A stretch of 64,000 nucleotides of DNA from Bacteroidales bacterium. Its GTDB lineage: Bacteria > Bacteroidota > Bacteroidia > Bacteroidales > UBA932. The DNA lies in assembly GCA_022647615.1 (NCBI GenBank), contig JALCKZ010000001.1, forward strand, positions 794,178-858,177. The letters are read 5' to 3'. The position numbers and the translations under genes are program-made. Position 1 is the first letter of the stretch. The number at the start of each line of letters is the position of its first letter. The notes under the pieces were generated by a model. The model worked only from the letters and a program-made list of their open reading frames with translations. It had not been told where the DNA came from and did not search any database. Positions 1-64,000 of the stretch are shown here, piece after piece.

Positions 1-1158
1 CATCATCTCCTCACCGAATGCATTGATATACATTTTTGTACGTCCCGTGACTTTTATTCTGTGCGGGAACAAAGAGATGAATTTTACACAATCTTCCGGA
101 AGGTATCTCCATAGTCCGCCGTTGGTTGTAATGATAATTGCATAGTCAATTCCCGTTTTTACTCCTTCCAGTGTAACTACGTGAGAATTATCCCCTTGCA
201 TGGCTTCATGCAAAAATTCCATTGGAACAAATTCATAAAATACGCCGTTGTTCACTGTCAGCAGCATTGCATCTACTGCGGGGTCATCCTGGAAAGCAAA
301 GTAACCTTCTGACGCATTGTAATTTTCCAGGTAATGCATATCGTCGCGCGGAATAATTTTATTATAAAGCTCCCGATAGGGTTCAAATCCAATTCCGCCG
401 TGCATGAATAATTCCAGGTTTGGCCATATATCCAGAAGGCTCTCTTTTTTGTTGTATTCCAGCACTTTATTTAGCAGGATAAGATTCCAGCTTGGCACTC
501 CGGAAAAACTTGTGATATTTTTTTTGCTGCACTCTTTGCAGATTCTCTCTACTTTTTCATTAAAGTTTGCAATAAGCGCAGTGCTTCTTTTTGGTGCGCG
601 GGCAAACTCAACAATAGCGGGCGTGTTCTTAAGCATGACTGCGGAGAGGTCTCCGTATTGTGATGAGCCATTGCCCATTTCATCCGGTTTTACGCTGCCG
701 CCAAGGGTAAGTGCGCGCCCTGCAAATAGCTTGCTGTCGGGATAAGTATTAATATAATTAGCAAGCATAGAAGTCATCCCCTTAAAGTGCATAAACTTAA
801 GCGAATCTTCCGTAACGGGAATGAACTTGCTCTTGTCAGAACTTGTGCCGCTGGATTTTGCAAACCATCTAACTTTCTGATTCCAAAGTATATAGTCCTC
901 TCCGCTGCGGGCGCGGTTTACATAACTTGCAAGACCGTTGTAGTCAGAAACGGGAACATTCTTTTGAAAATCGTTGACAGATTTAATGCTGCCAAATCTA
1001 TGCTCTATTCCAAACAAAGTCTCTTTTCCGCTATGTATCAGGGAATTAAAAGTACTATGCTGATATTCAAACGGCTCTTGTTTGCTCTTCTCTATCTCCA
1101 GCAGCAATTTCTTTTCCGCCCTAAGGAAGAATTTATTTATTATCTCATTAACCTTCAT
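1..1158 (-). CDS. GH3 auxin-responsive promoter family protein (partial, 3' end outside window)
   Basis: Translating the minus strand from the ATG at 1158 gives 386 open codons that run off the left edge, so the C-terminus is missing. The protein begins MKVNEIINKFFLRAEKK. It has the ATP-binding loop SSGTSSDKSKFIP (residues 102-114) and the adenylate-site motif NYNASEGYFAFQ (about 279-290), both diagnostic of the GH3 branch of the adenylate-forming superfamily. Plant GH3 enzymes join acyl acids to amino acids; the bacterial members, common in Bacteroidetes, have no firmly assigned substrate, so only an acyl-adenylating or amide-forming activity is inferred. A TAATTTTG -7 box on the same strand (1167-1174) lies 8 bases before the ATG. 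The gene follows recO on the same strand. Confidence 0.9.
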   Translation of the reverse strand, partial: MKVNEIINKFFLRAEKKLLLEIEKSKQEPFEYQHSTFNSLIHSGKETLFGIEHRFGSIKSVNDFQKNVPVSDYNGLASYVNRARSGEDYILWNQKVRWFAKSSGTSSDKSKFIPVTEDSLKFMHFKGMTSMLANYINTYPDSKLFAGRALTLGGSVKPDEMGNGSSQYGDLSAVMLKNTPAIVEFARAPKRSTALIANFNEKVERICKECSKKNITSFSGVPSWNLILLNKVLEYNKKESLLDIWPNLELFMHGGIGFEPYRELYNKIIPRDDMHYLENYNASEGYFAFQDDPAVDAMLLTVNNGVFYEFVPMEFLHEAMQGDNSHVVTLEGVKTGIDYAIIITTNGGLWRYLPEDCVKFISLFPHRIKVTGRTKMYINAFGEEMM

Positions 1159-1166
1159 TGCTGCTG

Positions 1167-1174
1167 CAAAATTA
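1167..1174 (-). promoter_or_regulatory. Bacteroidetes -7 box of the GH3 gene
   Basis: Minus-strand TAATTTTG matches TAnnTTTG exactly and ends 8 bases before the ATG at 1158. It sits just past the end of recO, so the GH3 gene can be transcribed alone, with almost no leader. Confidence 0.5.
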
Positions 1175-1188
1175 ACCAACAGAACGCA

Positions 1189-1905
1189 TCAAGCAAATAT
1201 TTCATGTAATACGGGAAGGGATTTTATCTCCATTTTTCCGCCCAAATGGTATGAAAGATAGTCCAAAAGGCTCTTTAAAAATTCCGCGCGCTCTTGTCCG
1301 GTGCATTGAATTTTATCAATGTCAGTAACAGGCGTGGTGAGAATATTATGCAACAGAGAAGACTGTTGCTCTGTGAAACAACATCCTTTATCAAAAAATT
1401 CTGAAAAGTGAGCTTGGGTAAAATCAAAGAATTTGCGCGATTGGCTGTAGTCATCTAATGGCATGTAACCCAGAATTTTACAGTAATGTGCAAGGAAGTG
1501 CAGATGAAAATTTTCAATGCCTTGCTGCAAACTTTCAAGGACTAAAATTGAGGATGAAAGAAAAGTATATAAGCTTGGATTTGGTTCAATTTCTCTAATG
1601 CTTTTTGTAAGCAGCTCGCTGATGAAAATTGCAATTGCATTCTTGCGGACATCTGTAACAATAGAGCGCATATTTTCAACAGGGGTCATCTCTTTTATGC
1701 TTGGCATGGCAGGACCTGTTCCGCTGTAAGATACTATATCCAAGATATTTAAAGGGTGAAGCTCTGCAATGTTTTTGTTTTTGTTTCCACCTGCCCTGAA
1801 GTAAAAAGCGCACCTTCCCGCGCAATTTGAATAGGCCTGCACAACAATCCCAGTATCGGAATGTTTAATGGTGTGCAAAATTATTATCTGGCTCTTTGAA
1901 ATCAT
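1189..1905 (-). CDS. recO: DNA repair protein RecO
   Basis: The 238-residue product has the RecO layout: an N-terminal OB-fold (MISKSQIIILHTIKHSDTGI, with an aromatic and basic strand CAFYFRAGG) followed by an alpha-helical C-terminal domain (IFISELLTKSIREIEPNPSLY onward). RecO loads RecA onto SSB-coated single strands with RecR in RecF-pathway repair. A TTG codon lies one triplet upstream, but the ATG at 1905 is preferred; AGGAAAA-like purines lie shortly before it. The gene starts 16 bases after the end of rdgB on the same strand and is probably co-transcribed with it. Length is normal for Bacteroidetes RecO. Sequence similarity in this family is low, so the call rests on overall pattern and length. 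Confidence 0.85.
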   Translation of the reverse strand: MISKSQIIILHTIKHSDTGIVVQAYSNCAGRCAFYFRAGGNKNKNIAELHPLNILDIVSYSGTGPAMPSIKEMTPVENMRSIVTDVRKNAIAIFISELLTKSIREIEPNPSLYTFLSSSILVLESLQQGIENFHLHFLAHYCKILGYMPLDDYSQSRKFFDFTQAHFSEFFDKGCCFTEQQSSLLHNILTTPVTDIDKIQCTGQERAEFLKSLLDYLSYHLGGKMEIKSLPVLHEIFA

Positions 1906-1920
1906 CAATTTTCCGCAAGA

Positions 1921-2568
1921 TTATTCTTGCAGCAGACTCCCTGCAAAATTGGCAAGCTTGCGCATTGCAATGCCTCTATGTGAGATGTTATTCTTGTGTT
2001 CTTCAGTCACTTCCGCAAGCGAGCATGAGCATCCTTCCGGAATAAAAACAGGGTCATATCCAAAACCGCCCTCGCCGCTCGGACTCTCGGCAATTGTCCC
2101 GTTTAGAATTCCCTCAAAAGAGTAAACGGTCCCTTGATGTATTAAGGTCACGACAGTTCTGAATCTTGCGCTGCGGTCTCTGCATTTTTTTGCCTTGCCG
2201 CTTGCCGCAACTTTTGCCAGCGCATCCAGCAGTTTTGCAATGTTTGCGTTGGAGTCTTTGGACTCTCCGGCGTACCTTGCTGAATACACCCCCGGTGCGC
2301 CATTTAAAGCTTTAACTTCCAGTGCCGTATCATCTGCAAAACAAGTCTTGTGGAACATATTCCATATTAGCTGAGCTTTCTCCCTGGAATTGGCCTCCAC
2401 AGTATTTCCCGTTTCCGGAATATCTCCCTCATATCCCAGCTGTTTTGGCATAATAAGTGTAAACTCTTTGCCTAGTATTTCTGCCGCTTCCCTTAATTTG
2501 TTGGGATTTCCGGTAGCAAATACCATTTGCATTGTTTTTTGTTTTGCCTTTTGCATCGCTTTGAGCAT
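1921..2568 (-). CDS. rdgB: Non-canonical purine NTP pyrophosphatase (RdgB/HAM1 family)
   Basis: The enzyme hydrolyses dITP, XTP and dUTP-like triphosphates to monophosphates and keeps deaminated purines out of DNA. Visible motifs are VFATGNPNKLREAAEIL (N-terminal substrate loop), ETGNTVEANSREKAQ, CFADDTALEVKALNGAPGVYSARYAG (the acidic FADD/S-GL segment), GEGGFGYDPVFIPEG and a C-terminal SHRGIAMRK. Family proteins usually start at MKIVFATNN, so the true start may be the internal ATG at 2532 or 2526 rather than 2568. The A-rich run before those codons and the -7 box ending 9 bases before 2568 agree with a later start. It is divergent from the S41 protease gene and upstream of recO. Confidence 0.92.
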   Translation of the reverse strand: MLKAMQKAKQKTMQMVFATGNPNKLREAAEILGKEFTLIMPKQLGYEGDIPETGNTVEANSREKAQLIWNMFHKTCFADDTALEVKALNGAPGVYSARYAGESKDSNANIAKLLDALAKVAASGKAKKCRDRSARFRTVVTLIHQGTVYSFEGILNGTIAESPSGEGGFGYDPVFIPEGCSCSLAEVTEEHKNNISHRGIAMRKLANFAGSLLQE

Positions 2569-2577
2569 TTATATACC

Positions 2578-2585
2578 CAAAGTTA
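2578..2585 (-). promoter_or_regulatory. -7 box of rdgB-recO
   Basis: Minus-strand TAACTTTG is an exact TAnnTTTG. A transcript from here would begin at about 2571-2573, which leaves almost nothing before the ATG at 2568 and favours translation from 2532 or 2526. Confidence 0.5.
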
Positions 2586-2604
2586 ACAAAAGTTTAGAAT
2601 TGAG

Positions 2605-2612
2605 TAAATTTG
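2605..2612 (+). promoter_or_regulatory. -7 box of the S41 protease gene
   Basis: Plus-strand TAAATTTG is an exact TAnnTTTG match, 22 bases before the ATG at 2635. It is back to back with the rdgB promoter. Confidence 0.5.
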
Positions 2613-2634
2613 GAAAATTTTTTAGAGGATTATT

Positions 2635-4290
2635 ATGAATAAAATTATTAGCAGAATTATTTCTGTCGCGATGGTTGTTCTTTTGTTGCCGGCAGCTCTG
2701 TTCCCTGCAAAAAATGGCGCAGCAGCTCAGAGCAAAAATTTTAAGCTATCGCAAGGTCTTGAGGTTGAATATAATATACTAAAGCAGCTCTCTACTGATT
2801 ATGTGGATACTATTAATTTTGGCAAGCTGCTCAACACGGGAATTGATGCAATGCTGAATTCCATAGACCCTTACACAGAATATATTCCGGATGAAAACCA
2901 GGAGGAGATAGATTTAATTACTACAGCTTCATACGGAGGAATTGGCGCGGTTATCAGAAAGATTGATTCTCTGGGAATTGAGATTGAACAAGTTTATGAG
3001 GGTTCTCCTGCTGTTACTTACAATTTGGAGCCAGGTGACTTGATTTTAAAAATAGATGGTGCAGATGTAAAACCTTTGTCATCAAATGAATGCAGTAAAA
3101 GGATGAAGGGAACTCCGGGCACTGATGTTAAGTTTTTGGTTAGGAAGGGACGCACGGGAGAGACAAAAGAACTTCTGGTAAAGAGAGACAGAGTGCATGT
3201 TTCCGATGTCTCCTATAGCGGGCTTCTGCAAGATTCAACCGGCAGAATGACAAAAGATGGTTATATAAAAATTGACGGATTCAGCATGGGAGGAGGAGAA
3301 GACGTTAGAAAAGCTGTCGTGAGTCTAAAAGGAAAGGGAGCAAAGCGTATCATACTGGATTTGAGGGGAAACGGCGGCGGTCTTATGGATGAGGCCGTGA
3401 ATATTCTCTCTATCTTTTTGCCAAAAGGGACAGAGGTTGTCTCGGCCAAAGGAAGAGCGGAGAGCGCAAACTTTACTGCAAAGACAAAAGAAGAACCTGT
3501 TGATACCCAGATACCTGTAATGGTGCTTGTAAATTCCGCATCGGCATCTTCTTCAGAAATTGTAACCGGAGCAATGCAGGATTTGGACCGCGGAACAATT
3601 ATTGGGACACGTACTTTTGGAAAAGGACTTGTACAGTCTTTCAGACCGGTTGGCTATGACGGCAGGATAAAACTCACTACATCAAAATATTACACTCCAA
3701 GCGGCAGATGCATTCAAGTGCTGGATTATTCTCACAGGAATGCGGACGGCAGCGCGGGCACTGTTCCGGACTCTCTTAAAAAAGCGTTTAAGACAAAAAA
3801 CGGACGCACTGTTTATGATGGTGGCGGAATAACTCCGGACATAGAAGTAAAGGGAGAAAACTATAGTCGCCCTGCTTATTCATTGGTGCTGAGCGGAATA
3901 ATGGAAGAGTATGCAGTTGATTATTATAAAAAGCATAACTCTATTGCAGCTCCCGATAAATTTTCTTTGACTTCTGCAGAGTATGCGGACTTTGTGAAAT
4001 TTGCCTCCAAGAAAAAATTTGATGAGCGTTCAGGCGCAGAAGTTTTGCTGGACCAGATGATAGAAGAGGCCAAAAAAGATGACATGTACAATGCCAATAA
4101 ATCTGAATATGACGCCCTGACTAAAAAACTTAAACTGACCAAAGAACAAACGCTCAACCTTAAAATGCAGGAAATCAAACCGTTGCTGGAAGAAGAAATA
4201 GTTCAGAAATACTACTACATCCCCGGCCGCGTCCGCTCCATCATCCGCAATGATGAACAGCTTCGCAAGGCGGTTGCCAAATGGAAATAA
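2635..4290 (+). CDS. S41 family carboxy-terminal processing protease
   Basis: A 551-residue secreted or periplasmic protease. Residues 1-32 form a signal peptide with a hydrophobic core ending in AAAQ. A PDZ domain follows (about 85-175, with the binding-loop segment SYGGIGAVIRKID). The catalytic S41 domain carries LRGNGGGLMDEAVNI, the nucleophile segment NSASASSSEIV (serines around 303-307) and the general-base lysine in TFGKGLVQ (K330). The C-terminal 150 residues are helical and charged, an extension common in Bacteroidetes homologues. Such enzymes degrade or trim periplasmic proteins from the C-terminus. The start ATG at 2635 is set by its -7 box and the signal peptide. Confidence 0.93.
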   Translation: MNKIISRIISVAMVVLLLPAALFPAKNGAAAQSKNFKLSQGLEVEYNILKQLSTDYVDTINFGKLLNTGIDAMLNSIDPYTEYIPDENQEEIDLITTASYGGIGAVIRKIDSLGIEIEQVYEGSPAVTYNLEPGDLILKIDGADVKPLSSNECSKRMKGTPGTDVKFLVRKGRTGETKELLVKRDRVHVSDVSYSGLLQDSTGRMTKDGYIKIDGFSMGGGEDVRKAVVSLKGKGAKRIILDLRGNGGGLMDEAVNILSIFLPKGTEVVSAKGRAESANFTAKTKEEPVDTQIPVMVLVNSASASSSEIVTGAMQDLDRGTIIGTRTFGKGLVQSFRPVGYDGRIKLTTSKYYTPSGRCIQVLDYSHRNADGSAGTVPDSLKKAFKTKNGRTVYDGGGITPDIEVKGENYSRPAYSLVLSGIMEEYAVDYYKKHNSIAAPDKFSLTSAEYADFVKFASKKKFDERSGAEVLLDQMIEEAKKDDMYNANKSEYDALTKKLKLTKEQTLNLKMQEIKPLLEEEIVQKYYYIPGRVRSIIRNDEQLRKAVAKWK

Positions 4291-4353
4291 ACACTCCACG
4301 TTACTTGCACTCAAGTTTGTTAATTATACCCAAGTTTAAAACCTTATTGAGTT

Positions 4354-4407
4354 CAGTTCCCCAAGACCAGAAGGCCTGCTGAGTTCCCTAAGGCCAGAAG
4401 GCCTGCT
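4354..4407. repeat. 27-bp tandem duplication at the left edge of the RAYT element
   Basis: Positions 4354-4380 and 4381-4407 are adjacent copies that differ at about 3 of 27 bases. Both contain AAGGCCTGCT or a close form. The second copy runs into the left inverted repeat, so the element's outer end may have been duplicated. Confidence 0.7.
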
Positions 4408-4564
4408 GCCGTAGTGAGCGTGCAACATCGGGGTCGCTAGAGTCGCTCCATCACGTCTCGTGGCTGGCTGGTGACCAATCGGCCTTGGAAATCAACGCGT
4501 TAAAGAAGTTCTGTTTTTTAGAAAACGGAACTTCGGTAACTATCAGATTATCAGTATCGGCAAT
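4399..4564 (+). repeat. Left inverted repeat of the RAYT element
   Basis: 166 bases whose reverse complement lies at 5963-6128. It contains a 10-bp hairpin at 4508-4531 and short internal palindromes such as CACG-tct-CGTG. Confidence 0.85.
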
Positions 4565-4583
4565 AAGCCAGCAGCAAGATATT

Positions 4584-5453
4584 TTAAACTTCATTCCAGT
4601 TGCCGACTATTCCGCATTTTTTACGATTCTTTGTACTTAACTGATATGCTAATTTCTTAGACCTTTTCTTATTGAAATCTTCCAATGTTTTGTCATGCTC
4701 AAAAATCAAGCTTGTGTCCACATCTATAAATTGTGATAAAAAAGTCCCATGCTTTGTATAAAATAAATAAGAACTATAAAGATATCCGCCGGGCCGTATG
4801 CACATTCCAGATAAAATAGGATTGTTTATAATATAGTACAAGGTATCTAATTGATAATCAACGCTTGCCTTTTCTATAATTTTTGCCGGCATTTCAATGA
4901 TAGGTGCCCTTTTAAAACCTTCCTTTGTTGATTTATTTACCAATTTTGGTCCGCTGCTTATAATGGACAATTTTTCCAGCCTCGCTTGCCTGTTATTTTT
5001 ATGGTTGTCTATTGACTTAGGTCTCTGGTACTTACAATAGAAATATCCTTCATATGCTTTTACTAGATTGCAAACAACATCTTTTACACAATTGCTGTGA
5101 ATTAACAGGTGAGCATGGTTTGTCATAAGAACAAAGCCGTAAATGCTTGAGTTGCTGAGATGTAAAAACCTGTTCAGAAAAAATAAAAATCTGCAATAAT
5201 CTTCTCTTTTAAAAAAGATTTTATGTCCATCTGTACCCCTTACAATAACATGATAAGAACTATATATATTTTCTGTCGCGACAGAAATATTATTGCCGTT
5301 TATTTTTTTGCTTGCTGCTGCCTGCCCAGATGCAAGTTGTTCCATTCCAGCATATTTGTCTGAATCTGCATGCCTTGATGCAAGTTGTGCAGCAGTTTTA
5401 GTTACAACTAATTGTGTCCCTTCTCCGTTAAGAAAATAATCTCCAAGTTCCAT
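4584..5453 (-). CDS. REP-associated tyrosine transposase (RAYT, Y1/IS200-like)
   Basis: The 289-residue protein contains the RAYT core: YHVIVRGTDGHKIFFKRED (about 67-85), the HUH metal-binding motif in MTNHAHLLIHS (H113, H115), and a downstream tyrosine cluster KAYEGYFYCKYQ (134-142), one of which should be the nucleophile. YYIINNPILSG and YLYSSYLF further on match the C-terminal part of the TnpA_REP domain. Residues 1-65 are an extension with repeated QLAS words that is not part of the usual domain. RAYTs are domesticated relatives of IS200/IS605 transposases that bind and cleave REP hairpins. The gene sits between long inverted repeats that carry hairpins. The coding region also holds a perfect 16-bp palindrome at 5271-5286 centred on GTCGCGAC. 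Confidence 0.88.
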   Translation of the reverse strand: MELGDYFLNGEGTQLVVTKTAAQLASRHADSDKYAGMEQLASGQAAASKKINGNNISVATENIYSSYHVIVRGTDGHKIFFKREDYCRFLFFLNRFLHLSNSSIYGFVLMTNHAHLLIHSNCVKDVVCNLVKAYEGYFYCKYQRPKSIDNHKNNRQARLEKLSIISSGPKLVNKSTKEGFKRAPIIEMPAKIIEKASVDYQLDTLYYIINNPILSGMCIRPGGYLYSSYLFYTKHGTFLSQFIDVDTSLIFEHDKTLEDFNKKRSKKLAYQLSTKNRKKCGIVGNWNEV

Positions 5454-5686
5454 AATTTTACATCTATTAAGTTAATAATCAAATTATTATATAATATCAC
5501 GCGGCTGCAAAACTGCAGCATTCGCATAATTTTAAACCCACATATCTCCCTCACAAACTTAATAGCGGTAAAAAAGTAGTGAAGATGCAAATGTATCAGT
5601 GGCATGAAAGTATATATGCCAAGCGCATCTGCTGTTCAAAATTAATATTTTTTATCACGACAGAAAAAATAGTTAGAGCTGTTTAT
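5454..5686. other. AT-rich spacer upstream of the RAYT gene, no gene seen
   Basis: No convincing coding potential, RNA gene or terminator was found here. It presumably carries the RAYT promoter, but no exact TAnnTTTG box was recognised. Confidence 0.5.
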
Positions 5687-5742
5687 TTTTATATGACAGT
5701 GTCGAGAGGTTGTATTTTATATGATGGTGCCGAGAGGTTGTA
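5687..5742. repeat. 28-bp direct tandem repeat (two copies)
   Basis: 5687-5714 and 5715-5742 share TTTTATATGA, a GTG core and CGAGAGGTTGTA, with about 25 of 28 bases identical. It lies in the non-coding part of the RAYT element. Function unknown. Confidence 0.75.
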
Positions 5743-5802
5743 ATAAGATGTACTTGGATGTATTTGTACATACCTAGATGTAATCAGAGAAAAAACCAAG
5801 TA

Positions 5803-5945
5803 TGCTGGTTCATGACTGGTTCATGACTGGTTCACGGCTGGTTCACGGCTGGTTCACGGCTGGTTCATGACTGGTTCATGACTGGTTCACGGCTGGTTCA
5901 CGGCTGGTTCATGACTGGTTCATGGCTGGTTCATGACTGGTCCAC
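5803..5945. repeat. 13 x 11-bp tandem array
   Basis: Thirteen consecutive 11-base units of the form GRCTGGTTCAY. The R and Y positions toggle (GA/GG and CAT/CAC) in mixed order, and the last unit has one further change (GGTCCAC). The 11-bp period is not a multiple of three and keeps frames open by chance, so no coding is inferred. The period is close to one helical turn, which would put every copy on the same face of the DNA. The array adjoins the right inverted repeat of the RAYT element. Confidence 0.95.
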
Positions 5946-5962
5946 TGCTGTATTGCTGGTCT

Positions 5963-6128
5963 ATTGCCGATGCTGATAATCTGATAGTTACCGAAGTTCT
6001 GTTTACTATAAAACAGAACTTTCCTAACAAGTTGATTCCCAGGGACGATAAACCACCAGCCAGACACGAGACGTGATGGAGCGACTCTAGCGACCCCGAT
6101 GTTGCACGCTCACTACGGCAGCAGGCCT
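5963..6128 (-). repeat. Right inverted repeat of the RAYT element
   Basis: Reverse complement of 4399-4564. It contains the hairpin GTTCTGTTT...AAAACAGAAC at about 5996-6019. The outer 75 bases are nearly identical to the left arm. Confidence 0.85.
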
Positions 6129-6254
6129 GCGGTGGCTTTACAACTCTTGCTCGTAATCTTGTAATCTTGGACTGTGAGGACCTTTGAGATTTTGGGTTTT
6201 GTGACTCATGTGGCAATGGACTTTGTGACCCAGGGAACAATGAACGTTGGAGTA

Positions 6255-7487
6255 TTACTCCCAGCGGTAAATCTTGTCTGAGCGCCGCAGGTGTTCTGCA
6301 ATTGGAATGGAGCAAAGCTCTCCTTGATGTGCGGCGGGAACGCTCTTTAAATCCACGCGGATTTCTGTGATTGTTTTTTCCAGGCAGCCGGTAGATGGGC
6401 CTATAATCAGCACATTATCTCCTACATGAAGTTCTCCTGCCTCCACCAGGACTTCTGCAACTTTCAGGTTGGAAAAGTAGTTTGTGATTTTTGCGACGTA
6501 TGTTTTTTTGCGTGTAGATTTATTGCCGTAGACTGTGCTCCACTCTCCAAGTCGCGCGCCCATGTAATAACCGTCCCAGAAGCCGCGGTTGAAAACGCCG
6601 CTGAGCTTAGACTTTAAATCAGCTGCTAAAGCGGGAGTATATTTTCCTGCAAGTACGGCATTTGCAGCCTCTCTGTAACAAGAAGTTACAAACTTTACAT
6701 ATTCTGCGCTGCGGGCGCGTCCCTCAATCTTAAAGACAGTACATCCCGCATCAATAATTTTATCTATGAACTCAATTGTACATAAATCTTTTGGAGACAT
6801 TATGTACTTATTCTCTATGTTAAACTCACGGCCGGTCTCCAAATCTGAAACCTTATATCCTCTTCTGCAAAGCTGATAGCAAGAACCTCTGTTGGCAGAT
6901 GCACCATACTCATCCAGAGAGAGATAGCACTTGCCTGAGATAGACATGCAAAGCGCTCCGTGAACAAACATTTCCAGCCGTACAAGATTCCCTCCCGGAC
7001 CGCAAATTTTCTCCTCTTTAATCCTTCTGCTGATTTCTTTAACTTGCTGCAAGGTCAGCTCCCGCGCAAGGACAATTACATCTGCAAATTGAGAATAAAA
7101 CTTTACCGCCTCAAAATTTGAAACATTCAGCTGAGTAGAAATATGCACTTCAATACCCATCTGCCTGGCCATCCCAATTACTGCCATGTCAGAAGCAATG
7201 ACAGCCGTAACTCCCGCATCTTTAGCAGCTTGCAGAGCCGTACGCACATCGCCAACCTCAGAATCATAAATGACGATATTAAGAGTCAGGTAGGATTTTA
7301 TTTTATGCTCCCGACAGATTTCTGTTATTTTTTTTAAGTCTTCCGGCTGAAAATTATTGGCTGAATGAGAACGCATGTTCAAATTGCCCACTCCAAAATA
7401 AACGGAGTTTGCACCGCCTTGGATTGCCGCCATCAGGCATTCAAAGTTGCCGGCAGGAGCCATTATTTCTATTTGATTTTCAGGCAT
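6255..7487 (-). CDS. U32 family peptidase / YegQ(TrhP)-like tRNA hydroxylation protein
   Basis: About 410 residues from the ATG at 7487 (MPENQIEIMAPAGNFE); a TTG at 7520 and an ATG at 7499 also lie in frame but extend past the family's usual start. The U32 signature is present as EMFVHGALCMSISGKCYLS, followed by SCYQLCRRGY, which supplies the cysteines that bind an iron-sulfur cluster in characterised members. A C-terminal beta-rich domain (YVAKITNYFSNLKVAEVLV) matches the extra domain of YegQ/TrhP, which makes 5-hydroxyuridine at the tRNA wobble position from prephenate. That specific role is inferred from architecture; true peptidase activity is doubtful in this family. It ends about 130 bases from the RAYT element. 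Confidence 0.85.
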   Translation of the reverse strand: MPENQIEIMAPAGNFECLMAAIQGGANSVYFGVGNLNMRSHSANNFQPEDLKKITEICREHKIKSYLTLNIVIYDSEVGDVRTALQAAKDAGVTAVIASDMAVIGMARQMGIEVHISTQLNVSNFEAVKFYSQFADVIVLARELTLQQVKEISRRIKEEKICGPGGNLVRLEMFVHGALCMSISGKCYLSLDEYGASANRGSCYQLCRRGYKVSDLETGREFNIENKYIMSPKDLCTIEFIDKIIDAGCTVFKIEGRARSAEYVKFVTSCYREAANAVLAGKYTPALAADLKSKLSGVFNRGFWDGYYMGARLGEWSTVYGNKSTRKKTYVAKITNYFSNLKVAEVLVEAGELHVGDNVLIIGPSTGCLEKTITEIRVDLKSVPAAHQGELCSIPIAEHLRRSDKIYRWE

Positions 7488-7552
7488 GTAATAATTCATA
7501 AAGTTTTGATAAAATCTCAACTTGGTACTATAAAATATTTTATCAGTTTTTC

Positions 7553-8644
7553 TTATGATTTTTTCTCTCCGCTCTTTAAAACGGCCTCAACCTTTTCTAC
7601 CACCATTGACGGAGCAACTTTTTCCAGACACTCATAATTACCTTTATAGCAGGGTTTTGCACCATATATAGAGCATGGCCTGCAAGGTAAATCTACTTGT
7701 ACTGCATAATTAACATTCTGTCTGTAACCGTAATAGCCTGCATAAGGATGAGTAGCTCCCCATATTGAAACAACGGGAGTTCCCTCCAAAGATGCAAGGT
7801 GCATATTTGCGGAATCCATGCTTACCATAACGTTAAGATTCTTCATCAGCTCAAGCTCTTCCACCATTGTATGCTTTCCTGCAACAACTTCTGTATTAGG
7901 ATATTTTGCGGCCCAGTTATTTAATAGCGCAACCTCTTTTTCTCCTCCTCCAAACAGCAAAATTCTATTTTTACAGGTATTATCTCCACTGCAATTCTCA
8001 TTATCGTATTTTTTACTTCCGCTTAAAATTCTCACAACTTCTTCCATCTTCTCCAGCGGCCAAGTTTTTCCGGCATGTCCTGCAAAAGGAGCAATCCCAA
8101 TTTTACAAACATCAGTTGAAAGGTGCAGCCGTTCTTCAATAGGTCTGCCGGCGGAGGTGAAATGAATATCAGTAAATCCCAGTGAAACAAGAACTTCCTC
8201 CATGCATCTTTGGCTAGCGGTAAGTGGTTTAAGAATCTTGTTGTTCTTCCTAATCAGTCCGCGCTTTTGTCCAAAGCGTTTATTAATTACGCGACATTTT
8301 ACTCTGTGTCCCCACATTGCAAAGCGCATAATTTTTGTTCGCAGAACATTATGAATATCAGCCACGTCAGTGATGCCGTATTTTTTTACAGTATCATTTG
8401 CAAATCTCATAAGCTGCCGCGGTCCTCCGCAATATGCGGGAGAATTTCTTTTAGTATCTATCGGGACAAAAAACAAATTTTCCACTCCGCTGAACATTGG
8501 CTCATAGCGGGGCTGGGATAGCATGTAAAATTTTGCTGCAGGATTTTGACGAGCATACTCCTTTACAAGAGGTGCTGCAATTGCCACATCTCCAAGGGCT
8601 GACAGCCTTATAACTAAAATATGTCTCTCCTTAACGGACCTCAT
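7553..8644 (-). CDS. Glycosyltransferase family 9 (heptosyltransferase-like)
   Basis: 363 residues with the GT9 pattern: N-terminal HILVIRLSALGDVAIAAPLV (the loop that faces the acceptor), GIAPFAGHAGKTWPLEKMEEVV in the C-terminal Rossmann half, and the nucleotide-sugar site SMDSANMHLASLEGTPVVSIWG. GT9 enzymes add heptose or similar sugars to the lipopolysaccharide core at the inner face of the cytoplasmic membrane. The C-terminus carries a CxxC-type stretch (LPCRPCSIYGAKPCYKGNYEC) often seen in Bacteroidetes members. It lies downstream of the DUF4254 gene on the same strand, a frequent pairing in this phylum. Donor and acceptor cannot be told from sequence. Confidence 0.9.
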   Translation of the reverse strand: MRSVKERHILVIRLSALGDVAIAAPLVKEYARQNPAAKFYMLSQPRYEPMFSGVENLFFVPIDTKRNSPAYCGGPRQLMRFANDTVKKYGITDVADIHNVLRTKIMRFAMWGHRVKCRVINKRFGQKRGLIRKNNKILKPLTASQRCMEEVLVSLGFTDIHFTSAGRPIEERLHLSTDVCKIGIAPFAGHAGKTWPLEKMEEVVRILSGSKKYDNENCSGDNTCKNRILLFGGGEKEVALLNNWAAKYPNTEVVAGKHTMVEELELMKNLNVMVSMDSANMHLASLEGTPVVSIWGATHPYAGYYGYRQNVNYAVQVDLPCRPCSIYGAKPCYKGNYECLEKVAPSMVVEKVEAVLKSGEKKS

Positions 8645-8731
8645 GATTGAGATACAATTTGATGATGTTAGATAATGATGCCTGCAATTTTCCGTTCCAT
8701 TTGAGATGGTGAACAGACCTTGTTATCCAAA

Positions 8732-9343
8732 TTATTTTTTGCCGCCTCCGTACAAAACAGGATTGGTGGACGGGTCATTGTACATCTTCATCTGCTTATA
8801 TACTTTCATATATTTGCGACCGGCCTCAATATCTGCAAGCAGCTGATTTATAGCTGTGCCCAGGTCTTTTTGCTGAACAAGCAGCACCTCCAGCTTCTCC
8901 TGGCATTTCTCTTTATGCTCCTTGCTTGCATCTCCTCTTGTTGCCTCCTCATGCATATGATAAATCTTAAGCGCAAGAATAGACAAACGGTCAACTGCCC
9001 ATGCCGGAGTTTCCGTATTTATTGTAGCTCCCGACAGAGGTTTAATGTTTTTGTATTTATCTAGGAACCAGCTGTCTATCATCTCCACTAAATCTGTGCG
9101 GTCCTGGTTGGACTTATCTATGCGCCTTTTGAGCTTGAGGGCTTCCGCCGGATTTATCTGCGGGTCTCTGATAATATCTTCCAAATGCCACTGAACGGTA
9201 TCTATCCAATTCTTCAGGTATAGAAAATATTCTATGCTTCTCTCTTCATAAGGGTTTTGGATGGGCGCATCTACATCATTGGTTTTGTGATAGTTGTTTA
9301 TGCACCTGTTAAATATCTCGTTGCACTTTTCTGTAAAACTCAT
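8732..9343 (-). CDS. DUF4254 domain-containing protein
   Basis: A 203-residue soluble, helical, charged protein without signal peptide or membrane segments. The segment YEERSIEYFLYLKNWIDTVQWHLEDIIRDP and the following LKRRIDKSNQDRTDLVEMIDSW match DUF4254 as I know it from Bacteroidetes, where it accompanies a GT9 glycosyltransferase. The function is unknown. The 87-base gap to the GT9 gene, on the same strand, allows one transcript. A role in lipopolysaccharide assembly is only suggested by the neighbourhood. Confidence 0.8.
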   Translation of the reverse strand: MSFTEKCNEIFNRCINNYHKTNDVDAPIQNPYEERSIEYFLYLKNWIDTVQWHLEDIIRDPQINPAEALKLKRRIDKSNQDRTDLVEMIDSWFLDKYKNIKPLSGATINTETPAWAVDRLSILALKIYHMHEEATRGDASKEHKEKCQEKLEVLLVQQKDLGTAINQLLADIEAGRKYMKVYKQMKMYNDPSTNPVLYGGGKK

Positions 9344-9438
9344 ATAAGTATCAATTATAAATTTTATCTAAAAAATATTCTATAAAACATCAAAAATATT
9401 CTTTTGAATATCTATTTTATTCCGGCAAATTCTAGAGC

Positions 9439-10416
9439 TTATTTTATTCTGGTAATTAAGGTATTAGCATATTTTGTCATTTGCTCTTCCTGAGCTTTTG
9501 TCAGCTTTAGCTTCTTAAGAGTAGAGAGAGCTTTGTTGTAATTCTCAGCGATGGCTTCTTCCGCATTTTTCTTAACTCCAAGCATTTCAATGAATTGTCT
9601 TACTTTGACAATCTTCTCTTTGCCCATTGATTCATTCATTGCCAAAAGCTTATGCAGCTCTTTTTTCTGCTTTTGATTGGCCACATTACAGCTATTAATC
9701 AGCAGCCATGTCTTCTTGTTGTTTAAAATATCTCCCCCAATTTTCTTTCCAAAAATCTTCTCGTCTCCAAAAGAATCCAAATAATCATCTTGGATTTGGA
9801 ATGCCAGGCCAAGCTGATAACCAAACTTATACAGCCCATTGCAGATATGAGCAGGAGCACCGGCCAGCAAAGCTCCAAGTTTTGCAGAGCAGGCAATAAG
9901 GACTCCCGTTTTAAGACCTATCATTTTCATATAATCCTCCATTTTGATAGAGGATATGAATTCAAAATCCATATCATATTGCTGACCTTCACATACCTGC
10001 ATTGCGGTCTGGGAAAACAGCTCCAATGCCGAATGTAATTTCCCCCATGGAGCATTTGCAAGCAAAGAATATGAAGCTATGCACATTGCATCTCCGGAGA
10101 GAATTGCAATATCGCTGTTCCATTTTTTATAGACGGTCTTTTGTCCCCTCCTTAGGTCCGCCTTGTCCATGATATCATCATGAATAAGGGTGAAACTATG
10201 AAATACCTCCAAGGAAAGTGCGGGCAAAATTATGGATTTGTCAATCTTGTCATTAAAAAGGTTGTAAGTTGTAATGCAAAACCTTGGACGCAATCTCTTG
10301 CCTCCTATGGATAACATATACTCCAGCGGCTTGTACAGACGCAGGGGTTCTTTTTCCCAATCAAGTTTTGCAATTGCCTTATCTATAATAGAATTGAGCT
10401 GCGCTAATGTTTTCAT
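9439..10416 (-). CDS. Polyprenyl synthetase (trans-isoprenyl diphosphate synthase)
   Basis: The enzyme condenses isopentenyl diphosphate with an allylic primer. Both aspartate-rich motifs are intact: HDDIMDKADLRRG (first, DDIMD about 80-84) and FQIQDDYLDSFGD (second, DDYLD about 210-214). GGKRLRPRF near residue 40 is the substrate-binding KxxR element. At 325 residues it fits the short-chain (C15-C20) to medium-chain group; product length cannot be settled by eye. The ATG at 10416 is chosen over the TTG at 10425 because the -7 box TAACTTTG (10423-10430) overlaps the latter. It is divergent from rsgA. Confidence 0.9.
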   Translation of the reverse strand: MKTLAQLNSIIDKAIAKLDWEKEPLRLYKPLEYMLSIGGKRLRPRFCITTYNLFNDKIDKSIILPALSLEVFHSFTLIHDDIMDKADLRRGQKTVYKKWNSDIAILSGDAMCIASYSLLANAPWGKLHSALELFSQTAMQVCEGQQYDMDFEFISSIKMEDYMKMIGLKTGVLIACSAKLGALLAGAPAHICNGLYKFGYQLGLAFQIQDDYLDSFGDEKIFGKKIGGDILNNKKTWLLINSCNVANQKQKKELHKLLAMNESMGKEKIVKVRQFIEMLGVKKNAEEAIAENYNKALSTLKKLKLTKAQEEQMTKYANTLITRIK

Positions 10417-10422
10417 ATATGA

Positions 10423-10430
10423 CAAAGTTA
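10423..10430 (-). promoter_or_regulatory. -7 box of the prenyl synthase gene
   Basis: Minus-strand TAACTTTG ends 6 bases before the ATG at 10416, so the transcript should begin at or next to the start codon. Confidence 0.55.
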
Positions 10431-10450
10431 ATCCTTTTTAAACAAATTGC

Positions 10451-10458
10451 TAAATTCG
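10451..10458 (+). promoter_or_regulatory. -7 box of rsgA
   Basis: Plus-strand TAAATTCG (one mismatch to TAnnTTTG) ends 6 bases before the ATG at 10465. It mirrors the divergent prenyl synthase promoter. Confidence 0.4.
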
Positions 10459-10464
10459 CACCGT

Positions 10465-11481
10465 ATGAGAGCCACCGTAGTAAAGCATACCGGCAGCCAT
10501 TACCTGCTATCAAAATTACCGGAGTGGAATTTATTTCCCGCAGTCATAAAAGGTAAGATGAGGTTGGAAGATTTGGAATCTACCAATCCCATAGCAGTTG
10601 GGGATATAGTTGAATATGAGCAGGCTGATATGGGCAGAGATATAGCTCCCGACAGTTCCTCTGATGGCAGAATGTGCATCATAAAAGAGGTGCTTCCGCG
10701 CAAAAACTGCATCATCAGAAAGTCCACAAATTTGTCCAGGCAGAACCATGTTATTGCCGCCAATCTAGATAAAGTTTTTCTTACGGTTACAATGGCTGAC
10801 CCTCAGGTAAAGCCGCAATTTGTTGATAGGTTTTTGGTTACATGTGAGGCTTATGGAGTTCCCGTTACAATCTTGATAAACAAGGCAGATATTTATTTAC
10901 AAAATGGAGAAGCTGTCGGGAGTAAAAAAATAGAGCCTGAAGAGAGAAAAAAGATAAAGGCAATTGCGGAAAATTTTAAAGCCATATATAATGGGGCGGG
11001 GTATGAAGTGCTGGAGGTCTCTGCAATTACCGGATTGAATATCAATATATTGGAGGAGGAGTGCAAAAACAGGGTGGTGCTTTTCAGCGGCCAGAGCGGA
11101 GTTGGAAAATCTTCTTTGATAAATAAAATGGACCCGGGACTTGATTTAAAAACTGCAGAAATTTCTGCTGCGCATCTCCAGGGAAAACATACTACCACTT
11201 TTTATCAAATGCATCCTCTTGTAACGGGAGGGTTTGTGATAGATACCCCCGGTATCAGAGGTTTTGGTCTTGTCAATTTTAAGAAAGAGGAGCTGAGCAA
11301 TTATTTTCCGGAGATGCTTAAAGTGGAAAATAATTGTAAGTTTGCCCCGTGCACTCATACTCATGAACCCGGCTGCGCTGTGAAAGCGGCTGTTGAAAAT
11401 GGAACAATTTCTCCGGAAAGATACTACTCATATCTTGCTATGCTGGAGGAAGATACAAAGTATAGAGCACCGGAGGACTAA
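10465..11481 (+). CDS. rsgA: Ribosome small subunit-dependent GTPase A
   Basis: RsgA matures the 30S subunit. The product has an N-terminal OB-fold (MRATVVKHTGSHYLL), then a circularly permuted GTPase domain with the order G4 (NKAD, about 139-142), G5 (SA), G1 (GQSGVGKS, about 209-216), and G3 (DTPGIRGFGL). A C-terminal zinc-binding segment follows (NCKFAPCTHTHEPGC). The permuted order is diagnostic. The ATG at 10465 gives the standard N-terminus; an in-frame TTG at 10447 would place the promoter box inside the coding region. Length (338 residues) is normal. It is followed after 54 bases by the MATE gene. Confidence 0.95.
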   Translation: MRATVVKHTGSHYLLSKLPEWNLFPAVIKGKMRLEDLESTNPIAVGDIVEYEQADMGRDIAPDSSSDGRMCIIKEVLPRKNCIIRKSTNLSRQNHVIAANLDKVFLTVTMADPQVKPQFVDRFLVTCEAYGVPVTILINKADIYLQNGEAVGSKKIEPEERKKIKAIAENFKAIYNGAGYEVLEVSAITGLNINILEEECKNRVVLFSGQSGVGKSSLINKMDPGLDLKTAEISAAHLQGKHTTTFYQMHPLVTGGFVIDTPGIRGFGLVNFKKEELSNYFPEMLKVENNCKFAPCTHTHEPGCAVKAAVENGTISPERYYSYLAMLEEDTKYRAPED

Positions 11482-11535
11482 TGCAAAGCGGCAATTGCAT
11501 ATTAGCATTAAGCAGCCGAAATACTAAATAAATTT

Positions 11536-12858
11536 ATGAGCAACGTCAAAAGGATAAATAAGAGCGTACTCGCTCTGGCCTTCCCAAGCATTCTTGCCAA
11601 CATTACCGTGCCGCTGGTTGGAATGGTTGACCTTGGTGTTGCCGGCCGCCTTGGAGACGCCGTGGCTATTGGAGCAATGGCAATTGGCACGATGCTTTTT
11701 GATTTGCTCTACTGGAACATGGGCTTTTTAAGAGTGGGCACCAGCGGCATGGTTGCACAGGCTTATGGCAGAAGAGATTTTTCCGACGCCATGAAAATTT
11801 TCTCCCAGGGGCTTGGGACTGCTGTGATTATTGCGCTGCTAATCTGGATAATACAATATTTATACGTTAATCTTGCACTGCTTGTAATACCATGTTCTCC
11901 GGAGGTTGCAGTACTCGCAAAAGAGTATTACTTCATAAGAATATGGGCTGCTCCCGCCACGCTTTCACTATTTGTGTTCAAAGGATTTTTCATTGGAATG
12001 CAAAATGCAATAAGTCCAATGATAGCAGATATAACGGTTAACGTTGTAAACCTGCTGGCCAGCATCTGGTTTGCATTGCACATGGGAATGGGATTCCGCG
12101 GAATTGCTTTTGCGGTTTTGCTTGCTCAATATACAGGCCTGATACTCTGTATTATACTCACTATAGTCTATTACAGAAAATTGTTTAAATATTTTAATTT
12201 TCACGATAGTTTAAAATTAAAGCACCTTAAAAAATTCTTCTCAATTAACGGAGATTTATTTGTGCGCTCTCTTTGCTTTCTTTGCATCTATGCCGGATTC
12301 ACCTCTTTTTCAGCAAATTACGGCGACGAACTATTGGCGGTAAGTACAATAATGATGAAGCTGCTTTTGCTTTACTCTTTCTTTATAGATGGTTTTGCAT
12401 TTGCAGGAGAAGCTCTCACGGGAAAATACATAGGAGCTCAAGACAAGGATTCTCTTAAAACTTCTGTTAAAGTAATTTTTTGGTGGTGCGGCGGAATAGC
12501 CGTTGTATCAACATTTTGCTACTTGTTTGGAGGAAAGGGAATGGTGATGATGCTTACAGATAGCAAACAGGTAATAGAAGATTCCGTTCCGTTTTTACCT
12601 TGGCTTTGGGTTATGCCTGCATTCAGTTGTATTGCATTTACGTGGGACGGAATTTTTATTGGCGCTACAGCAACAAGGTCAATCATGCATTTGATGCTGG
12701 TTGCCGTCGCCGGTTTCTTTGCTTCATATTTCCTTTTAAAAGACATAATAGGTATCCAAGCTCTCTATGTTGCCTTTATGTTACATAACTTAATAAGAAC
12801 GGTTTATATGTGCATAACTGCACACAAACAAGTTTTCGGAAGGATTTTAGTTAAATAA
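11536..12858 (+). CDS. MATE family efflux transporter (DinF-like)
   Basis: A 440-residue, 12-helix membrane protein. The N-terminus MSNVKRINKSVLALAFPSIL followed by NITVPLVGMVDLGVAGRLGD is the typical MATE start, and the second repeat begins near residue 235 (KKFFSINGDLFVRSLCFLC). MATE proteins export drugs or metabolites in exchange for sodium or protons. DinF-type members are most similar by eye. The substrate is unknown. It follows rsgA at 54 bases on the same strand and ends before a strong hairpin at 12923-12946. Confidence 0.9.
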   Translation: MSNVKRINKSVLALAFPSILANITVPLVGMVDLGVAGRLGDAVAIGAMAIGTMLFDLLYWNMGFLRVGTSGMVAQAYGRRDFSDAMKIFSQGLGTAVIIALLIWIIQYLYVNLALLVIPCSPEVAVLAKEYYFIRIWAAPATLSLFVFKGFFIGMQNAISPMIADITVNVVNLLASIWFALHMGMGFRGIAFAVLLAQYTGLILCIILTIVYYRKLFKYFNFHDSLKLKHLKKFFSINGDLFVRSLCFLCIYAGFTSFSANYGDELLAVSTIMMKLLLLYSFFIDGFAFAGEALTGKYIGAQDKDSLKTSVKVIFWWCGGIAVVSTFCYLFGGKGMVMMLTDSKQVIEDSVPFLPWLWVMPAFSCIAFTWDGIFIGATATRSIMHLMLVAVAGFFASYFLLKDIIGIQALYVAFMLHNLIRTVYMCITAHKQVFGRILVK

Positions 12859-12922
12859 ATAATCCAAATTTCTTGTTTTTCTTTCAATTTGTAATCAAAA
12901 AAAAATTCTAAAAATTGAGATG

Positions 12923-12946
12923 CCCGCCAAAATGCGTTATGGCGGG
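12923..12946 (+). terminator. Terminator after the MATE gene
   Basis: CCCGCCA (12923-12929) pairs with TGGCGGG (12940-12946), and TATTTT follows. An open frame through this hairpin extends the M16 gene upstream but is not real coding. Confidence 0.65.
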
Positions 12947-12968
12947 TATTTTCATAGAAATAAATTAT

Positions 12969-12976
12969 TACATTTG
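12969..12976 (+). promoter_or_regulatory. -7 box of the M16 peptidase gene
   Basis: TACATTTG is an exact TAnnTTTG, 21 bases before the ATG at 12998. Confidence 0.5.
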
Positions 12977-12997
12977 TTGCAGAAATTTAATATCTAT

Positions 12998-15832
12998 ATG
13001 AAAAAAATATTCCTCATTGCGGTGGCTATGTGCCTGGCCGCTACATTTTCATTCGCACAAAAAAGAACTAAAGATTTACCTATCGCGACAGATAAGAATT
13101 ATATCGTCGGCAAGTTGGACAATGGTCTTACTTATTACATAAGAAGGAACACAAATCCTGCCGGCATCGCAGATTTTTATATTGCAGATAACGTTGGCTC
13201 ATTACAAGAGGACGAGTCTCAGAGAGGACTTGCCCATTTCCTTGAGCACATGGCATTTAACGGAACCAAGAATTTTCCCAAGCAAGCTCTTAGAAATATT
13301 CTTGCCGCTAACAGCGTAAGATTTGGCAACAATTTAAATGCTTACACTTCACAGGACAGAACAGTCTATAATATTGATGCCGTTCCTACAAAGAGAGCAT
13401 CATTTGTGGATACTGTAATTTTAATGTTGCATGACTGGTCTTCATTTATTTCTTGTGAGCCGGAGGAGATAGAGGCGGAGAGAGGCGTTATAAGAGAGGA
13501 GTGGAGAATGAGAGATGACGTTAAGAGCAGAATGATGAAAACTATTTATGATTTGGACTATGCAGGCTCCCGTTTTGCTCAGAGAGATCCTATAGGCCTT
13601 ATGGATGTTGTAAATAATTTTCCTCCTCAGGTCTTGATAGATTATTATCACAAATGGTACAGACCAGATTTGCAGGCTATTGTAATTGTCGGAGATATTG
13701 ACCCGGCCAAAATAGAAGCCAGCATCAAGAGAATCTTCAGCGATATCCCTGCCGTAAAGAACGGAGCTAAGAGAGAGACATACAAAGTTGATTATGCAGG
13801 CAAAAATCAGGTTGGTTACTTTGTAGATCCTGAGACCAGAGCCATTGCTGCAAAACTAGATATAAGATATCCTTACTTTGATGATAAGTTTATCTCTACA
13901 AATGAGTACTTACAGCAAACCCTTATAAGAGAGGTCATTTCAACTGCTATGAACAACCGTTTTGTACAAGAGAGAAAAGAGCCTGATGCAGCAACAAAAA
14001 GATGTGTTCTTGCAATGGACAGACTTTATTATGATTGCAACATTATGAGATTTACCTCCGTTCCTGTAAATAACAATTATAGAAAAGCAATGGTAGCACT
14101 TTATAAAGATGCTGCCCAAATGTTGAAATACGGTTTCTCAGAGGATGAGGTTGCAGAGGCTGCAGCTGAGGTAAAAGGCAGATATACCAGAGACATAAAA
14201 GGATTATATGATCCTGATAGCAGAACTTACGTAGGTATTGCAGTTCAGAATTTTACAAGGAAGTCTCCTTTGTTTGACACAAAGGCTTATGCAGATAATA
14301 ATGTAAAAATGCTTAGCGAGCTTACTGCAAAAGATGTTAATGATTACGTTAAGAAAATAAAATACAACAACAGCGTTTCTGTTTTGGTTGCTCCTAAGAG
14401 TTTAGAGAAAATACTCCCGACAGAGAGTGAATTGAATGCCATCAGAGATTCTGTGAATAAATCAAAGATTGAACCTTTTGCATTTAAGGCTGCAGGTAAA
14501 TTTGTATTCTCTAAAAATTTGAAGCCTGTTTCTGTAATCTCTACTGAGAAATATGCTGCGGTAGATTCAACTACTGTCTTCACATTGCCCGGAAACACAA
14601 AGGTTTACTGGAGAGAAACAAAGCCAGATGTAGAGAAGAGAGTAATGATGAAAGCTTACAGAAACGGCGGTCTTTCAGTTGTTAAAGATGAAATTGCATC
14701 AAGACGTGCAAAAGTTGCTGCAGGTTGTATGGGAGCAGTTGTATTTGGAGACCTTAAGAGAGATGAAATTGCAAAGCTTATGAGCGGCAAAAATATGAGA
14801 CTTTCACCAGAGTCCCATTATAGGGAAGATGCAATAAGCGGCGTATTCAAAGTAGAAGATGCGGAGAAATTCTTCCAGATGTTATACGCTCAAGTTACTG
14901 ATCCTCAGTTGGACACAGAGGCTTTGAGCAACACAAAGAAATCCAGCATTGCATCTTTGGAACTTCCAAAGAGTGAACTTGGCAAATACATAGATACTCT
15001 GGAGAAGGTAACTTATTATCCAACTCCTCTTCAGCAAGAAGTTAAGACCCAGGATGTTAAAGATTTCACTGCTGACATGTTGATGAAATATTACAAAGAG
15101 CATTTCAGCAATCGCTCCGGCATGACATACATTTTCAGCGGCCCGATGAGCGCAAAAACTGTTAAGCCTCTTATTGAAAAATATATTGGCAACATGCCTA
15201 CGGGAAGTGAAAATGCAAAGAGCAATAAGGGCAATTATATGCTTAAAGGAAAGAGAGATTTTGTCTTTAACGCACATGATATAAAGAGTACTGTCTGCGA
15301 TATTACAGTAGATGCTACCGGATTTGGAGAGTATAGCACCAAGCAAATTATTGCTGCAAGATTCTTATGCAGTGCTTTGAGAGACAGATATATACAGATA
15401 TTGAGAGAGAAGATGGGCGGCACTTATAGCGTAAGCGTATCTCCTACATACAATACTGCACCTGAGAAATATTTATGTGTTACTGTCAGCTACACTGCAG
15501 GAGCAAAAAATCTTGACGCATTGAATAAGGCCGTTTATACTGAATTTGACAATGTCGTAAAGAATGGTGTTACAGATGAAGAGATGGAGACTTTCCGCAA
15601 GTTCCTTAACAAGTCAATTAAAGAGAAGGATTACTCCCGCATTAGTTGGATTAGCAGAATTGAAGATAATCTTACAGACGGAGAGTACAAAGACACAGAT
15701 GATTTGGCAATAATCAATGCAATGACAAAAGAGGATGTGCAGAATGTTGCTAAGAACATCTTTGGACAGAATAACATTTTCACTCAGATTTATAAACCTG
15801 CAGATGATAACAAAACGGCAGATACCAAGTAA
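12998..15832 (+). CDS. M16 family zinc metallopeptidase (insulinase/pitrilysin)
   Basis: About 944 residues. The start at 12998 gives a clean signal peptide (MKKIFLIAVAMCLAATFSFA, cut before QKRT). The inverted zinc motif HxxEH is intact in LAHFLEHMAFNGT (H80, E83, H84), with the third ligand E161 in EAERGVIREEW. Four M16 repeats are expected for this length, and the inactive C-terminal half has SRISWISRIEDNL-type segments. Such periplasmic or surface enzymes degrade oligopeptides. It precedes the TonB receptor operon by 57 bases on the same strand. CTGTCGGGA-family sites lie at 13080, 14415 and just after the stop at 15834. Confidence 0.93.
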   Translation: MKKIFLIAVAMCLAATFSFAQKRTKDLPIATDKNYIVGKLDNGLTYYIRRNTNPAGIADFYIADNVGSLQEDESQRGLAHFLEHMAFNGTKNFPKQALRNILAANSVRFGNNLNAYTSQDRTVYNIDAVPTKRASFVDTVILMLHDWSSFISCEPEEIEAERGVIREEWRMRDDVKSRMMKTIYDLDYAGSRFAQRDPIGLMDVVNNFPPQVLIDYYHKWYRPDLQAIVIVGDIDPAKIEASIKRIFSDIPAVKNGAKRETYKVDYAGKNQVGYFVDPETRAIAAKLDIRYPYFDDKFISTNEYLQQTLIREVISTAMNNRFVQERKEPDAATKRCVLAMDRLYYDCNIMRFTSVPVNNNYRKAMVALYKDAAQMLKYGFSEDEVAEAAAEVKGRYTRDIKGLYDPDSRTYVGIAVQNFTRKSPLFDTKAYADNNVKMLSELTAKDVNDYVKKIKYNNSVSVLVAPKSLEKILPTESELNAIRDSVNKSKIEPFAFKAAGKFVFSKNLKPVSVISTEKYAAVDSTTVFTLPGNTKVYWRETKPDVEKRVMMKAYRNGGLSVVKDEIASRRAKVAAGCMGAVVFGDLKRDEIAKLMSGKNMRLSPESHYREDAISGVFKVEDAEKFFQMLYAQVTDPQLDTEALSNTKKSSIASLELPKSELGKYIDTLEKVTYYPTPLQQEVKTQDVKDFTADMLMKYYKEHFSNRSGMTYIFSGPMSAKTVKPLIEKYIGNMPTGSENAKSNKGNYMLKGKRDFVFNAHDIKSTVCDITVDATGFGEYSTKQIIAARFLCSALRDRYIQILREKMGGTYSVSVSPTYNTAPEKYLCVTVSYTAGAKNLDALNKAVYTEFDNVVKNGVTDEEMETFRKFLNKSIKEKDYSRISWISRIEDNLTDGEYKDTDDLAIINAMTKEDVQNVAKNIFGQNNIFTQIYKPADDNKTADTK

Positions 15833-15889
15833 TCTGTCGGGATTAAACAGAAACTATTTTACTATAATTTAACTTAATATTAACCCTAA

Positions 15890-18847
15890 ATGAAGAAACT
15901 GATTTGTATTTTCTTTGCTCTTCTATTTGGTGTTGCCTCTATCTCCGCGCAGAACAAAACTGCTAAGGGACAAGGTGTTACTCTAAAAGGTGTGATAACC
16001 GAATACGGCACTGACGCGCCGTTGGAAATGGTTACCGTCAACCTGCCTGAGTACGGCTTGTGGGCAACAACAAATTCAAAGGGGCAGTTCACAATCAACA
16101 GAGTTCCAAAGGGTACTACTACCCTTAAGATTTCTTGCCTTGGTTATCAGGGACAGGACATGACGCTGAAGATTGAGATGGACATGGAGAACTTGAAGTT
16201 CAAGCTGAAAGAGGACAACTTAACATTGTCTTCCGTTACAGTTACGGCGCAGGAAAGCAAAAGCGCGGCAACTACTACCAGAATGATGGAGAAGCAAGCT
16301 ATTGAGCATCTGCAGGTTGTAAATGCTACGGATATTTTGAGCTTGCTGCCCGGAGGAACAACTACAAAGAATTCTCTTACAGATGCTTCAGTTATTAGCT
16401 TGAGAGGAGATGATGCGGTTACAGGCGGATTTGGAACAGCAGTTATGATGGACGGAATTAAATTGTCCAACAATGCATCCATGCTAACTTTTGATGACAC
16501 AAAAAGGATTTTCCAATCAAATGATTTGTCAAATAAATTAACTGGAGTAGATACAAGATTTCTTGCTGCTTCAAATATTGAGTCAGTTGAAGTTATCACC
16601 GGAGTTCCATCTGTTGAATATGGCGATATGACATCAGGTATGGTGCTGATTAATACCAAGAAAGGAAAGACTCCGTATACTGCGACTATATCTATTAATC
16701 CAAAGACTAAACAGTTCTCTGCAAGCAAAGGTTTTGAGCTCGGGAACGATAAGGGTATAATGAATATAAGTGCAGAATATGCAAAAGCTTTTAGCAATCC
16801 TGTTAGTCGTTACACTACTTACTACAGAAATAATTACAGCGTTAATTACGTGAGGACTTTCAATAAAACAGGAAGACCTCTTAAAGTTGATCTTACTTTA
16901 GCTGGAGGGTTTGCTAAACAGCATGCCAAGCAAGACCCTGATGCTTACAAGAATACATGGCAAAAACAGAATCAGAGCAATTTGAGATTTGGCGCTGATG
17001 TTAAATGGCTGATTAATGCACCTTGGATTACAAGTTTGGAAGGCAAAGGCTCTATTAGCTATGAAAACGGCACAGAAAAAGAGAATGATTTTTATGCTTA
17101 TTCTACAATCATTCCTGGCTATAGCTCATTGGAAAACGGCTATTATGAGATGGCTTATCTCCCAAACAATTTTTACTATTTAACAACCAATGACAGCAAA
17201 CCATTTGATGCTTCACTTGGTTTGAAAGCTACATGGAATAGAAAATTTGGTACAGTTAATAATAATATGAAACTTGGCGTTGACTGGGCAAATTCTCAGA
17301 ATATGGGAGATGGTATTTCTTATTTGGCGACAAATAGTTCAACCAATGTTTCTTATCCCGGAATTTCCATGAATGGCGGTGTCAGAGACAGATCGTACAA
17401 GGAAATTCCAGCTCTTAATACATATTCTGCATATTTAGAGGATGTTGCATCAATTCCTTTTGGCCAGACTATGGTTACGGCTGTTGCCGGATTAAGAGCA
17501 GAGAGACAGCACCTAAGAAATATGCAGTATAACAATCCTTCTGCTTTGTCACCTCGTTTCAATTTAAAGTGGAGTCTGATGAGAGAGAAGAGAAGCGGAT
17601 TCCTAAGATCTTTCACAATAAGAGGCGCTTGGGGTCAGCTGACAAAACTTCCATCCCTTGGAATTTTATATCCTCTTGATAACTATCGTGATATTGTTGT
17701 TTATTCTAAAAATTATAACACCAGCAATTATTTCTATGCTGTTAATACCCAGGTATATAAGAATCAAGAGAACAAGGACCTTAAGTGGGCAAAGAACAGA
17801 AACATTGAGCTAGGCTTTGATGTAAACTTGGGCGGTGTAAAAGTGTCCGCAATTTATTTTAATAATAAAGCAAAGAACACTTACACAACGACTACAGATT
17901 ATGCTCCTTATGCTTATGTAAGAACTAACGAGCAAACATCTGTTCCGGCAAATCCAAGTTTTAGAATTGACAACTCTACGGGAGATGTCTTTGTAACAGA
18001 TCTTGATAACCCTACTGCAGGCGAGACACTTCTTCCAAAGTCTGTTCTTGATACTACTTTTGTTGGAAACACAAAGGCAAATAACCTACAACCTATTACT
18101 ACTCAGGGTATTGAGCTAACAATTGATTTTGGAACTATTAAGCCTTTGAGAACTTCTGTTATTGCAGACGCTAGGTATGAGTATACTAAAAACCTGGATA
18201 CTAGATTGGTAGAATATTATGCATCCGGTTTGCCACACTCAACTCTTGGCGCGCAGGGTCGTTCTTATCAGTTTGTCGCTTACTATGTTGGCAGCAATAT
18301 GAATAGAGTTGCTACATACAATGGAAGCAAGAAAGATTTTATTAACGCTAATGTCACTTTTGTAACTCACATACCTGAAATTCGTTTGACAATTTCAACT
18401 AGAATAGAAGCTCAATTCTATGAGAGAGATAGGAACCTAACATACTACAATGGTAAAGAGTGGGCGTACCTTGTAGATGACAGCGGAAACAGAGTTTCAG
18501 GTTCTGTTTATCACCAGAAGCAATATATTACAGGCGCATGGCCGGTTGCTTACAAAACGCTTGACGGAACAGTAAGACCGTTCACTGAAAAAGAGGCTTC
18601 AGACCCTGTATATGCTTCATTAATAAGCTACAGGAGCAGCAAGAGTACTTATGTTACTGACGGCAATGGCCCTTACTTTAGTGCAAATATCAGTATTACA
18701 AAAGAGATAGGTAAGATAGCGTCCATCTCATTCTTTGCAAATAACTGTTCCCGCAGTATGCACAGAATAAAATATTGGTCTACCGGAATGTATCAGATGA
18801 AGAATGCAAACTTCACCTATGGAGCAACTTTAAGACTTAAATTTTAA
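15890..18847 (+). CDS. TonB-dependent receptor with carboxypeptidase-like regulatory domain
   Basis: 985 residues. A signal peptide (about 1-20, ending SISAQ) is followed by a CarboxypepD_reg-like beta-sandwich (about 27-110, GVITEYGTDAPLEMVTVNLP). A plug domain comes next (about 130-260, with ISLRGDD and SVEYGDMTSGMVLI), then a long outer-membrane barrel that ends in an aromatic residue (TYGATLRLKF). It imports a ligand across the outer membrane using TonB energy. The ligand is unknown. It is followed at 24 bases by a DUF4876 lipoprotein and then a DUF6850 barrel, which form one transcription unit. It is not a canonical SusC: no SusD partner is present. Confidence 0.92.
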   Translation: MKKLICIFFALLFGVASISAQNKTAKGQGVTLKGVITEYGTDAPLEMVTVNLPEYGLWATTNSKGQFTINRVPKGTTTLKISCLGYQGQDMTLKIEMDMENLKFKLKEDNLTLSSVTVTAQESKSAATTTRMMEKQAIEHLQVVNATDILSLLPGGTTTKNSLTDASVISLRGDDAVTGGFGTAVMMDGIKLSNNASMLTFDDTKRIFQSNDLSNKLTGVDTRFLAASNIESVEVITGVPSVEYGDMTSGMVLINTKKGKTPYTATISINPKTKQFSASKGFELGNDKGIMNISAEYAKAFSNPVSRYTTYYRNNYSVNYVRTFNKTGRPLKVDLTLAGGFAKQHAKQDPDAYKNTWQKQNQSNLRFGADVKWLINAPWITSLEGKGSISYENGTEKENDFYAYSTIIPGYSSLENGYYEMAYLPNNFYYLTTNDSKPFDASLGLKATWNRKFGTVNNNMKLGVDWANSQNMGDGISYLATNSSTNVSYPGISMNGGVRDRSYKEIPALNTYSAYLEDVASIPFGQTMVTAVAGLRAERQHLRNMQYNNPSALSPRFNLKWSLMREKRSGFLRSFTIRGAWGQLTKLPSLGILYPLDNYRDIVVYSKNYNTSNYFYAVNTQVYKNQENKDLKWAKNRNIELGFDVNLGGVKVSAIYFNNKAKNTYTTTTDYAPYAYVRTNEQTSVPANPSFRIDNSTGDVFVTDLDNPTAGETLLPKSVLDTTFVGNTKANNLQPITTQGIELTIDFGTIKPLRTSVIADARYEYTKNLDTRLVEYYASGLPHSTLGAQGRSYQFVAYYVGSNMNRVATYNGSKKDFINANVTFVTHIPEIRLTISTRIEAQFYERDRNLTYYNGKEWAYLVDDSGNRVSGSVYHQKQYITGAWPVAYKTLDGTVRPFTEKEASDPVYASLISYRSSKSTYVTDGNGPYFSANISITKEIGKIASISFFANNCSRSMHRIKYWSTGMYQMKNANFTYGATLRLKF

Positions 18848-18871
18848 AGGGCTAAGGAGACTCATAAAGAA

Positions 18872-20143
18872 ATGAATATGAAAAAGATATTATTTTTAAT
18901 CTCGATAGGCTTAATGATATTTTGTTCCTGCTCAAAGCAGCTGGACAAGATGGATGACAGCCCTTATGTCAGCGGAACAAAGAAGCTGAATATTCAGCTT
19001 GTTTATCCCGATAAATATACCTCTCTCACAAGAGCCGGTGTAATTGTTAAGGTTATAAACCCTTCTAACGGAGTTGAGTATGACCTTACAACAGATGCAA
19101 AGGGAACTTGCTCTGCGGATTTGCAATATGGTTTCTATAGAGTATCTGTTTCAGATAAAGGTGTTTCTGAATCAGGGACAATACCTTTGTTTAATAAGAG
19201 TATAGATGCAGTTAAGCTTAAAGATACTACGGCAAGCTCCATAAATCTTAATGTAGATTTAGTATTGTCATATTCCAGCCAGCTAGTAATAAAGGAGCTT
19301 TACTTTTCTGGTTGCTTTAATCCTGCTACAAAAAAGACATATTTTTCTGATGCCTACATGACCATTTATAATAATAGTGATCAGGTAGCTTATTTGGACA
19401 GTCTGTGTTTTGGTTGTGCCGAGGCGTACAACTCACTCTCTTCTCCAAGCGTATGGTCTTATAAAGATGCTAATGGTCAGAAGGTTATAAGGGATACTAT
19501 CCCAATTACAGAGGCTGTTTGGCAATGGCCGGGAACTGGTACAACTTTCCCTGTTCAGCCGGGCAAGTACGCAGTGCTTGTAATCAGGGGCGCTATCAAC
19601 CACACTTTGGTTAACTCTAATTCTGTGGATTTGAGCAAGTCTGATTACTTTGTATGCTACAATTCCCGCTATACAAACAAGACCTTCAATCCAACTCCAT
19701 CATCAAATCTTGACGGACATTGGCTGGATTTGCTTTGGAAACAGGGAACTTCCACGGCGTATGCGTTCTCTATTAATTCGCCTACGGCCCTGATATTCAA
19801 AATTCAAGGAAATACTGCGCAAGGATTTATTAACGATCCAAACAATAGAAGCCGCAAACCTGGTACTTCTTCAGCAATGGAATATATAATGGTGCCTTCT
19901 TCATTTGTACTTGATGCGGTGGAAGTTATGAGATCAACTACAGAATATAAGAGATTACCGGCATCTGTAGATGCTTCTTATGTTTTGTTCCCTCCTGCGG
20001 CTAATTCATATAAGGGACATACTGTTTATAGAATTGTAGATGAGGCTGCTACGGCAAAAGCCGGCAGAACCATTTTGCAAGATACTAATAACTCGCTTGC
20101 AGATTTTGCTATCAGCGATCACCAATTATTAAAAGATGAATAG
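18872..20143 (+). CDS. DUF4876 domain lipoprotein
   Basis: 423 residues. The N-terminus KILFLISIGLMIFCSCSKQ is a lipoprotein signal with the modified cysteine in FCSC, so the protein is anchored to a membrane, probably the outer membrane. A transthyretin-like domain (about 35-130, GVEYDLTTDAKGTCSADLQ) resembles a carboxypeptidase-regulatory fold. The remainder (LVIKELYFSGCFNP, DAYMTIYNNSDQVAYLDSL) matches DUF4876, whose members sit next to TonB receptors in Bacteroidetes. A ligand-capturing partner of the receptor is inferred, not shown. It lies between the receptor and the DUF6850 gene with gaps of 24 and 12 bases. Confidence 0.85.
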   Translation: MNMKKILFLISIGLMIFCSCSKQLDKMDDSPYVSGTKKLNIQLVYPDKYTSLTRAGVIVKVINPSNGVEYDLTTDAKGTCSADLQYGFYRVSVSDKGVSESGTIPLFNKSIDAVKLKDTTASSINLNVDLVLSYSSQLVIKELYFSGCFNPATKKTYFSDAYMTIYNNSDQVAYLDSLCFGCAEAYNSLSSPSVWSYKDANGQKVIRDTIPITEAVWQWPGTGTTFPVQPGKYAVLVIRGAINHTLVNSNSVDLSKSDYFVCYNSRYTNKTFNPTPSSNLDGHWLDLLWKQGTSTAYAFSINSPTALIFKIQGNTAQGFINDPNNRSRKPGTSSAMEYIMVPSSFVLDAVEVMRSTTEYKRLPASVDASYVLFPPAANSYKGHTVYRIVDEAATAKAGRTILQDTNNSLADFAISDHQLLKDE

Positions 20144-20155
20144 GGAGGAACTGAA

Positions 20156-21841
20156 ATGAAAAAGATGAAAAACTTATTTGGTTTTATTGCAGTTTCCGCT
20201 CTTTTTATATGTGGTTTTACAGAGGGTGGTTACGCGCAGAACAGCAAAAATGCGGAGTACTTTAAGAAACAGATTAATGACTCTTTGGTTACTTTTAAGC
20301 AAACTTCAAAATTTGAAATAGTCCCTCTTAAGAGCGCTTGGATTACAGGCTTGAATCCAGCCGGACTAGTTAATATTCCTATCGCGAATAATAAAGAGCT
20401 CTCTTATGTTGGTTCCTATTTTAACTACAACAATGGAAAGTTTGTAAAATATTATGAATCAGATAATAGCAATATTTTCGGATTTAAGACTGAGTCCTAT
20501 GCCAGAGTTAAAAAAGTTGCCATGCACGGTATGTTAGAGTATAACAACTTCAGAGGCAATAATATGACTTTCAGCGGCGTGCTTGATCCGGAGAGATTGA
20601 CAAACTTTATAGCCGATACTGTACCAACTTCTAAAAGACAAGAGTTTTATAAAGTTGCAGGAGGCGTTGCGTTTAATGCTACAAAATGGCTGGAACTTGG
20701 CGCAAGCGCAAAATATGAAACCTCTAACTTATCCAAGATGAGAGATTTGCGTCACAATACAACTTATGCATTCATGGATGTTAATTTTGGCGCAAAATAT
20801 ACATCTGATTATGTGGATGTTGGAGCAAGCTATTTTTATAGGAAATACAATGAAGAAGTCAGATATTCCAAGATTTCAGATAACAATGTTATCTATACGG
20901 GGTATTGGTTCAAGGGCTTATTCTTTGGATTGCATGATGCCTGGGATACGGAAAATCTGTGTATGGATGATCAATATTTTATTAGCAAATACAACGGTTT
21001 GAGTGGTCAGGTTGAGTTTAAGTTTGATGATAACGGAGGCGGCAAATGGCGCTTCTATAATGAATTCTCTTTCTACAAGAGGCGCGGTCAAACCGGAGAA
21101 GGCGGACAGCACCTATATTCCAAGGAACATGGAAAGAATTTCACTTATACCGGAAAACTTAGCTATGACAATGGAAGTTTTGCAGATTATCTGACATTCA
21201 CAAGTGCGTATAATAAGATTAAGAATCGCGATCAGGTATTCACTACACAAATTGTCAGCGGAATCTCAACAATGACTTATTATGGTCAGGTTCAAGTATT
21301 TGCGAAAAGAAGCTTTGATTGGAATCTAGATTATAGAATGACCTTTGGACGCGGCGCAGGCAGAGAATTAAATCCTTCTGTTGATGTCAACTTTGGATAT
21401 GATCATTCTACCAATCGTTCCAACAGTTCATTTGTCCTTCCTTATTACTACACTCAAAAAATCACTTACAATGATTTCTATGTAAAAGCAAGGAAAAATT
21501 TCTTGTTCAAGAAAGGCATGTTTGATGTTTATGCAGGAGCAAAGTGGAGCAACGGCTGGGGCACTGTGCTTGAAAAGCACACGGATCCAAACTTTAGCGC
21601 TACAGTTGCAACAGGCGAGCCTAAGCCAAACTATCTGCTGCTTTTCAGAGAGTATGAATATTACACTCAACCTAAAGGTTTGTATAACTTTGGTTTAAGA
21701 TATACTTACTTTTTAGGCGGCAAGCTTCTGGGTAACCTTTATGCTGACGTTTCTTATACAAGAATGCAGGGCAAAAACATTATTTATGCTCCGGGCAAAT
21801 ATTCTCAGATGTTCAGCGTTGCGGTTGGCTTGAACTTCTAG
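20156..21841 (+). CDS. DUF6850 family outer-membrane beta-barrel protein
   Basis: 561 residues with a signal peptide (about 1-27, ending GGYAQ) and a body of alternating amphipathic strands rich in aromatic residues (FNYNNGKFVKYYES, YFYRKYNEEVRYS, WRFYNEFSFYKRRGQ). It ends in aromatic-terminated SVAVGLNF, the usual outer-membrane insertion signal. It corresponds to the DUF6850 barrel that accompanies DUF4876 in Bacteroidales. Its job is unknown. It is the last gene of the three-gene unit and is followed by a strong terminator at 21865-21898. Confidence 0.8.
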   Translation: MKKMKNLFGFIAVSALFICGFTEGGYAQNSKNAEYFKKQINDSLVTFKQTSKFEIVPLKSAWITGLNPAGLVNIPIANNKELSYVGSYFNYNNGKFVKYYESDNSNIFGFKTESYARVKKVAMHGMLEYNNFRGNNMTFSGVLDPERLTNFIADTVPTSKRQEFYKVAGGVAFNATKWLELGASAKYETSNLSKMRDLRHNTTYAFMDVNFGAKYTSDYVDVGASYFYRKYNEEVRYSKISDNNVIYTGYWFKGLFFGLHDAWDTENLCMDDQYFISKYNGLSGQVEFKFDDNGGGKWRFYNEFSFYKRRGQTGEGGQHLYSKEHGKNFTYTGKLSYDNGSFADYLTFTSAYNKIKNRDQVFTTQIVSGISTMTYYGQVQVFAKRSFDWNLDYRMTFGRGAGRELNPSVDVNFGYDHSTNRSNSSFVLPYYYTQKITYNDFYVKARKNFLFKKGMFDVYAGAKWSNGWGTVLEKHTDPNFSATVATGEPKPNYLLLFREYEYYTQPKGLYNFGLRYTYFLGGKLLGNLYADVSYTRMQGKNIIYAPGKYSQMFSVAVGLNF

Positions 21842-21864
21842 GAACACAACGTAAATCATATTTA

Positions 21865-21898
21865 AACGGTCGGCAAAACATGCCGGCCGTTTTTTTTG
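21865..21898 (+). terminator. Rho-independent terminator of the TonB/DUF4876/DUF6850 operon
   Basis: An 11-bp stem (AACGGTCGGCA with TGCCGGCCGTT) and a short loop are followed by a run of eight T. Confidence 0.9.
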
Positions 21899-21934
21899 CA
21901 TGCCGCCGGTAGGTTGCAGTTGAATTTTTATTGC

Positions 21935-21942
21935 TACTTTTG
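21935..21942 (+). promoter_or_regulatory. Promoter of the S46 peptidase gene
   Basis: TACTTTTG is an exact -7 box, with GGTTG 18 bases upstream as a possible -33 element. The ATG at 21967 is 24 bases downstream. Confidence 0.5.
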
Positions 21943-21966
21943 GCGGACAATTTTGAACTTTATAAA

Positions 21967-24237
21967 ATGCGTAAAACTTTAATTATTGTAACACTTTGCG
22001 TGTTAGGCTTTTGCACCGCAGCTCGTGCTGACGGCGGAATGTGGCTGGTGAATGATATTAATCCCCAGCTTTATGGATTGATGAGAAAAGCGGGTATTAA
22101 GATTACTCCTGCTCAAATATATTCAGATGCAAAATATCAGCAGCCAGGTATTTACAAACGCGGCACATCTTTAAAAGATGCAGTTGTTGCTCTTAATGGA
22201 GGTGAGTGCAGCGGCAGTATTATTTCTCCCGATGGTTTAATGATTACCAACCATCACTGTGCATACTCTGATATTCACGCGCTTTCAACTCCGGAACATA
22301 ATTACCTGGAGAACGGTTATTGGGCTTTGAAGCGTTCAGATGAGATGCCAATCAAGGGAAAGACAATAACATTCCTTTGCACCGTTCTGGATGTAACAGA
22401 TGAGTGCAGGGCAATAGTTGACAGCATGGATTGTCACGGCGGCAGAGGATTCCGCTATTTGATGAAAGTTCAGCGCAGACTTCTTTCCAAGCTTGGCAAA
22501 GATGAAGAGGCTAAAAAATATGATTTTGATTTGCAGTCAGAGTGGGCCGGTCAGAAATACTATCTATATATCAGTCAGACTTATGGAGATGTAAGATTTG
22601 TTGGCGCGCCTCCCGTTACAGTTGCCGCATTTGGAAATGATGCCGACAATTGGGGCTGGCCTCAGCACAAATGTGACTTTGCAATGTATAGAATTTATAC
22701 AGCTCCCGACGGTTCGCCGGCAGAGTACAGTCCAAACAATGTGCCGATGAAAACCTCTGCATATCTGAAAGTTTCAGCGGCAGGAGTTAAAGAGGGAGAC
22801 TACACAATGGTCATGGGTTACCCGGGCAGCACAAGCAGATATGTCTCTTCTCCTGAATTGGAATATCACTATGCAGTTGAAAATCCTATCACATACGTAA
22901 TTAGAAGGACCAAGCTAGATGTCATTAAGAAATTCATGGACAAGGATCCGCTGCTAAGATTAAAATATTCAAATGAATACTTTGAAATCAGCAATTATTG
23001 CGACTATGCAAAATGGCAGAACATCTGTATTGGAAAGCAGGGGACGATTGATACAATCAAGGTCAGAGAGGCAAAGCTTAAACAGTGGATAGATGCAGAT
23101 CCTCAAAGAGTTAAGGCTTATGGCGATGTTCTTGAAGGATTGCAAAAAACTTACTCTTCTGTCAAGGATGTAAGCAAGAACAGGCAAATGTTAATGGAAG
23201 CGCTTGTAAGAGGTTGCGCAGCCGTTACTTACTCTACAAGATTAGGATCGATTGTTAGGACAATGGAGAAGAAAAAACTTACAACCGTGGATACTTCAGA
23301 TAAAGATGTACGTGGAATTTTATATATGACTCTAAAACAAGAGCGGGAGACAGACCCGGCTGTAGAGCAGGAGATTACATATACAATGCTAAAATATATT
23401 GATGAGCATGTGGACCGCCAATATATGAGTAATGAGCTGAGGAAATTCTTGGATGACAACAGAGACAATCTGGAGAACAAAGTCAAGGAGATGTACGCCA
23501 ATAGTATTTTCAGCGACAGCACTAAAACAATCAAATTTTTTGCAAGCGGCATTACTGCGGAAAAAGTTAAAGCTGAACCATTTGCAGTATTTGGAGATTT
23601 TGTGAACTCAATTGAGCTTGGGCAGAAGGTTAACAAAATTTTGGCTGCTGAAAAGCTTAATCCGACAACGCTTAACAGAGCGTACATTGGTGCAACTTAT
23701 TTGATGCTCAAAGATAGAGGGGTTGCTCAGGCTCCGGATGCAAACTCTACAATGAGAATTACTTATGGCAATGTAAAATCTATTGCTCCTGCAGATGGAG
23801 TATATTATTCATGGCAATCAACTGCGGCCGGAATTGAACAGAAGAGAGATACAACAAATTATGATTTTAATATGTATCCGGCTGTGTACACCTTAATCAA
23901 AAATAAGAATTTTGGGAGGTGGACCAGTACAATGAGCGGCAATACAATCCCTGTTGATTTCATTTCAACATGCGATATAACAGGCGGAAATTCAGGCAGT
24001 CCCGTAATGAATGCTAATGGGGAGCTGGTAGGTCTTGCATTTGACGGAAACAGAGACGGCATTGCAGATGAGTTCTTTTTTAACAACAAATATTGCCGTT
24101 GCGTAAATTTGGATATCAGATATGTTTTGTGGTTTTTGGATAAGTATGCTCACGCCGATACTTTGCTAAAAGAGATGACCATAACGGAAAATTCTGCAAA
24201 ACCTGTAGCAAAGCTGTCGGGAAAAAAGAAGAAATAA
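21967..24237 (+). CDS. S46 family dipeptidyl-peptidase (DPP7/DPP11 type)
   Basis: 756 residues from the ATG at 21967, which gives a signal peptide ending ARA. It removes dipeptides from the N-termini of peptides in the periplasm. ITNHHCAYSDIHALS contains the catalytic histidine, and GGNSGSPV contains the serine (S676). The segment LAFDGN just after the serine corresponds to the specificity position. As I recall, DPP7 (hydrophobic P1) has Gly there and DPP11 (acidic P1) has Arg, so a DPP7-like preference is inferred. The N-terminus MWLVNDINPQL is typical. With the nearby M16 peptidase it suggests growth on peptides. It has its own promoter and is preceded by a terminator. Confidence 0.93.
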   Translation: MRKTLIIVTLCVLGFCTAARADGGMWLVNDINPQLYGLMRKAGIKITPAQIYSDAKYQQPGIYKRGTSLKDAVVALNGGECSGSIISPDGLMITNHHCAYSDIHALSTPEHNYLENGYWALKRSDEMPIKGKTITFLCTVLDVTDECRAIVDSMDCHGGRGFRYLMKVQRRLLSKLGKDEEAKKYDFDLQSEWAGQKYYLYISQTYGDVRFVGAPPVTVAAFGNDADNWGWPQHKCDFAMYRIYTAPDGSPAEYSPNNVPMKTSAYLKVSAAGVKEGDYTMVMGYPGSTSRYVSSPELEYHYAVENPITYVIRRTKLDVIKKFMDKDPLLRLKYSNEYFEISNYCDYAKWQNICIGKQGTIDTIKVREAKLKQWIDADPQRVKAYGDVLEGLQKTYSSVKDVSKNRQMLMEALVRGCAAVTYSTRLGSIVRTMEKKKLTTVDTSDKDVRGILYMTLKQERETDPAVEQEITYTMLKYIDEHVDRQYMSNELRKFLDDNRDNLENKVKEMYANSIFSDSTKTIKFFASGITAEKVKAEPFAVFGDFVNSIELGQKVNKILAAEKLNPTTLNRAYIGATYLMLKDRGVAQAPDANSTMRITYGNVKSIAPADGVYYSWQSTAAGIEQKRDTTNYDFNMYPAVYTLIKNKNFGRWTSTMSGNTIPVDFISTCDITGGNSGSPVMNANGELVGLAFDGNRDGIADEFFFNNKYCRCVNLDIRYVLWFLDKYAHADTLLKEMTITENSAKPVAKLSGKKKK

Positions 24238-24311
24238 ATTAAAATAAAAAGTAATCTATTGCAATTAATAGAATCTTTTAGATGCAATAATATTTAGTAT
24301 AGTTAGAAGTT

Positions 24312-26003
24312 ATGATATTAGGATGGTTTGGACAGTTATTTATGAATCAGGGAGTTGCACATGCCGTGATAATTCTCTCTATTGTAATAACTCTTGGCGT
24401 TTTACTTGGAAAAGTTAAAGTTGGGGGAATTTCCCTTGGAGTAACATGGGTGCTTTTCATTGGAATTATTGTCTCCCATTTTGGGATGAGAATAGAGCCC
24501 GTTACCTTGGGATTTGTTAAAGATTTTGGACTGATACTTTTTGTCTATTCCGTAGGTCTTTCCGTAGGGCCCAACTTTGTATCATCATTTAAAAAAGGAG
24601 GTCTTGCTCTTAACGGGTGGGCAACTCTAATTGTATTGCTGGGTTGTGTCTGTGCTTATGCAATTCACAGAATAACAGGCACTTCTCTTATTACAATGAC
24701 CGGCGTTCTTTATGGTGCGGTTACAAATACCCCCGGACTTGGTGCGGCTCAGCAAACAGTTGCTGATGCGACGGGAGCCGCTGACCCTTCTCTTGCAATA
24801 GGATATGCAATGGCTTATCCTCTTGGAGTGCTTGGAATTATATTTTCCATGCTGATACTTAAGTCTATTTTCAAAGTAAAAATTGAGAAAGAAACGGAAA
24901 AACTTGATTCCGGCTCTTCCGTAAAAGATTCCGCTCCGCGCATTATAACTGTTGAGATATCAGACAGTGCCGTAAATGGAAACATTGTTAACGGGAAAAC
25001 AGTAGCGCAATTACATGCCGTTAATAAAAAGCATTTTGTTATCACAAGATTATGCAGACCAAATGGTACTGTTGTCCTGGCAGCTCCTTCTACCGTACTT
25101 AATGCCGGAGACAGGATGCTGATAGTTGCTGCAGATTCTGAAATTGATGAGATTGCAACCTCTATGGGCAAAATTGTGAACATGGATATCAAAGAGTGGG
25201 AAAGTTTAGATAAAACTCTAATATCCAAGAGAATATTAATCACAAAAGCTTCCATTAACGGCAAGACTATTAGCCAATTAGATTTGAGGACAGCTTATGG
25301 CGTTAATGTCATAAGAATTCTCCGTTCAGGCGTTGATATTGTTGCAACCTCCAACATTGCGCTCCAAGTTGGTGACACATTAGTAGCTGTCGGGAGCGAG
25401 AGCGGAATTAAGCAGATGGGCGAACTGATGGGCAACTCAATAAAGAGACTTTGGCAGCCAAATGTTGCAGCTATCTTTTTGGGAATTGCGCTTGGAGTTT
25501 TGCTTGGAAGTCTTCCATTTAAATTCCCGGGAATGCCTCAGCCTGTGAAACTTGGACTTGCCGGCGGTCCGCTTATTATTGCAATTTTAATAGGTCATTT
25601 TAGCAATAGAATTCATTTTCCTACTTACACAACTGAGAGTGCAAACTTGATGTTAAGAGAGATTGGCATTTGTCTTTTCCTTGCAGCCGTTGGACTTGGT
25701 GCTGGAGAGAAATTTATAGATACGCTAGTAAATCATCAGGGGTATATGCTTATAGGCTACGGAGTTATAATAACTTTAGTTCCGCTGTTGCTTGTAGGAA
25801 TTCTTGCCCGGCTTGTTACAAAGACAAATTACCTGACTCTAATTGGTATGATTGCCGGAAGTACCACGGACCCTCCTGCGCTTGCATTCTCCGGTGAGAT
25901 TGCCGGAAATAGTTATCCTGCAGTAGGTTATGCAACCGTATATCCGCTGACAATGTTCTTGCGGGTTCTCACCGCACAGATTTTGATATTCATTGCCTTA
26001 TAG
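24312..26003 (+). CDS. AspT/YidE-type transporter with two TrkA-C domains
   Basis: 563 residues. Two blocks of about five membrane helices (1-190 and 385-563) carry the duplicated signature of the aspartate:alanine exchanger family (GAVTNTPGLGAAQQT and GSTTDPPALAF). Between them lie two cytoplasmic TrkA-C (RCK_C) domains (about 210-290 and 300-375), which usually bind a regulatory ligand. It exchanges or exports a small organic acid or amino acid, identity unknown. It is a single-gene unit that converges on rocD, with a bidirectional terminator in between. Confidence 0.88.
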   Translation: MILGWFGQLFMNQGVAHAVIILSIVITLGVLLGKVKVGGISLGVTWVLFIGIIVSHFGMRIEPVTLGFVKDFGLILFVYSVGLSVGPNFVSSFKKGGLALNGWATLIVLLGCVCAYAIHRITGTSLITMTGVLYGAVTNTPGLGAAQQTVADATGAADPSLAIGYAMAYPLGVLGIIFSMLILKSIFKVKIEKETEKLDSGSSVKDSAPRIITVEISDSAVNGNIVNGKTVAQLHAVNKKHFVITRLCRPNGTVVLAAPSTVLNAGDRMLIVAADSEIDEIATSMGKIVNMDIKEWESLDKTLISKRILITKASINGKTISQLDLRTAYGVNVIRILRSGVDIVATSNIALQVGDTLVAVGSESGIKQMGELMGNSIKRLWQPNVAAIFLGIALGVLLGSLPFKFPGMPQPVKLGLAGGPLIIAILIGHFSNRIHFPTYTTESANLMLREIGICLFLAAVGLGAGEKFIDTLVNHQGYMLIGYGVIITLVPLLLVGILARLVTKTNYLTLIGMIAGSTTDPPALAFSGEIAGNSYPAVGYATVYPLTMFLRVLTAQILIFIAL

Positions 26004-26041
26004 GTGATGGCCATATAAGTAGCTGATACACAATAAAAAAT

Positions 26042-26077
26042 AGAGGGAGGGGTCTTAAATCAAAGGCCCCTCCCTCT
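26042..26077. terminator. Bidirectional terminator between the AspT-like gene and rocD
   Basis: AGAGGGAGGGG (26042-26052) pairs perfectly with CCCCTCCCTCT (26067-26077) over a 14-base loop. A-rich DNA lies on the left and T-rich DNA on the right, so it can serve both convergent genes. Confidence 0.85.
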
Positions 26078-26094
26078 TTAATTATTGATTTATT

Positions 26095-27324
26095 TTATTC
26101 CAAAGACTTTATAGATTTTGCAATAATCTTTACAGCTTGTTTAATCTGAGCCTCAGTTATTACCAACGGAGGTGCAAATCTAATAATGTGTCTGTGAGTA
26201 GGTTTTGCAAGAAGACCATTCTTCATCATCTCCAGGCAAACATCCCATGCCTCTTTACCGTTGTGAGGTTTTATAACTACGGCATTCAAAAGACCGCGGC
26301 CTCTGACCTCTGCAATGTAAGGGGAATGAATCTTGGTAATTTCTGCGCGGAAAACCTTTCCAAGCTTTTCAGCTTTCTCTGTCAGATGTTCATCTTTAAC
26401 AAATTTCAAAGCTTCAACAGCAACGCGGGCTGCAAGAGTGAAGCCTCCAAACGTTGAGCCGTGCTCGCCGGGAGCAATGTTCAACATGATATCATCATCT
26501 GCAAGGCAAGCAGATACAGGAAGTACGCCGCCGCCAAGAGCTTTGCCAAGAATAACAATATCCGGACGAATCTTATCCCACTGGCTGCAAAGCATTCTGC
26601 CTGTTCTTGCGATACCGGTCTGAACCTCATCTGCAATCAAAAGAACATTATGTTTATGGCAAAGGTCATAGCATTTCTTTAGATATCCGTCATCCGGAAC
26701 CATTATGCCCGCCTCTCCCTGAATGGGTTCTACTATGAATGCGCAAGTCTCTTTTCCATATTTATCAAGAGCCTTCTCCAAAGCCTTTGTATCATTGTAA
26801 GGTATCTGTACAAATCCTGGGGTAAGAGGACCATAATTTGCAAATGATGATGGATCATTGCTCATGGTTATCACGGTAATTGTACGTCCGTGGAAGTTGC
26901 CTTCGCAGCAAATGATTTTGATTTTATTATTTGGAATACCCTTCTTTACGTTGCCCCATCTTCTTGCAAGCTTAAGAGCGGTTTCAACTCCCTCTGCACC
27001 GGAGTTCATAGGAAGCATCCTGTCATATCCAAAGAATTCATGTATGTATTTCTCATACTCGCAAAGAGATGTATTGTAGAATGCTCTGGAAGTCAAGCAC
27101 AATTTGTGAGCCTGGTCGCACAAAGCCTTTACAATTTTAGGATTGCAATGTCCCTGGTTAATAGCAGAATAAGAAGAAAGAAAATCAAAATATTTTTTTC
27201 CGTTGACATCCCATACGAATGGCCCTTTGCCTCTTTCTAGAACAACGGGAAGCGGATGATAATTTTTAGCACCGTATTTGGACTCCATGTCCATATAGTG
27301 TTTTTCTTTTGCTGTGAATTTCAT
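26095..27324 (-). CDS. rocD: Ornithine aminotransferase
   Basis: 409 residues, class III PLP-dependent aminotransferase. It transfers the delta-amino group of ornithine to 2-oxoglutarate to give glutamate-5-semialdehyde. PLP-site features: NSGAEGVETALKLARRW, FHGRTITVITMS, IVEPIQGEAGIMVPDDGY, LIADEVQTGIARTG and the lysine in ILGKALGGGVLPVS. The family's STFGGFTLAARVA follows. The sequence is full-length and intact. It is divergent from ctlX, whose product could supply ornithine from citrulline. Confidence 0.93.
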   Translation of the reverse strand: MKFTAKEKHYMDMESKYGAKNYHPLPVVLERGKGPFVWDVNGKKYFDFLSSYSAINQGHCNPKIVKALCDQAHKLCLTSRAFYNTSLCEYEKYIHEFFGYDRMLPMNSGAEGVETALKLARRWGNVKKGIPNNKIKIICCEGNFHGRTITVITMSNDPSSFANYGPLTPGFVQIPYNDTKALEKALDKYGKETCAFIVEPIQGEAGIMVPDDGYLKKCYDLCHKHNVLLIADEVQTGIARTGRMLCSQWDKIRPDIVILGKALGGGVLPVSACLADDDIMLNIAPGEHGSTFGGFTLAARVAVEALKFVKDEHLTEKAEKLGKVFRAEITKIHSPYIAEVRGRGLLNAVVIKPHNGKEAWDVCLEMMKNGLLAKPTHRHIIRFAPPLVITEAQIKQAVKIIAKSIKSLE

Positions 27325-27361
27325 AATTATGTTTTTTAAGTAGTTCCTTTTTAATTGCTTA

Positions 27362-27369
27362 CAAATTTA
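27362..27369 (-). promoter_or_regulatory. -7 box of rocD
   Basis: Minus-strand TAAATTTG, an exact TAnnTTTG, 37 bases before the ATG at 27324. Confidence 0.45.
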
Positions 27370-27463
27370 TAAAAAAAAACGTGAAGTAGTAAAATAATGG
27401 AAAACTATAAAAGCAGTCAGTTAAAATTTACTTACTTTGTAGTATTCTTTAAAATGATTTTTT

Positions 27464-28474
27464 ATGCAGACAACAAATAAAGTATTGATGGTAAGGCCGG
27501 TACGTTTTGCCTTTAATGAGCAGACAGCGGCAAACAATGCGTTTCAGCAAAACACAACCGCAGATGAAGAGGCTGCTCAAAAAGTTCAGCGACAGGCTCT
27601 TAAAGAGTTTGACGCGTATGTCAAGCTGCTGCAGGATTCAGGCGTTGAAGTGATGGTAGCAGAGGATACCCCTCAGCCGTTTACTCCAGATTCCATCTTC
27701 CCAAACAATTGTTTTTCCGTGCATTGCTGTGACGGGTCTGTTAATGCATGCTGTGACGGAAAAAATCCTTCCGGAGCTTGCTGTGCAAGCACATCGGCGG
27801 AAAGTACGCTTGTACTTTATCCTATGTTTGCCCCCAACCGCAGAGAAGAGAGAAAAAAATTAATGGATAAGCTGTCGGGACTAAAATGTGACAAAGTTGT
27901 GGACCTTACGGGATTTGAGAAGCAGAATAAATTTTTGGAGGGGACCGGTTCTATGGTTCTTGATAGAGAGCATAAGCTGGCGTTTTGCTGCAAGTCCCCG
28001 CGTACCAATGAAGATGTTTTGGAGAAATTTGCGGAGAAGCTGGACTATGATTATTTCTTGTTTGATGCTGCAGATGAGAACGGTACGCCAATATATCATA
28101 CTAATGTAATGATGAGCATTGGTTCCCGCTTTGCAATTGTTTGTCTAGATTCAATCACGGATTTATCTGAACGTGAAAGACTTATAGAACTGCTGGAGGA
28201 GAACGGCAAAGAGATTGTGGAAATATCCTTTGAGCAGATGGGGCAGTTTGCCGGCAATATGCTGGAGCTGCATTCAGGCAAGGCAGCTGATAAGGCTCAC
28301 GACAGTTCTTGCAAAAAACTTCTTGTAATGTCCGCAACCGCAAAAGGGTCGCTGACTCCCGAACAGATTAAAAAGCTGGAGGAAGATGTCACAATTGTGG
28401 CACCTGACATTAATACCATCGAGACGGCCGGCGGCGGCAGCGCCCGCTGCATGCTTGCGGAAAATTTTGCATAA
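27464..28474 (+). CDS. ctlX: Citrulline utilization hydrolase CtlX-like (amidinotransferase/ADI superfamily)
   Basis: 336 residues. The N-terminus KVLMVRPVRFAFNEQTAANNAFQ and the segments TPDSIFPNNCFSVH, YPMFAPNRREERK, FLEGTGSMVLDRE and the terminal GGGSARCMLAE (C329, the expected nucleophile) match the CtlX branch of the guanidino-group-modifying superfamily. CtlX-type enzymes are reported to deiminate citrulline to ornithine. Unusual: residues 88-114 are a cysteine-rich insertion (three CC pairs) where homologues run straight from the SFH strand to the LYPM strand, and the usual tryptophan of PNNW is cysteine. The 11-base word TGCTGTGACGG occurs twice in the insert. It is divergent from rocD. 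Confidence 0.85.
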   Translation: MQTTNKVLMVRPVRFAFNEQTAANNAFQQNTTADEEAAQKVQRQALKEFDAYVKLLQDSGVEVMVAEDTPQPFTPDSIFPNNCFSVHCCDGSVNACCDGKNPSGACCASTSAESTLVLYPMFAPNRREERKKLMDKLSGLKCDKVVDLTGFEKQNKFLEGTGSMVLDREHKLAFCCKSPRTNEDVLEKFAEKLDYDYFLFDAADENGTPIYHTNVMMSIGSRFAIVCLDSITDLSERERLIELLEENGKEIVEISFEQMGQFAGNMLELHSGKAADKAHDSSCKKLLVMSATAKGSLTPEQIKKLEEDVTIVAPDINTIETAGGGSARCMLAENFA

Positions 28475-28496
28475 CACAAAACTATTGTTATCTTTG
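28465..28496 (+). promoter_or_regulatory. Promoter of the rpsL-rpsG-fusA-rpsJ operon
   Basis: TTTTG (28465-28469), a 19-base spacer and TATCTTTG (28489-28496) form the best -33/-7 pair in the window. The -33 element overlaps the 3' end of ctlX. The ATG of rpsL is at 28550. Confidence 0.75.
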
Positions 28497-28499
28497 CAA

Positions 28500-28517
28500 C
28501 CCGCTTTTAAGGGCGGG
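28500..28517 (+). promoter_or_regulatory. Leader hairpin at the 5' end of the rpsL mRNA
   Basis: CCCGC (28500-28504) pairs with GCGGG (28513-28517) over an 8-base loop right at the expected transcript start. It could stabilise the message or serve feedback control by a ribosomal protein; neither is shown. Confidence 0.45.
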
Positions 28518-28549
28518 AAATTACATAAAGTAAAGATTAACAATAATTT

Positions 28550-28939
28550 ATGCCAACAATTCAACAGTTAGTAAGGAATGGGCGCAAGAGAATCGTAACC
28601 AAATCTAAATCTCGCGCGCTTGATTCTAGTCCTCAAAAACGTGGAGTTTGCGTGCGTGTTTACACCACAACTCCTAAGAAGCCCAACTCTGCAATGAGAA
28701 AAGTTGCACGTGTAAGGCTGACAAATCAAAAAGAGGTGAATGCTTACATCCCGGGAGAGGGTCACAACTTGCAGGAACACAGTATTGTTCTTGTTAGAGG
28801 AGGCCGTGTAAAGGATCTTCCCGGAGTACGTTATCACATTCTTAGAGGGGCATTGGACACTGCAGGCGTAGATGGACGTAAACAAGGACGTTCACTGTAC
28901 GGAGCAAAGAGACCAAAGGCCGCTAAAGCTAAGAAGTAA
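28550..28939 (+). CDS. rpsL: 30S ribosomal protein S12
   Basis: 129 residues, full length. [15 protein letters not shown], the universally conserved [20 protein letters not shown] and [17 protein letters not shown] are intact. The lysines at the classic streptomycin-resistance positions are present, so the sequence looks drug-sensitive at those sites. It is first in the str-type operon, 28 bases before rpsG. Confidence 0.99.
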
Positions 28940-28967
28940 GTCATTAATGTTTTAAAATTTCAAAGAA

Positions 28968-29444
28968 ATGAGAAAAACAAAGCCTAAAAAGAGGATTCTA
29001 CTTCCTGATCCAAAATTTCACGACGCCCTGGTAACCAGGTTCGTGAACAATCTTATGTTGCAGGGGAAGAAGAGTATCGCTTACGCTATTTTTTACGATT
29101 CAATGGACATGATCGGCGAGAAGATGAAAGATTCTGGCAAGGCTCCAGTAGAGATTTGGAAGAAAGCATTGGAAAATGTAACTCCCCAAATTGAGGTTAA
29201 AAGCCGCAGAGTTGGAGGAGCTAACTTTCAAGTACCTACCGAGGTGCGTCCGGAGAGAAAGATTTCTATCAGTATGAAGAACTTGATTCTTTTTGCTAGA
29301 AAGAGACCGGGCCACTCAATGGCTGAAAAATTAGCGGCGGAGATAATGGCAGCATATAACAATGAAGGCGGTGCCTTCAAGAAGAAAGAGGACATGCACA
29401 AGATGGCAGAGGCCAACAAGGCATTCGCTCACTTCCGTTTTTAG
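28968..29444 (+). CDS. rpsG: 30S ribosomal protein S7
   Basis: 158 residues. S7 nucleates assembly of the 30S head and binds the 3' domain of 16S r[52 protein letters not shown] and [18 protein letters not shown] are family landmarks. It lies between rpsL (28-base gap) and fusA (21-base gap). Confidence 0.99.
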
Positions 29445-29465
29445 TTCTTAGGAGAGTTTAGTTAA

Positions 29466-31580
29466 ATGGCAAGAGATTTAAAATACACCAGAAACATCGG
29501 CATCATGGCGCACATAGATGCCGGAAAAACAACTACTTCTGAGAGAATACTGTATTATACGGGCAAGACTCACAAGATCGGTGAGGTTCATGATGGAGCA
29601 GCCACAATGGACTGGATGGTAGAGGAGCAGGAGCGCGGTATTACTATCACTTCTGCAGCTACTACGGCATTCTGGCACTACAACGGAGAACATTTTCAGA
29701 TTAACTTGATTGATACCCCGGGGCACGTAGATTTTACCGCAGAGGTAGAGCGTTCTTTGCGTGTTCTAGACGGGACGGTTGCAACTTTCTGCGCAGTTGG
29801 AAGAGTTCAGCCTCAGTCAGAAACAGTTTGGAGACAAGCAGATAAGTATGGTGTTCCAAAGATTGCTTATGTAAATAAGATGGACCGTGTTGGTGCAGAC
29901 TTTTTTGCAGTAGTAGAGGACATCAAGAAGAAGCTTGGAGCTAAGCCGGTTCCTATTTGCATCCCGATAGGTGCAGAGGATAAATTTGAAGGTATAGTAG
30001 ATATCCTTAAGATGAAGGCAATTTACTATGATTCAGAGGGTAAGGAACTTGTTAATTATGAAGAGAAAGATATTCCTGCAAACTTGGTAGAAGAGGCAAA
30101 GAAGTGGAGGGCCGCTATGATTGAGTCCGCCGCTGAATTTGACGACGCCTTAATGCAGAAGTATTTTGACAATCCGGAAACTATTACAGATGAAGAAGTT
30201 ATAGCAGCAATAAGAAAAGGTACCATTAGCATGGACATTGTTCCAATGTGCTGCGGTTCTTCATTTAAAAATAAGGGCGTGCAGTTCTTGCTGGACGCTG
30301 TCGTGAGATATCTGCCAAGTCCTTTGGATAGAGGCAATGTCACCGGAACAAATCCAAAGACAGAGGAAGAAGTTGAGAGAAAACCTTCAGCTTCAGAGCC
30401 TTTCTGCGCACTTGTTTTCAAAATCGCGACAGATCCTTTTGTAGGAAGATTAGCATATTTGAGAGCTTATTCAGGCAAACTGGATTCAGGCTCTTACGTT
30501 CTTAATACCAGAAGCGATAAGAAAGAGAGAGTTGCAAGATTGTACCAGATGCACTCCAACAAACAGAATCCTATAGATTTTGTTGAGGCCGGAGATATCT
30601 GTGCTGCAGTCGGTTTCAAAGATTTGAGAACAGGAGATACCATCTGTGATGAGAATCATCCTATAGTTCTTGAGTCTATGAAGTTCCCGACTCCTGTTAT
30701 CGGACTTGCCGTAGAGCCTAAGACTCAGGCAGATTTGGACAAACTTGGAATCGCTCTTGGCAAGCTTGCAGAGGAAGACCCTACATTTACCGTTAAGTCT
30801 GATACAGATACAGGTCAGACTATTATCAGCGGAATGGGAGAGCTTCATCTGGAGATTTTGATTGACAGATTAAAGAGAGAGTTTGGCGTAGAAATTAACC
30901 AGGGCGCTCCTCAAGTTAACTACAAAGAGGCATTGCGTCAGACCGTTCAGCACAGAGAGCTGTTTAAGAAACAGACTGGCGGCCGTGGTAAATTTGCGGA
31001 TATCATCTTTGAAATGGGACCTGCGGACGAGGGAGTTACAGGACTACAATTTGTAGATGAGGTTAAAGGAGGAAACATTCCAAGAGAATATATTCCTGCA
31101 GTAGAAAAGGGCTTCAAGGCGGCAATGCAAAATGGTGTTCTTGCCGGCTATGAAGTTACATCTATGAAGGTTGTTCTTAAAGATGGTTCATTCCACCCCG
31201 TAGATTCCGATCAGCTTTCATTTGAAATCTGCGCAAGACAAGCATTCCGCAAGGCAGCAGCTAAGGCAGCTCCTGTAATTATGGAACCCGTTATGGCTCT
31301 GGAGGTTGTAACACCTGAGGAGTATATGGGAGATGTAATCGGAGACCTTAACAAACGTCGCGGACAGATTACTAACATGGACTCCAGGGGAGGAGCAAGA
31401 ATCATCAAGGCGATGGTTCCGCTTTCCGAGCAGTTTGGTTATGTAACTGTCTTAAGAACATTGTCTTCCGGACGTGCAACTAGTACGATGGAATTTTCAC
31501 ATTATGCGGAACTTCCTGCTAATCTTGCAAAAGAGATTATTGAGAAGTCTGGCAATAAGCCAATTGCAGAAGAGGAATAA
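29466..31580 (+). CDS. fusA: Elongation factor G
   Basis: 704 residues, a translocation GTPase. G1 [10 protein letters not shown]2 [12 protein letters not shown]3 DTPGHVDF and G4 NKMD are all intact, followed by EF-G domains II-V ([58 protein letters not shown]). Its place between rpsG and rpsJ marks it as the housekeeping EF-G. One TCGCGACAG site (30424) lies in the coding region, which otherwise lacks the motif family. Confidence 0.99.
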
Positions 31581-31600
31581 TTAAAAAATTAATAAATAAA

Positions 31601-31906
31601 ATGAGCCAAAAAATAAGAATTAAGCTTAAGTCTTTTGATCATGCGCTGGTAGATAAATCTGCCGCCAAGATTGTAGAGACAGTAAAGGCTACAGGCGCAA
31701 TCGTCAGCGGTCCAATCCCGATGCCGGTTGACAAGAAGATTTTTACCGTAAACCGCTCAACCTTTGTTAACAAAAAGGCACGTGAGCAGTTTGAGCTAAA
31801 CTCTTTCTGCCGTCTGCTGGATATTTACAGCTCTTCATCCAAGACAGTTGATGCTCTTATGAAGCTGGAACTTCCAAGCGGCGTAGAAGTTGAGATAAAA
31901 GTCTGA
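31601..31906 (+). CDS. rpsJ: 30S ribosomal protein S10
   Basis: 101 residues ([61 protein letters not shown]). S10 is part of the 30S head and of transcription antitermination with NusB. It is 20 bases after fusA. In most Bacteroidetes rplC and the rest of the S10 operon would follow; here an intergenic gap and a tRNA gene follow, so the operon is interrupted. Confidence 0.99.
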
Positions 31907-31988
31907 TGAACAACACATACGGTGATGATGATTATTTTCCGGTGGCAAAGTGTCCCCGATAAAGTAAACCATCTTAGCCGTTGGACAT

Positions 31989-32063
31989 GGACTCATAGCT
32001 CAGTTGGTTAGCAGCACCTGACTCATAATCAGGGGGTCGTAGGTTCAAGTCCTACTGGGTCCA
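31989..32063 (+). tRNA. tRNA with CAU anticodon (probable elongator tRNA-Met)
   Basis: The acceptor stem GGACTCA pairs with TGGGTCC (one G-T). The D arm is AGCTCAGTTGGTTAGCAGCA, the anticodon stem CCTGA/TCAGG closes the loop CTCATAA (anticodon CAT), and the T arm GTAGG-TTCAAGT-CCTAC is regular. CCA is not encoded. A CAU tRNA could also be the lysidine-modified isoleucine tRNA; the sequence favours elongator Met but does not settle it. Confidence 0.9.
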
Positions 32064-32070
32064 CAGAAAA

Positions 32071-32096
32071 AGCCTGAATTTTTTCAGGCTTTTTTT
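32071..32096 (+). terminator. Terminator of the CAU tRNA gene
   Basis: AGCCTGAA pairs with TTCAGGCT over four T and is followed by six T. Confidence 0.9.
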
Positions 32097-32143
32097 GTGG
32101 ACCCAAGGGCTGAGTTTACGCGGCCTTTTCCACATCTTTTTCG

Positions 32144-32151
32144 TAACTTTG
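32144..32151 (+). promoter_or_regulatory. -7 box of the serine hydrolase gene
   Basis: TAACTTTG, an exact match, ends 6 bases before the ATG at 32158, so the message would be nearly leaderless. Confidence 0.5.
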
Positions 32152-32157
32152 CGACCT

Positions 32158-33294
32158 ATGAAAAAATCAATTATGATACTTGCAGCTTTGCTGTTTGCGC
32201 CTGGTTTGGTGATGGCGCAGGATGCTGCTGAGTATATAAACAACAAGGTGAATAATTTTAAAAACATCCAAAACAGCGTAGATCAAATCAGAGTGCAGGC
32301 AAGGATTCCTTTGATTGAGTACAAGTACGTTGAGTACAACGCTTCCTCAGAACCTAAGTTAGAGAGGACAGGAATGTTTGGTTACGTCAGTGCAAACAAG
32401 CCGGGCGGCAAGACGCCTGTTTTTCAGGCTGCATCTTTGAGCAAAGTGATTTTTGCATACGTTGTGCTGAGGATGTATGACCGCGGGGAGATTGACCTGG
32501 ACAAGCCGCTGTACAACTATACGGACATAGACCGTTTCATAGACAAGGATAAGGCTAAAAGGCTGACAGCCAGATTGGTGCTGATGCATCGCACCGGACT
32601 GGAGGAATGGGCGGCATCTCCATCTTCTGATGAATGGCCCGCAAGCAAAATCCATTTTATTTTCCCTGTGGATTCTATTTTTGATTATTCCGGAGAAGGT
32701 TACGCTTTTCTGCAAAGAGCTGTCGAGAAAATAAAAGGCAAGTCAATACAGGAAATTGCAAAAGAGGAAGTGTTTGATAAATATGATATGCCAAACAGTT
32801 CTTACGAATGGATGCCGCAGTTTGATACTATGGCAGTTGCGTCATTTAACAGGGAGGGGGAAAACCGCGGGGTCAGGAGATTTCCAAGGCAGAATGTTGC
32901 ATACACTTTGCTGACAAATGCGCATGATTATTCAAATTTCCTGAAAGTTTTGTTGAATGGAACCGGCTTAAAAAGAAAGACTTACAAGATGATGATTACT
33001 CCTTGCAGCGGACTTGCAACTCAGTATCCTCCTAAAATCAGGGAGATAGACAAGAAGGGAACAATTGCCTGGGGCCTGGGCATTGGCACTGAGAAGACAA
33101 AGAATCACGGTACAATTCTTTGGCATTGGGGCGATAACGGAAATTCAAAGGCGCTGTTCATCATAATTCCAAATGAGAGAAAAACGTTTGTGTATTTTGC
33201 AAACAGTGCGTGCGGACATGATATTGTAAATCAGATGACTAAACTATTCTTTAATGACACGTTTGATATAGAGCGCTGGATTAATGAAGAATAA
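32158..33294 (+). CDS. Serine hydrolase, class C beta-lactamase-like fold
   Basis: 378 residues from the ATG at 32158. A signal peptide ends at VMAQ. The serine-lysine pair is in QAASLSKVIFAYVVLRMYD (S93, K96), the tyrosine element is in FDYSGEGYAFLQ, and HWGDNG occupies the place of the KTG triad. This is the periplasmic esterase/DD-peptidase-like family PF00144; many members act on peptidoglycan or small esters. The specific substrate is unknown. It precedes the lipid cluster by 19 bases on the same strand, so a role in that pathway is possible but unproven. Confidence 0.87.
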   Translation: MKKSIMILAALLFAPGLVMAQDAAEYINNKVNNFKNIQNSVDQIRVQARIPLIEYKYVEYNASSEPKLERTGMFGYVSANKPGGKTPVFQAASLSKVIFAYVVLRMYDRGEIDLDKPLYNYTDIDRFIDKDKAKRLTARLVLMHRTGLEEWAASPSSDEWPASKIHFIFPVDSIFDYSGEGYAFLQRAVEKIKGKSIQEIAKEEVFDKYDMPNSSYEWMPQFDTMAVASFNREGENRGVRRFPRQNVAYTLLTNAHDYSNFLKVLLNGTGLKRKTYKMMITPCSGLATQYPPKIREIDKKGTIAWGLGIGTEKTKNHGTILWHWGDNGNSKALFIIIPNERKTFVYFANSACGHDIVNQMTKLFFNDTFDIERWINEE

Positions 33295-33313
33295 ATAATA
33301 ATCGCGATAGGTA

Positions 33314-34702
33314 ATGAAAGAAGAGGTTAGAAAGACAGGTTTTTTTTACAGAATTATTAAGTGGATTATTAGTTTTACTTTTAACAATTTGATGTTCAAA
33401 CATGTGTATTACATGAACACCAAAAATGTTCCTCCGGATGGAACGCCGCTTGTCATAGTTGAGAATCATCAGAATTGTCTTATTGATGCAATTGCGGTGT
33501 TGTTGTCAAATTCAAATTCAAACAGAAAAATTCATTTTATAGCACGCGCTGATATTTTTAGCGTTAGCGGCATCCTTACAAAGTTTATGCGCTATCTGGG
33601 TGTTATGCCGGCGTATAGAGCTAATTTTGAGGGAATTGAAGCTGTCGGGAAGAATGAGAAAACTTTTGCTGAAAGTGAAGAACTGGTTGCTGGCGGAGAG
33701 GCTGTGATGCTTTTTCCGGAGGCCGGACATCAGAACAAACGCTGGCTTGGAGATTTCACAAGCGGCTATACAACTCTGGCTTTCAATGCCGCAAAAAAAT
33801 CTGATTTTCTGGAAGAAGTCTTTATTCTTCCATGCGCAAATCACTACTCAAGATATTATCCCATACAGGGAGATATGCTAATTAAATACGGCAAGCCAAT
33901 CTCTCTTAAACCTTATTATGAACTCTACAAAAGCCAGCCAAGAACGGCGCAAAGAGAAGTGAATGAGCTTGTTAGAGCACAGATAAAAGAGATGATGCTC
34001 AACATTGAAGATTTGGATAATTATGATGCGATAGATTTTTTGCGTACAAATTTTGGGGCAAATTATGCGCATCAAAATAATTTGGATTATAAGGAGCTGC
34101 CGGAACAGCTGATTGCCGATAAGCAGATGGTGGAGGCAATTGGAAATCTACCAGCTGTCGGGATAAAAAATAAAATATTTGATGAGGCGCAGGAGCTTAA
34201 AAAAGGATTGGAGGAGAATGAGATTTCTTTTAAGACTTTAACTAATGTGCCTTTGGAAAATGGGAAGAAGATTTTTGGAATGGATGCTGTAAAGTGCAGG
34301 ATGATTGTGCGTTGCGTTTGCCTGGTTTTGCTGCTGCCGCTTTGGATTTTCTCTTTGTGGCCTGCCTATTTCATTTATGTTATTCCGCAGCCGTTTGCAA
34401 AGAGGATGAATGATCCAATGCTGCGTGGGTCCTTTTTGCTGGGGTTCAGCGCAATTATTACAATCCCCCTTTTCTATCTGATATCTTTTTTGCTGGCATG
34501 TAAAATTTTTACGGTGTTGATGGGAGTGATTTATGTCTGCCTTCTGCCGCTTTTGTCACTTTTTGCGTGGTACTATTGTTCATACAGTTTTGGTCTAAAA
34601 GAGGAATATCGCTTTTATAAAAATAGAAAAAGTGCTAAATTGCGCGCCTTGAAAGATTTGAGGGATAGATTGGAGGATGAGTTGTGGAGTGCGTTAAAGT
34701 AA
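33314..34702 (+). CDS. Lysophospholipid-type acyltransferase (PlsC/LPLAT)
   Basis: 462 residues. NHQNCLIDA (H52 to D58) is the acyltransferase histidine-aspartate motif and MLFPEAGHQNKRW is the FPEG-like acceptor motif. The C-terminal 130 residues hold two to three membrane segments (VCLVLLLPLWIFSLWPAYF, LGFSAIITIPLFYLISF). It transfers an acyl chain to a glycerol- or other hydroxyl-bearing lipid at the inner membrane. It begins the lipid cluster, 16 bases before the ketosynthase gene. CTGTCGGGA sites lie at 33642 and 34155, and TCGCGATAG lies immediately before the start. Confidence 0.87.
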   Translation: MKEEVRKTGFFYRIIKWIISFTFNNLMFKHVYYMNTKNVPPDGTPLVIVENHQNCLIDAIAVLLSNSNSNRKIHFIARADIFSVSGILTKFMRYLGVMPAYRANFEGIEAVGKNEKTFAESEELVAGGEAVMLFPEAGHQNKRWLGDFTSGYTTLAFNAAKKSDFLEEVFILPCANHYSRYYPIQGDMLIKYGKPISLKPYYELYKSQPRTAQREVNELVRAQIKEMMLNIEDLDNYDAIDFLRTNFGANYAHQNNLDYKELPEQLIADKQMVEAIGNLPAVGIKNKIFDEAQELKKGLEENEISFKTLTNVPLENGKKIFGMDAVKCRMIVRCVCLVLLLPLWIFSLWPAYFIYVIPQPFAKRMNDPMLRGSFLLGFSAIITIPLFYLISFLLACKIFTVLMGVIYVCLLPLLSLFAWYYCSYSFGLKEEYRFYKNRKSAKLRALKDLRDRLEDELWSALK

Positions 34703-34718
34703 AATCGGACGCGTTAAA

Positions 34719-35954
34719 ATGAAAAGAAGAGTTGTAATAACCGGAATGGGAATTTATTCCTGCCTTGGCAAGACGCTGGAGGAGGTGAGAGATTCTTTAT
34801 ATAGCGGGAAATCGGGGATTGTTTTTGACCCGGTCCGCAAAGAGATGGGATTTGTTTCCGCCCTTACCGGAAAGCTGGAAATTCCTAATCTTAAGGGAGT
34901 TCTAAGCCGCAACCAAAGAGTTTATATGCCGGAGGAGGCGCTTTATGCTTATTGTGCTACCGCTGATGCTCTTAAGGCTGCAAAGATTGAGCAAGATTAT
35001 CTGGATACGCATGAGGTAGGTCTTATGTATGGAAATGATTCTAGCGCGGAGCCTGTAATTAGGAGCGTAGATACCATGCGGGAACACAAGGATACATCAA
35101 TGATAGGGAGCGGCGGAATTTTTAAATCCATGAACTCTACCGTCACAATGAATCTTTCCTGCATTTTTAAGCTTAAGGGAATGAATCTTACGGTTTCCGG
35201 AGCTTGCGCAAGCGGCTCACATGCAATAGGTTTAGGAGCTTTGCTTATAGGAGACGGGTTGCAGGATATGGTTGTTTGCGGAGGTGCGCAGGAGGTTAAT
35301 CCCTATTCTGTCTGCAGTTTTGACGGCATTGGAGCGTTTTCAAAAAGGGAGAGTGAGCCGGAGAAAGCTAGCCGTCCTTTTGATAAAAATCGCGACGGAT
35401 TAATTCCTTCCGGAGGTGCGGCAACTGTAATTCTGGAGGATTATGAGAGTGCCGTAAAGCGCGGAGCGCCAATCATTGCGGAGGTTTTAGGATATGGCTT
35501 TTCCTCAAACGGAGACCATATTTCCGTCCCTAACGTAGATGGCCCGGCGCGTTCTTTGGAGATGGCTATTCGCCGCGCGGGTATTCAGAAAAATGAAATA
35601 GGCTACATAAACGCTCACGCCACAAGTACACCTGTCGGTGACCAAAATGAAGCCAAGGCAATTTATAAGGTATTTGGAGACCACATGCCGCCTGTAACTT
35701 CCACAAAATCACAGACAGGGCATGAAATGTGGATGGCAGGAGCAAGCGAGGTGATTTACTCAATGTTGATGATGCAGAATGATTTTATCGGGGCGAATGT
35801 TAATTTTGAAACTCCGGATGAGGATTCTGCAAAATTGAATATTCCGGCAAAGAGATTGGATGCTCATTTTAATATTTTCCTTTCCAACTCTTTTGGATTC
35901 GGCGGCACAAATTCTACGCTTGTGGTAAAGAACCTGCAGAATGGCGGCAAATAA
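34719..35954 (+). CDS. Beta-ketoacyl-ACP synthase (FabF/KAS II-like)
   Basis: 411 residues. The catalytic triad is complete: C163 in VSGACASGSH, H300 in NAHATSTPVGD, H335 in KSQTGHEMWMAGA, plus the C-terminal loop NSFGFGGTNS. It extends an acyl chain by two carbons from malonyl-ACP. It sits next to a dedicated ACP and an acyltransferase rather than in a fab operon, as in aryl-polyene and flexirubin-type clusters. No chain-length factor, ketoreductase or dehydratase follows in this window, so the pathway must borrow them or be reduced. Confidence 0.92.
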   Translation: MKRRVVITGMGIYSCLGKTLEEVRDSLYSGKSGIVFDPVRKEMGFVSALTGKLEIPNLKGVLSRNQRVYMPEEALYAYCATADALKAAKIEQDYLDTHEVGLMYGNDSSAEPVIRSVDTMREHKDTSMIGSGGIFKSMNSTVTMNLSCIFKLKGMNLTVSGACASGSHAIGLGALLIGDGLQDMVVCGGAQEVNPYSVCSFDGIGAFSKRESEPEKASRPFDKNRDGLIPSGGAATVILEDYESAVKRGAPIIAEVLGYGFSSNGDHISVPNVDGPARSLEMAIRRAGIQKNEIGYINAHATSTPVGDQNEAKAIYKVFGDHMPPVTSTKSQTGHEMWMAGASEVIYSMLMMQNDFIGANVNFETPDEDSAKLNIPAKRLDAHFNIFLSNSFGFGGTNSTLVVKNLQNGGK

Positions 35955-35997
35955 TAAGTAATTAAAAATTAGATAGATAGTTCTAAAAATAAAAGGT

Positions 35998-36246
35998 ATG
36001 ACAACAGCAGAGATTGAAGCAAAAGCAAAAAAAGTTCTGGCAGAAGAATTTGAAGTAGAAGAAGATGTAATTACTCCTGATGCAGACATCAAGAAAACCC
36101 TAAACCTGGACAGCCTTAGTCTTGTGGATCTTGTTGCTTTAATGGAAGAGACCTTCGGAGTTAAAATCAAGGGGACGGAAATAGTTAAAATTAAGACATT
36201 TACAGAGTTATATAATTTTATACTTGCAAGGATAGAGAGCAAGTAA
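35998..36246 (+). CDS. Acyl carrier protein
   Basis: 82 residues, acidic. The phosphopantetheine serine is S39 in LNLDSLSLVDLVALME. Helices flank it as usual. Cluster ACPs of this kind hold the growing chain for the neighbouring ketosynthase. The gap to the ketosynthase gene is 43 bases and to the MMPL gene 13 bases. Confidence 0.93.
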   Translation: MTTAEIEAKAKKVLAEEFEVEEDVITPDADIKKTLNLDSLSLVDLVALMEETFGVKIKGTEIVKIKTFTELYNFILARIESK

Positions 36247-36259
36247 TTGCTTTTCCCAA

Positions 36260-37663
36260 ATGACAAAATTTATACTGGCCGCTTTCCGCTTCTTTAAGGA
36301 GCATAAGGCGGCTTTTTACATAGTACTGATTTCCAGCTTTATCCTCTTTGCATTTTTTGGAGCAAAAATGCATTATGAAGAGGATATTTCCAAGTTGCTT
36401 CCATCTGCGGGGAACAATAACGGAGCCCGCTATGCATTTGATAAATTAAGGGTCAAGGATAAGATTTTTCTAGAATTTGTTCCGCGCGGCACGCAAATTT
36501 CAAATTCCGGCAGTACTAAGGAAAATGCAGGGGCAGAGGGAGTTACACCAGACAGCCTGATTTTATGCGCTGATACTTTTTGCGATTCTCTTATTGCTCA
36601 TAATGGCGGTGAGATAGAGAATGTACTTTGGAAAATTGATGACACTTTGGTTCAAAATGCCGTCTCTTTCATCTTTGAAAATGCCCCCGTTTTTTTGCCT
36701 GCGGACTTCTATCCGCGCTTTGACAGGATGCTGCAACCGGCTGTGCTGGATTCACTTATGGCGGCCAACACGGAGCTTCTGTCCTCTCCCGAGGGGAGCG
36801 CATATTATGATATCATAAGAGAGGATCCTCTTGCTTTGCGCAATCTTTTCTCTGCCAAAAGCGCATCGTCCGGCAGCGTTTCAAATGGCAGCGCCCCTGC
36901 TGCAGGCAATTCCGGTAACCCGCTTAAAGATTCTGATTATAAAATAATTAGCAATCACTTTTTTTCTCCCGACAGTACAATGGCCCTTGCGTTTTTGTCC
37001 CCGTCATTTAAATCATTTGACAGCAAAAGCGGAACCCGGCTGGTGAATAATTTGCAAAAAGAGATTGCCTCTTTTGAGGCGGCCAACCCCGGAGTTGAGG
37101 TTTTATTTTATGGCTCTCCGGTGCAGAGCGTTTTTAATTCCAAAAGGATAAAGAAAGATTTGACAATCACGGTAAGTATTTCATTGTTACTTATTTGCTT
37201 AATCATAGGTTTTTCATTCCGGAAGACCATAGGAGGATTTAAAGTTCTTGTTTTGCTTTTATTGCCGCTTATTTACGGGATAGTGTTTGCCCTTGCGATG
37301 ATGTATTTTATCCAAGGTTCCATGTCATTTATCTCTTTGGGCATAGGCTCTTTGGTAATTGGAGTTGCGCTTAGTTATTGTCTCCACGTGATAACTCATT
37401 ACTCTTATCTTTATGACCCGGAGAGGGTAATAAAAGAGCAAACCAAACCTGTGATGCTGGGGTGTATCACAACCATTGGAGCTCTTATGGGACTGATGTT
37501 TACGCGGTCGTCCCTGTTAAGAGATTTTGGCCTGTTTGCCTCATTGGTAATGCTTGGTACAACCCTTTCCGCTTTGCTTTTCTTGCCGCAGTTTTTTAAA
37601 ACAAAGGCTCCAAAAACCATGAACGGAGAGGGCAACAACAACAACGATAATGATAAGCGATAA
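36260..37663 (+). CDS. MMPL/RND-type lipid exporter, N-terminal half
   Basis: 467 residues: one membrane helix (AAFYIVLISSFILFAFFGA), a periplasmic loop of about 280 residues, then five helices (LTITVSISLLLICLIIGF to LFASLVMLGTTLSALLFL) with the RND/MMPL segment SFISLGIGSLVIGVALSYCLHV. That is exactly half of a 12-helix MMPL protein. Its last residues (NNNNDNDKR) come from an AAC/GATAAT repeat shared with the next reading frame. Removing one base in that repeat joins the two frames. Likely a frameshifted single exporter gene; two separate half-transporters is the alternative. Export of the cluster's lipid product is inferred. Confidence 0.85.
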   Translation: MTKFILAAFRFFKEHKAAFYIVLISSFILFAFFGAKMHYEEDISKLLPSAGNNNGARYAFDKLRVKDKIFLEFVPRGTQISNSGSTKENAGAEGVTPDSLILCADTFCDSLIAHNGGEIENVLWKIDDTLVQNAVSFIFENAPVFLPADFYPRFDRMLQPAVLDSLMAANTELLSSPEGSAYYDIIREDPLALRNLFSAKSASSGSVSNGSAPAAGNSGNPLKDSDYKIISNHFFSPDSTMALAFLSPSFKSFDSKSGTRLVNNLQKEIASFEAANPGVEVLFYGSPVQSVFNSKRIKKDLTITVSISLLLICLIIGFSFRKTIGGFKVLVLLLLPLIYGIVFALAMMYFIQGSMSFISLGIGSLVIGVALSYCLHVITHYSYLYDPERVIKEQTKPVMLGCITTIGALMGLMFTRSSLLRDFGLFASLVMLGTTLSALLFLPQFFKTKAPKTMNGEGNNNNDNDKR

Positions 37664-37675
37664 TGATAATGACAA
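37647..37675 (+). repeat. GATAAT repeat at the MMPL frame junction
   Basis: A short run of GATAAT-like hexamers, preceded by AAC triplets, spans the overlap of the two MMPL reading frames. Both frames encode Asn/Asp-rich peptides in this stretch. Such tracts are prone to slippage. Confidence 0.7.
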
Positions 37676-38984
37676 CGGGGAGCTTGTAAGTTCTGATAAT
37701 AAGGCATTTAGAGTAATTGAAAGAATTACGTCTTATCCTTATCATAAAAAATCCTGGCTGATTGCTTTAGTACTTCTGGTATTTTCCGCCTCTCTTATAA
37801 TTACGGGGGGGAAGGCAAAATTTGATACGGACATAACTCATCTTGGATATTATGAACCTAAGGTTGTACGAGCCAATAATCTTTATACAGAGAAAGTTAT
37901 GCACGGACTGACTCAGAAATATTATGCGGTCTTTGCCAGGTCGCTGGACTCTGCGCTCAGGTACAATCAGAAAATTGGATACATCTGTCGGGATTTAAAA
38001 CAGAGAGGGGAGATTGCAAAATACTCCAACTCTTCCGCGCTGCTTTTGCCTGAAGATGAGCAAAATGCGCGTATAAATTTTTGGAATAATTATTGGACTC
38101 CCGATAGAAAGCAAGAGGTTAAAAGTCTTATTATAAAGGCAGGGGAGAGGGCAGGATTTGAGGCGGATATGTTTTCTCCGTTTTATGAAATGGTGGAAAA
38201 ACAATATAAGCCCGTGAGTCTATATGATTCCAATGTGCTGCCAAATAGCTTGATGTCCAATATGATAGAACATACAGGAGACACCTGGCTTGTATTTACT
38301 GCCGTTAAGGCTCCGGCGGAGAATTTTAAAAAAATCTCAAAGTTTATAGCGCGCGGAGGAGTTTACGGAAAACCTGAATCAGTTTCATCGGGGAACGCGG
38401 CTGCCGCGGAAAACGAGCTGGCAAAGCATACGCTGGTTGTGGATCCGTTCTTCTATACATCTGATATGGTGAGTATTATGAGCCATGATTTTAATCTTGT
38501 GCTTATGATTTCCTCTATTTTTGTTCTAATAGTTTTGCTGCTTTCTATGCGGAATGTTGTTTATGCGCTAATAGCTTTTCTTCCAATGGGAATGAGCTGG
38601 TATATTGTGCTTGGAGCAATGGCAGCTGCGGGAGTGGAATTTAATCTCATAAATATTATAATCTCCACTTTCATCTTTGGAATGGGAGTTGATTACAGCA
38701 TATTTGTGATGGATGGATTAACGCATGAAAATAGAGTGAGCGGGAGGGATATGTCCGGAGCATCCGGCAAGGAACTGCTTGTATATCACAAGAGTGCAAT
38801 TTTCTTCTCTGCGTGCATATTAATTATTGCGGTGGTTTCATTGATGTTTGCGGTTCACCCCGCAATTTCATCAATAGGGTTTTCTACCCTTGTGGGAATG
38901 ATTTCTACCATTATGATTACTTTTGTTTTGCAGCCATGGCTTTTTGAGGCTTATGAAAAAGTCAGGGCAAAGGTGAAAAAGTAG
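37650..38984 (+). CDS. MMPL/RND-type lipid exporter, C-terminal half
   Basis: 444 residues in the +1 frame relative to the preceding half, overlapping it by 14 bases. The layout repeats: first helix (KSWLIALVLLVFSASLIITGG), periplasmic domain (FDTDITHLGYYEPKVVRANN onward), then five helices with FNLINIIISTFIFGMGVDYSIFVMDG, the MMPL counterpart of the NN-half motif. The ATG lies inside the overlap, so translation might restart by coupling if the split is real. It is followed by the FAD oxidoreductase after 16 bases. Confidence 0.85.
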   Translation: MISDNDNDNGELVSSDNKAFRVIERITSYPYHKKSWLIALVLLVFSASLIITGGKAKFDTDITHLGYYEPKVVRANNLYTEKVMHGLTQKYYAVFARSLDSALRYNQKIGYICRDLKQRGEIAKYSNSSALLLPEDEQNARINFWNNYWTPDRKQEVKSLIIKAGERAGFEADMFSPFYEMVEKQYKPVSLYDSNVLPNSLMSNMIEHTGDTWLVFTAVKAPAENFKKISKFIARGGVYGKPESVSSGNAAAAENELAKHTLVVDPFFYTSDMVSIMSHDFNLVLMISSIFVLIVLLLSMRNVVYALIAFLPMGMSWYIVLGAMAAAGVEFNLINIIISTFIFGMGVDYSIFVMDGLTHENRVSGRDMSGASGKELLVYHKSAIFFSACILIIAVVSLMFAVHPAISSIGFSTLVGMISTIMITFVLQPWLFEAYEKVRAKVKK

Positions 38985-39000
38985 TTGAAAAGGAATAGAT

Positions 39001-40522
39001 ATGTCTTCTAAAAGCTTTGATACTCTAATAATTGGAAGCGGACTTGGCGGTCTGGAATGTGCTTATATTCTTGCAAAGCATGGGAGAAGGGTTTGCGTGG
39101 TTGAGAAGAATCATTCCATTGGCGGGTGTTTGCAAAGCTTTAAACGCGGTGATAATGAATATGATACCGGCTTTCACTATGTAGGAGGTTTGGGCAAGGG
39201 ACAAATCCTGCATAATATTTTTTCTTATTTCAAGCTGATGGATTTGCCTTGGCATCAACTGGATACCGACGGATACAATGAGGTAATTTTAGGAGAAAAA
39301 TCTTATCTTTTTGCTAACGGATATGAGAATTTCGCCCGTAAACTTTCTGAATATTTCCCTGAAGATGAGGCTGCTCTTAACAGATATGTTTTCTTCTTAA
39401 GGTCTGTAGGAAAGGAAATTACAGGCCCACTTATGGCGCATGAAGAAGATATTGCCTTCCGCACAAAACTGTTTTCAGATTCTGCATATTGTTTTTTGCG
39501 TGAGACCATAAAGAATACAGAATTGCTAAATGTCTTGAGCGGGGATTCTTTAAAGCTGGAGCTTCACAGGGAGACATTGCCGCTCTATTTATTTGCTCAG
39601 ATAAACAGTTCTTTTGTGCAGAGTGCTTGGAGATTATGCGGAAGAGGTTCTATGATAGCAGACTCTCTTTCAAATGGAATAAAAAAGATGGGCGGAGAAA
39701 TAATGACAGATTCTGCTGTCAGCCAGCTTATTGAAAAAGAGGGGAAAATAACGGAGGCTGAGGATTATTAACAACAGCGGAGAGAGTGTGAGAATTTCTG
39801 CGGATAATTTTATCTCTGATGTTCACCCCGGGATTACCCTTAATCTTATTAAAGAGACTCATCTTGTACGTCCGGTGTTCCGTCATAGAATTAATAATCT
39901 TGGAGAGACCTACGGAATGTTTACCGTAAATATTGCTCTAAAGCCCGGCCGTGTACAGTACAGAAACAGAAACGTTTACTATTATTCTCCGGAGGTGGGT
40001 TCACCTTGGGAGATTTCAGATATGCTGGGGGATGGCAAGGTGCATGGCGTGCTGATAAGTTATCAGGTCCCTGCCAATGGTGAATTTGCTCAGATAATAG
40101 ATTTGCTTGCTCCGATGAGTTTTTCTGAAGTTGAAAAATGGAAGGATACCTCTGTCGGAAAGAGAGGAGAGGATTATAAAGAGTTTAAGAGGAAAAAGGC
40201 TGAGGAATGTATTGCTTTGGCAGAGAGATGCATACCTGGGCTAAGAGATTCCATCGGGAGTATATGTACAAGCTCCCCGCTTACTTATATGAACTATACC
40301 GGAACGGTTAATGGCGCTGCATACGGCATTAGAAAAGATTGCAATAATCTGCTGTGTACGCTTTTGGCGCCTAAAACTCCAATTCCGAATTTGTATTTTA
40401 CCGGGCAAAATTTAAATTTGCACGGAATCCTTGGTGTCTCAATTACCTCATTTTTAACTTGTTCTGCGGTTATTGGGCTTAAGGAAGCAACTGCAGGATT
40501 GGACTTGAATCTGGAGATGTGA
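39001..40522 (+). pseudogene. FAD-dependent oxidoreductase (phytoene desaturase/RetSat-like), frameshifted
   Basis: Two frames make one protein. Frame one (39001-39771, 256 codons) starts with the FAD-binding IIGSGLGGLECAYILAKHGRR and ends prematurely after GKITEAEDY. Frame two (about 39766-40522, one base shifted) continues IINNSGESVRISADNFISDVHP and ends with the C-terminal FAD site NLYFTGQNLNLHGILGVSI. A single extra base within GCTGAGGATTATT at about 39760-39770 accounts for the break. Members reduce or desaturate polyene or retinol-like chains. Decay, a base-calling error and a programmed shift are all possible; no classical slippery heptamer was recognised. Confidence 0.8.
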
Positions 40523-40603
40523 TGTGCCGGCAAATTTTTGGAGTAATAATTGCAGTATCAGCAGGGGCAAAATATAGGATTAACAGATATAAATTGAGAA
40601 GAA

Positions 40604-41245
40604 ATGACTACTTATAATAAGGTATCTAAAGTTATTTTTGCGGCGTTATTTTTTGTTTTCTCTTTTTCAGCGGTGCTTGCACAAAATGCAGAACAACAGA
40701 GAATTATAAAAAAGATAGCGGATGCTAATGCAAAATACGGAACAGTGGAATGCGGATTTGTGCAGGTTAAGCATATGATGGGGGTGAAAAGTGATTTAAA
40801 TTCCTCCGGCACTCTATATTTTAAGCGCTCATCTGGGCAGCTTAATATGAAATATGACAAGCCGGCGGGTAATCAGCTCCTTGTGAACGGGGATAAATTG
40901 GTTCTTGCAAAAGGCTCAAAGAAAACTGCTTACAGTACAAAAACAGATGCGCGCATGAGGAACCTTAAGAATACGTTGGTCACTGCAATTTCCGGTGATG
41001 TAAACGGTGCGGCAAAAGAGAATAATGCATCTATCACTTATGGAGATTCTGACAAATATTATACGTTTGAATTGAATAAAGGGAAGGGAGCAAAGAACGG
41101 GGTTGTGGCTTTAATCCTGTATTACAGCAAGAAAGACTGCTCTTTATGCCTTATGAAGATGGAAGAGGGAAACGGAAATTATACGCTTTATAAAACCCCG
41201 GCGAAGGAGTTTAATAAAGTTCTTCCTGCCGGAATTTTTGAATAG
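40604..41245 (+). CDS. LolA-like outer-membrane lipoprotein/lipid carrier
   Basis: 213 residues. A signal peptide ends at VLAQ. The body (ANAKYGTVECGFVQVKHM, SSGTLYFKRSSGQLNMKYDKPAGNQLLVNGDKLVLA) is the open-barrel pattern of the LolA superfamily, periplasmic carriers of acylated molecules. In aryl-polyene-type clusters a LolA paralogue is thought to ferry the finished lipid to the outer membrane, and the same is inferred here. It is 4 bases from the DUF5686 gene. Confidence 0.85.
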   Translation: MTTYNKVSKVIFAALFFVFSFSAVLAQNAEQQRIIKKIADANAKYGTVECGFVQVKHMMGVKSDLNSSGTLYFKRSSGQLNMKYDKPAGNQLLVNGDKLVLAKGSKKTAYSTKTDARMRNLKNTLVTAISGDVNGAAKENNASITYGDSDKYYTFELNKGKGAKNGVVALILYYSKKDCSLCLMKMEEGNGNYTLYKTPAKEFNKVLPAGIFE

Positions 41246-41249
41246 ATAA

Positions 41250-43859
41250 ATGTTATTAAACGATATAACTATCGGGATAAAAAAGAAGAAAATAGTGCTG
41301 GCTCTTTGTCTAATTGCCAGTATAATTATCTCATTGCCAAGTTTTTCTTTTGCCCAGGTGACAAAAGTCAAGGGCAGGGTTACAGATGCTAAAACCGGCG
41401 AGCCTATCCCTTTTGCGAGTGTCTTTTTTAAGAATACCACAATTGGAGTCTCCACAGATTTGGATGGTTATTATACTATGGAAACGCGCAAACCCACCGA
41501 CGGTATTTTGTGCGCCATGATTATTGGCTATGATCAGCAGGAATTTCCAATTGTTAAGGGAGGTTTTAAGGAGGTTAATTTTGCTCTTAATGAGCAGATT
41601 ACAAATCTTAATGCTATTGTTGTGAAACCGGATGACCACTATGTCCGCTCCATCCTTCAGAGGATAGACGACAACAAATACAGAAATGATCCGGAGCAGA
41701 GAGAGCGTTATGACTGTGGTATTTACAGCAAAATGGAGCTTGATTTGACAAACGCTGATGAGCAGATTAAGAGCAAGTTGCTGCGTAAAAATTTTGGATT
41801 TGTTTTTAATTACATGGATACTTCTGTAATTTCCGGACAGCCGTATTTGCCCGTAATGATTTCTGAGGCAAATTCTCATTTTTATCATCAGAAGAATCCC
41901 GTTGTAAACAAGGAAGTTATAAAGGCTAGCAAAATCTCAGGTATCAAAGATGAATACACTTTGGCGCAGTTTACCGGAAATATGAACGTCAAGACAAATT
42001 TTTATGATAATTATATAAATATTTTTGGAGTGCAGCTTCCGTCTCCAATTTCTTCAGTTGGAAACGTGTATTATAATTACTACTTGATTGACAGCACAAA
42101 AATTGGAGGTAGAAAGACTTACAAAATAAGATACCATCCGTCAAAGCTGGTTTCATCTCCTGTGTTTGACGGAGAGATGTCAATTGATGCTCAAGACTTT
42201 GCGTTAAAGGATATTCACGCAAAATTAAAGAAGGGTTCTAATGTTAACTGGATTAGAGACCTTGTAATTGATGTTGAGAATGAGAGAGTTGCCGGCGGCA
42301 ATGCCGGCGGGGGAAAATCTGTCGGGAGCTTGACGGACTCTGTGTGGTTTTTTAAGCAGGATAAAGTGTATGCAGATTTCTCCGTTACGCTAAGAGATTC
42401 CTCCAAGATGATTTCTTTTTTGGGTCGCCGACAGGTTGATTATCTGCATCCGCGTTTTGACACGCAATTGCCTGATAGTGTGGCTAAAATAAATACCAGC
42501 GTTATTGTCAACGGAAATGTTTTAAATAATGATGAGTCTTATTGGGACAAAGTGAGACCTTATGCGCTGACCACAAAAGAGAGCAATATTTATAAAATGG
42601 TGGATTCCATTAAAAATGTTCCGCTGTACAGAAATATTTATACCGTTATTAATACCATATTCAACGGCTATTACGATACTAAATACGTGGGGTTTGGCCC
42701 TTACTTTAAAATATTCAGCTTCAATAATTTGGAGGGGGCGCGCTTTCAGATGGGAGCAAGGACAAATGACAATTTCAGCAAGAAGTGGAGGTTCATGCTT
42801 TATGGTGCATACGGAACAAAAGACCAGAACTTTAAGGGGGGCGGTACTGTAGAATATATGTTTAGCAATCAGCCAACTAAAAAAATCACGTTGAGCTTTA
42901 AGCATGATGCTCTGCAGCTTGGAAAAGGAATAGATGCCTTTACGGAGGGCAATATACTTTCTTCTGTGCTTGCAAAAGGTAATAGTCAGAAACTCAGTCC
43001 GGTAAACGATTTCTCTTTACAATATCTGCATGAGTGGAGAACGGGTTTTGATAATACTTTTGCAATAGAGAGCAGGAGAATTTACTCCAACAAATATGTT
43101 CCTATGTTTGCTCCTGATAGTACGCACATTTCATCAGTTGCAGCAAATCAATTCCATTACACGGCGCGTTTCTCTTGGAATGAGACAGTTACGCGCGGCG
43201 TGTTTGACAAACAATACATGTTTACAAAATTCCCTGTTATCACGATTGATTTGATTGCTGCCGTTAAAGGTCTGAGCAACAATAGTTACAGCTATTTCAG
43301 AACAGAGGGAAAAGTTGAGTATAATTTGCAGCTGCCTCCTGTCGGAGTTTCAAATATCCAGTTATCCGGCGGAAGAATAATAGGCAAAGTGCCTTATCCG
43401 CTGCTTAAATTGCATGAGGGCAACGGTACGTATTTCCATGATGCAACTGCGTTTACATGCATGGACTTTTATGAATTTGCATCTGACACTTGGGTAACTT
43501 TATTTTATGAGCATAACTTCAAAGGATTTTTCCTGGGTAAAATTCCGTTGCTAAAAAGATTGCAGTGGCGTGAAATATTTACATACAAGGCCGCTTATGG
43601 AACTTTGTCAAAACGCAACAATGGCAGTACCTCTGACGGTAACGGAGCGGCATCACAAGCAGAAATTTTGTTCCCGGAAAAAATGTCCTCTCTTAGCAGA
43701 CCGTACATGGAGGCCGGAGTTGGTATATCTAACATTTTCAGAATGTTCCGCGTAGATGCAACATGGCGTTTAACACACCGCTATCACACAATTGGCGGAG
43801 TGAGCAAACCGGTACACAATCGTTTTGCATTAACATTTGGAATAGAGCTTAGGTTCTAA
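41250..43859 (+). CDS. DUF5686 outer-membrane protein with carboxypeptidase-like regulatory domain
   Basis: 869 residues. A late signal peptide (hydrophobic about 15-35, ending SFAQ) is followed by a CarboxypepD_reg-like domain (VKGRVTDAKTGEPIPFASVFFKN, about 40-120) and a long beta-rich barrel region ending LTFGIELRF. This is the DUF5686 architecture common in Bacteroidetes, whose role is unknown. It closes the lipid gene run and lies 4 bases from the LolA-like gene, so an outer-membrane step in the same pathway is plausible. CTGTCGGGA-family sites are at 41269 and 42319. Confidence 0.85.
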   Translation: MLLNDITIGIKKKKIVLALCLIASIIISLPSFSFAQVTKVKGRVTDAKTGEPIPFASVFFKNTTIGVSTDLDGYYTMETRKPTDGILCAMIIGYDQQEFPIVKGGFKEVNFALNEQITNLNAIVVKPDDHYVRSILQRIDDNKYRNDPEQRERYDCGIYSKMELDLTNADEQIKSKLLRKNFGFVFNYMDTSVISGQPYLPVMISEANSHFYHQKNPVVNKEVIKASKISGIKDEYTLAQFTGNMNVKTNFYDNYINIFGVQLPSPISSVGNVYYNYYLIDSTKIGGRKTYKIRYHPSKLVSSPVFDGEMSIDAQDFALKDIHAKLKKGSNVNWIRDLVIDVENERVAGGNAGGGKSVGSLTDSVWFFKQDKVYADFSVTLRDSSKMISFLGRRQVDYLHPRFDTQLPDSVAKINTSVIVNGNVLNNDESYWDKVRPYALTTKESNIYKMVDSIKNVPLYRNIYTVINTIFNGYYDTKYVGFGPYFKIFSFNNLEGARFQMGARTNDNFSKKWRFMLYGAYGTKDQNFKGGGTVEYMFSNQPTKKITLSFKHDALQLGKGIDAFTEGNILSSVLAKGNSQKLSPVNDFSLQYLHEWRTGFDNTFAIESRRIYSNKYVPMFAPDSTHISSVAANQFHYTARFSWNETVTRGVFDKQYMFTKFPVITIDLIAAVKGLSNNSYSYFRTEGKVEYNLQLPPVGVSNIQLSGGRIIGKVPYPLLKLHEGNGTYFHDATAFTCMDFYEFASDTWVTLFYEHNFKGFFLGKIPLLKRLQWREIFTYKAAYGTLSKRNNGSTSDGNGAASQAEILFPEKMSSLSRPYMEAGVGISNIFRMFRVDATWRLTHRYHTIGGVSKPVHNRFALTFGIELRF

Positions 43860-43908
43860 TTTGAGCTGTTGATTTTAGCTTGCGTTACTGACTCTAACTA
43901 TTCTCTTT

Positions 43909-45012
43909 TTATCCTTGTTTTTTGTATGTGACAGCTGCAAGCAGGTCAAGAGCTATGGAAAGTCCCGCAAGGGCAACATAATCAATCCACAATTCAGATA
44001 GCAGCGTCCCTTTAAGATAAACGGAGCGCATAATGTCCACAAAGTATCTTGGGGGGAATGCGTATGTTAAATATTGCGCCCATGAAGGCATTGATTCTAT
44101 AGGGGTTATAAGTCCGCTCATCAGGACAAATATCATTACAAAGAAGAACATTACAAACATAGCCTGCTGCACTGTGTTTGAATTATTTGCAACAATAACT
44201 CCAAGTCCTGACATTGCGAGCGCTGCAAGCGCCGCACCCAAAAATATAGCTCCTATTGAACCCGCCGGCGTAAGTCCATAAACGAGCCATGCAATAACCA
44301 TCGCCACCCCAAGAACAAAAAATCCCATAATCCAATATGGAACCAGCTTTGCCAAAGTAAATGTGAACTTGTTTACCGGTGTTACGTTGATTTGTTCTAT
44401 AGTGCCTATCTCCTTCTCGCTCACAATGTTAAGAGAGGGCAGGAAGCCGCATATCATGATAATCAGCATAATCATCAGCGCCGGAATCATAAAATACCTG
44501 TACGTTAAAGTGGGATTGTAGCGGTATTGTACCGATATGCTTGCTGCTGAAAACGTCAGTCCCTTCTCTTTATATAGCTCGGCGATAGATTGAGTTACGG
44601 TTTGACTCATGTATTGTGAGCCAAGAGAACCCTTGACCGCATTTACGGTGTTAGCAAAAATGCTAACTTTTTTAGGCTTTCCATTTTCCAGTCCCTTCTC
44701 AAAATCTGTCGGGATTTCTACTATTACATCTACCTTTCCTTTTTCCAGATTGTCCAGCGCGCGGGAGTAATTTTCCGCTGTATTGCTAAGAGTGAAATAA
44801 TCGGAGGCCTTTACTTTATTTATCACTCTTTCAGAGGCTTGCGAGTGGTCATTGTCTACAATAGAGATGTTAATATGATGCACATCCATTGTTGTTGTCC
44901 AAGGGAAAATCAGCATCACCGCCAATGGAAACATTAGTACCATTTTTGGCAGGAAGGCGTTGCGGAAAAACTGCCTGAATTCTTTATCCAGTAAAACAAG
45001 AAGTGTACGCAT
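43909..45012 (-). CDS. ABC-2 type permease (YbhR/YhhJ-like), second subunit
   Basis: 367 residues. One N-terminal helix, a periplasmic domain of about 130 residues (residues 45-175), and five C-terminal helices with the ABC-2 loop LPSLNIVSEKEIGTIEQINVTPV, the contact to the ATPase. It is the last gene of the export operon, 3 bases from the sister permease. Substrates of such systems in other bacteria include drugs and cationic compounds. It converges on the DUF5686 gene without an obvious terminator. Confidence 0.9.
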   Translation of the reverse strand: MRTLLVLLDKEFRQFFRNAFLPKMVLMFPLAVMLIFPWTTTMDVHHINISIVDNDHSQASERVINKVKASDYFTLSNTAENYSRALDNLEKGKVDVIVEIPTDFEKGLENGKPKKVSIFANTVNAVKGSLGSQYMSQTVTQSIAELYKEKGLTFSAASISVQYRYNPTLTYRYFMIPALMIMLIIMICGFLPSLNIVSEKEIGTIEQINVTPVNKFTFTLAKLVPYWIMGFFVLGVAMVIAWLVYGLTPAGSIGAIFLGAALAALAMSGLGVIVANNSNTVQQAMFVMFFFVMIFVLMSGLITPIESMPSWAQYLTYAFPPRYFVDIMRSVYLKGTLLSELWIDYVALAGLSIALDLLAAVTYKKQG

Positions 45013-45015
45013 AGC

Positions 45016-46089
45016 CTATTCCATTTTATCTTTAAAATTCTTAAGAGCCAGCGCTATCAAAAATAGCGTCATAACCAGCAGGACGGAAAACTCCTCAAGC
45101 ACGTATTTAAACGGCAGTCCTTCTATCATAAGTTTTCTTATTGCTGAAATATACCATCGCGCCGGCACAATGTAAGTCAAGGGCTTAAAGACGTTTGGCA
45201 TATTTTCTATCGGGAATACCATTCCGGAAAGCATGATGATTGGAAGAAGCAAAAGCATTCCGGAAATAATTAGAGCCGTTATTTGTTTTGATGTGGCCGT
45301 AGAGATTAAAAGTCCAAGTGCTAGAGCCAAGGCGAGGTAAAGCAGAGAGATCCCTATTACGCTCCCAAGGTTCCCCGACATTGGAACATTTAAAACAAAC
45401 CGCGCCAGTAACAGTATGCAAGCCAGGTTAATACAAGAGAGAACAAAATAGGGAACCATCTTGGCAAAAATGATTTTTATTGGTTTTACAGGGGACACAA
45501 GCAACACATCCATGGTTCCCGTTTCCTTCTCCCTCACTATTGAAACTGATGTCATCATTGCGCATATCAATATGAAAATCAGACCCATAATGCCTGGAAC
45601 AAAATTGTATGCGCTGTTCATTTGAGGATTGTATAACATGTGCGTCTCCGGCATTATTGAGGATAAATTTGCAGTTGTCCCCGATGCATTTGAGCTCCCG
45701 TTTGCCAATATGCTTTGCATATATCCAGCCCCTTCCATTGCCTTGTTTGGATTGGATGCGTCAATGGCAATCAGCACTGAATTATCTTTTGAGAACTCCG
45801 CAACTGCGTCGCTCTTGCCTGACCGCAGCTCTTTATCTACCTGATTTCTTGTAATATATCCCTTAAATGTAAAATACGGATTAGAAGAAATTTGCTCAAC
45901 TTGTTTTCTGATAGCCTCTGTCCTGTGAGGCGCGGAGACAGAAAAATTGATGTTATTAATCTCGATAGATATTGCAAAACCAAACAGCAGCAGCTGAACT
46001 ATCGGGAGTATTAAAATTATCAGCAGCGTCCATTTATCCCGCAAAATATGCAGTGATTCCTTTTTTACAAATGATGCAAAACCTGTCAT
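45016..46089 (-). CDS. ABC-2 type permease (YbhS/YhhJ-like), first subunit
   Basis: 357 residues from the ATG at 46089 (MTGFASFVKKESLHILRDKWTLL); a longer frame to 46137 overlaps the upstream ATPase. The GGGGGGAG purine run just before the ATG is one of the few SD-like sites in the window, and the ATG lies one base past the upstream stop, so the two genes are translationally coupled. The layout matches its sister: N-terminal helix, periplasmic domain, then five helices, with the coupling loop SIVREKETGTMDVLLVSPVKPI. Confidence 0.9.
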   Translation of the reverse strand: MTGFASFVKKESLHILRDKWTLLIILILPIVQLLLFGFAISIEINNINFSVSAPHRTEAIRKQVEQISSNPYFTFKGYITRNQVDKELRSGKSDAVAEFSKDNSVLIAIDASNPNKAMEGAGYMQSILANGSSNASGTTANLSSIMPETHMLYNPQMNSAYNFVPGIMGLIFILICAMMTSVSIVREKETGTMDVLLVSPVKPIKIIFAKMVPYFVLSCINLACILLLARFVLNVPMSGNLGSVIGISLLYLALALALGLLISTATSKQITALIISGMLLLLPIIMLSGMVFPIENMPNVFKPLTYIVPARWYISAIRKLMIEGLPFKYVLEEFSVLLVMTLFLIALALKNFKDKME

Positions 46090-46090
46090 A

Positions 46091-46855
46091 TCACTCCCCC
46101 CTTTTTGCTCCTCTTGCAAGCGAACGGAAAACTTCATCCATTGCTGAGGCGTTAAATTGTTTCTTTAATGCTGAAGGAGAATCCAGCGCTTTAATTTGTC
46201 CGTCAACCATTATGGAGACCCTGCTGCAATATTCGGCCTCATCCATGTAATGGGTTGTAACAAAGATTGTTGTCCCCTCTGATGATGCCTTGTAAATCAT
46301 CTCCCAAAATTGACGGCGGGTAACGGGGTCAACTCCTCCGGTTGGCTCATCCAGAAAAACTATTTCCGGCCTGTGAAGAGAGGCTACTGAGAAAGCAAGT
46401 TTTTGTTTCCAGCCCAGAGGAAGAGAACCAACCAGCGTGTTTATCTCAGATTTAAATTGCAGCTGGTTAAGTATTTCCACGCTTCTGCGTCTAACTTGCA
46501 TCTTTGAGAGTCCGTAAATTCCTCCAAATAATTTCATGTTCTCATAGACAGTCAAATCATCATAAAGAGAGAAGCGCTGGCTCATATAGCCAATGTGATG
46601 TTTGATTTTTTCTCCCTCCTTCATTACGTCAAATCCTGCAACCGTACCTGAGCCGGACGTTGGGTAGCTTAAACCGCATAACATCCTCATTGCCGTTGTT
46701 TTACCGGCTCCGTTAGCTCCCAGGAAACCAAAGATTTCTCCGCGCTTTACATCAAAAGTAATGCGGTCAACCGCCTTGAAATCTCCAAAGCTTTTGCACA
46801 ACTCTTTAACCGATATGATGTTTTCTTCCATTTTTCTTACATCCGTTTTTTGCAC
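46091..46855 (-). CDS. ABC transporter ATP-binding protein (matches C-terminal half of YbhF)
   Basis: 254 residues. Walker A GANGAGKTTAMRML, Walker B IVFLDEPTGGVDP, H-loop VTTHYMDEAEY. The signature is LPLGWKQKL rather than LSGGQ, the degenerate form seen in the second ATPase half of E. coli YbhF. In this organism the two halves are separate genes (this one and the one at 46875-47792), which presumably act as a heterodimer. The start may be the internal ATG at 46831. Confidence 0.9.
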   Translation of the reverse strand: MQKTDVRKMEENIISVKELCKSFGDFKAVDRITFDVKRGEIFGFLGANGAGKTTAMRMLCGLSYPTSGSGTVAGFDVMKEGEKIKHHIGYMSQRFSLYDDLTVYENMKLFGGIYGLSKMQVRRRSVEILNQLQFKSEINTLVGSLPLGWKQKLAFSVASLHRPEIVFLDEPTGGVDPVTRRQFWEMIYKASSEGTTIFVTTHYMDEAEYCSRVSIMVDGQIKALDSPSALKKQFNASAMDEVFRSLARGAKRGE

Positions 46856-46874
46856 GTTTTGCCTGCCAGCCTAA

Positions 46875-47792
46875 TTATTGCTTGCGCATCAACTTAATAA
46901 ACACATCCTCTATCCCCGCCCTGGTTTTATTAAGTTCTATATTTTTAAATCCTTGCTTTTCCAACGTTTGCTTTAAAATTTCGGGATTGAATTTTTCAGA
47001 AGCCACTATATGATGTGCAGCTCCAAATGGGTAGCACTCAATAACTTCCTTCTCCTTTCTGGTTGCAGCCAATATGCCGTACATATCTGTTCCGGAGATG
47101 GCGTACAGCGGTTCTTTAAAATTATTTACTATGCCGTCGGGAGTATTAATATCCAAAATTTTCCCGCCGTTTATAAGGGCAATCCTATTACATCTGCCCG
47201 CTTCATCCATGTAAGGAGTTGAGACCAAAATAGATAGTCCTTTCTTTTGCAGCTCCAGCAGCATGTCCCAAAATTCACTTCTGGAAACAGCGTCAACTCC
47301 AGTTGTAGGTTCATCCAAAAACAGAACGTCCGGCTTGTGTATAAGAGAGCAGCACAGTGCCAGTTTTTGTTTCATTCCTCCCGACAGATTGCCTGCTCTT
47401 CTGCTCTTAAATGGCTCTATCTGCTTGTAAATAGGGGCGATAAGGTCATAATTTTGTTCCAGGGTAACATGGAACAGAGCGGCAAAGAAATTCACGTTTT
47501 CTTCTACGGTAAGGTCCGGATAAAGAGAAAATTTTCCCGGCATGTATCCTATTTTGTTCCTTATTGAATGATAATCTTTTAGAACATCCAGCCCGTCAAC
47601 TTTTGCAGTACCGCTATCGGAATTTATTAGAGTAACCAGGATGCGGAACAGCGTAGATTTTCCCGCGCCGTCCGGTCCTATAAGTCCAAAGACTTCTCCG
47701 CGCCCGACATTAAAAGTGATGCTGCCGAGAGCTTTAAGAGTCCCGTAACTCTTTGAGATTCCGTTAATTTCTATAGCATTTTGCTGCATCAT
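46875..47792 (-). CDS. ABC transporter ATP-binding protein (matches N-terminal half of YbhF)
   Basis: 305 residues. Walker A GPDGAGKSTLFRIL, canonical signature NLSGGMKQKLALCCS, Walker B VLFLDEPTTGVDAVS, H-loop replaced by STPYMDEAGR (serine-threonine-proline instead of histidine). The C-terminal 80 residues form an extra domain. The lack of the H-loop histidine suggests one weak ATP site, paired with the degenerate signature of the partner. Its start overlaps the HlyD gene's stop by 4 bases. Confidence 0.9.
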   Translation of the reverse strand: MMQQNAIEINGISKSYGTLKALGSITFNVGRGEVFGLIGPDGAGKSTLFRILVTLINSDSGTAKVDGLDVLKDYHSIRNKIGYMPGKFSLYPDLTVEENVNFFAALFHVTLEQNYDLIAPIYKQIEPFKSRRAGNLSGGMKQKLALCCSLIHKPDVLFLDEPTTGVDAVSRSEFWDMLLELQKKGLSILVSTPYMDEAGRCNRIALINGGKILDINTPDGIVNNFKEPLYAISGTDMYGILAATRKEKEVIECYPFGAAHHIVASEKFNPEILKQTLEKQGFKNIELNKTRAGIEDVFIKLMRKQ

Positions 47793-48688
47793 AACTTAAC
47801 TTCTCCGTACATTCCAATCTTTATGCGCCCGTCATTTTTTACCGCAATTTTTACTGCGTAAACCATATCCGCGCGGCTATCTTTTGTTTGAATTGTCTTT
47901 GGAGTGAATTCGCTTTCTGAAGCTATCCAAGTTATTTGTCCCTGATAATCAAAGGTTTTATCTCCTCCAAAATCAGCAGTAACATGTACTTTTTGTCCAA
48001 GTTTTATTTTGGAAAGCTGGTCGGAAGTGAAGTATGCTCTCAGGTATATGTTATTCAAGTCCGCAATTTTAAATAGGGGACGCCCAATATTTGCAAATTC
48101 TCCTTCCTCGCTGTATTTGGCTAGCACCGTGCCTGTTACAGGAGCTTTTATATGAGATTTTTCTAGCTTGTCATTGATTTGGGAAATTTGCAAATCCACG
48201 GCTGAGGAGTTATCATTTATAGAGGCGGTGCTGTTATTAAGAGAAGATAGCTGTGCTGCCAATTGTCCGTTTAATACTTTCAATGAGGAGTTTACATCAT
48301 CCAGCTGTTTGGTTGTAGCCGCGCCGTCTTTAAGAAGATTCTGTACACGTCTCTTCTCAATTTCCTGTTTTGCAATTTGTTCCCTGATGGATGAAACCTG
48401 TTTCTGAATGTCGGGACGGCCGGACTTAAGGGCTGCACCGCTTTTTTGCAGCTGCAGTTTCTGCAAGTACAATTGTGTTGTATCTATGACCCCTGCAACT
48501 TCGCCCGCACTAAGCGTATTCCCTTCTTCTGCATTGAGATACAGAATTTTACCGGCAGTTTCAGAAGAGACTGTAATTTCAGTTGCTTCAAATGTTCCCG
48601 TTGCATCCCAGTTCTCTTTTTTGCTGCATGACATTATCACCGTCCCTGCGGCGGCAATAAGAAGCGGGTATCTAACAATTCTTTTCAT
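47789..48688 (-). CDS. HlyD/MFP family periplasmic adaptor (YbhG-like)
   Basis: 299 residues. The N-terminus LIAAAGTVIMSCSKKEN has a lipobox cysteine, so the adaptor is probably lipid-anchored. It has a lipoyl-like half (TVSSETAGKILYLNAEEGNTLSAGEVAGVID), a coiled-coil hairpin (about 75-165), and the second half-lipoyl (SHIKAPVTGTVLAKYSEEGEF) followed by beta-barrel. It links the ABC permeases to the TolC-like channel. It overlaps the next gene by 4 bases. Confidence 0.9.
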   Translation of the reverse strand: MKRIVRYPLLIAAAGTVIMSCSKKENWDATGTFEATEITVSSETAGKILYLNAEEGNTLSAGEVAGVIDTTQLYLQKLQLQKSGAALKSGRPDIQKQVSSIREQIAKQEIEKRRVQNLLKDGAATTKQLDDVNSSLKVLNGQLAAQLSSLNNSTASINDNSSAVDLQISQINDKLEKSHIKAPVTGTVLAKYSEEGEFANIGRPLFKIADLNNIYLRAYFTSDQLSKIKLGQKVHVTADFGGDKTFDYQGQITWIASESEFTPKTIQTKDSRADMVYAVKIAVKNDGRIKIGMYGEVKL

Positions 48689-48781
48689 ATCTTTTTCTAT
48701 TATTATTCTTTATAATGTCTCTTGTTAATCATCCTGTTACTTGTTAATCATGATGTTTCTTGTCTGAATATTTGTTGGCAA

Positions 48782-50188
48782 CTATCTGTTTACAAGATGT
48801 TTCAATTGATAAATTGCCTTCACAAGCTCTATTTCTCTTGCAGAGCGGGCGGTGACGGCATCAGATTCATCAGTTATTTTTCCAAGCAAATCATTAGTGT
48901 CTATGATGCCGTTTCTTAGTTTGGATTCTGCCGCTTTTCTCACTGACGTTCTTAGGCTTACAATTTTATCATCATTGTACAGCGCCTTTTTGATGCGCGT
49001 AATTTCCCCGTTTTCCTGGGTTGTCTGCAGCTTTGTATTAAACAGAAATACATCATTTTGCACATTTACTTGTTGCTGCGCCGTCCGTATTTTATTTAAA
49101 TCATTTTTGCGCGTATAATATGCGCCAAAATTCCACACCATTTTTACTCCGGCAATTGCATTCCATCCTGGGTTTTTGTTCATCATGCTTTGGAAATAAT
49201 CAAAGCCCGGATAACCATAAAATCCTTGTGCGAAAAGTCCGAACTTGGGTCTAGTTGAGGATTTTATAAGTTCTTCTTTTGCAGCAAGGCTATTTGATTT
49301 TGCTTCAAACATTTTCTGCTCCGGCCTCTGCGGGACAAGATTTATGAGCGTGTTAATATTTGTGCTGTCTCCATTATTGGTTACGTCAGGCATGAGAAGA
49401 TGTCTCCCCTTCACATCTTCTCCAATGAACACTCCAAGCATTAATTCATAACTGTCGCGAGCTGACTCTAGCTGTGTAATTTGTTGATTTACAGTAAGTA
49501 ATTGAGCTTCTACCGCATCTGCATCAGATTGTGTTGCAACACCGTTTTTTAACAGAGAGTGCACCTTATCCAAATTGCTTTGAAGCAACTTGGCTGTTAA
49601 ATTGGTCTGGGAAATTCTTTTGTCAAGCAACAGAATTCCAAAATATAAATCATCTACTCTTCCCTCTATGCCATATAAATCTGCATCTGCAGAATTCTGC
49701 TGCTCAATGGATTCCGCCTGAGCCAATTTTTTATCTGCGGAAGATTTTCCTCCATCCCAGATGGTCTGATTAACTTCAAGGGTAACCTTATACTGTTTTT
49801 TATCCATTCCGCTCATGCTCATTCCGCTTTGGGCCAGCATTTTTCCTAATGCAGAAGGGAAGGAAGGGACTTCATTTTGCCATGTGGCTTGTCCCGACAG
49901 TGTTATCTGCGGCAGATAAGATTTTCCGGCATTGGATATTGTGTATTGCTCGCTTTGCCTGATTAAATCATATTGCTTTATTTCAGGATAATTTTTTCTG
50001 GCAAGTGCGCGGCATTCATCCAAGCTAAGCTCTTGAGATGCGGTAGTTTGAGCCTTTAGAGATGCAGTACACAGCAGAAGCAAAGCAAACAATGCTGTTC
50101 TGCCACAAATCAATGAGACGGTCCTGCCGCAGAATAAAGAGGCGGTTCTGCTGCAAATCCTTAAAGTATTTCTGTTTTTTTTAATCAT
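48782..50188 (-). CDS. TolC family outer-membrane efflux protein
   Basis: 468 residues. The mature part has two outer-membrane-efflux repeats (LSLDECRALARKNYPEIKQY and GVATQSDADAVEAQLLTVNQQ), each with long helical hairpins. The signal region is unusual: residues 10-35 hold three near-copies of a CxRTxSLxC-type octapeptide, coded by imperfect 24-27-base repeats, ahead of the hydrophobic core (LFALLLLCTASLKAQ). The extended signal peptide has about 47 residues. It completes the envelope-spanning exporter with the HlyD and ABC genes. Confidence 0.9.
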   Translation of the reverse strand: MIKKNRNTLRICSRTASLFCGRTVSLICGRTALFALLLLCTASLKAQTTASQELSLDECRALARKNYPEIKQYDLIRQSEQYTISNAGKSYLPQITLSGQATWQNEVPSFPSALGKMLAQSGMSMSGMDKKQYKVTLEVNQTIWDGGKSSADKKLAQAESIEQQNSADADLYGIEGRVDDLYFGILLLDKRISQTNLTAKLLQSNLDKVHSLLKNGVATQSDADAVEAQLLTVNQQITQLESARDSYELMLGVFIGEDVKGRHLLMPDVTNNGDSTNINTLINLVPQRPEQKMFEAKSNSLAAKEELIKSSTRPKFGLFAQGFYGYPGFDYFQSMMNKNPGWNAIAGVKMVWNFGAYYTRKNDLNKIRTAQQQVNVQNDVFLFNTKLQTTQENGEITRIKKALYNDDKIVSLRTSVRKAAESKLRNGIIDTNDLLGKITDESDAVTARSAREIELVKAIYQLKHLVNR

Positions 50189-50199
50189 AACACTTAATT

Positions 50200-50365
50200 G
50201 TTAAAGCGTTTTCTGTTAAGGTGTTTTCTATTAAGGTGTTTTCTATTAAGGTGTTTAATGCATTATAGCTCCCTTTTTATTTAAGGTGTTTAATGCATTA
50301 TAGCTTCCTTTTTATTTAAGGTGTTTAGTGCATTTATGGCACCTATTTTATTTAAGGCGTTTCAT
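50200..50365. repeat. Nested 15-bp and 35-bp tandem repeats between tetR and tolC
   Basis: Three 15-base units (50200-50244; GTTAAGGTGTTTTCT type) lead into three 35-36-base units (50246-50280, 50281-50315, 50316-50351), and a partial copy ends in the 3' end of tetR. Every unit starts with TTAAGGTGTTT or a one-base variant. The gap holds no gene. The repeats lie upstream of tolC on its strand and might control it or just be slippage products. Confidence 0.9.
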
Positions 50366-50977
50366 AATTGTTTCAATGTTTTCCGCCTTGCGTGCTGCCG
50401 CAAAATGTTTGATGCTCGTAAATTCTTTCCCCAGAACCATTTGTATAACCGGATATGCAATGAATGGGAAAACATTAAGGGAAACAATATCAAGCATCAG
50501 GTGGCGGGCATCCATGTGGGGTAATTTTTTCCTTGCATTTTCTTTGTCAAGTTCAGCCTGCACGTTCTTTAAGATATTTTTAACCATTGAGCGTATCTCC
50601 TTGTTCAACCCAACTAGTTTATAATGCTCTGGTTTGGAGGCTATTTCATTAACAAAGAAACGCGGGAGGTCAGGATTTTTTAAGATGAACTCAAATTGAG
50701 CTGTTATTCCATCCTCCAGTTTTTTCTCAAAAGGAAGATTTGAACTGCTGAAGGCAACTAAAAACAAATTCCCGATAGTCTTTATTTTTCCGCCTACAAT
50801 TTTCTCAAAAAGGTTTTCTTTTGTCTTAAAATAATAGTGCAGCATCGCATGCGTAACCCCTGCTGCTTTAGCTATTGACGTGGTTCTTGCTCCGTCAAAT
50901 CCTTTTGTAAGGAATTCTTGTTCAGCTGCTTGTAGAATATCATCTTCCTTGTTCAACCTGTTTTTATTGCTCTTCAT
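50348..50977 (-). CDS. TetR/AcrR family transcriptional regulator (CecR-like position)
   Basis: 209 residues. The N-terminal helix-turn-helix is intact (DDILQAAEQEFLTKGFDGARTTSIAKAAGVTHAMLHYYFKTKENLFEKIV, about residues 12-62 in sequence). The C-terminal helices form the ligand-binding and dimer domain, unrecognised in specificity. It is the first gene of the export operon. E. coli has the comparable arrangement CecR-YbhGFSR. A tandem palindrome lies between its promoter and its ATG, pointing to autorepression. Confidence 0.92.
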   Translation of the reverse strand: MKSNKNRLNKEDDILQAAEQEFLTKGFDGARTTSIAKAAGVTHAMLHYYFKTKENLFEKIVGGKIKTIGNLFLVAFSSSNLPFEKKLEDGITAQFEFILKNPDLPRFFVNEIASKPEHYKLVGLNKEIRSMVKNILKNVQAELDKENARKKLPHMDARHLMLDIVSLNVFPFIAYPVIQMVLGKEFTSIKHFAAARKAENIETIMKRLK

Positions 50978-51001
50978 TTCAGTTGTGTTTTTATATTTTA
51001 T

Positions 51002-51030
51002 TTAACAAAATTGTTTAACAAAATTGTTAA
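51002..51030. promoter_or_regulatory. Tandem palindrome, probable TetR operator
   Basis: TTAACAAAATTGTT occurs twice in a row (51002-51015 and 51015-51028). The second copy with its last bases forms a perfect 16-bp palindrome, TTAACAA-AA-TTGTTAA (51015-51030). It lies between the tetR -7 box and the tetR ATG, so a bound repressor would block transcription of the export operon. Confidence 0.6.
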
Positions 51031-51038
51031 TAACGCTG

Positions 51039-51046
51039 CAAATGTA
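51039..51046 (-). promoter_or_regulatory. -7 box of the tetR export operon
   Basis: Minus-strand TACATTTG, an exact match. Transcription would start near 51032 and run straight into the tandem palindrome. Confidence 0.5.
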
Positions 51047-51075
51047 CTCAGTTTTTCCAATTCTCCAAAAAATAT

Positions 51076-51083
51076 TACCTTTG
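51076..51083 (+). promoter_or_regulatory. -7 box of the tRNA-Leu gene
   Basis: Plus-strand TACCTTTG, exact, 32 bases before the tRNA. Confidence 0.55.
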
Positions 51084-51115
51084 CAGCCGTCAAAACCAAA
51101 AGTTTTACTGGAATT

Positions 51116-51201
51116 GCTCAGGTGGTGGAATTGGTAGACACGCAGGACTTAAAATCCTGTGGCCAGAAATGGCTGTACGGGTTCGATTCCCGTCCCGAGC
51201 A
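51116..51201 (+). tRNA. tRNA-Leu (UAA anticodon)
   Basis: An 86-base class II tRNA with a long variable arm (TGGCCAGAAATGGCTGTA). The anticodon stem CAGGA/TCCTG closes the loop CTTAAAA (anticodon TAA), and the T arm CGGG-TTCGATT-CCCG is regular. The acceptor stem GCTCAGG/CCCGAGC has one A-C mismatch at the fifth pair. CCA is not encoded. Confidence 0.95.
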
Positions 51202-51210
51202 CGAGGCAGA

Positions 51211-51243
51211 AAGGCCGGCTAAGTTTTTAGCCGGCCTTTTTTT
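51211..51243 (+). terminator. Terminator of tRNA-Leu
   Basis: AGGCCGGCTAA pairs perfectly with TTAGCCGGCCT, followed by T7. Confidence 0.93.
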
Positions 51244-51283
51244 GCCTTGCCGGGGAAAGTCCATCGCCTTTAAAAAAGTTAAT

Positions 51284-51359
51284 TATCACATTATCAATAT
51301 GATATAATGGTCCGTTGGGCTTTTTTGCGCCTAACGGACCAATGTAACTATCACATTAT
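51284..51359. repeat. 13-bp inverted repeat flanked by 11-bp direct repeats
   Basis: TATCACATTAT occurs at 51284-51294 and 51349-51359. Between them, TGGTCCGTTGGGC (51308-51320) pairs with GCCTAACGGACCA (51329-51341) at 12 of 13 positions over an 8-base T-rich loop. No T-run follows, so a terminator is not obvious. It could be a tiny REP-like insertion. Confidence 0.6.
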
Positions 51360-51401
51360 GAAAGAATTGACTTTTTTATAGGCTATAAAACCGAAAATCC
51401 T

Positions 51402-51409
51402 TATTTTTG
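51402..51409 (+). promoter_or_regulatory. -7 box of dsbD
   Basis: TATTTTTG matches TAnnTTTG, 76 bases before the chosen ATG at 51486. Confidence 0.4.
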
Positions 51410-51485
51410 TGTTAGTGATCCTTCAGTTTAGAGTGTCCCATATCTAAAAAAGAGAATTTTATTGGTGATAAAAGGAATTAGTTTT

Positions 51486-53786
51486 ATGAAAAAGATATAC
51501 AGAATATTTGTGGCGCTTGTGACGGTGTGCGCATTGCAAAGTGCCGGGTTTGCAAGTGTTTTAAATGCGAATGCGGTGTCCGCAAGAGCAGCTGTTCCAA
51601 ACACGGTGGTTATGCCTTGCATTGTAGCTCCTCAGTTTGGAAATGTTGGAGATCCGGTGACCTGGGCGCAGAAAGTTGCAAACTCCGGAGTTAAGTCTGC
51701 AAATGGTGCAGCTGCTGATATTTATGAAATTCAGCTTGTTGCGAGCATTGATCCCGCGTGGCATGTGTATGATTTTGGTCCCTACACAGACGGGCCTAAT
51801 GCAACTATTTATAAGGTTGCTGCAACCGCAGGATTTCAGCTTAACAAAGATTTTAAACTTATTGGCAAACCCTTTATAAAAGGCAAGGTTACAAAGGCTT
51901 ATGATGATATATTCCAAATGAAAATTGGAACATTTGGAAGCGGCGCTATTCTAGTTCAAAAAGTTCAGGTGCTTTCTAACAAGCCCGTGAAAGTTGTTGC
52001 GCATGTTGAGTGGCAGGCTTGCAAGGAGGGTAACTGCGTAAACGGCGAGAAAGATTTTAATGTCACTTTGCCTGCTGCAAAAAATCCGGTAGTTGCTAAC
52101 AGTGCTGTAAACAGCGGAATATCAGCGAATAATAGCATCGCGACAGATTCTTCTGTATCAGGAGCTTCCGCGGCAGACGGAGCTGGCGTAAATGCAGTTG
52201 CAGACAGTGCAATCAATTCACAAAACGGCAGCATTACAAGTGCTGGTTCAGCCAATAGCGGGAGCAAGCTTGATAATTCGGGAGTTGGACACCGCTCTTT
52301 GTGGAGCCTTGTGCTTGAGGCAATTCTGTGGGGTTTTGCAATGTTGATTACTCCTTGTGTTTTCCCGATGGTGCCGATGACGGTCTCATTTTTCATGCAT
52401 CACTCAGAGGGAGATGAGAAGGAGGATGACAAGAAAAAATCTAGCAGCAGAGGCAAATTCCTGGCGAGCATGTATGGTCTTTCAATAGTTGCGCTGTACA
52501 CATTGCCTATCGCGATAATAATACTTATAACATATTTAATTGGAGGCGGGAGCGTAACTGCAAATATTTTTAACTGGCTGGCTACTAATTGGATACCAAA
52601 TCTGATATTCTTCATTGTGTTCTTTGTTTTTGCGCTGAGTTTCTTTGGTGCGTTTGAAATTGTGCTGCCAAGCTGGATGGTTAACAAGGCTGATGCTAAA
52701 TCAGATAAAGGAGGTTTGCTGGGAGTTTTCTTTATGGCTTTGACGCTGGTGCTTGTCTCTTTTTCTTGCACGGGTCCTATAGTAGGAAGCATTTTAATCA
52801 GAAGCACACAAGGTGAGATTTGGGCACCTGTTGTTGCAATGCTCGCATTCTCAATAGCTTTCGCAATTCCGTTCACAATTTTTGCATTTGTTCCGTCACT
52901 TCTGGATAAGCTTCCAAAATCTGGCGGATGGCTTAATTCAGTTAAAGTTGTCCTTGGATTTATAGAGCTTGCTCTTGGAATGAAGTTCCTTTCTATTGCA
53001 GACCAAACTTACCACTGGGGAATTTTGGACAGAGAAGTTTATCTTGCATTCTGGATTGTAATATTTGCATTACTAGGTATTTATCTGCTTGGGAAAATCA
53101 GATTCCAATATGATTCAAAAGAGGATCATGTCTCTATTCCGCGTCTTTTGCTTGCAATAATTGATTTTGCATTTGTTGTTTATATGATTCCCGGAATGTG
53201 GGGTGCACCACTTAAGGCTTTGAGCGGATATTTGCCTCCAATTGAGACACAGGACTTTAGAGTGGCCTACATTGGTGCAGGCAGTGCGGACGGCGGAAAT
53301 AAAACAGCCGCCATTGATACATTGAATGCAAAATATTCTGATGTTTTGCATTTGCCTCAGGGACTGCAGGGTTTCTTTAATTATGATGAGGCATTGGCTT
53401 ATGCGCAAAAAGTACATAAACCTGTATTCCTGGATTTTACAGGACATGGATGTGTCAACTGCCGTGAGATGGAAGCAAGAGTTTGGAGCAATCCGATAGT
53501 GCTGCAAATGCTTAAGCAAGAGTATGTTGTATGTGCATTATATGCAGATGACAAGATGACCGTGCCGGAAGAAGATCAGGTAACTCTGCCTAATGGAAAG
53601 GTGCTAAGCGAGTTAGGAGATATAAATTCCAATTTCATGTTAACCCGTTTTAACGCAAACGCTCAGCCATACTACATAATACTTGATGAAACCGGCAAGC
53701 CTCTGGCTCAGCCAATGGGTTATAATCTTGACGTCAAGGTCTTTACAAAATTCCTGCAAGACGGTATAAAAGCATACGGCAAATAG
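51486..53786 (+). CDS. dsbD: Protein-disulfide reductase DsbD (thiol:disulfide interchange protein)
   Basis: 766 residues from the ATG at 51486, which gives a clean signal peptide (MKKIYRIFVALVTVCALQS). DsbD moves electrons from cytoplasmic thioredoxin to the periplasm. Domains: an N-terminal periplasmic domain with the cysteine pair in WQACKEGNCVNG, a Ser/Ala/Asn-rich linker (about 200-270), an eight-helix core with TPCVFPMVPM and SFSCTGPIVGS (the two membrane cysteines), and a C-terminal thioredoxin-like domain with GHGCVNCREME. A strongly charged loop (EGDEKEDDKKKSSSRGK) breaks the membrane core. It stands alone after tRNA-Leu and converges on metK. Confidence 0.93.
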   Translation: MKKIYRIFVALVTVCALQSAGFASVLNANAVSARAAVPNTVVMPCIVAPQFGNVGDPVTWAQKVANSGVKSANGAAADIYEIQLVASIDPAWHVYDFGPYTDGPNATIYKVAATAGFQLNKDFKLIGKPFIKGKVTKAYDDIFQMKIGTFGSGAILVQKVQVLSNKPVKVVAHVEWQACKEGNCVNGEKDFNVTLPAAKNPVVANSAVNSGISANNSIATDSSVSGASAADGAGVNAVADSAINSQNGSITSAGSANSGSKLDNSGVGHRSLWSLVLEAILWGFAMLITPCVFPMVPMTVSFFMHHSEGDEKEDDKKKSSSRGKFLASMYGLSIVALYTLPIAIIILITYLIGGGSVTANIFNWLATNWIPNLIFFIVFFVFALSFFGAFEIVLPSWMVNKADAKSDKGGLLGVFFMALTLVLVSFSCTGPIVGSILIRSTQGEIWAPVVAMLAFSIAFAIPFTIFAFVPSLLDKLPKSGGWLNSVKVVLGFIELALGMKFLSIADQTYHWGILDREVYLAFWIVIFALLGIYLLGKIRFQYDSKEDHVSIPRLLLAIIDFAFVVYMIPGMWGAPLKALSGYLPPIETQDFRVAYIGAGSADGGNKTAAIDTLNAKYSDVLHLPQGLQGFFNYDEALAYAQKVHKPVFLDFTGHGCVNCREMEARVWSNPIVLQMLKQEYVVCALYADDKMTVPEEDQVTLPNGKVLSELGDINSNFMLTRFNANAQPYYIILDETGKPLAQPMGYNLDVKVFTKFLQDGIKAYGK

Positions 53787-53826
53787 CCTGAGACCATTTG
53801 CCGTTTTGCTTAGATGATTTGATAGC

Positions 53827-53849
53827 AGCTATTCAACTGATAGCTGTTG
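53827..53849. terminator. Weak hairpin between convergent dsbD and metK
   Basis: CAGCTAT pairs with ATAGCTG over a 7-base loop. The T-run is poor on both strands, so the terminator call is tentative. Confidence 0.3.
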
Positions 53850-53853
53850 TAAA

Positions 53854-55179
53854 TTAATTAGCAAGCGCGAAAGCTTTTCTGACTTTTGGTACTGCGTCCA
53901 GAAGTTCCCATCCAAAAAACTGAACTTTCTTTTTCACGTTCTTTCCGTTCTTCACAACGGTAACTTCCCCAACATAAGGAGTACGTCCCATGTGACCGTA
54001 AGCGGCTGTAGGCAAGTAAATTGGATTTTTCAGCTGGAATTTTTCTATTATTACCGCAGGACGCAAATCAAAAATTTCTCCAACAATTTTTGCAATTTCT
54101 CCATCTGACATTACAACTTTTGATTTGCAATTTGTACTGTTATCAGCGTTTTTATCGCCGGCATTTCTTTTCCCTTTTGCAACCTTGCAAGTTCCAAAAG
54201 TATTTATGAAAATACTCAGCGGTTTGGCCACTCCAATCGCGTAAGAAAGCTGTATCTGAACTTCATCCGCAACCCCTGCAGCTACCAGATTCTTAGCAAT
54301 ATAGCGCGCCGCATAGGCAGCAGAGCGGTCAACCTTGCTTGGGTCCTTTCCGGAAAGCGCGCCGCCACCGTGAGCTCCTCTTCCTCCGTATGTATCTACG
54401 ATTATCTTCCTGCCTGTCAGGCCGGTGTCACCGGCAGGTCCGCCAATCACAAATTTTCCGGTAGGATTTACCAGCAGCTTGTAGTTACAATTAAACAATT
54501 CTTTCAGGCGTGCCGGCAATTTTTTTATCAATCTTGGAATTAGAATTTTACGCACATCTTCCTTGATTTTATTTTGCATTTCCGCATCTCCGGCAAATTC
54601 ATCATGCTGGGTGGAAAGTACAATCGTATTAATTCTCAGAGGTTTGCGATCGTCAGAATACTCTATCGTGAACTGAGACTTTGCGTCCGGCCTCAAATAA
54701 GGCATTAGCTTTGTATTCTTTCTTATCTCTGCAAGCTCCTGCAAAATTCTGTGAGACAGCCATATAGGTAGAGGCATGTAATCATCTGTCTCACGACAGG
54801 CATATCCAAACATGATGCCTTGGTCGCCAGCGCCCTGATTGTATTTATCCTTTTTGTCAACTCCGCGCCTGATATCAGCGCTCTGTTCATGCAGGGCGGA
54901 AAGGATGCCGCATGAGTTGCCGTCAAACATATAATCGGCCTTTGTGTAGCCGATAGAATTAATCACTTTCCTTGCAGTATCTTGAATATCAACATACGCC
55001 TCATTTGAATGGGATTCTCCTCCCACAACGACAAGACCGGTGCTTACAAAAGTTTCGCAAGCAACTTTGCTCTCAGGGTCCTGCTTTAGAAATTCGTCCA
55101 ATACCGCATCTGATATTTGATCCGCAACTTTATCCGGATGTCCTTCAGATACAGATTCTGATGTAAATAAATAAGCCAT
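53854..55179 (-). CDS. metK: S-adenosylmethionine synthetase
   Basis: 441 residues. It makes SAM from ATP and methionine. ATP/methionine-site motifs are intact: [53 protein letters not shown] and [19 protein letters not shown]. It is longer than the usual ~385-400 residues mainly because of an insertion near residue 345 ([19 protein letters not shown]). Its 5' leader of about 135 bases carries a SAM-II-like element, so feedback by the product is likely. It converges on dsbD and is divergent from the Oar-like gene. Confidence 0.97.
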
Positions 55180-55261
55180 AACTAAACATTTTAAAGTTAA
55201 ACATCTAGTGTAGTAATTTGACTTTGTGCGTGTTGAAAGCGTCCGGCAGATAAGCCGTCCG

Positions 55262-55313
55262 TTCCTTTTAGCATTTTTTAGCGTGGTTGCAAGCAGTCAA
55301 ATCTCTCCACTTA
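55262..55313 (-). ncRNA. SAM-II-like riboswitch in the metK leader
   Basis: On the RNA strand, GUGG-AGA-GAUUUGACUGCUUGCAA-CCAC is followed by GCUAAAAAAUGCUAAAAGGA. This matches the SAM-II consensus as I know it (GAUUUAAC...UUGCAA, a GCGUGAUAAAU-like link, GCUAAAAAGG), with P1 formed by GUGG/CCAC. The expected transcript start (about 55313, from the TACCTTTG box at 55320-55327) falls right at the first base of P1. The GGA ending is about 80 bases from the metK start codon, unlike classical SAM-II, where it overlaps the ribosome-binding site. The downstream AGUCAAAU (55223-55216) is fully complementary to the AUUUGACU of the core (55302-55295), a possible switch. Confidence 0.6.
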
Positions 55314-55319
55314 TATGTG

Positions 55320-55327
55320 CAAAGGTA
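55320..55327 (-). promoter_or_regulatory. -7 box of metK
   Basis: Minus-strand TACCTTTG, exact; transcription would begin near 55313, giving a leader of about 135 bases. Confidence 0.6.
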
Positions 55328-55408
55328 ATAAAGATTGTGAATTAATACAATGTTAATAAAAAGTTGTTAAATATTTGTTTTACTACTTCTTATGAATCTG
55401 AATTTTTT

Positions 55409-55416
55409 TAATTTTG
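55409..55416 (+). promoter_or_regulatory. -7 box of the Oar-like receptor gene
   Basis: TAATTTTG, exact. The leader of about 60 bases contains a small hairpin (GCCG-aagaaaa-CGGC at 55421-55435). Confidence 0.45.
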
Positions 55417-55483
55417 CACTGCCGAAGAAAACGGCTGAAAAAACAGATATTATTTTACAAAACCTTAAATAATCTAATCATTT

Positions 55484-58400
55484 ATGAAACAAACTATTAA
55501 GCTTTTTGCCTTGACGGTTTTGAGCTTGTTTGTATCTGCGGGCTTGTTTGCCCAGGTTACAACATCCTCAATGAGCGGCAAGGTAACAGAGAAGGACGGG
55601 AGTCCTGTAGTTGGCGCTACTGTTATAGCAACGCACACTCCGTCCGGTTCTAAGTATTATTCAACCACCGATAATTCTGGTAATTATCGTATCTTGAATA
55701 TGAGAATCGGAGGACCTTATGACGTTGAAGTCTCACTGCTTGGTTATGGCAGCAACAAGACAGGAGGCGCATACCTAAAATTAGGCGAAAACTTTGTTCG
55801 CAATGTGGTAATGAACGTAGAGGCTGTTGCACTTAATGAAGTTGTAGTTCAGGCCAAGGGAAATAACCCAATCATGAACTCAGATAAGAACGGTGCTTCT
55901 ACAAACGTAAGTTCAACACAATTAAAGCAACTTCCTTCCATCAGCAGAAGTATTCTTGATTTTACCAAGTTTACTCCTCAGGCAAATGGAACATCATTTG
56001 GAGGCCGCGATAATCGTATGAATACCGTAACAATCGATGGTGCAGCATTTAACAACAATTTTGGATTGAGCACATCTCAAATCCTTCCCGGAGGAAATGC
56101 ACAGCCAATTGCTTTGGACGCTATTGAGGAGGTATCCGTTAACTTGGCTCCGTTTGATATCAGACAGTCACAGTTCACCGGCGCATCTATCAACGCAGTT
56201 ACAAAGAGCGGTACTAACAGATTTTCAGGTTCCGTTTACTCTTATTTGAGACCTAAGAAATTCACCGGCAACAAAGTTGGAGATTACACAGTTGCAAATG
56301 CACGTGATTCCAAAGCAGAGACTTATGGTGTAACATTCGGAGGCCCAATCATTAAAGACAAATTGTTCTTCTTTGTCAGCGGCGAGTATGAGAAAGAGAC
56401 TTCTCCTTCAGGCGCTTATGAGCCAAGTACAGATGGTACTTCAAACGTATCAACCAAGACTTCACGTACAACCGTTTCTGATTTGAAGGCTATGCATGAT
56501 TATCTGCTAAGCCAGTATGGTTATGAGGCAGGTGCATATCAGAACTTCCCTAACTTTAAGAGCGATAACCACAAGATTCTTGCAAGAATCGACTGGAACA
56601 TCAATAAGAACAACAAGTTCACTATCAGATACAATGAGGTTGTCGGAACATCAGACCAGCTGACAAATGCAAACTCCGCTCCTAGCCCTAGAGGTTCCGG
56701 ACGTAGTTCCATTTATTCAGTCTCTTTTGGTAATTCCTGGTACGGTTTCAAAAACACTGTAAGAAGTATAACGGGTGAGTTGGACAGCCATTGGGGAAAA
56801 TTCTCCAATCAGCTGCTTGGTTCATACACAATGATTGAGGATAAGAGAACTTCAGATAGCGGTGTGTTCCCGTTTGTTGATATCTACAAAGGCGGAGACC
56901 AATATATGTCATTTGGATATGAGCTATTTACTTATGGAAATGATGTTAAGAACAACACACTTTCTGTAAAAGATAACTTGTCTATCAACCTTGGCGACCA
57001 CAACCTTACATTTGGCGCCTCTTTCGACAGACTATATTTTAAGAATGTTTACATCAGAGAAGGTACGTCATACTACAGATATAACTACAACAATACAGTA
57101 GACCCTGCAACAGGCGTTACTTATGCAGATGGTATGTCTGCTTTCTATGCAAATGCAACTCCAACCGCTTTTGCCGTAACTTACGGATATAATGGACAAA
57201 GCACTCCTGGTGTTGAGCTTTCATTCGGCCTAGGCGCATTATATGCTCAGGATGAGTGGCAGGTAAATGACAAAGTTAAGGTTACGATGGGTTTAAGAGC
57301 TGAGCTTCCTTTCTATCTGAATAGCTTGGACAACAACCCTGCTGTTAATGCTTACGGCTTTAACAAATGGAACAATACTTTCAGAGATCACTACACTGTT
57401 GGAGAATCAGCAGAGAAGAATTACTACATGAACAGCGGCAAGTGGCCAAAGAGAAAACTGGAACTTAACCCAAGAATTGGTTTCAACTGGGATATTAACG
57501 GAGACAGAAGTCTTCAGTTAAGAGGTGGTTCAGGTTTCTTTAGTGGCATGCTTCCTTTTGTATGGTTTACAAACCAGCCAGGCGGTTCAGGTATGATTCA
57601 GTCTCCTGAGATTATGATTACCAACCTTTCTACGTTGGCTCAGAACAAGATAACCTTTAACAAAGATTACAAGGCTATGATTGCTGCTCATCCAACATTG
57701 TTCCCTACAACCCCTGGTAAAATTCCTTCAGGTTCAGCACTTTGCGAGGTTTCAAAAGACTTCAAGATGCCTCAGGTATGGAGAAGTGATTTGGCTTTGG
57801 ATATAGCTCTTCCTTGGAACATGGTTTTGACTTTGGAGGAAATTTTCTCCAAGGATATCAATGCCGTTATGCAGAAGAATGTGAACTTGCAATATCCTTC
57901 AGGATACTATTCCGGAATGGATGACAGACCTTACTGGACAAATACAAGAATCAATTCAGATTTAAGCTCTGCGATGGTTCTTTGCAATACAAGCAAAGGT
58001 TTCCAGAATTCACTTACTGCTCAGTTGACTAAGAACTTGACAAGAGGTCTTTCCGGAATGATTGCTTACACTTATACAGTTGCTAAGGACGTTACAAACA
58101 ACCCTGGTTCTACTGCATCATCAGCATGGAGCGCCAACTCAGTTGTTTCTTATTTGAATGACCCTGAGCTTGCAGCTTCCGGTTTTGCTGTTCCTCACAG
58201 ATTAGTTGGAAACATCTCCTACAGATTTGAATGGCTTAAACATTTTGCTACAACTCTTTCACTATCCTACACAGGAGAGTCTCAGGGTAGAGCAGACTTC
58301 TGCTACTCAAATGATATGAATAAAGATGGCAACTCATCTGATTTGATGTATATCCCTGGAAGTAAGGGCGAGCTTGCATTTGTAACTTCTACTTACACAT

Positions 58401-58897
58401 ATACAGATGCTAACAAGGTTAAGTATAAATATACTGTAACTGACACACAGATGAGAGATGCATTCTGGACATTAGTTGAGGGCAACTCTTATTTGAAGAG
58501 CCATAAAGGCCAATATGCTAAGAGATATGGTTATGTTGAGCCATGGCACAACAGATGGGATGTTAAGGTTATTCAAGACATCTTCACAAACTTTGGAAGC
58601 AACAGAAGATATACTCTACAGGTCAGCTTAGACATCATCAATGCAGGCAACCTTCTTAACAAGAATTGGGGCGCTTACAAGACAATGGGTTCAATGTCTT
58701 ATGATAGAATCCGTCCTTTAACTTTTGTTAAGGCTGTTAACGGTGTTCCTACTTATATGTTGAATGCATCAGCTGCAGGAGCAAATGATTCTGCAGAGGC
58801 AATCGTAAGCAGATGGGCAGGAAACAATACTTGGCAGAAGAGCGTTTCTACAGGCAGTACCTGGGGAATGTTGTTTGGCGTAAGATTGTTGTTCTAA
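55484..58897 (+). CDS. Oar-like TonB-dependent receptor
   Basis: 1137 residues. A signal peptide (ending GLFAQ) is followed by a carboxypeptidase-regulatory-like domain (MSGKVTEKDGSPVVGATVIA, about 30-115). The plug is at about 120-240 (NGTSFGGRDNRMNTVTIDGA, FTGASINAVTKSGTNRFSGS). A very long barrel ends WGMLFGVRLLF. This is the Oar/OmpA-adhesion-like class of TonB receptors; ligand and exact role are unknown, and surface adhesion has been reported for relatives. It is a single-gene unit with its own promoter and terminator. Confidence 0.93.
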   Translation: MKQTIKLFALTVLSLFVSAGLFAQVTTSSMSGKVTEKDGSPVVGATVIATHTPSGSKYYSTTDNSGNYRILNMRIGGPYDVEVSLLGYGSNKTGGAYLKLGENFVRNVVMNVEAVALNEVVVQAKGNNPIMNSDKNGASTNVSSTQLKQLPSISRSILDFTKFTPQANGTSFGGRDNRMNTVTIDGAAFNNNFGLSTSQILPGGNAQPIALDAIEEVSVNLAPFDIRQSQFTGASINAVTKSGTNRFSGSVYSYLRPKKFTGNKVGDYTVANARDSKAETYGVTFGGPIIKDKLFFFVSGEYEKETSPSGAYEPSTDGTSNVSTKTSRTTVSDLKAMHDYLLSQYGYEAGAYQNFPNFKSDNHKILARIDWNINKNNKFTIRYNEVVGTSDQLTNANSAPSPRGSGRSSIYSVSFGNSWYGFKNTVRSITGELDSHWGKFSNQLLGSYTMIEDKRTSDSGVFPFVDIYKGGDQYMSFGYELFTYGNDVKNNTLSVKDNLSINLGDHNLTFGASFDRLYFKNVYIREGTSYYRYNYNNTVDPATGVTYADGMSAFYANATPTAFAVTYGYNGQSTPGVELSFGLGALYAQDEWQVNDKVKVTMGLRAELPFYLNSLDNNPAVNAYGFNKWNNTFRDHYTVGESAEKNYYMNSGKWPKRKLELNPRIGFNWDINGDRSLQLRGGSGFFSGMLPFVWFTNQPGGSGMIQSPEIMITNLSTLAQNKITFNKDYKAMIAAHPTLFPTTPGKIPSGSALCEVSKDFKMPQVWRSDLALDIALPWNMVLTLEEIFSKDINAVMQKNVNLQYPSGYYSGMDDRPYWTNTRINSDLSSAMVLCNTSKGFQNSLTAQLTKNLTRGLSGMIAYTYTVAKDVTNNPGSTASSAWSANSVVSYLNDPELAASGFAVPHRLVGNISYRFEWLKHFATTLSLSYTGESQGRADFCYSNDMNKDGNSSDLMYIPGSKGELAFVTSTYTYTDANKVKYKYTVTDTQMRDAFWTLVEGNSYLKSHKGQYAKRYGYVEPWHNRWDVKVIQDIFTNFGSNRRYTLQVSLDIINAGNLLNKNWGAYKTMGSMSYDRIRPLTFVKAVNGVPTYMLNASAAGANDSAEAIVSRWAGNNTWQKSVSTGSTWGMLFGVRLLF

Positions 58898-58913
58898 AAC
58901 ATTATAGTTGATT

Positions 58914-58945
58914 AAAAAAGGCTGTCCAAATGGGCAGCCTTTTTT
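58914..58945 (+). terminator. Terminator of the Oar-like gene
   Basis: GGCTGTCC pairs with GGGCAGCC (one G-U), flanked by A6 and T6. Confidence 0.9.
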
Positions 58946-58955
58946 ATTGCATGTA

Positions 58956-59260
58956 CAGCAACCTGCTGTGCAGGTTGCTGAGCAATGCGTTTAATAGCCG
59001 GCCAATGCCGGCTATATTTGCCGGCGCACAAAGCACGCCGGCAATTAGTGTATTACGCGGCTACCGCCGCGGAAATGCACGCGCTAAAGCGCGGGCCTTC
59101 GGCCTTGCAATTATTACTTCATGTATATATAAAGACGAGCGGCTGAAAGCCGTGAGTCCCGGCACGGAGTGCCGGTGCATCCTGCGCACGAAGTGCGCTT
59201 GACCACAAGGCAATGCGCTGCATTGTAGCGCATTGCTTTGCAAACTGCTTAGCAGTTTGC
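58956..59260. repeat. Array of about eleven consecutive, unrelated hairpins
   Basis: Perfect inverted repeats at 58956-58980 (10-bp stem), 58994-59015 (9), 59018-59044 (9), 59057-59067 (4), 59080-59093 (5), 59094-59104 (4), 59140-59152 (5), 59159-59175 (7), 59184-59198 (6), 59210-59236 (10) and 59240-59260 (9). Loops are mostly 3-9 bases and often read GAA, GGA, CTA or TTA. Stem sequences differ from one to the next. The array fills the 367-base gap between the Oar terminator and the DUF4270 gene. I find no credible gene in it; the last hairpin, followed by ATTTTT, could end plus-strand transcripts. Confidence 0.9.
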
Positions 59261-59264
59261 ATTT

Positions 59265-60656
59265 TTATTTATCCTTGAGGATAGCGTAAACAATTTTGAT
59301 ATAAGGATAGTTGGCGTTTGCCGGACCGTTTATCCTTCCCATTGTGTAAGTTGAAGCATCCAGGGAGTATGTTGTTGAACTGGAGCTAGAATAATAAGAG
59401 CTGCTGGAAGATGCAACGATTGGCATAATCCACAATTTGTACAAAGGCTCTGCGGCAACATCTTTTCTGTCAGCCTTCATTATTTTTTGGATTGTGCTGG
59501 CCATCTGTCCCTCATAATAGTAAAGAGATCTGTTGATTGCGCCAACCGCATTGCTTGTGCTGTAAACGTCTGAAAGAGGATAATAGTAGTAATCTGTTGT
59601 ATCTGCAACTTTGTGACAAGGATATAGATATTGCGGATAATAGCTTGTAACTCTGCTTTCATCTGTCGGGAGCTCATAAGGCAAATAATAAGTTGCGCCG
59701 CTTATTAAAATTCTATTTTTATCATATCCCTGCTTTGCTGCCCACGCATCCAAAGTGTCCTTCAGAGCAACAGGGTCTACATAAGGTTTAAGTCCTCCTA
59801 CTCCCTCAATATCAATGTATTTCTGAGGCGTATCAGATTCCATGGCTTTGGACTCATAGGTGGATTCATTCTGAGCATAGTCTACACCCAAAGCAAAAGT
59901 TATCGTAGTATCTTTTCTTGCAAGACCGCTTTTCCATGTTGGCTGGAAATTAACTTGCATATACATGTAAGTAGAACTAACAGTCCATTTGTTCAATCTG
60001 CCGCCGTAAGTTCCTGCAGCAGGAGGATCACATGTAAAATACAATCCCTTATATCCTTTTACAAACTGAGTCGTAGAATCTAACTGTAAATCAGTTGCTT
60101 TAAGAATATCTTCTCCAAGACTATTGTCAAGATATATTGTCAGGGAATCTGTGCCGGTATAAACGGTGCTGCCTTTATTTATCTGTGTATGAATGTAATC
60201 AGAACTCTTAATCATGTTGTTGTACTTGTCGGTAGTATCAACATATTTGTTCATTCTGTAAACATGTATGTTTTGAGTTATGCCCTCCTGGCTTGCATCC
60301 GGAATAGAGTTTCCGCTAAGAAGCATGGTGATAAAAATCTTCTTTACATAAGCTCCTGTTCCTAAGTTCATTCCGGAAGACACAGGTGCAAAATTGGTGG
60401 CGCATGTAAAATTGGCCAGACCAAATTCTTTTGTTCTTATTGCCCCAAAATAACCATAAGATGTATTAAGCGCCTGCATGCTGTCTGCAACTCTGGTTTT
60501 TAGCGGCATGTGGAAAGTAGCCGTCCCAACCTGCATTATATAATCATCGGGAACATAATTGTCACCGATAGTTTTATCTACTGATATGCAGGAATATGTG
60601 AGTAGCGATGCCGCCGCCGGCAAAATCAGATAACGGAAGAAAGCCTTGAATTGCAT
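59265..60656 (-). CDS. DUF4270 domain lipoprotein
   Basis: 463 residues. The signal AAASLLTYSC is a lipobox. The body (GTATFHMPLKTRVADSMQALN, SYGYFGAIRTKEFGLANFTCATNF, LNIP-type strands) follows the DUF4270 pattern, a Bacteroidetes family of surface or periplasmic lipoproteins of unknown role. It overlaps the upstream glycogen synthase-like gene by one base, an association seen widely in the phylum. A serine-rich stretch (ASSSSSYYSSSSSTTYS) lies near the C-terminus. CTGTCGGGA is present at 59663. Confidence 0.85.
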   Translation of the reverse strand: MQFKAFFRYLILPAAASLLTYSCISVDKTIGDNYVPDDYIMQVGTATFHMPLKTRVADSMQALNTSYGYFGAIRTKEFGLANFTCATNFAPVSSGMNLGTGAYVKKIFITMLLSGNSIPDASQEGITQNIHVYRMNKYVDTTDKYNNMIKSSDYIHTQINKGSTVYTGTDSLTIYLDNSLGEDILKATDLQLDSTTQFVKGYKGLYFTCDPPAAGTYGGRLNKWTVSSTYMYMQVNFQPTWKSGLARKDTTITFALGVDYAQNESTYESKAMESDTPQKYIDIEGVGGLKPYVDPVALKDTLDAWAAKQGYDKNRILISGATYYLPYELPTDESRVTSYYPQYLYPCHKVADTTDYYYYPLSDVYSTSNAVGAINRSLYYYEGQMASTIQKIMKADRKDVAAEPLYKLWIMPIVASSSSSYYSSSSSTTYSLDASTYTMGRINGPANANYPYIKIVYAILKDK

Positions 60657-61480
60657 TATACTTTTAATAATTTGTCGTAAAACTTAATGTACTTATTTGT
60701 GTACGAGGCGTTTCCGGCACTTATTTCTGAATAAGGGAGAGTTGGCAATTTGCGTTTAGCCACGTAATCAAGGACTTCCTTATTAACATTATTACTTCCC
60801 AGAATTATTCCGTCCGCATACTTGACGGCTAATTTAGCAAGATTTATGCCATTAGGATTGCCAAGCACATCCATGTCCGCCGGAGATACTCCCTGCATCA
60901 GCGCCTTTTTCACAAAACCGGAGGAGAATTTCTCTTTGAAAACTTCATCATAAAGAGAGAGAACAATCTTGCTTTTTGCAAATATAGGATCTGTTTTGTA
61001 AGACATTTTTAGATACAGCGGAACAAGGTGAGTCATCCATCCGCCGCAGTGAATAATTGTAGGCTGCCATCTTAATTTTTTTACAGTCTCCAACATTCCG
61101 CGCGCAAAGAAAATTGCACGTTCATCATTGTCTGCAAAAAACTTTCCGCGCTCATCCGTGTACAAAAATTTTCTCTTGAAATAATCCTCATTTTCAATGA
61201 AATACACTTGCATGCGAGCCTGCTGGATAGATGCAACTTTTATGACAAGAGGTCTGTCCAAATCATTGACGACAATGTTCATTCCGCTAAGCCTGATGAC
61301 TTCATGGAGCTGATTGCGGCGTTCATTTATTGTCCCGTATCTTGGCATAAAAGCTCTGATTTCCATGCCGTGTTCTTGGGCCGCCTGAGGCATATAACGC
61401 CCCGCCAGTGAAATGGAATCCTCCGGCAAATACGGAGTAATCTCACTGCTTACATATAAGATTTTAACAGGCTCACCCAT
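60656..61480 (-). CDS. Glycogen/starch synthase-like protein (GT5 N-terminal domain only)
   Basis: 274 residues from the ATG at 61480. KILYVSSEITPYLPEDSISLAGRYMPQAAQEHGMEIRAFMPRYGT is the N-terminal Rossmann half of GT5 glycogen synthase, with the position of the ADP-binding KxGG loop altered. The C-terminal nucleotide-binding half is absent. Such half-proteins are regular in Bacteroidetes next to DUF4270, so this is not a recent truncation; whether they transfer glucose is doubtful. An in-frame TTG at 61489 is not needed. It has its own -7 box and is divergent from ftsX. Confidence 0.85.
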   Translation of the reverse strand: MGEPVKILYVSSEITPYLPEDSISLAGRYMPQAAQEHGMEIRAFMPRYGTINERRNQLHEVIRLSGMNIVVNDLDRPLVIKVASIQQARMQVYFIENEDYFKRKFLYTDERGKFFADNDERAIFFARGMLETVKKLRWQPTIIHCGGWMTHLVPLYLKMSYKTDPIFAKSKIVLSLYDEVFKEKFSSGFVKKALMQGVSPADMDVLGNPNGINLAKLAVKYADGIILGSNNVNKEVLDYVAKRKLPTLPYSEISAGNASYTNKYIKFYDKLLKV

Positions 61481-61500
61481 AGTACACAATATCCTCTAGG

Positions 61501-61508
61501 CAAAGGTA
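61501..61508 (-). promoter_or_regulatory. -7 box of the GT5-DUF4270 operon
   Basis: Minus-strand TACCTTTG, exact, 20 bases before the ATG at 61480. Confidence 0.55.
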
Positions 61509-61543
61509 GTAAAAATTTTTGACTTTTAAATGAAGGTTTTTCA

Positions 61544-61551
61544 TATCTTTG
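61544..61551 (+). promoter_or_regulatory. Promoter of ftsX-DUF3098-uppP
   Basis: TATCTTTG, exact, with TTTTG at 61517-61521 (22-base spacer) as a possible -33 element. The ATG at 61564 is 12 bases past the box. Confidence 0.55.
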
Positions 61552-61563
61552 GGGGCATATTTT

Positions 61564-62442
61564 ATGAGCAGAAAAGAAAAAAATTCCATTGGGGGACGGC
61601 TGATGCGTTCATACGTGTCATCCGTAATAAGCATATCGCTGGTGCTTTTTATAGTGGGCATTTTTGCGGTTTTGGCCGTGAATGCGCGTGAGGTTTCTGA
61701 TTACTTTAAGGAGAACATTAAGATTTCCACCATTCTGAAAGAGGATGCCACGCAGGTTCAGGCGGAGGCTTTTTGTAAAAACGTTGCATTGCTGCCCGCG
61801 GTAAAATCCACGCAGCTGATTACAAAAGAGGAGGGAACAAAGGAGATGAAAGATTTGCTGGGAAGCGATTTCCTGGATGTCTTTGAATCCAATCCAATCC
61901 CAATTTCAATTGAGATTCAGCTTAACTCAAATTATTTTCATCCCGACAGCGTAAAGACTCTTAAGAGCATGTTGATGCGCGACCCTCTTGTTGATGATGT
62001 TGTGTATCAGGAGTCATTGATAGATACCATAAACAAGAATATGCAGAAGATAGGAATGGTTCTGATAGTATTTATTGCGCTGCTGATGTTTATCTCCATA
62101 GTCCTGATTAACAATACTGTACGGCTAAATGTTTTCTCAAAAAGATTCTCAATACATACCATGCAGCTTGTTGGAGCAACCAAAGGATTCATCCGACGGC
62201 CTTTTATTTACAGGGCTATATTCCAGGGACTTATAAGCGGAGTTGTTGCAATATGCGCACTGACCGGAGTACTGTTTTTAGTTAGAAGAGAATTTTCCAG
62301 CATATTTTCTATTATCAATTTGCAGATTATGATAGAAGTTTCAGCCGGAGTTATTATACTTGGAGTTATTATATGTCTTATCTGTACTTACTTTGTTGTC
62401 AATAAGTTAGTAGGATTAAGCGGTAATGAATTATACACATAA
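61564..62442 (+). CDS. ftsX: Cell division protein FtsX (permease-like)
   Basis: 292 residues from the ATG at 61564 (MSRKEKNSIGGRLMRSYVSS). It has four membrane helices (one near 25-45, three between about 165 and 285) and a large extracytoplasmic loop. The RFSIHTMQLVGATKGFIRRPFIYRAIFQG segment is the FtsX core. With FtsE it forms an ABC-type complex that activates peptidoglycan hydrolases at the septum. FtsE is not adjacent. It is followed after 3 bases by DUF3098 and then uppP, a standard Bacteroidetes order. Confidence 0.93.
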   Translation: MSRKEKNSIGGRLMRSYVSSVISISLVLFIVGIFAVLAVNAREVSDYFKENIKISTILKEDATQVQAEAFCKNVALLPAVKSTQLITKEEGTKEMKDLLGSDFLDVFESNPIPISIEIQLNSNYFHPDSVKTLKSMLMRDPLVDDVVYQESLIDTINKNMQKIGMVLIVFIALLMFISIVLINNTVRLNVFSKRFSIHTMQLVGATKGFIRRPFIYRAIFQGLISGVVAICALTGVLFLVRREFSSIFSIINLQIMIEVSAGVIILGVIICLICTYFVVNKLVGLSGNELYT

Positions 62443-62445
62443 ATT

Positions 62446-62721
62446 ATGAGTCAGAAAAAAATACAGAAAAATAATTCTGCTGAAGAGCAGAATTTTGCAA
62501 TGCCCAAGAGCAATATTATTTGGATTCTCATAGGACTTGGAATAATGGTTCTGGGATACATTTTAATGATTGGCGGAGGCAGCAAAGATCCAGATGTTTT
62601 TTCTCCCGCAATATTTAGTTTTACAAGACTGGTAATTTCTCCGATACTAATTCTTGGGGGAATTGTTCTTGTAATAGTCGCCATCATGAAGAGAAACATG
62701 AAGAAATTAACAAAGGATTAA
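62446..62721 (+). CDS. DUF3098 small membrane protein
   Basis: 91 residues. A polar N-terminus is followed by two helices (IIWILIGLGIMVLGYILMIGGG and PAIFSFTRLVISPILILGGIVLVIVAI). The family is unstudied and sits between ftsX and uppP in many Bacteroidetes. It is 3 bases from ftsX and about 100 bases from uppP. Confidence 0.9.
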   Translation: MSQKKIQKNNSAEEQNFAMPKSNIIWILIGLGIMVLGYILMIGGGSKDPDVFSPAIFSFTRLVISPILILGGIVLVIVAIMKRNMKKLTKD

Positions 62722-62820
62722 TCTTGTGTAAAATTAATTAGCTGAACATAAAAGCAACAATTAATTACGCGGAAGGTAGCTAGTAAAATCATTGATAGAA
62801 TAATTAAAGGATAGATTAAT

Positions 62821-63921
62821 ATGACTTGGATACAGGGTTTGTTACTTGGTTTGGTACAGGGTCTTACGGAATTTCTGCCCGTAAGCAGCAGCGGACATCT
62901 TACAATTTTTCAGGAGCTTTTTGGGATAGGCGGAAAAACAAATCTTGCATTTGACGTTACGGTGCATGTTGCAACAGTTCTAAGTACAATTGTAGTTTTC
63001 CGCAGACCACTTGGAAGATTAATAAAAGGTTTTTTTGTCCGCGGCATGAATGGGGAAAAAGATTATGTTTTTAAGATACTTGTTTCACTTATCCCGGTTG
63101 CAATAATTGGCTTCACATTAAAAGATTTTGTTGAGAAAATTTTCTCCACAGATTATGTGGCATCCCATACGGGCAACGGATTGCTGCTTGTCGGTAGCAT
63201 GCTGATAGTCACGGCGTTGCTGCTGGATTGCAGTGAAAGAATAACTGCACGGAGCATGAAAAAAACTTCAGCAATTGCAGATGATAAAGTTGCGGCTGAG
63301 AGTTGCGGAGTTTCCAAATCAGACAGTAAAATTGCAAGTGATGGTTGCGGCGTTTCCAAATTAGACAGTAAAATTGCAAGTGATGGTTGCGGCGTTTCCA
63401 AATCAGACAGTAAAATTGCAGCTGAGGAAGAGAGTTCCGGAGTTGATTATTGTGATAATTCAGCGATTAGTTATTGGCAGGCATTTGTTGTTGGAATAGC
63501 TCAGGCAATTGCTGTTCTTCCTGGCTTATCACGTTCTGGTTCAACAATTTCCACCGGATTGCTTTGCAAGGTTAAGAAATCTTCCGTTGCACAATTTTCT
63601 TTTTTGATGGTTATCATTCCGGTGCTCGGAGAGGCGTTATTGGATGTATATAAGGCAGTCAAGGGAGCTGGTGCTGCGGCAGCGAGCGCGGCTGGTTCTT
63701 CAAGTGCTGCTGCAATGAATGCTGCTGGTTCTTCAAGTGCAGGTGCTGCAGGAATTGAATTTTTACCTCTTCTGCTGGGATTTATCGCTGCATTTTTTGC
63801 AGGATGGGCTGCGTGCAAGTGGATGGTTAAACTTGTTAAGAATGTGAAGCTTACAGGTTTTGCAATTTATTGTGCAATAGTGGGAATTCTTTGTATTGTG
63901 CTTCCATATCTGATTAAATAA
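62821..63921 (+). CDS. uppP: Undecaprenyl-diphosphatase with repeat expansions
   Basis: 366 residues, about 100 longer than typical UppP. It recycles undecaprenyl diphosphate and gives basal bacitracin resistance. Active-site motifs are intact: GLTEFLPVSSSGHL (E17, H26) and PGLSRSGSTISTG. The excess is two insertions in loops between helices. Residues about 161-202 hold three tandem 14-residue repeats (CGVSKSDSKIASDG type), and about 280-315 hold an alanine/serine-rich stretch with a duplicated AAGSSSA word. Both are in frame and leave the membrane helices untouched, so the enzyme should work. Confidence 0.93.
   Translation: MTWIQGLLLGLVQGLTEFLPVSSSGHLTIFQELFGIGGKTNLAFDVTVHVATVLSTIVVFRRPLGRLIKGFFVRGMNGEKDYVFKILVSLIPVAIIGFTLKDFVEKIFSTDYVASHTGNGLLLVGSMLIVTALLLDCSERITARSMKKTSAIADDKVAAESCGVSKSDSKIASDGCGVSKLDSKIASDGCGVSKSDSKIAAEEESSGVDYCDNSAISYWQAFVVGIAQAIAVLPGLSRSGSTISTGLLCKVKKSSVAQFSFLMVIIPVLGEALLDVYKAVKGAGAAAASAAGSSSAAAMNAAGSSSAGAAGIEFLPLLLGFIAAFFAGWAACKWMVKLVKNVKLTGFAIYCAIVGILCIVLPYLIK
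63301..63426 (+). repeat. 3 x 42-bp in-frame minisatellite in uppP
   Basis: 63301-63342, 63343-63384 and 63385-63426 are near-identical 42-base units coding 14 residues each. The middle units differ at only one or two bases. Confidence 0.95.
63669..63745 (+). repeat. Duplicated Ala/Ser word in uppP
   Basis: GCTGGTTCTTCAAGTGC occurs twice (about 63690-63706 and 63723-63739), separated by alanine-rich codons. It is part of the second inserted loop. Confidence 0.8.
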
Positions 63922-63931
63922 AATTAGTTTT

Positions 63932-64000
63932 AGCAATAGCAATAGCAGCAGCAGTAGTAATAGCAGTAACAATAACAGTAGCAATAGCAATAGCAATAGC
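63932..64000 (+). repeat. AGCAAT-type microsatellite running off the window
   Basis: From 63932 to the window end the sequence is built of AGC, AAT, AGT and AAC triplets, ending in repeated AGCAAT. It starts just after uppP. One frame would read Ser/Asn, another Ala/Ile/Val, a third hits stops. It could belong to a following gene outside the window; no gene is called. Confidence 0.9.

Follow-up and report, generated by a model that had tools for sequence, protein, structure and literature searches.

Among the described systems closest to the repeat reported here are the REP elements, which are defined by a GTAG/GTGG motif 0-2 nt 5' of the hairpin foot, or by a CGTC/TGTC tag (PMC3733652, PMC6006769). 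Y1 enzymes act on REP hairpins strand-specifically (PMC8266576), REPIN hairpins have been reported to show compensatory changes on their two sides (PMC3116915), and the Y1 subclass 2.6 of the Bacteroidetes has been linked to atypical structures (PMC6006769). In Streptococcus pneumoniae, BOX, RUP and SPRITE are modular composite interspersed repeats with predicted folding, which are over-represented between convergent genes and have been read as mobile parasitic elements (PMC3049150). Dispersed repeats in bacteria are usually traced by their sequence. In the repeat described below, the hairpin order, linkers, loops and pairing are kept but the stem sequence is not, and for that reason a reader, or a plain repeat search, would take most copies for hairpins with no relation to one another.

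The repeat was met in a stretch of 64,000 nucleotides, here called the window, which covers positions 794178-858177 of the 2,229,011 bases (2.23 Mb, one contig) of the genome of a Bacteroidales bacterium (G000). Eleven stem-loops occupy window positions 58956-59261, between the convergent genes for a TonB-type porin (55484-58897, plus strand) and a DUF4270 protein (59265-60656, minus strand). The intrinsic terminator of the porin gene, recognised by sequence and fold at 58914-58945 on the plus strand, lies outside the repeat. The original prediction, made from the letters alone, had described about eleven stem-loops at this place, between convergent genes and behind a normal terminator, and was correct in each of these respects. 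As DNA, the region 58900-59320 folds at -121.5 kcal/mol (z -10.45, with 0 of 100 shuffles as good), and the array gives z -10.0 as RNA and z -10.7 as minus-strand DNA; a z of about -10 rules out a chance origin. GC-rich perfect hairpins cluster at the array alone in the 64-kb window and are scattered and few elsewhere in it. A known structured RNA family was ruled out, as a search of the array against Rfam 15 gave no match at the gathering level and the relaxed matches fell 15-50 bits below the cut-offs. A phage or plasmid origin was rejected, as searches for the unit in viral contigs, phages and plasmids gave no match. The window also holds a SAM-II riboswitch (55258-55316, minus strand, 58.3 bits).

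Far from being a chain of unrelated hairpins, the array consists of two head-to-head, inverted copies of a single unit about 130 bp long. Read 5' to 3', the unit has the order hp1-hp2-TGCATCC-hp3-TTAACCACAAG-hp4-hp5. The first hairpin, hp1, occurs as GGCC-GAA-GGCC, as GAC-GA-GCGGC-AAA-GCCGC-GA-GTC or as a longer, terminator-like hairpin. For hp2, CGCGACC-GTA-GGGAGCG and CCGGCAC-GGA-GTGCCGG are examples, and for hp3, CGCGGC-GGTA-GCCGCG and GCGCAC-GAA-GTGCGC; the linker between these two hairpins is TGCATTTC. After the hp3-hp4 linker, TTAACCACAAG, comes hp4, for example GCAATGCGCTGC-TTT-GTAGCGCATTGC, and hp5 is usually then present. The original prediction had called the hairpins unrelated and had offered repeated hairpin-making events as one explanation; an origin in eleven independent events is rejected by the unit shared across copies and by the covariation described below. 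Its denial that they are copies of a single REP is right for the individual stems, though the dispersed five-hairpin repeat was overlooked.

The left copy of the unit (58956-59106) runs on the minus strand; model R1, described below, matched 853195-853283 (minus strand), equal to window 59018-59106, and the full copy was set by sequence. It comprises hp1 (GGCC-GAA-GGCC, 59094-59104), hp2 (CGCGCTTTAGCGCG, 59080-59093), hp3 (CGCGGC-GGTA-GCCGCG, 59056-59071), linker 3 (TAATACACTAA, 59045-59055), hp4 with the conserved GCTTTGT tip (59018-59044), an extra hairpin between hp4 and hp5 (ATAGCCGGC-CAAT-GCCGGCTAT, 58994-59015) and hp5 (CAGCAACCTGC-TGT-GCAGGTTGCTG, 58956-58980), all on the minus strand. 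An AT-rich centre (59105-59133) separates it from the right copy and resembles the centres of the inverted pairs at 447033, 1530326/1530480 and 1763051/1763192. The right copy, on the plus strand at 59134-59261 (R1 match 853323-853413, plus strand, equal to window 59146-59236), comprises hp1 (GAC-GA-GCGGCT-GAA-AGCCGT-GA-GTC, 59134-59158), hp2 (CCGGCAC-GGA-GTGCCGG, 59159-59175), linker 2 (TGCATCCT, 59176-59183), hp3 (GCGCAC-GAA-GTGCGC, 59184-59198), linker 3 (TTGACCACAAG, 59199-59209), hp4 (GCAATGCGCTGC-ATT-GTAGCGCATTGC, 59210-59236) and hp5 (TGCAAACTGC-TTA-GCAGTTTGCA, 59239-59261). The hairpins had been described as perfect; several are not, among them the right-copy hp1, which has two tandem G.A pairs below its GAA-looped stem, and the hp4 type, which has a conserved G.T pair adjoining the loop.

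The copies of the unit have conserved linkers and stems that differ yet remain complementary. In an alignment of 27 units, 91.6% of the cells were paired, against 70.3% after shuffling and 21-48% in controls with slid partners. Two-sided changes numbered 143 against 41 when shuffled. Since the aligned copies share descent and were aligned by structure, this shuffle count yields no probability; the argument for covariation is carried by the slid control and by how many types of pair occur. In these 27 units, hp4 had 97.2% of its cells paired, with two-sided changes at 10 of its 12 pairs, and hp3 had 100%, with two-sided changes at three of six pairs. The hp4 pair next to the closing pair was G.T in 27/27 aligned units, and this G.T was kept in 46 of 48 copies. 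A test of the stems for covariation, one of the checks proposed with the original prediction, was thus positive, and the selection for structure that it had raised agrees with stems that stay paired despite sequence change; for the roles it had offered, as a barrier, an RNA decoy or an insertion target, nothing was found in support. What is preserved, these comparisons suggest, is the folded shape and not the sequence of the stems.

The loops of hp2 and hp3 begin with G and end with A, while the middle varies (GTA, GGA, GAA; GGTA, GGCA, GACA, GATA, GGGA, GCAA). DNA loops of the c(GNA)g and c(GNNA)g kinds have unusually high stability. On the sense strand of the unit, GNA outnumbered TNC by 29 to 5 and GNNA outnumbered TNNC by 17 to 1, and among 77 copies the unit plus strand was the more stable in 56 against 19 with DNA energies and in 50 against 27 with RNA energies. 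This loop asymmetry and the better folding of the sense strand mark one particular single strand as the structured one. Tetraloops were GNYA in 11 cases and GNRA in 6, and isolated stem mismatches were G.T in 8 and A.C in 7, which leans towards DNA without settling the matter between DNA and RNA; G.U tolerance as a mark of RNA selection was rejected on the latter count. Tandem G.A pairs also occur in hp2, and the sub-motif concerned, GCGACCGNAGGGAGC, has 31 perfect matches in the genome.

The array gave 60 BLAST matches in its own genome. A covariance model, R1, which had a poor automatic structure of 17 pairs and was used solely for listing copies, gave 91 matches; 81 had E<=1e-3, and 77 were taken into analysis; a further model, R2, was given a hand-set structure. 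About 75 intergenic copies are present, and a search of the genome for similar arrays, the other check run from the original prediction, therefore showed that the array does not stand alone, contrary to the lack of other arrays that had been named as a refutation. Most copies are single units, and four inverted pairs share a common AT-rich centre. The ends of copies are sharp and their flanks unrelated, and pairwise similarity repeatedly ends near TGTCCCC-AAGGCC, at the hp4 end or at the hp5 end. The copies at 762415 and 770167 differ in their hp1 hairpins, although they share 99% identity from hp2 to past hp4. With 60 distinct hp2/hp3/hp4 combinations in 75 copies, and four-gamete violations between all three slot pairs, hairpins are exchanged between copies as modules. 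To judge from these ends and combinations, the element probably moves, or has moved, as a unit with modular parts. No target duplication of at least 4 bp was found at the unit ends in any of the seven copies with both ends recognised.

Integron-like cassettes were considered, as some clusters repeat a gene and a unit in one orientation, and were rejected: attC core boxes (RYYYAAC and GTTRRRY) stood at the two ends of 0/77 copies and 1/77 shuffled ones, and the two clusters that were read (L188 and L203) resemble segmental duplications or a defence locus. One cluster (L188, genome positions 957500-963500) has four same-oriented units in tandem segmental duplications adjoining an ORF6N-domain gene. 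In another (L203 646-6701, genome positions 2221145-2227200), three genes that resemble defence genes (AbiEi-like, Abi_2/AbiD, and a third whose N-terminal part weakly matches ThsA) are interspersed with partial copies of an NTP_transf_5 gene, from its 3' end, and a unit follows most of these partial copies; the cluster is possibly an insertion hot spot built by repeated duplication. Other dispersed intergenic repeats, AACTGTCTGATCTGGGGTAGTC..., GTGTTGCTATCGCCATTGTG... and GTAACTTGCTGGCCTGATCCG..., often lie beside units (stretches L009, L014, L024, L026, L145, L146 and L216, and L148 and L156 of the nearest species).

In the nearest species (G001), whose flanks are about 80-87% identical, the better model found nine matches, several of them decayed. 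This species conserves both genes of the window locus but lacks the array; the units at 242327, 1193484 and 1469728 are likewise absent, the first of these lying within a composite insertion of about 700 bp with GAGGTAA on both sides. Orthologous units in the same orientation are present at 447033, 91457 and 125169. Between 447033 and its counterpart (L239), compensated (G-C to A-T) and wobble changes have left the pairing intact. In L233, set against its counterpart at 125169-125254, the 15-nt core of hp4 is exactly inverted (GCATGCTTTGTATGC vs GCATACAAAGCATGC), which looks like the signature of an intrastrand event. At 147440, 241297 and 1467917, the G001 unit is in the opposite orientation and has other stems, which is best accounted for if each species has lost a different half of an ancestral inverted pair or if the units were inserted separately; replacement of stems in place at 147440 and 241297 was rejected, as with the orientation opposite, half-retention or separate insertion is equally likely. 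Of about 117 other Bacteroidales genomes, only G004 and G047 gave a match, a single weak one in each case, and the G047 locus, when read, showed nothing resembling the unit. The GCGACCGNAGGGAGC hairpins, with tandem G.A pairs and a GNA loop, are found at low copy next to 5S rRNA in congeneric species, and three more distant Bacteroidales genomes have them within short runs of hairpins (stretches L281, L282, L283, L286, L289, L291 and L279, L292, L294, L280, L288).

The units lie downstream of genes, near stop codons. Gaps with units were tandem in 36 cases, convergent in 27 and divergent in 6, against 44, 9 and 21 for gaps without (p 1e-4), where gene calls were simple open reading frames and the gaps and copies compared are not fully independent. 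In tandem gaps the structured strand was the sense strand of the upstream gene in 32 cases and antisense in 11 (p 0.002). A replication-strand bias was rejected, the split of 34:43 being not significant (p 0.36, with dnaA at 76.6 kb taken as the origin). A sense terminator stood within 260 nt upstream of 20/77 units and of 11/56 control gaps, and termination was rejected as the explanation, as the units are close to the controls in this respect; the original prediction had likewise held that the array goes beyond what termination explains.

We take this to be a lineage-specific dispersed five-hairpin repeat that has probably spread as a non-autonomous element by way of an enzyme acting on the folded strand, a reading to which we give a probability of roughly 0.5. 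Its mobilisation or maintenance probably takes place on the folded single strand. A Y1/HUH transposase of the RAYT kind, able to act on single-stranded DNA in its folded form, would recognise loops, linkers and helix geometry instead of stem sequence, and stems would be free to drift, to be repaired by intrastrand templating or to swap between copies, provided that pairing holds. Insertions would survive mainly behind genes, where they do least harm; such a position fits tolerated insertion, as argued for the pneumococcal repeats (PMC3049150), or use as a 3' RNA structure. The genome has seven Y1_Tnp (RAYT-like) genes (L141-L147, at 859745, 965515, 2186799, 401882, 903216, 218607 and 328199). 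Several are flanked by short tandem or inverted repeats of their own that differ from the unit; ATCGCCTTTAAAAAAGTTA surrounds L141, its repeat pair recurring without the gene at about 242400-242530, and the L144 and L146 proteins have in-frame repeats. Around these genes no intact units were found in the manner of a RAYT and its REP, one unit lying about 1 kb from one gene and a lone hp4 piece near another. The flanks carry other repeats, and a link between these enzymes and the unit is one that we infer. The absence of a GTAG/GTGG foot and of a Y1 gene flanked by intact units speaks against a folded-strand element, as does an orientation that tracks transcription (32:11) and not replication. 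A stronger form of the idea, a mobile element coded by its shape, in which a multi-hairpin single strand is recognised by loops, linkers and helix geometry and the stems are swappable cassettes, is put forward as a tentative proposal that may well be wrong.

The same orientation with transcription suits a different reading, which we consider doubtful, in which the units act as RNA in 3' untranslated regions to protect, end or regulate the upstream transcript, with pairing selected in the RNA. The closeness to stop codons, the sense orientation in 32/43 tandem cases, the G.T (G.U in RNA) pair fixed in hp4, the wobble and G-C to A-T changes through which the orthologues at 447033 keep their pairing, and the intrinsic terminator-like hairpin that replaces hp1 in a number of copies would all accord with it, although a terminator at hp1 would leave the rest of the unit untranscribed. 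Selection in RNA should moreover favour G.U, and G.T and A.C mismatches are equally common; the tetraloops are GNYA more often than GNRA, 11 of the 43 tandem copies are antisense, and neither a promoter nor an Rfam family was found.

Pairing might instead be kept by mutation, in a repeat that was once mobile and is now a neutral relic, its stems maintained by template switching, with one arm copied onto the other. Template switching can create and repair stems in single events (PMC8794818), and the inverted hp4 core at 125169 is what it could leave behind. Such repair would, however, erase imperfections that persist, the hp4 G.T in 46 of 48 copies and the tandem G.A pairs in hp2; it gives the linkers no protection, yet these are conserved, and the loops hold their first G and last A while the middle varies. 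We regard neutral upkeep as rather unlikely for the repeat as a whole. Template switching, which the original prediction had named as a possible source of the hairpins, may help to rewrite or repair stems and supply compensated changes within a folded-strand element, but leaves the conserved linkers, the fixed hairpin order and the dispersal unexplained. Still less probable, and in our judgement very unlikely, is a MITE of a classical DDE transposase with the two units as its long terminal inverted repeats. Four loci do have inverted pairs around a conserved AT-rich centre, and one unit lies in the insertion of about 700 bp that has GAGGTAA on both sides and is absent from the sister species; but several further repeats share that insertion, and the 7-bp repeat is therefore not assignable to the unit, most copies are single, the unit ends lack target duplications (0/7), and in the loci read no transposase gene lies between units.

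The folded-strand element that we favour may be set beside the known systems. Like the REPINs and BIMEs that accompany RAYT (TnpA_REP, Y1), which are high-copy extragenic palindromes, often in inverted pairs around a spacer, with a strand-specific folded single strand, the unit is a palindromic repeat with about 75 intergenic copies, though longer and composite: five hairpins in about 130 bp against one palindrome of 20-40 bp. Its stem sequence is free and its linkers are fixed, and inverted doublets are not its main form. In 75 copies, GTRG precedes hp2 in four and no other hairpin, and YGTC is absent. We do not file the unit as a REP, because the defining GTAG/CGTC tag is absent and no cognate Y1 transposase was identified; by analogy it may work like a REPIN or a BOX element, and REP membership is not claimed. 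The likeness to BOX, RUP and SPRITE is drawn from their description, and BOX varies by the copy number of tandem boxB, whereas in this unit hairpin number and order stay constant, and it is the stems that are swapped or rewritten. The repetitive hairpin-forming and double-hairpin elements of mitochondria are also hairpin units that lie dispersed between genes and are regarded as mobile; in those of sponges, stems are conserved and loops vary, the reverse of what is seen here (PMC2800124). The BrickBuilt MITEs of Porphyromonas gingivalis are likewise a Bacteroidales intergenic repeat thought to be non-autonomous, but consist of a minisatellite within a MITE, and their description mentions no hairpin chain with covarying stems (PMC4596501). 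If the folded strand is indeed what is recognised, the roughly 75 natural variants could be used to learn what the enzyme requires in a structured DNA (or RNA) element, and would offer a test case for whether compensated stem changes originate in selection, template switching or exchange between copies.
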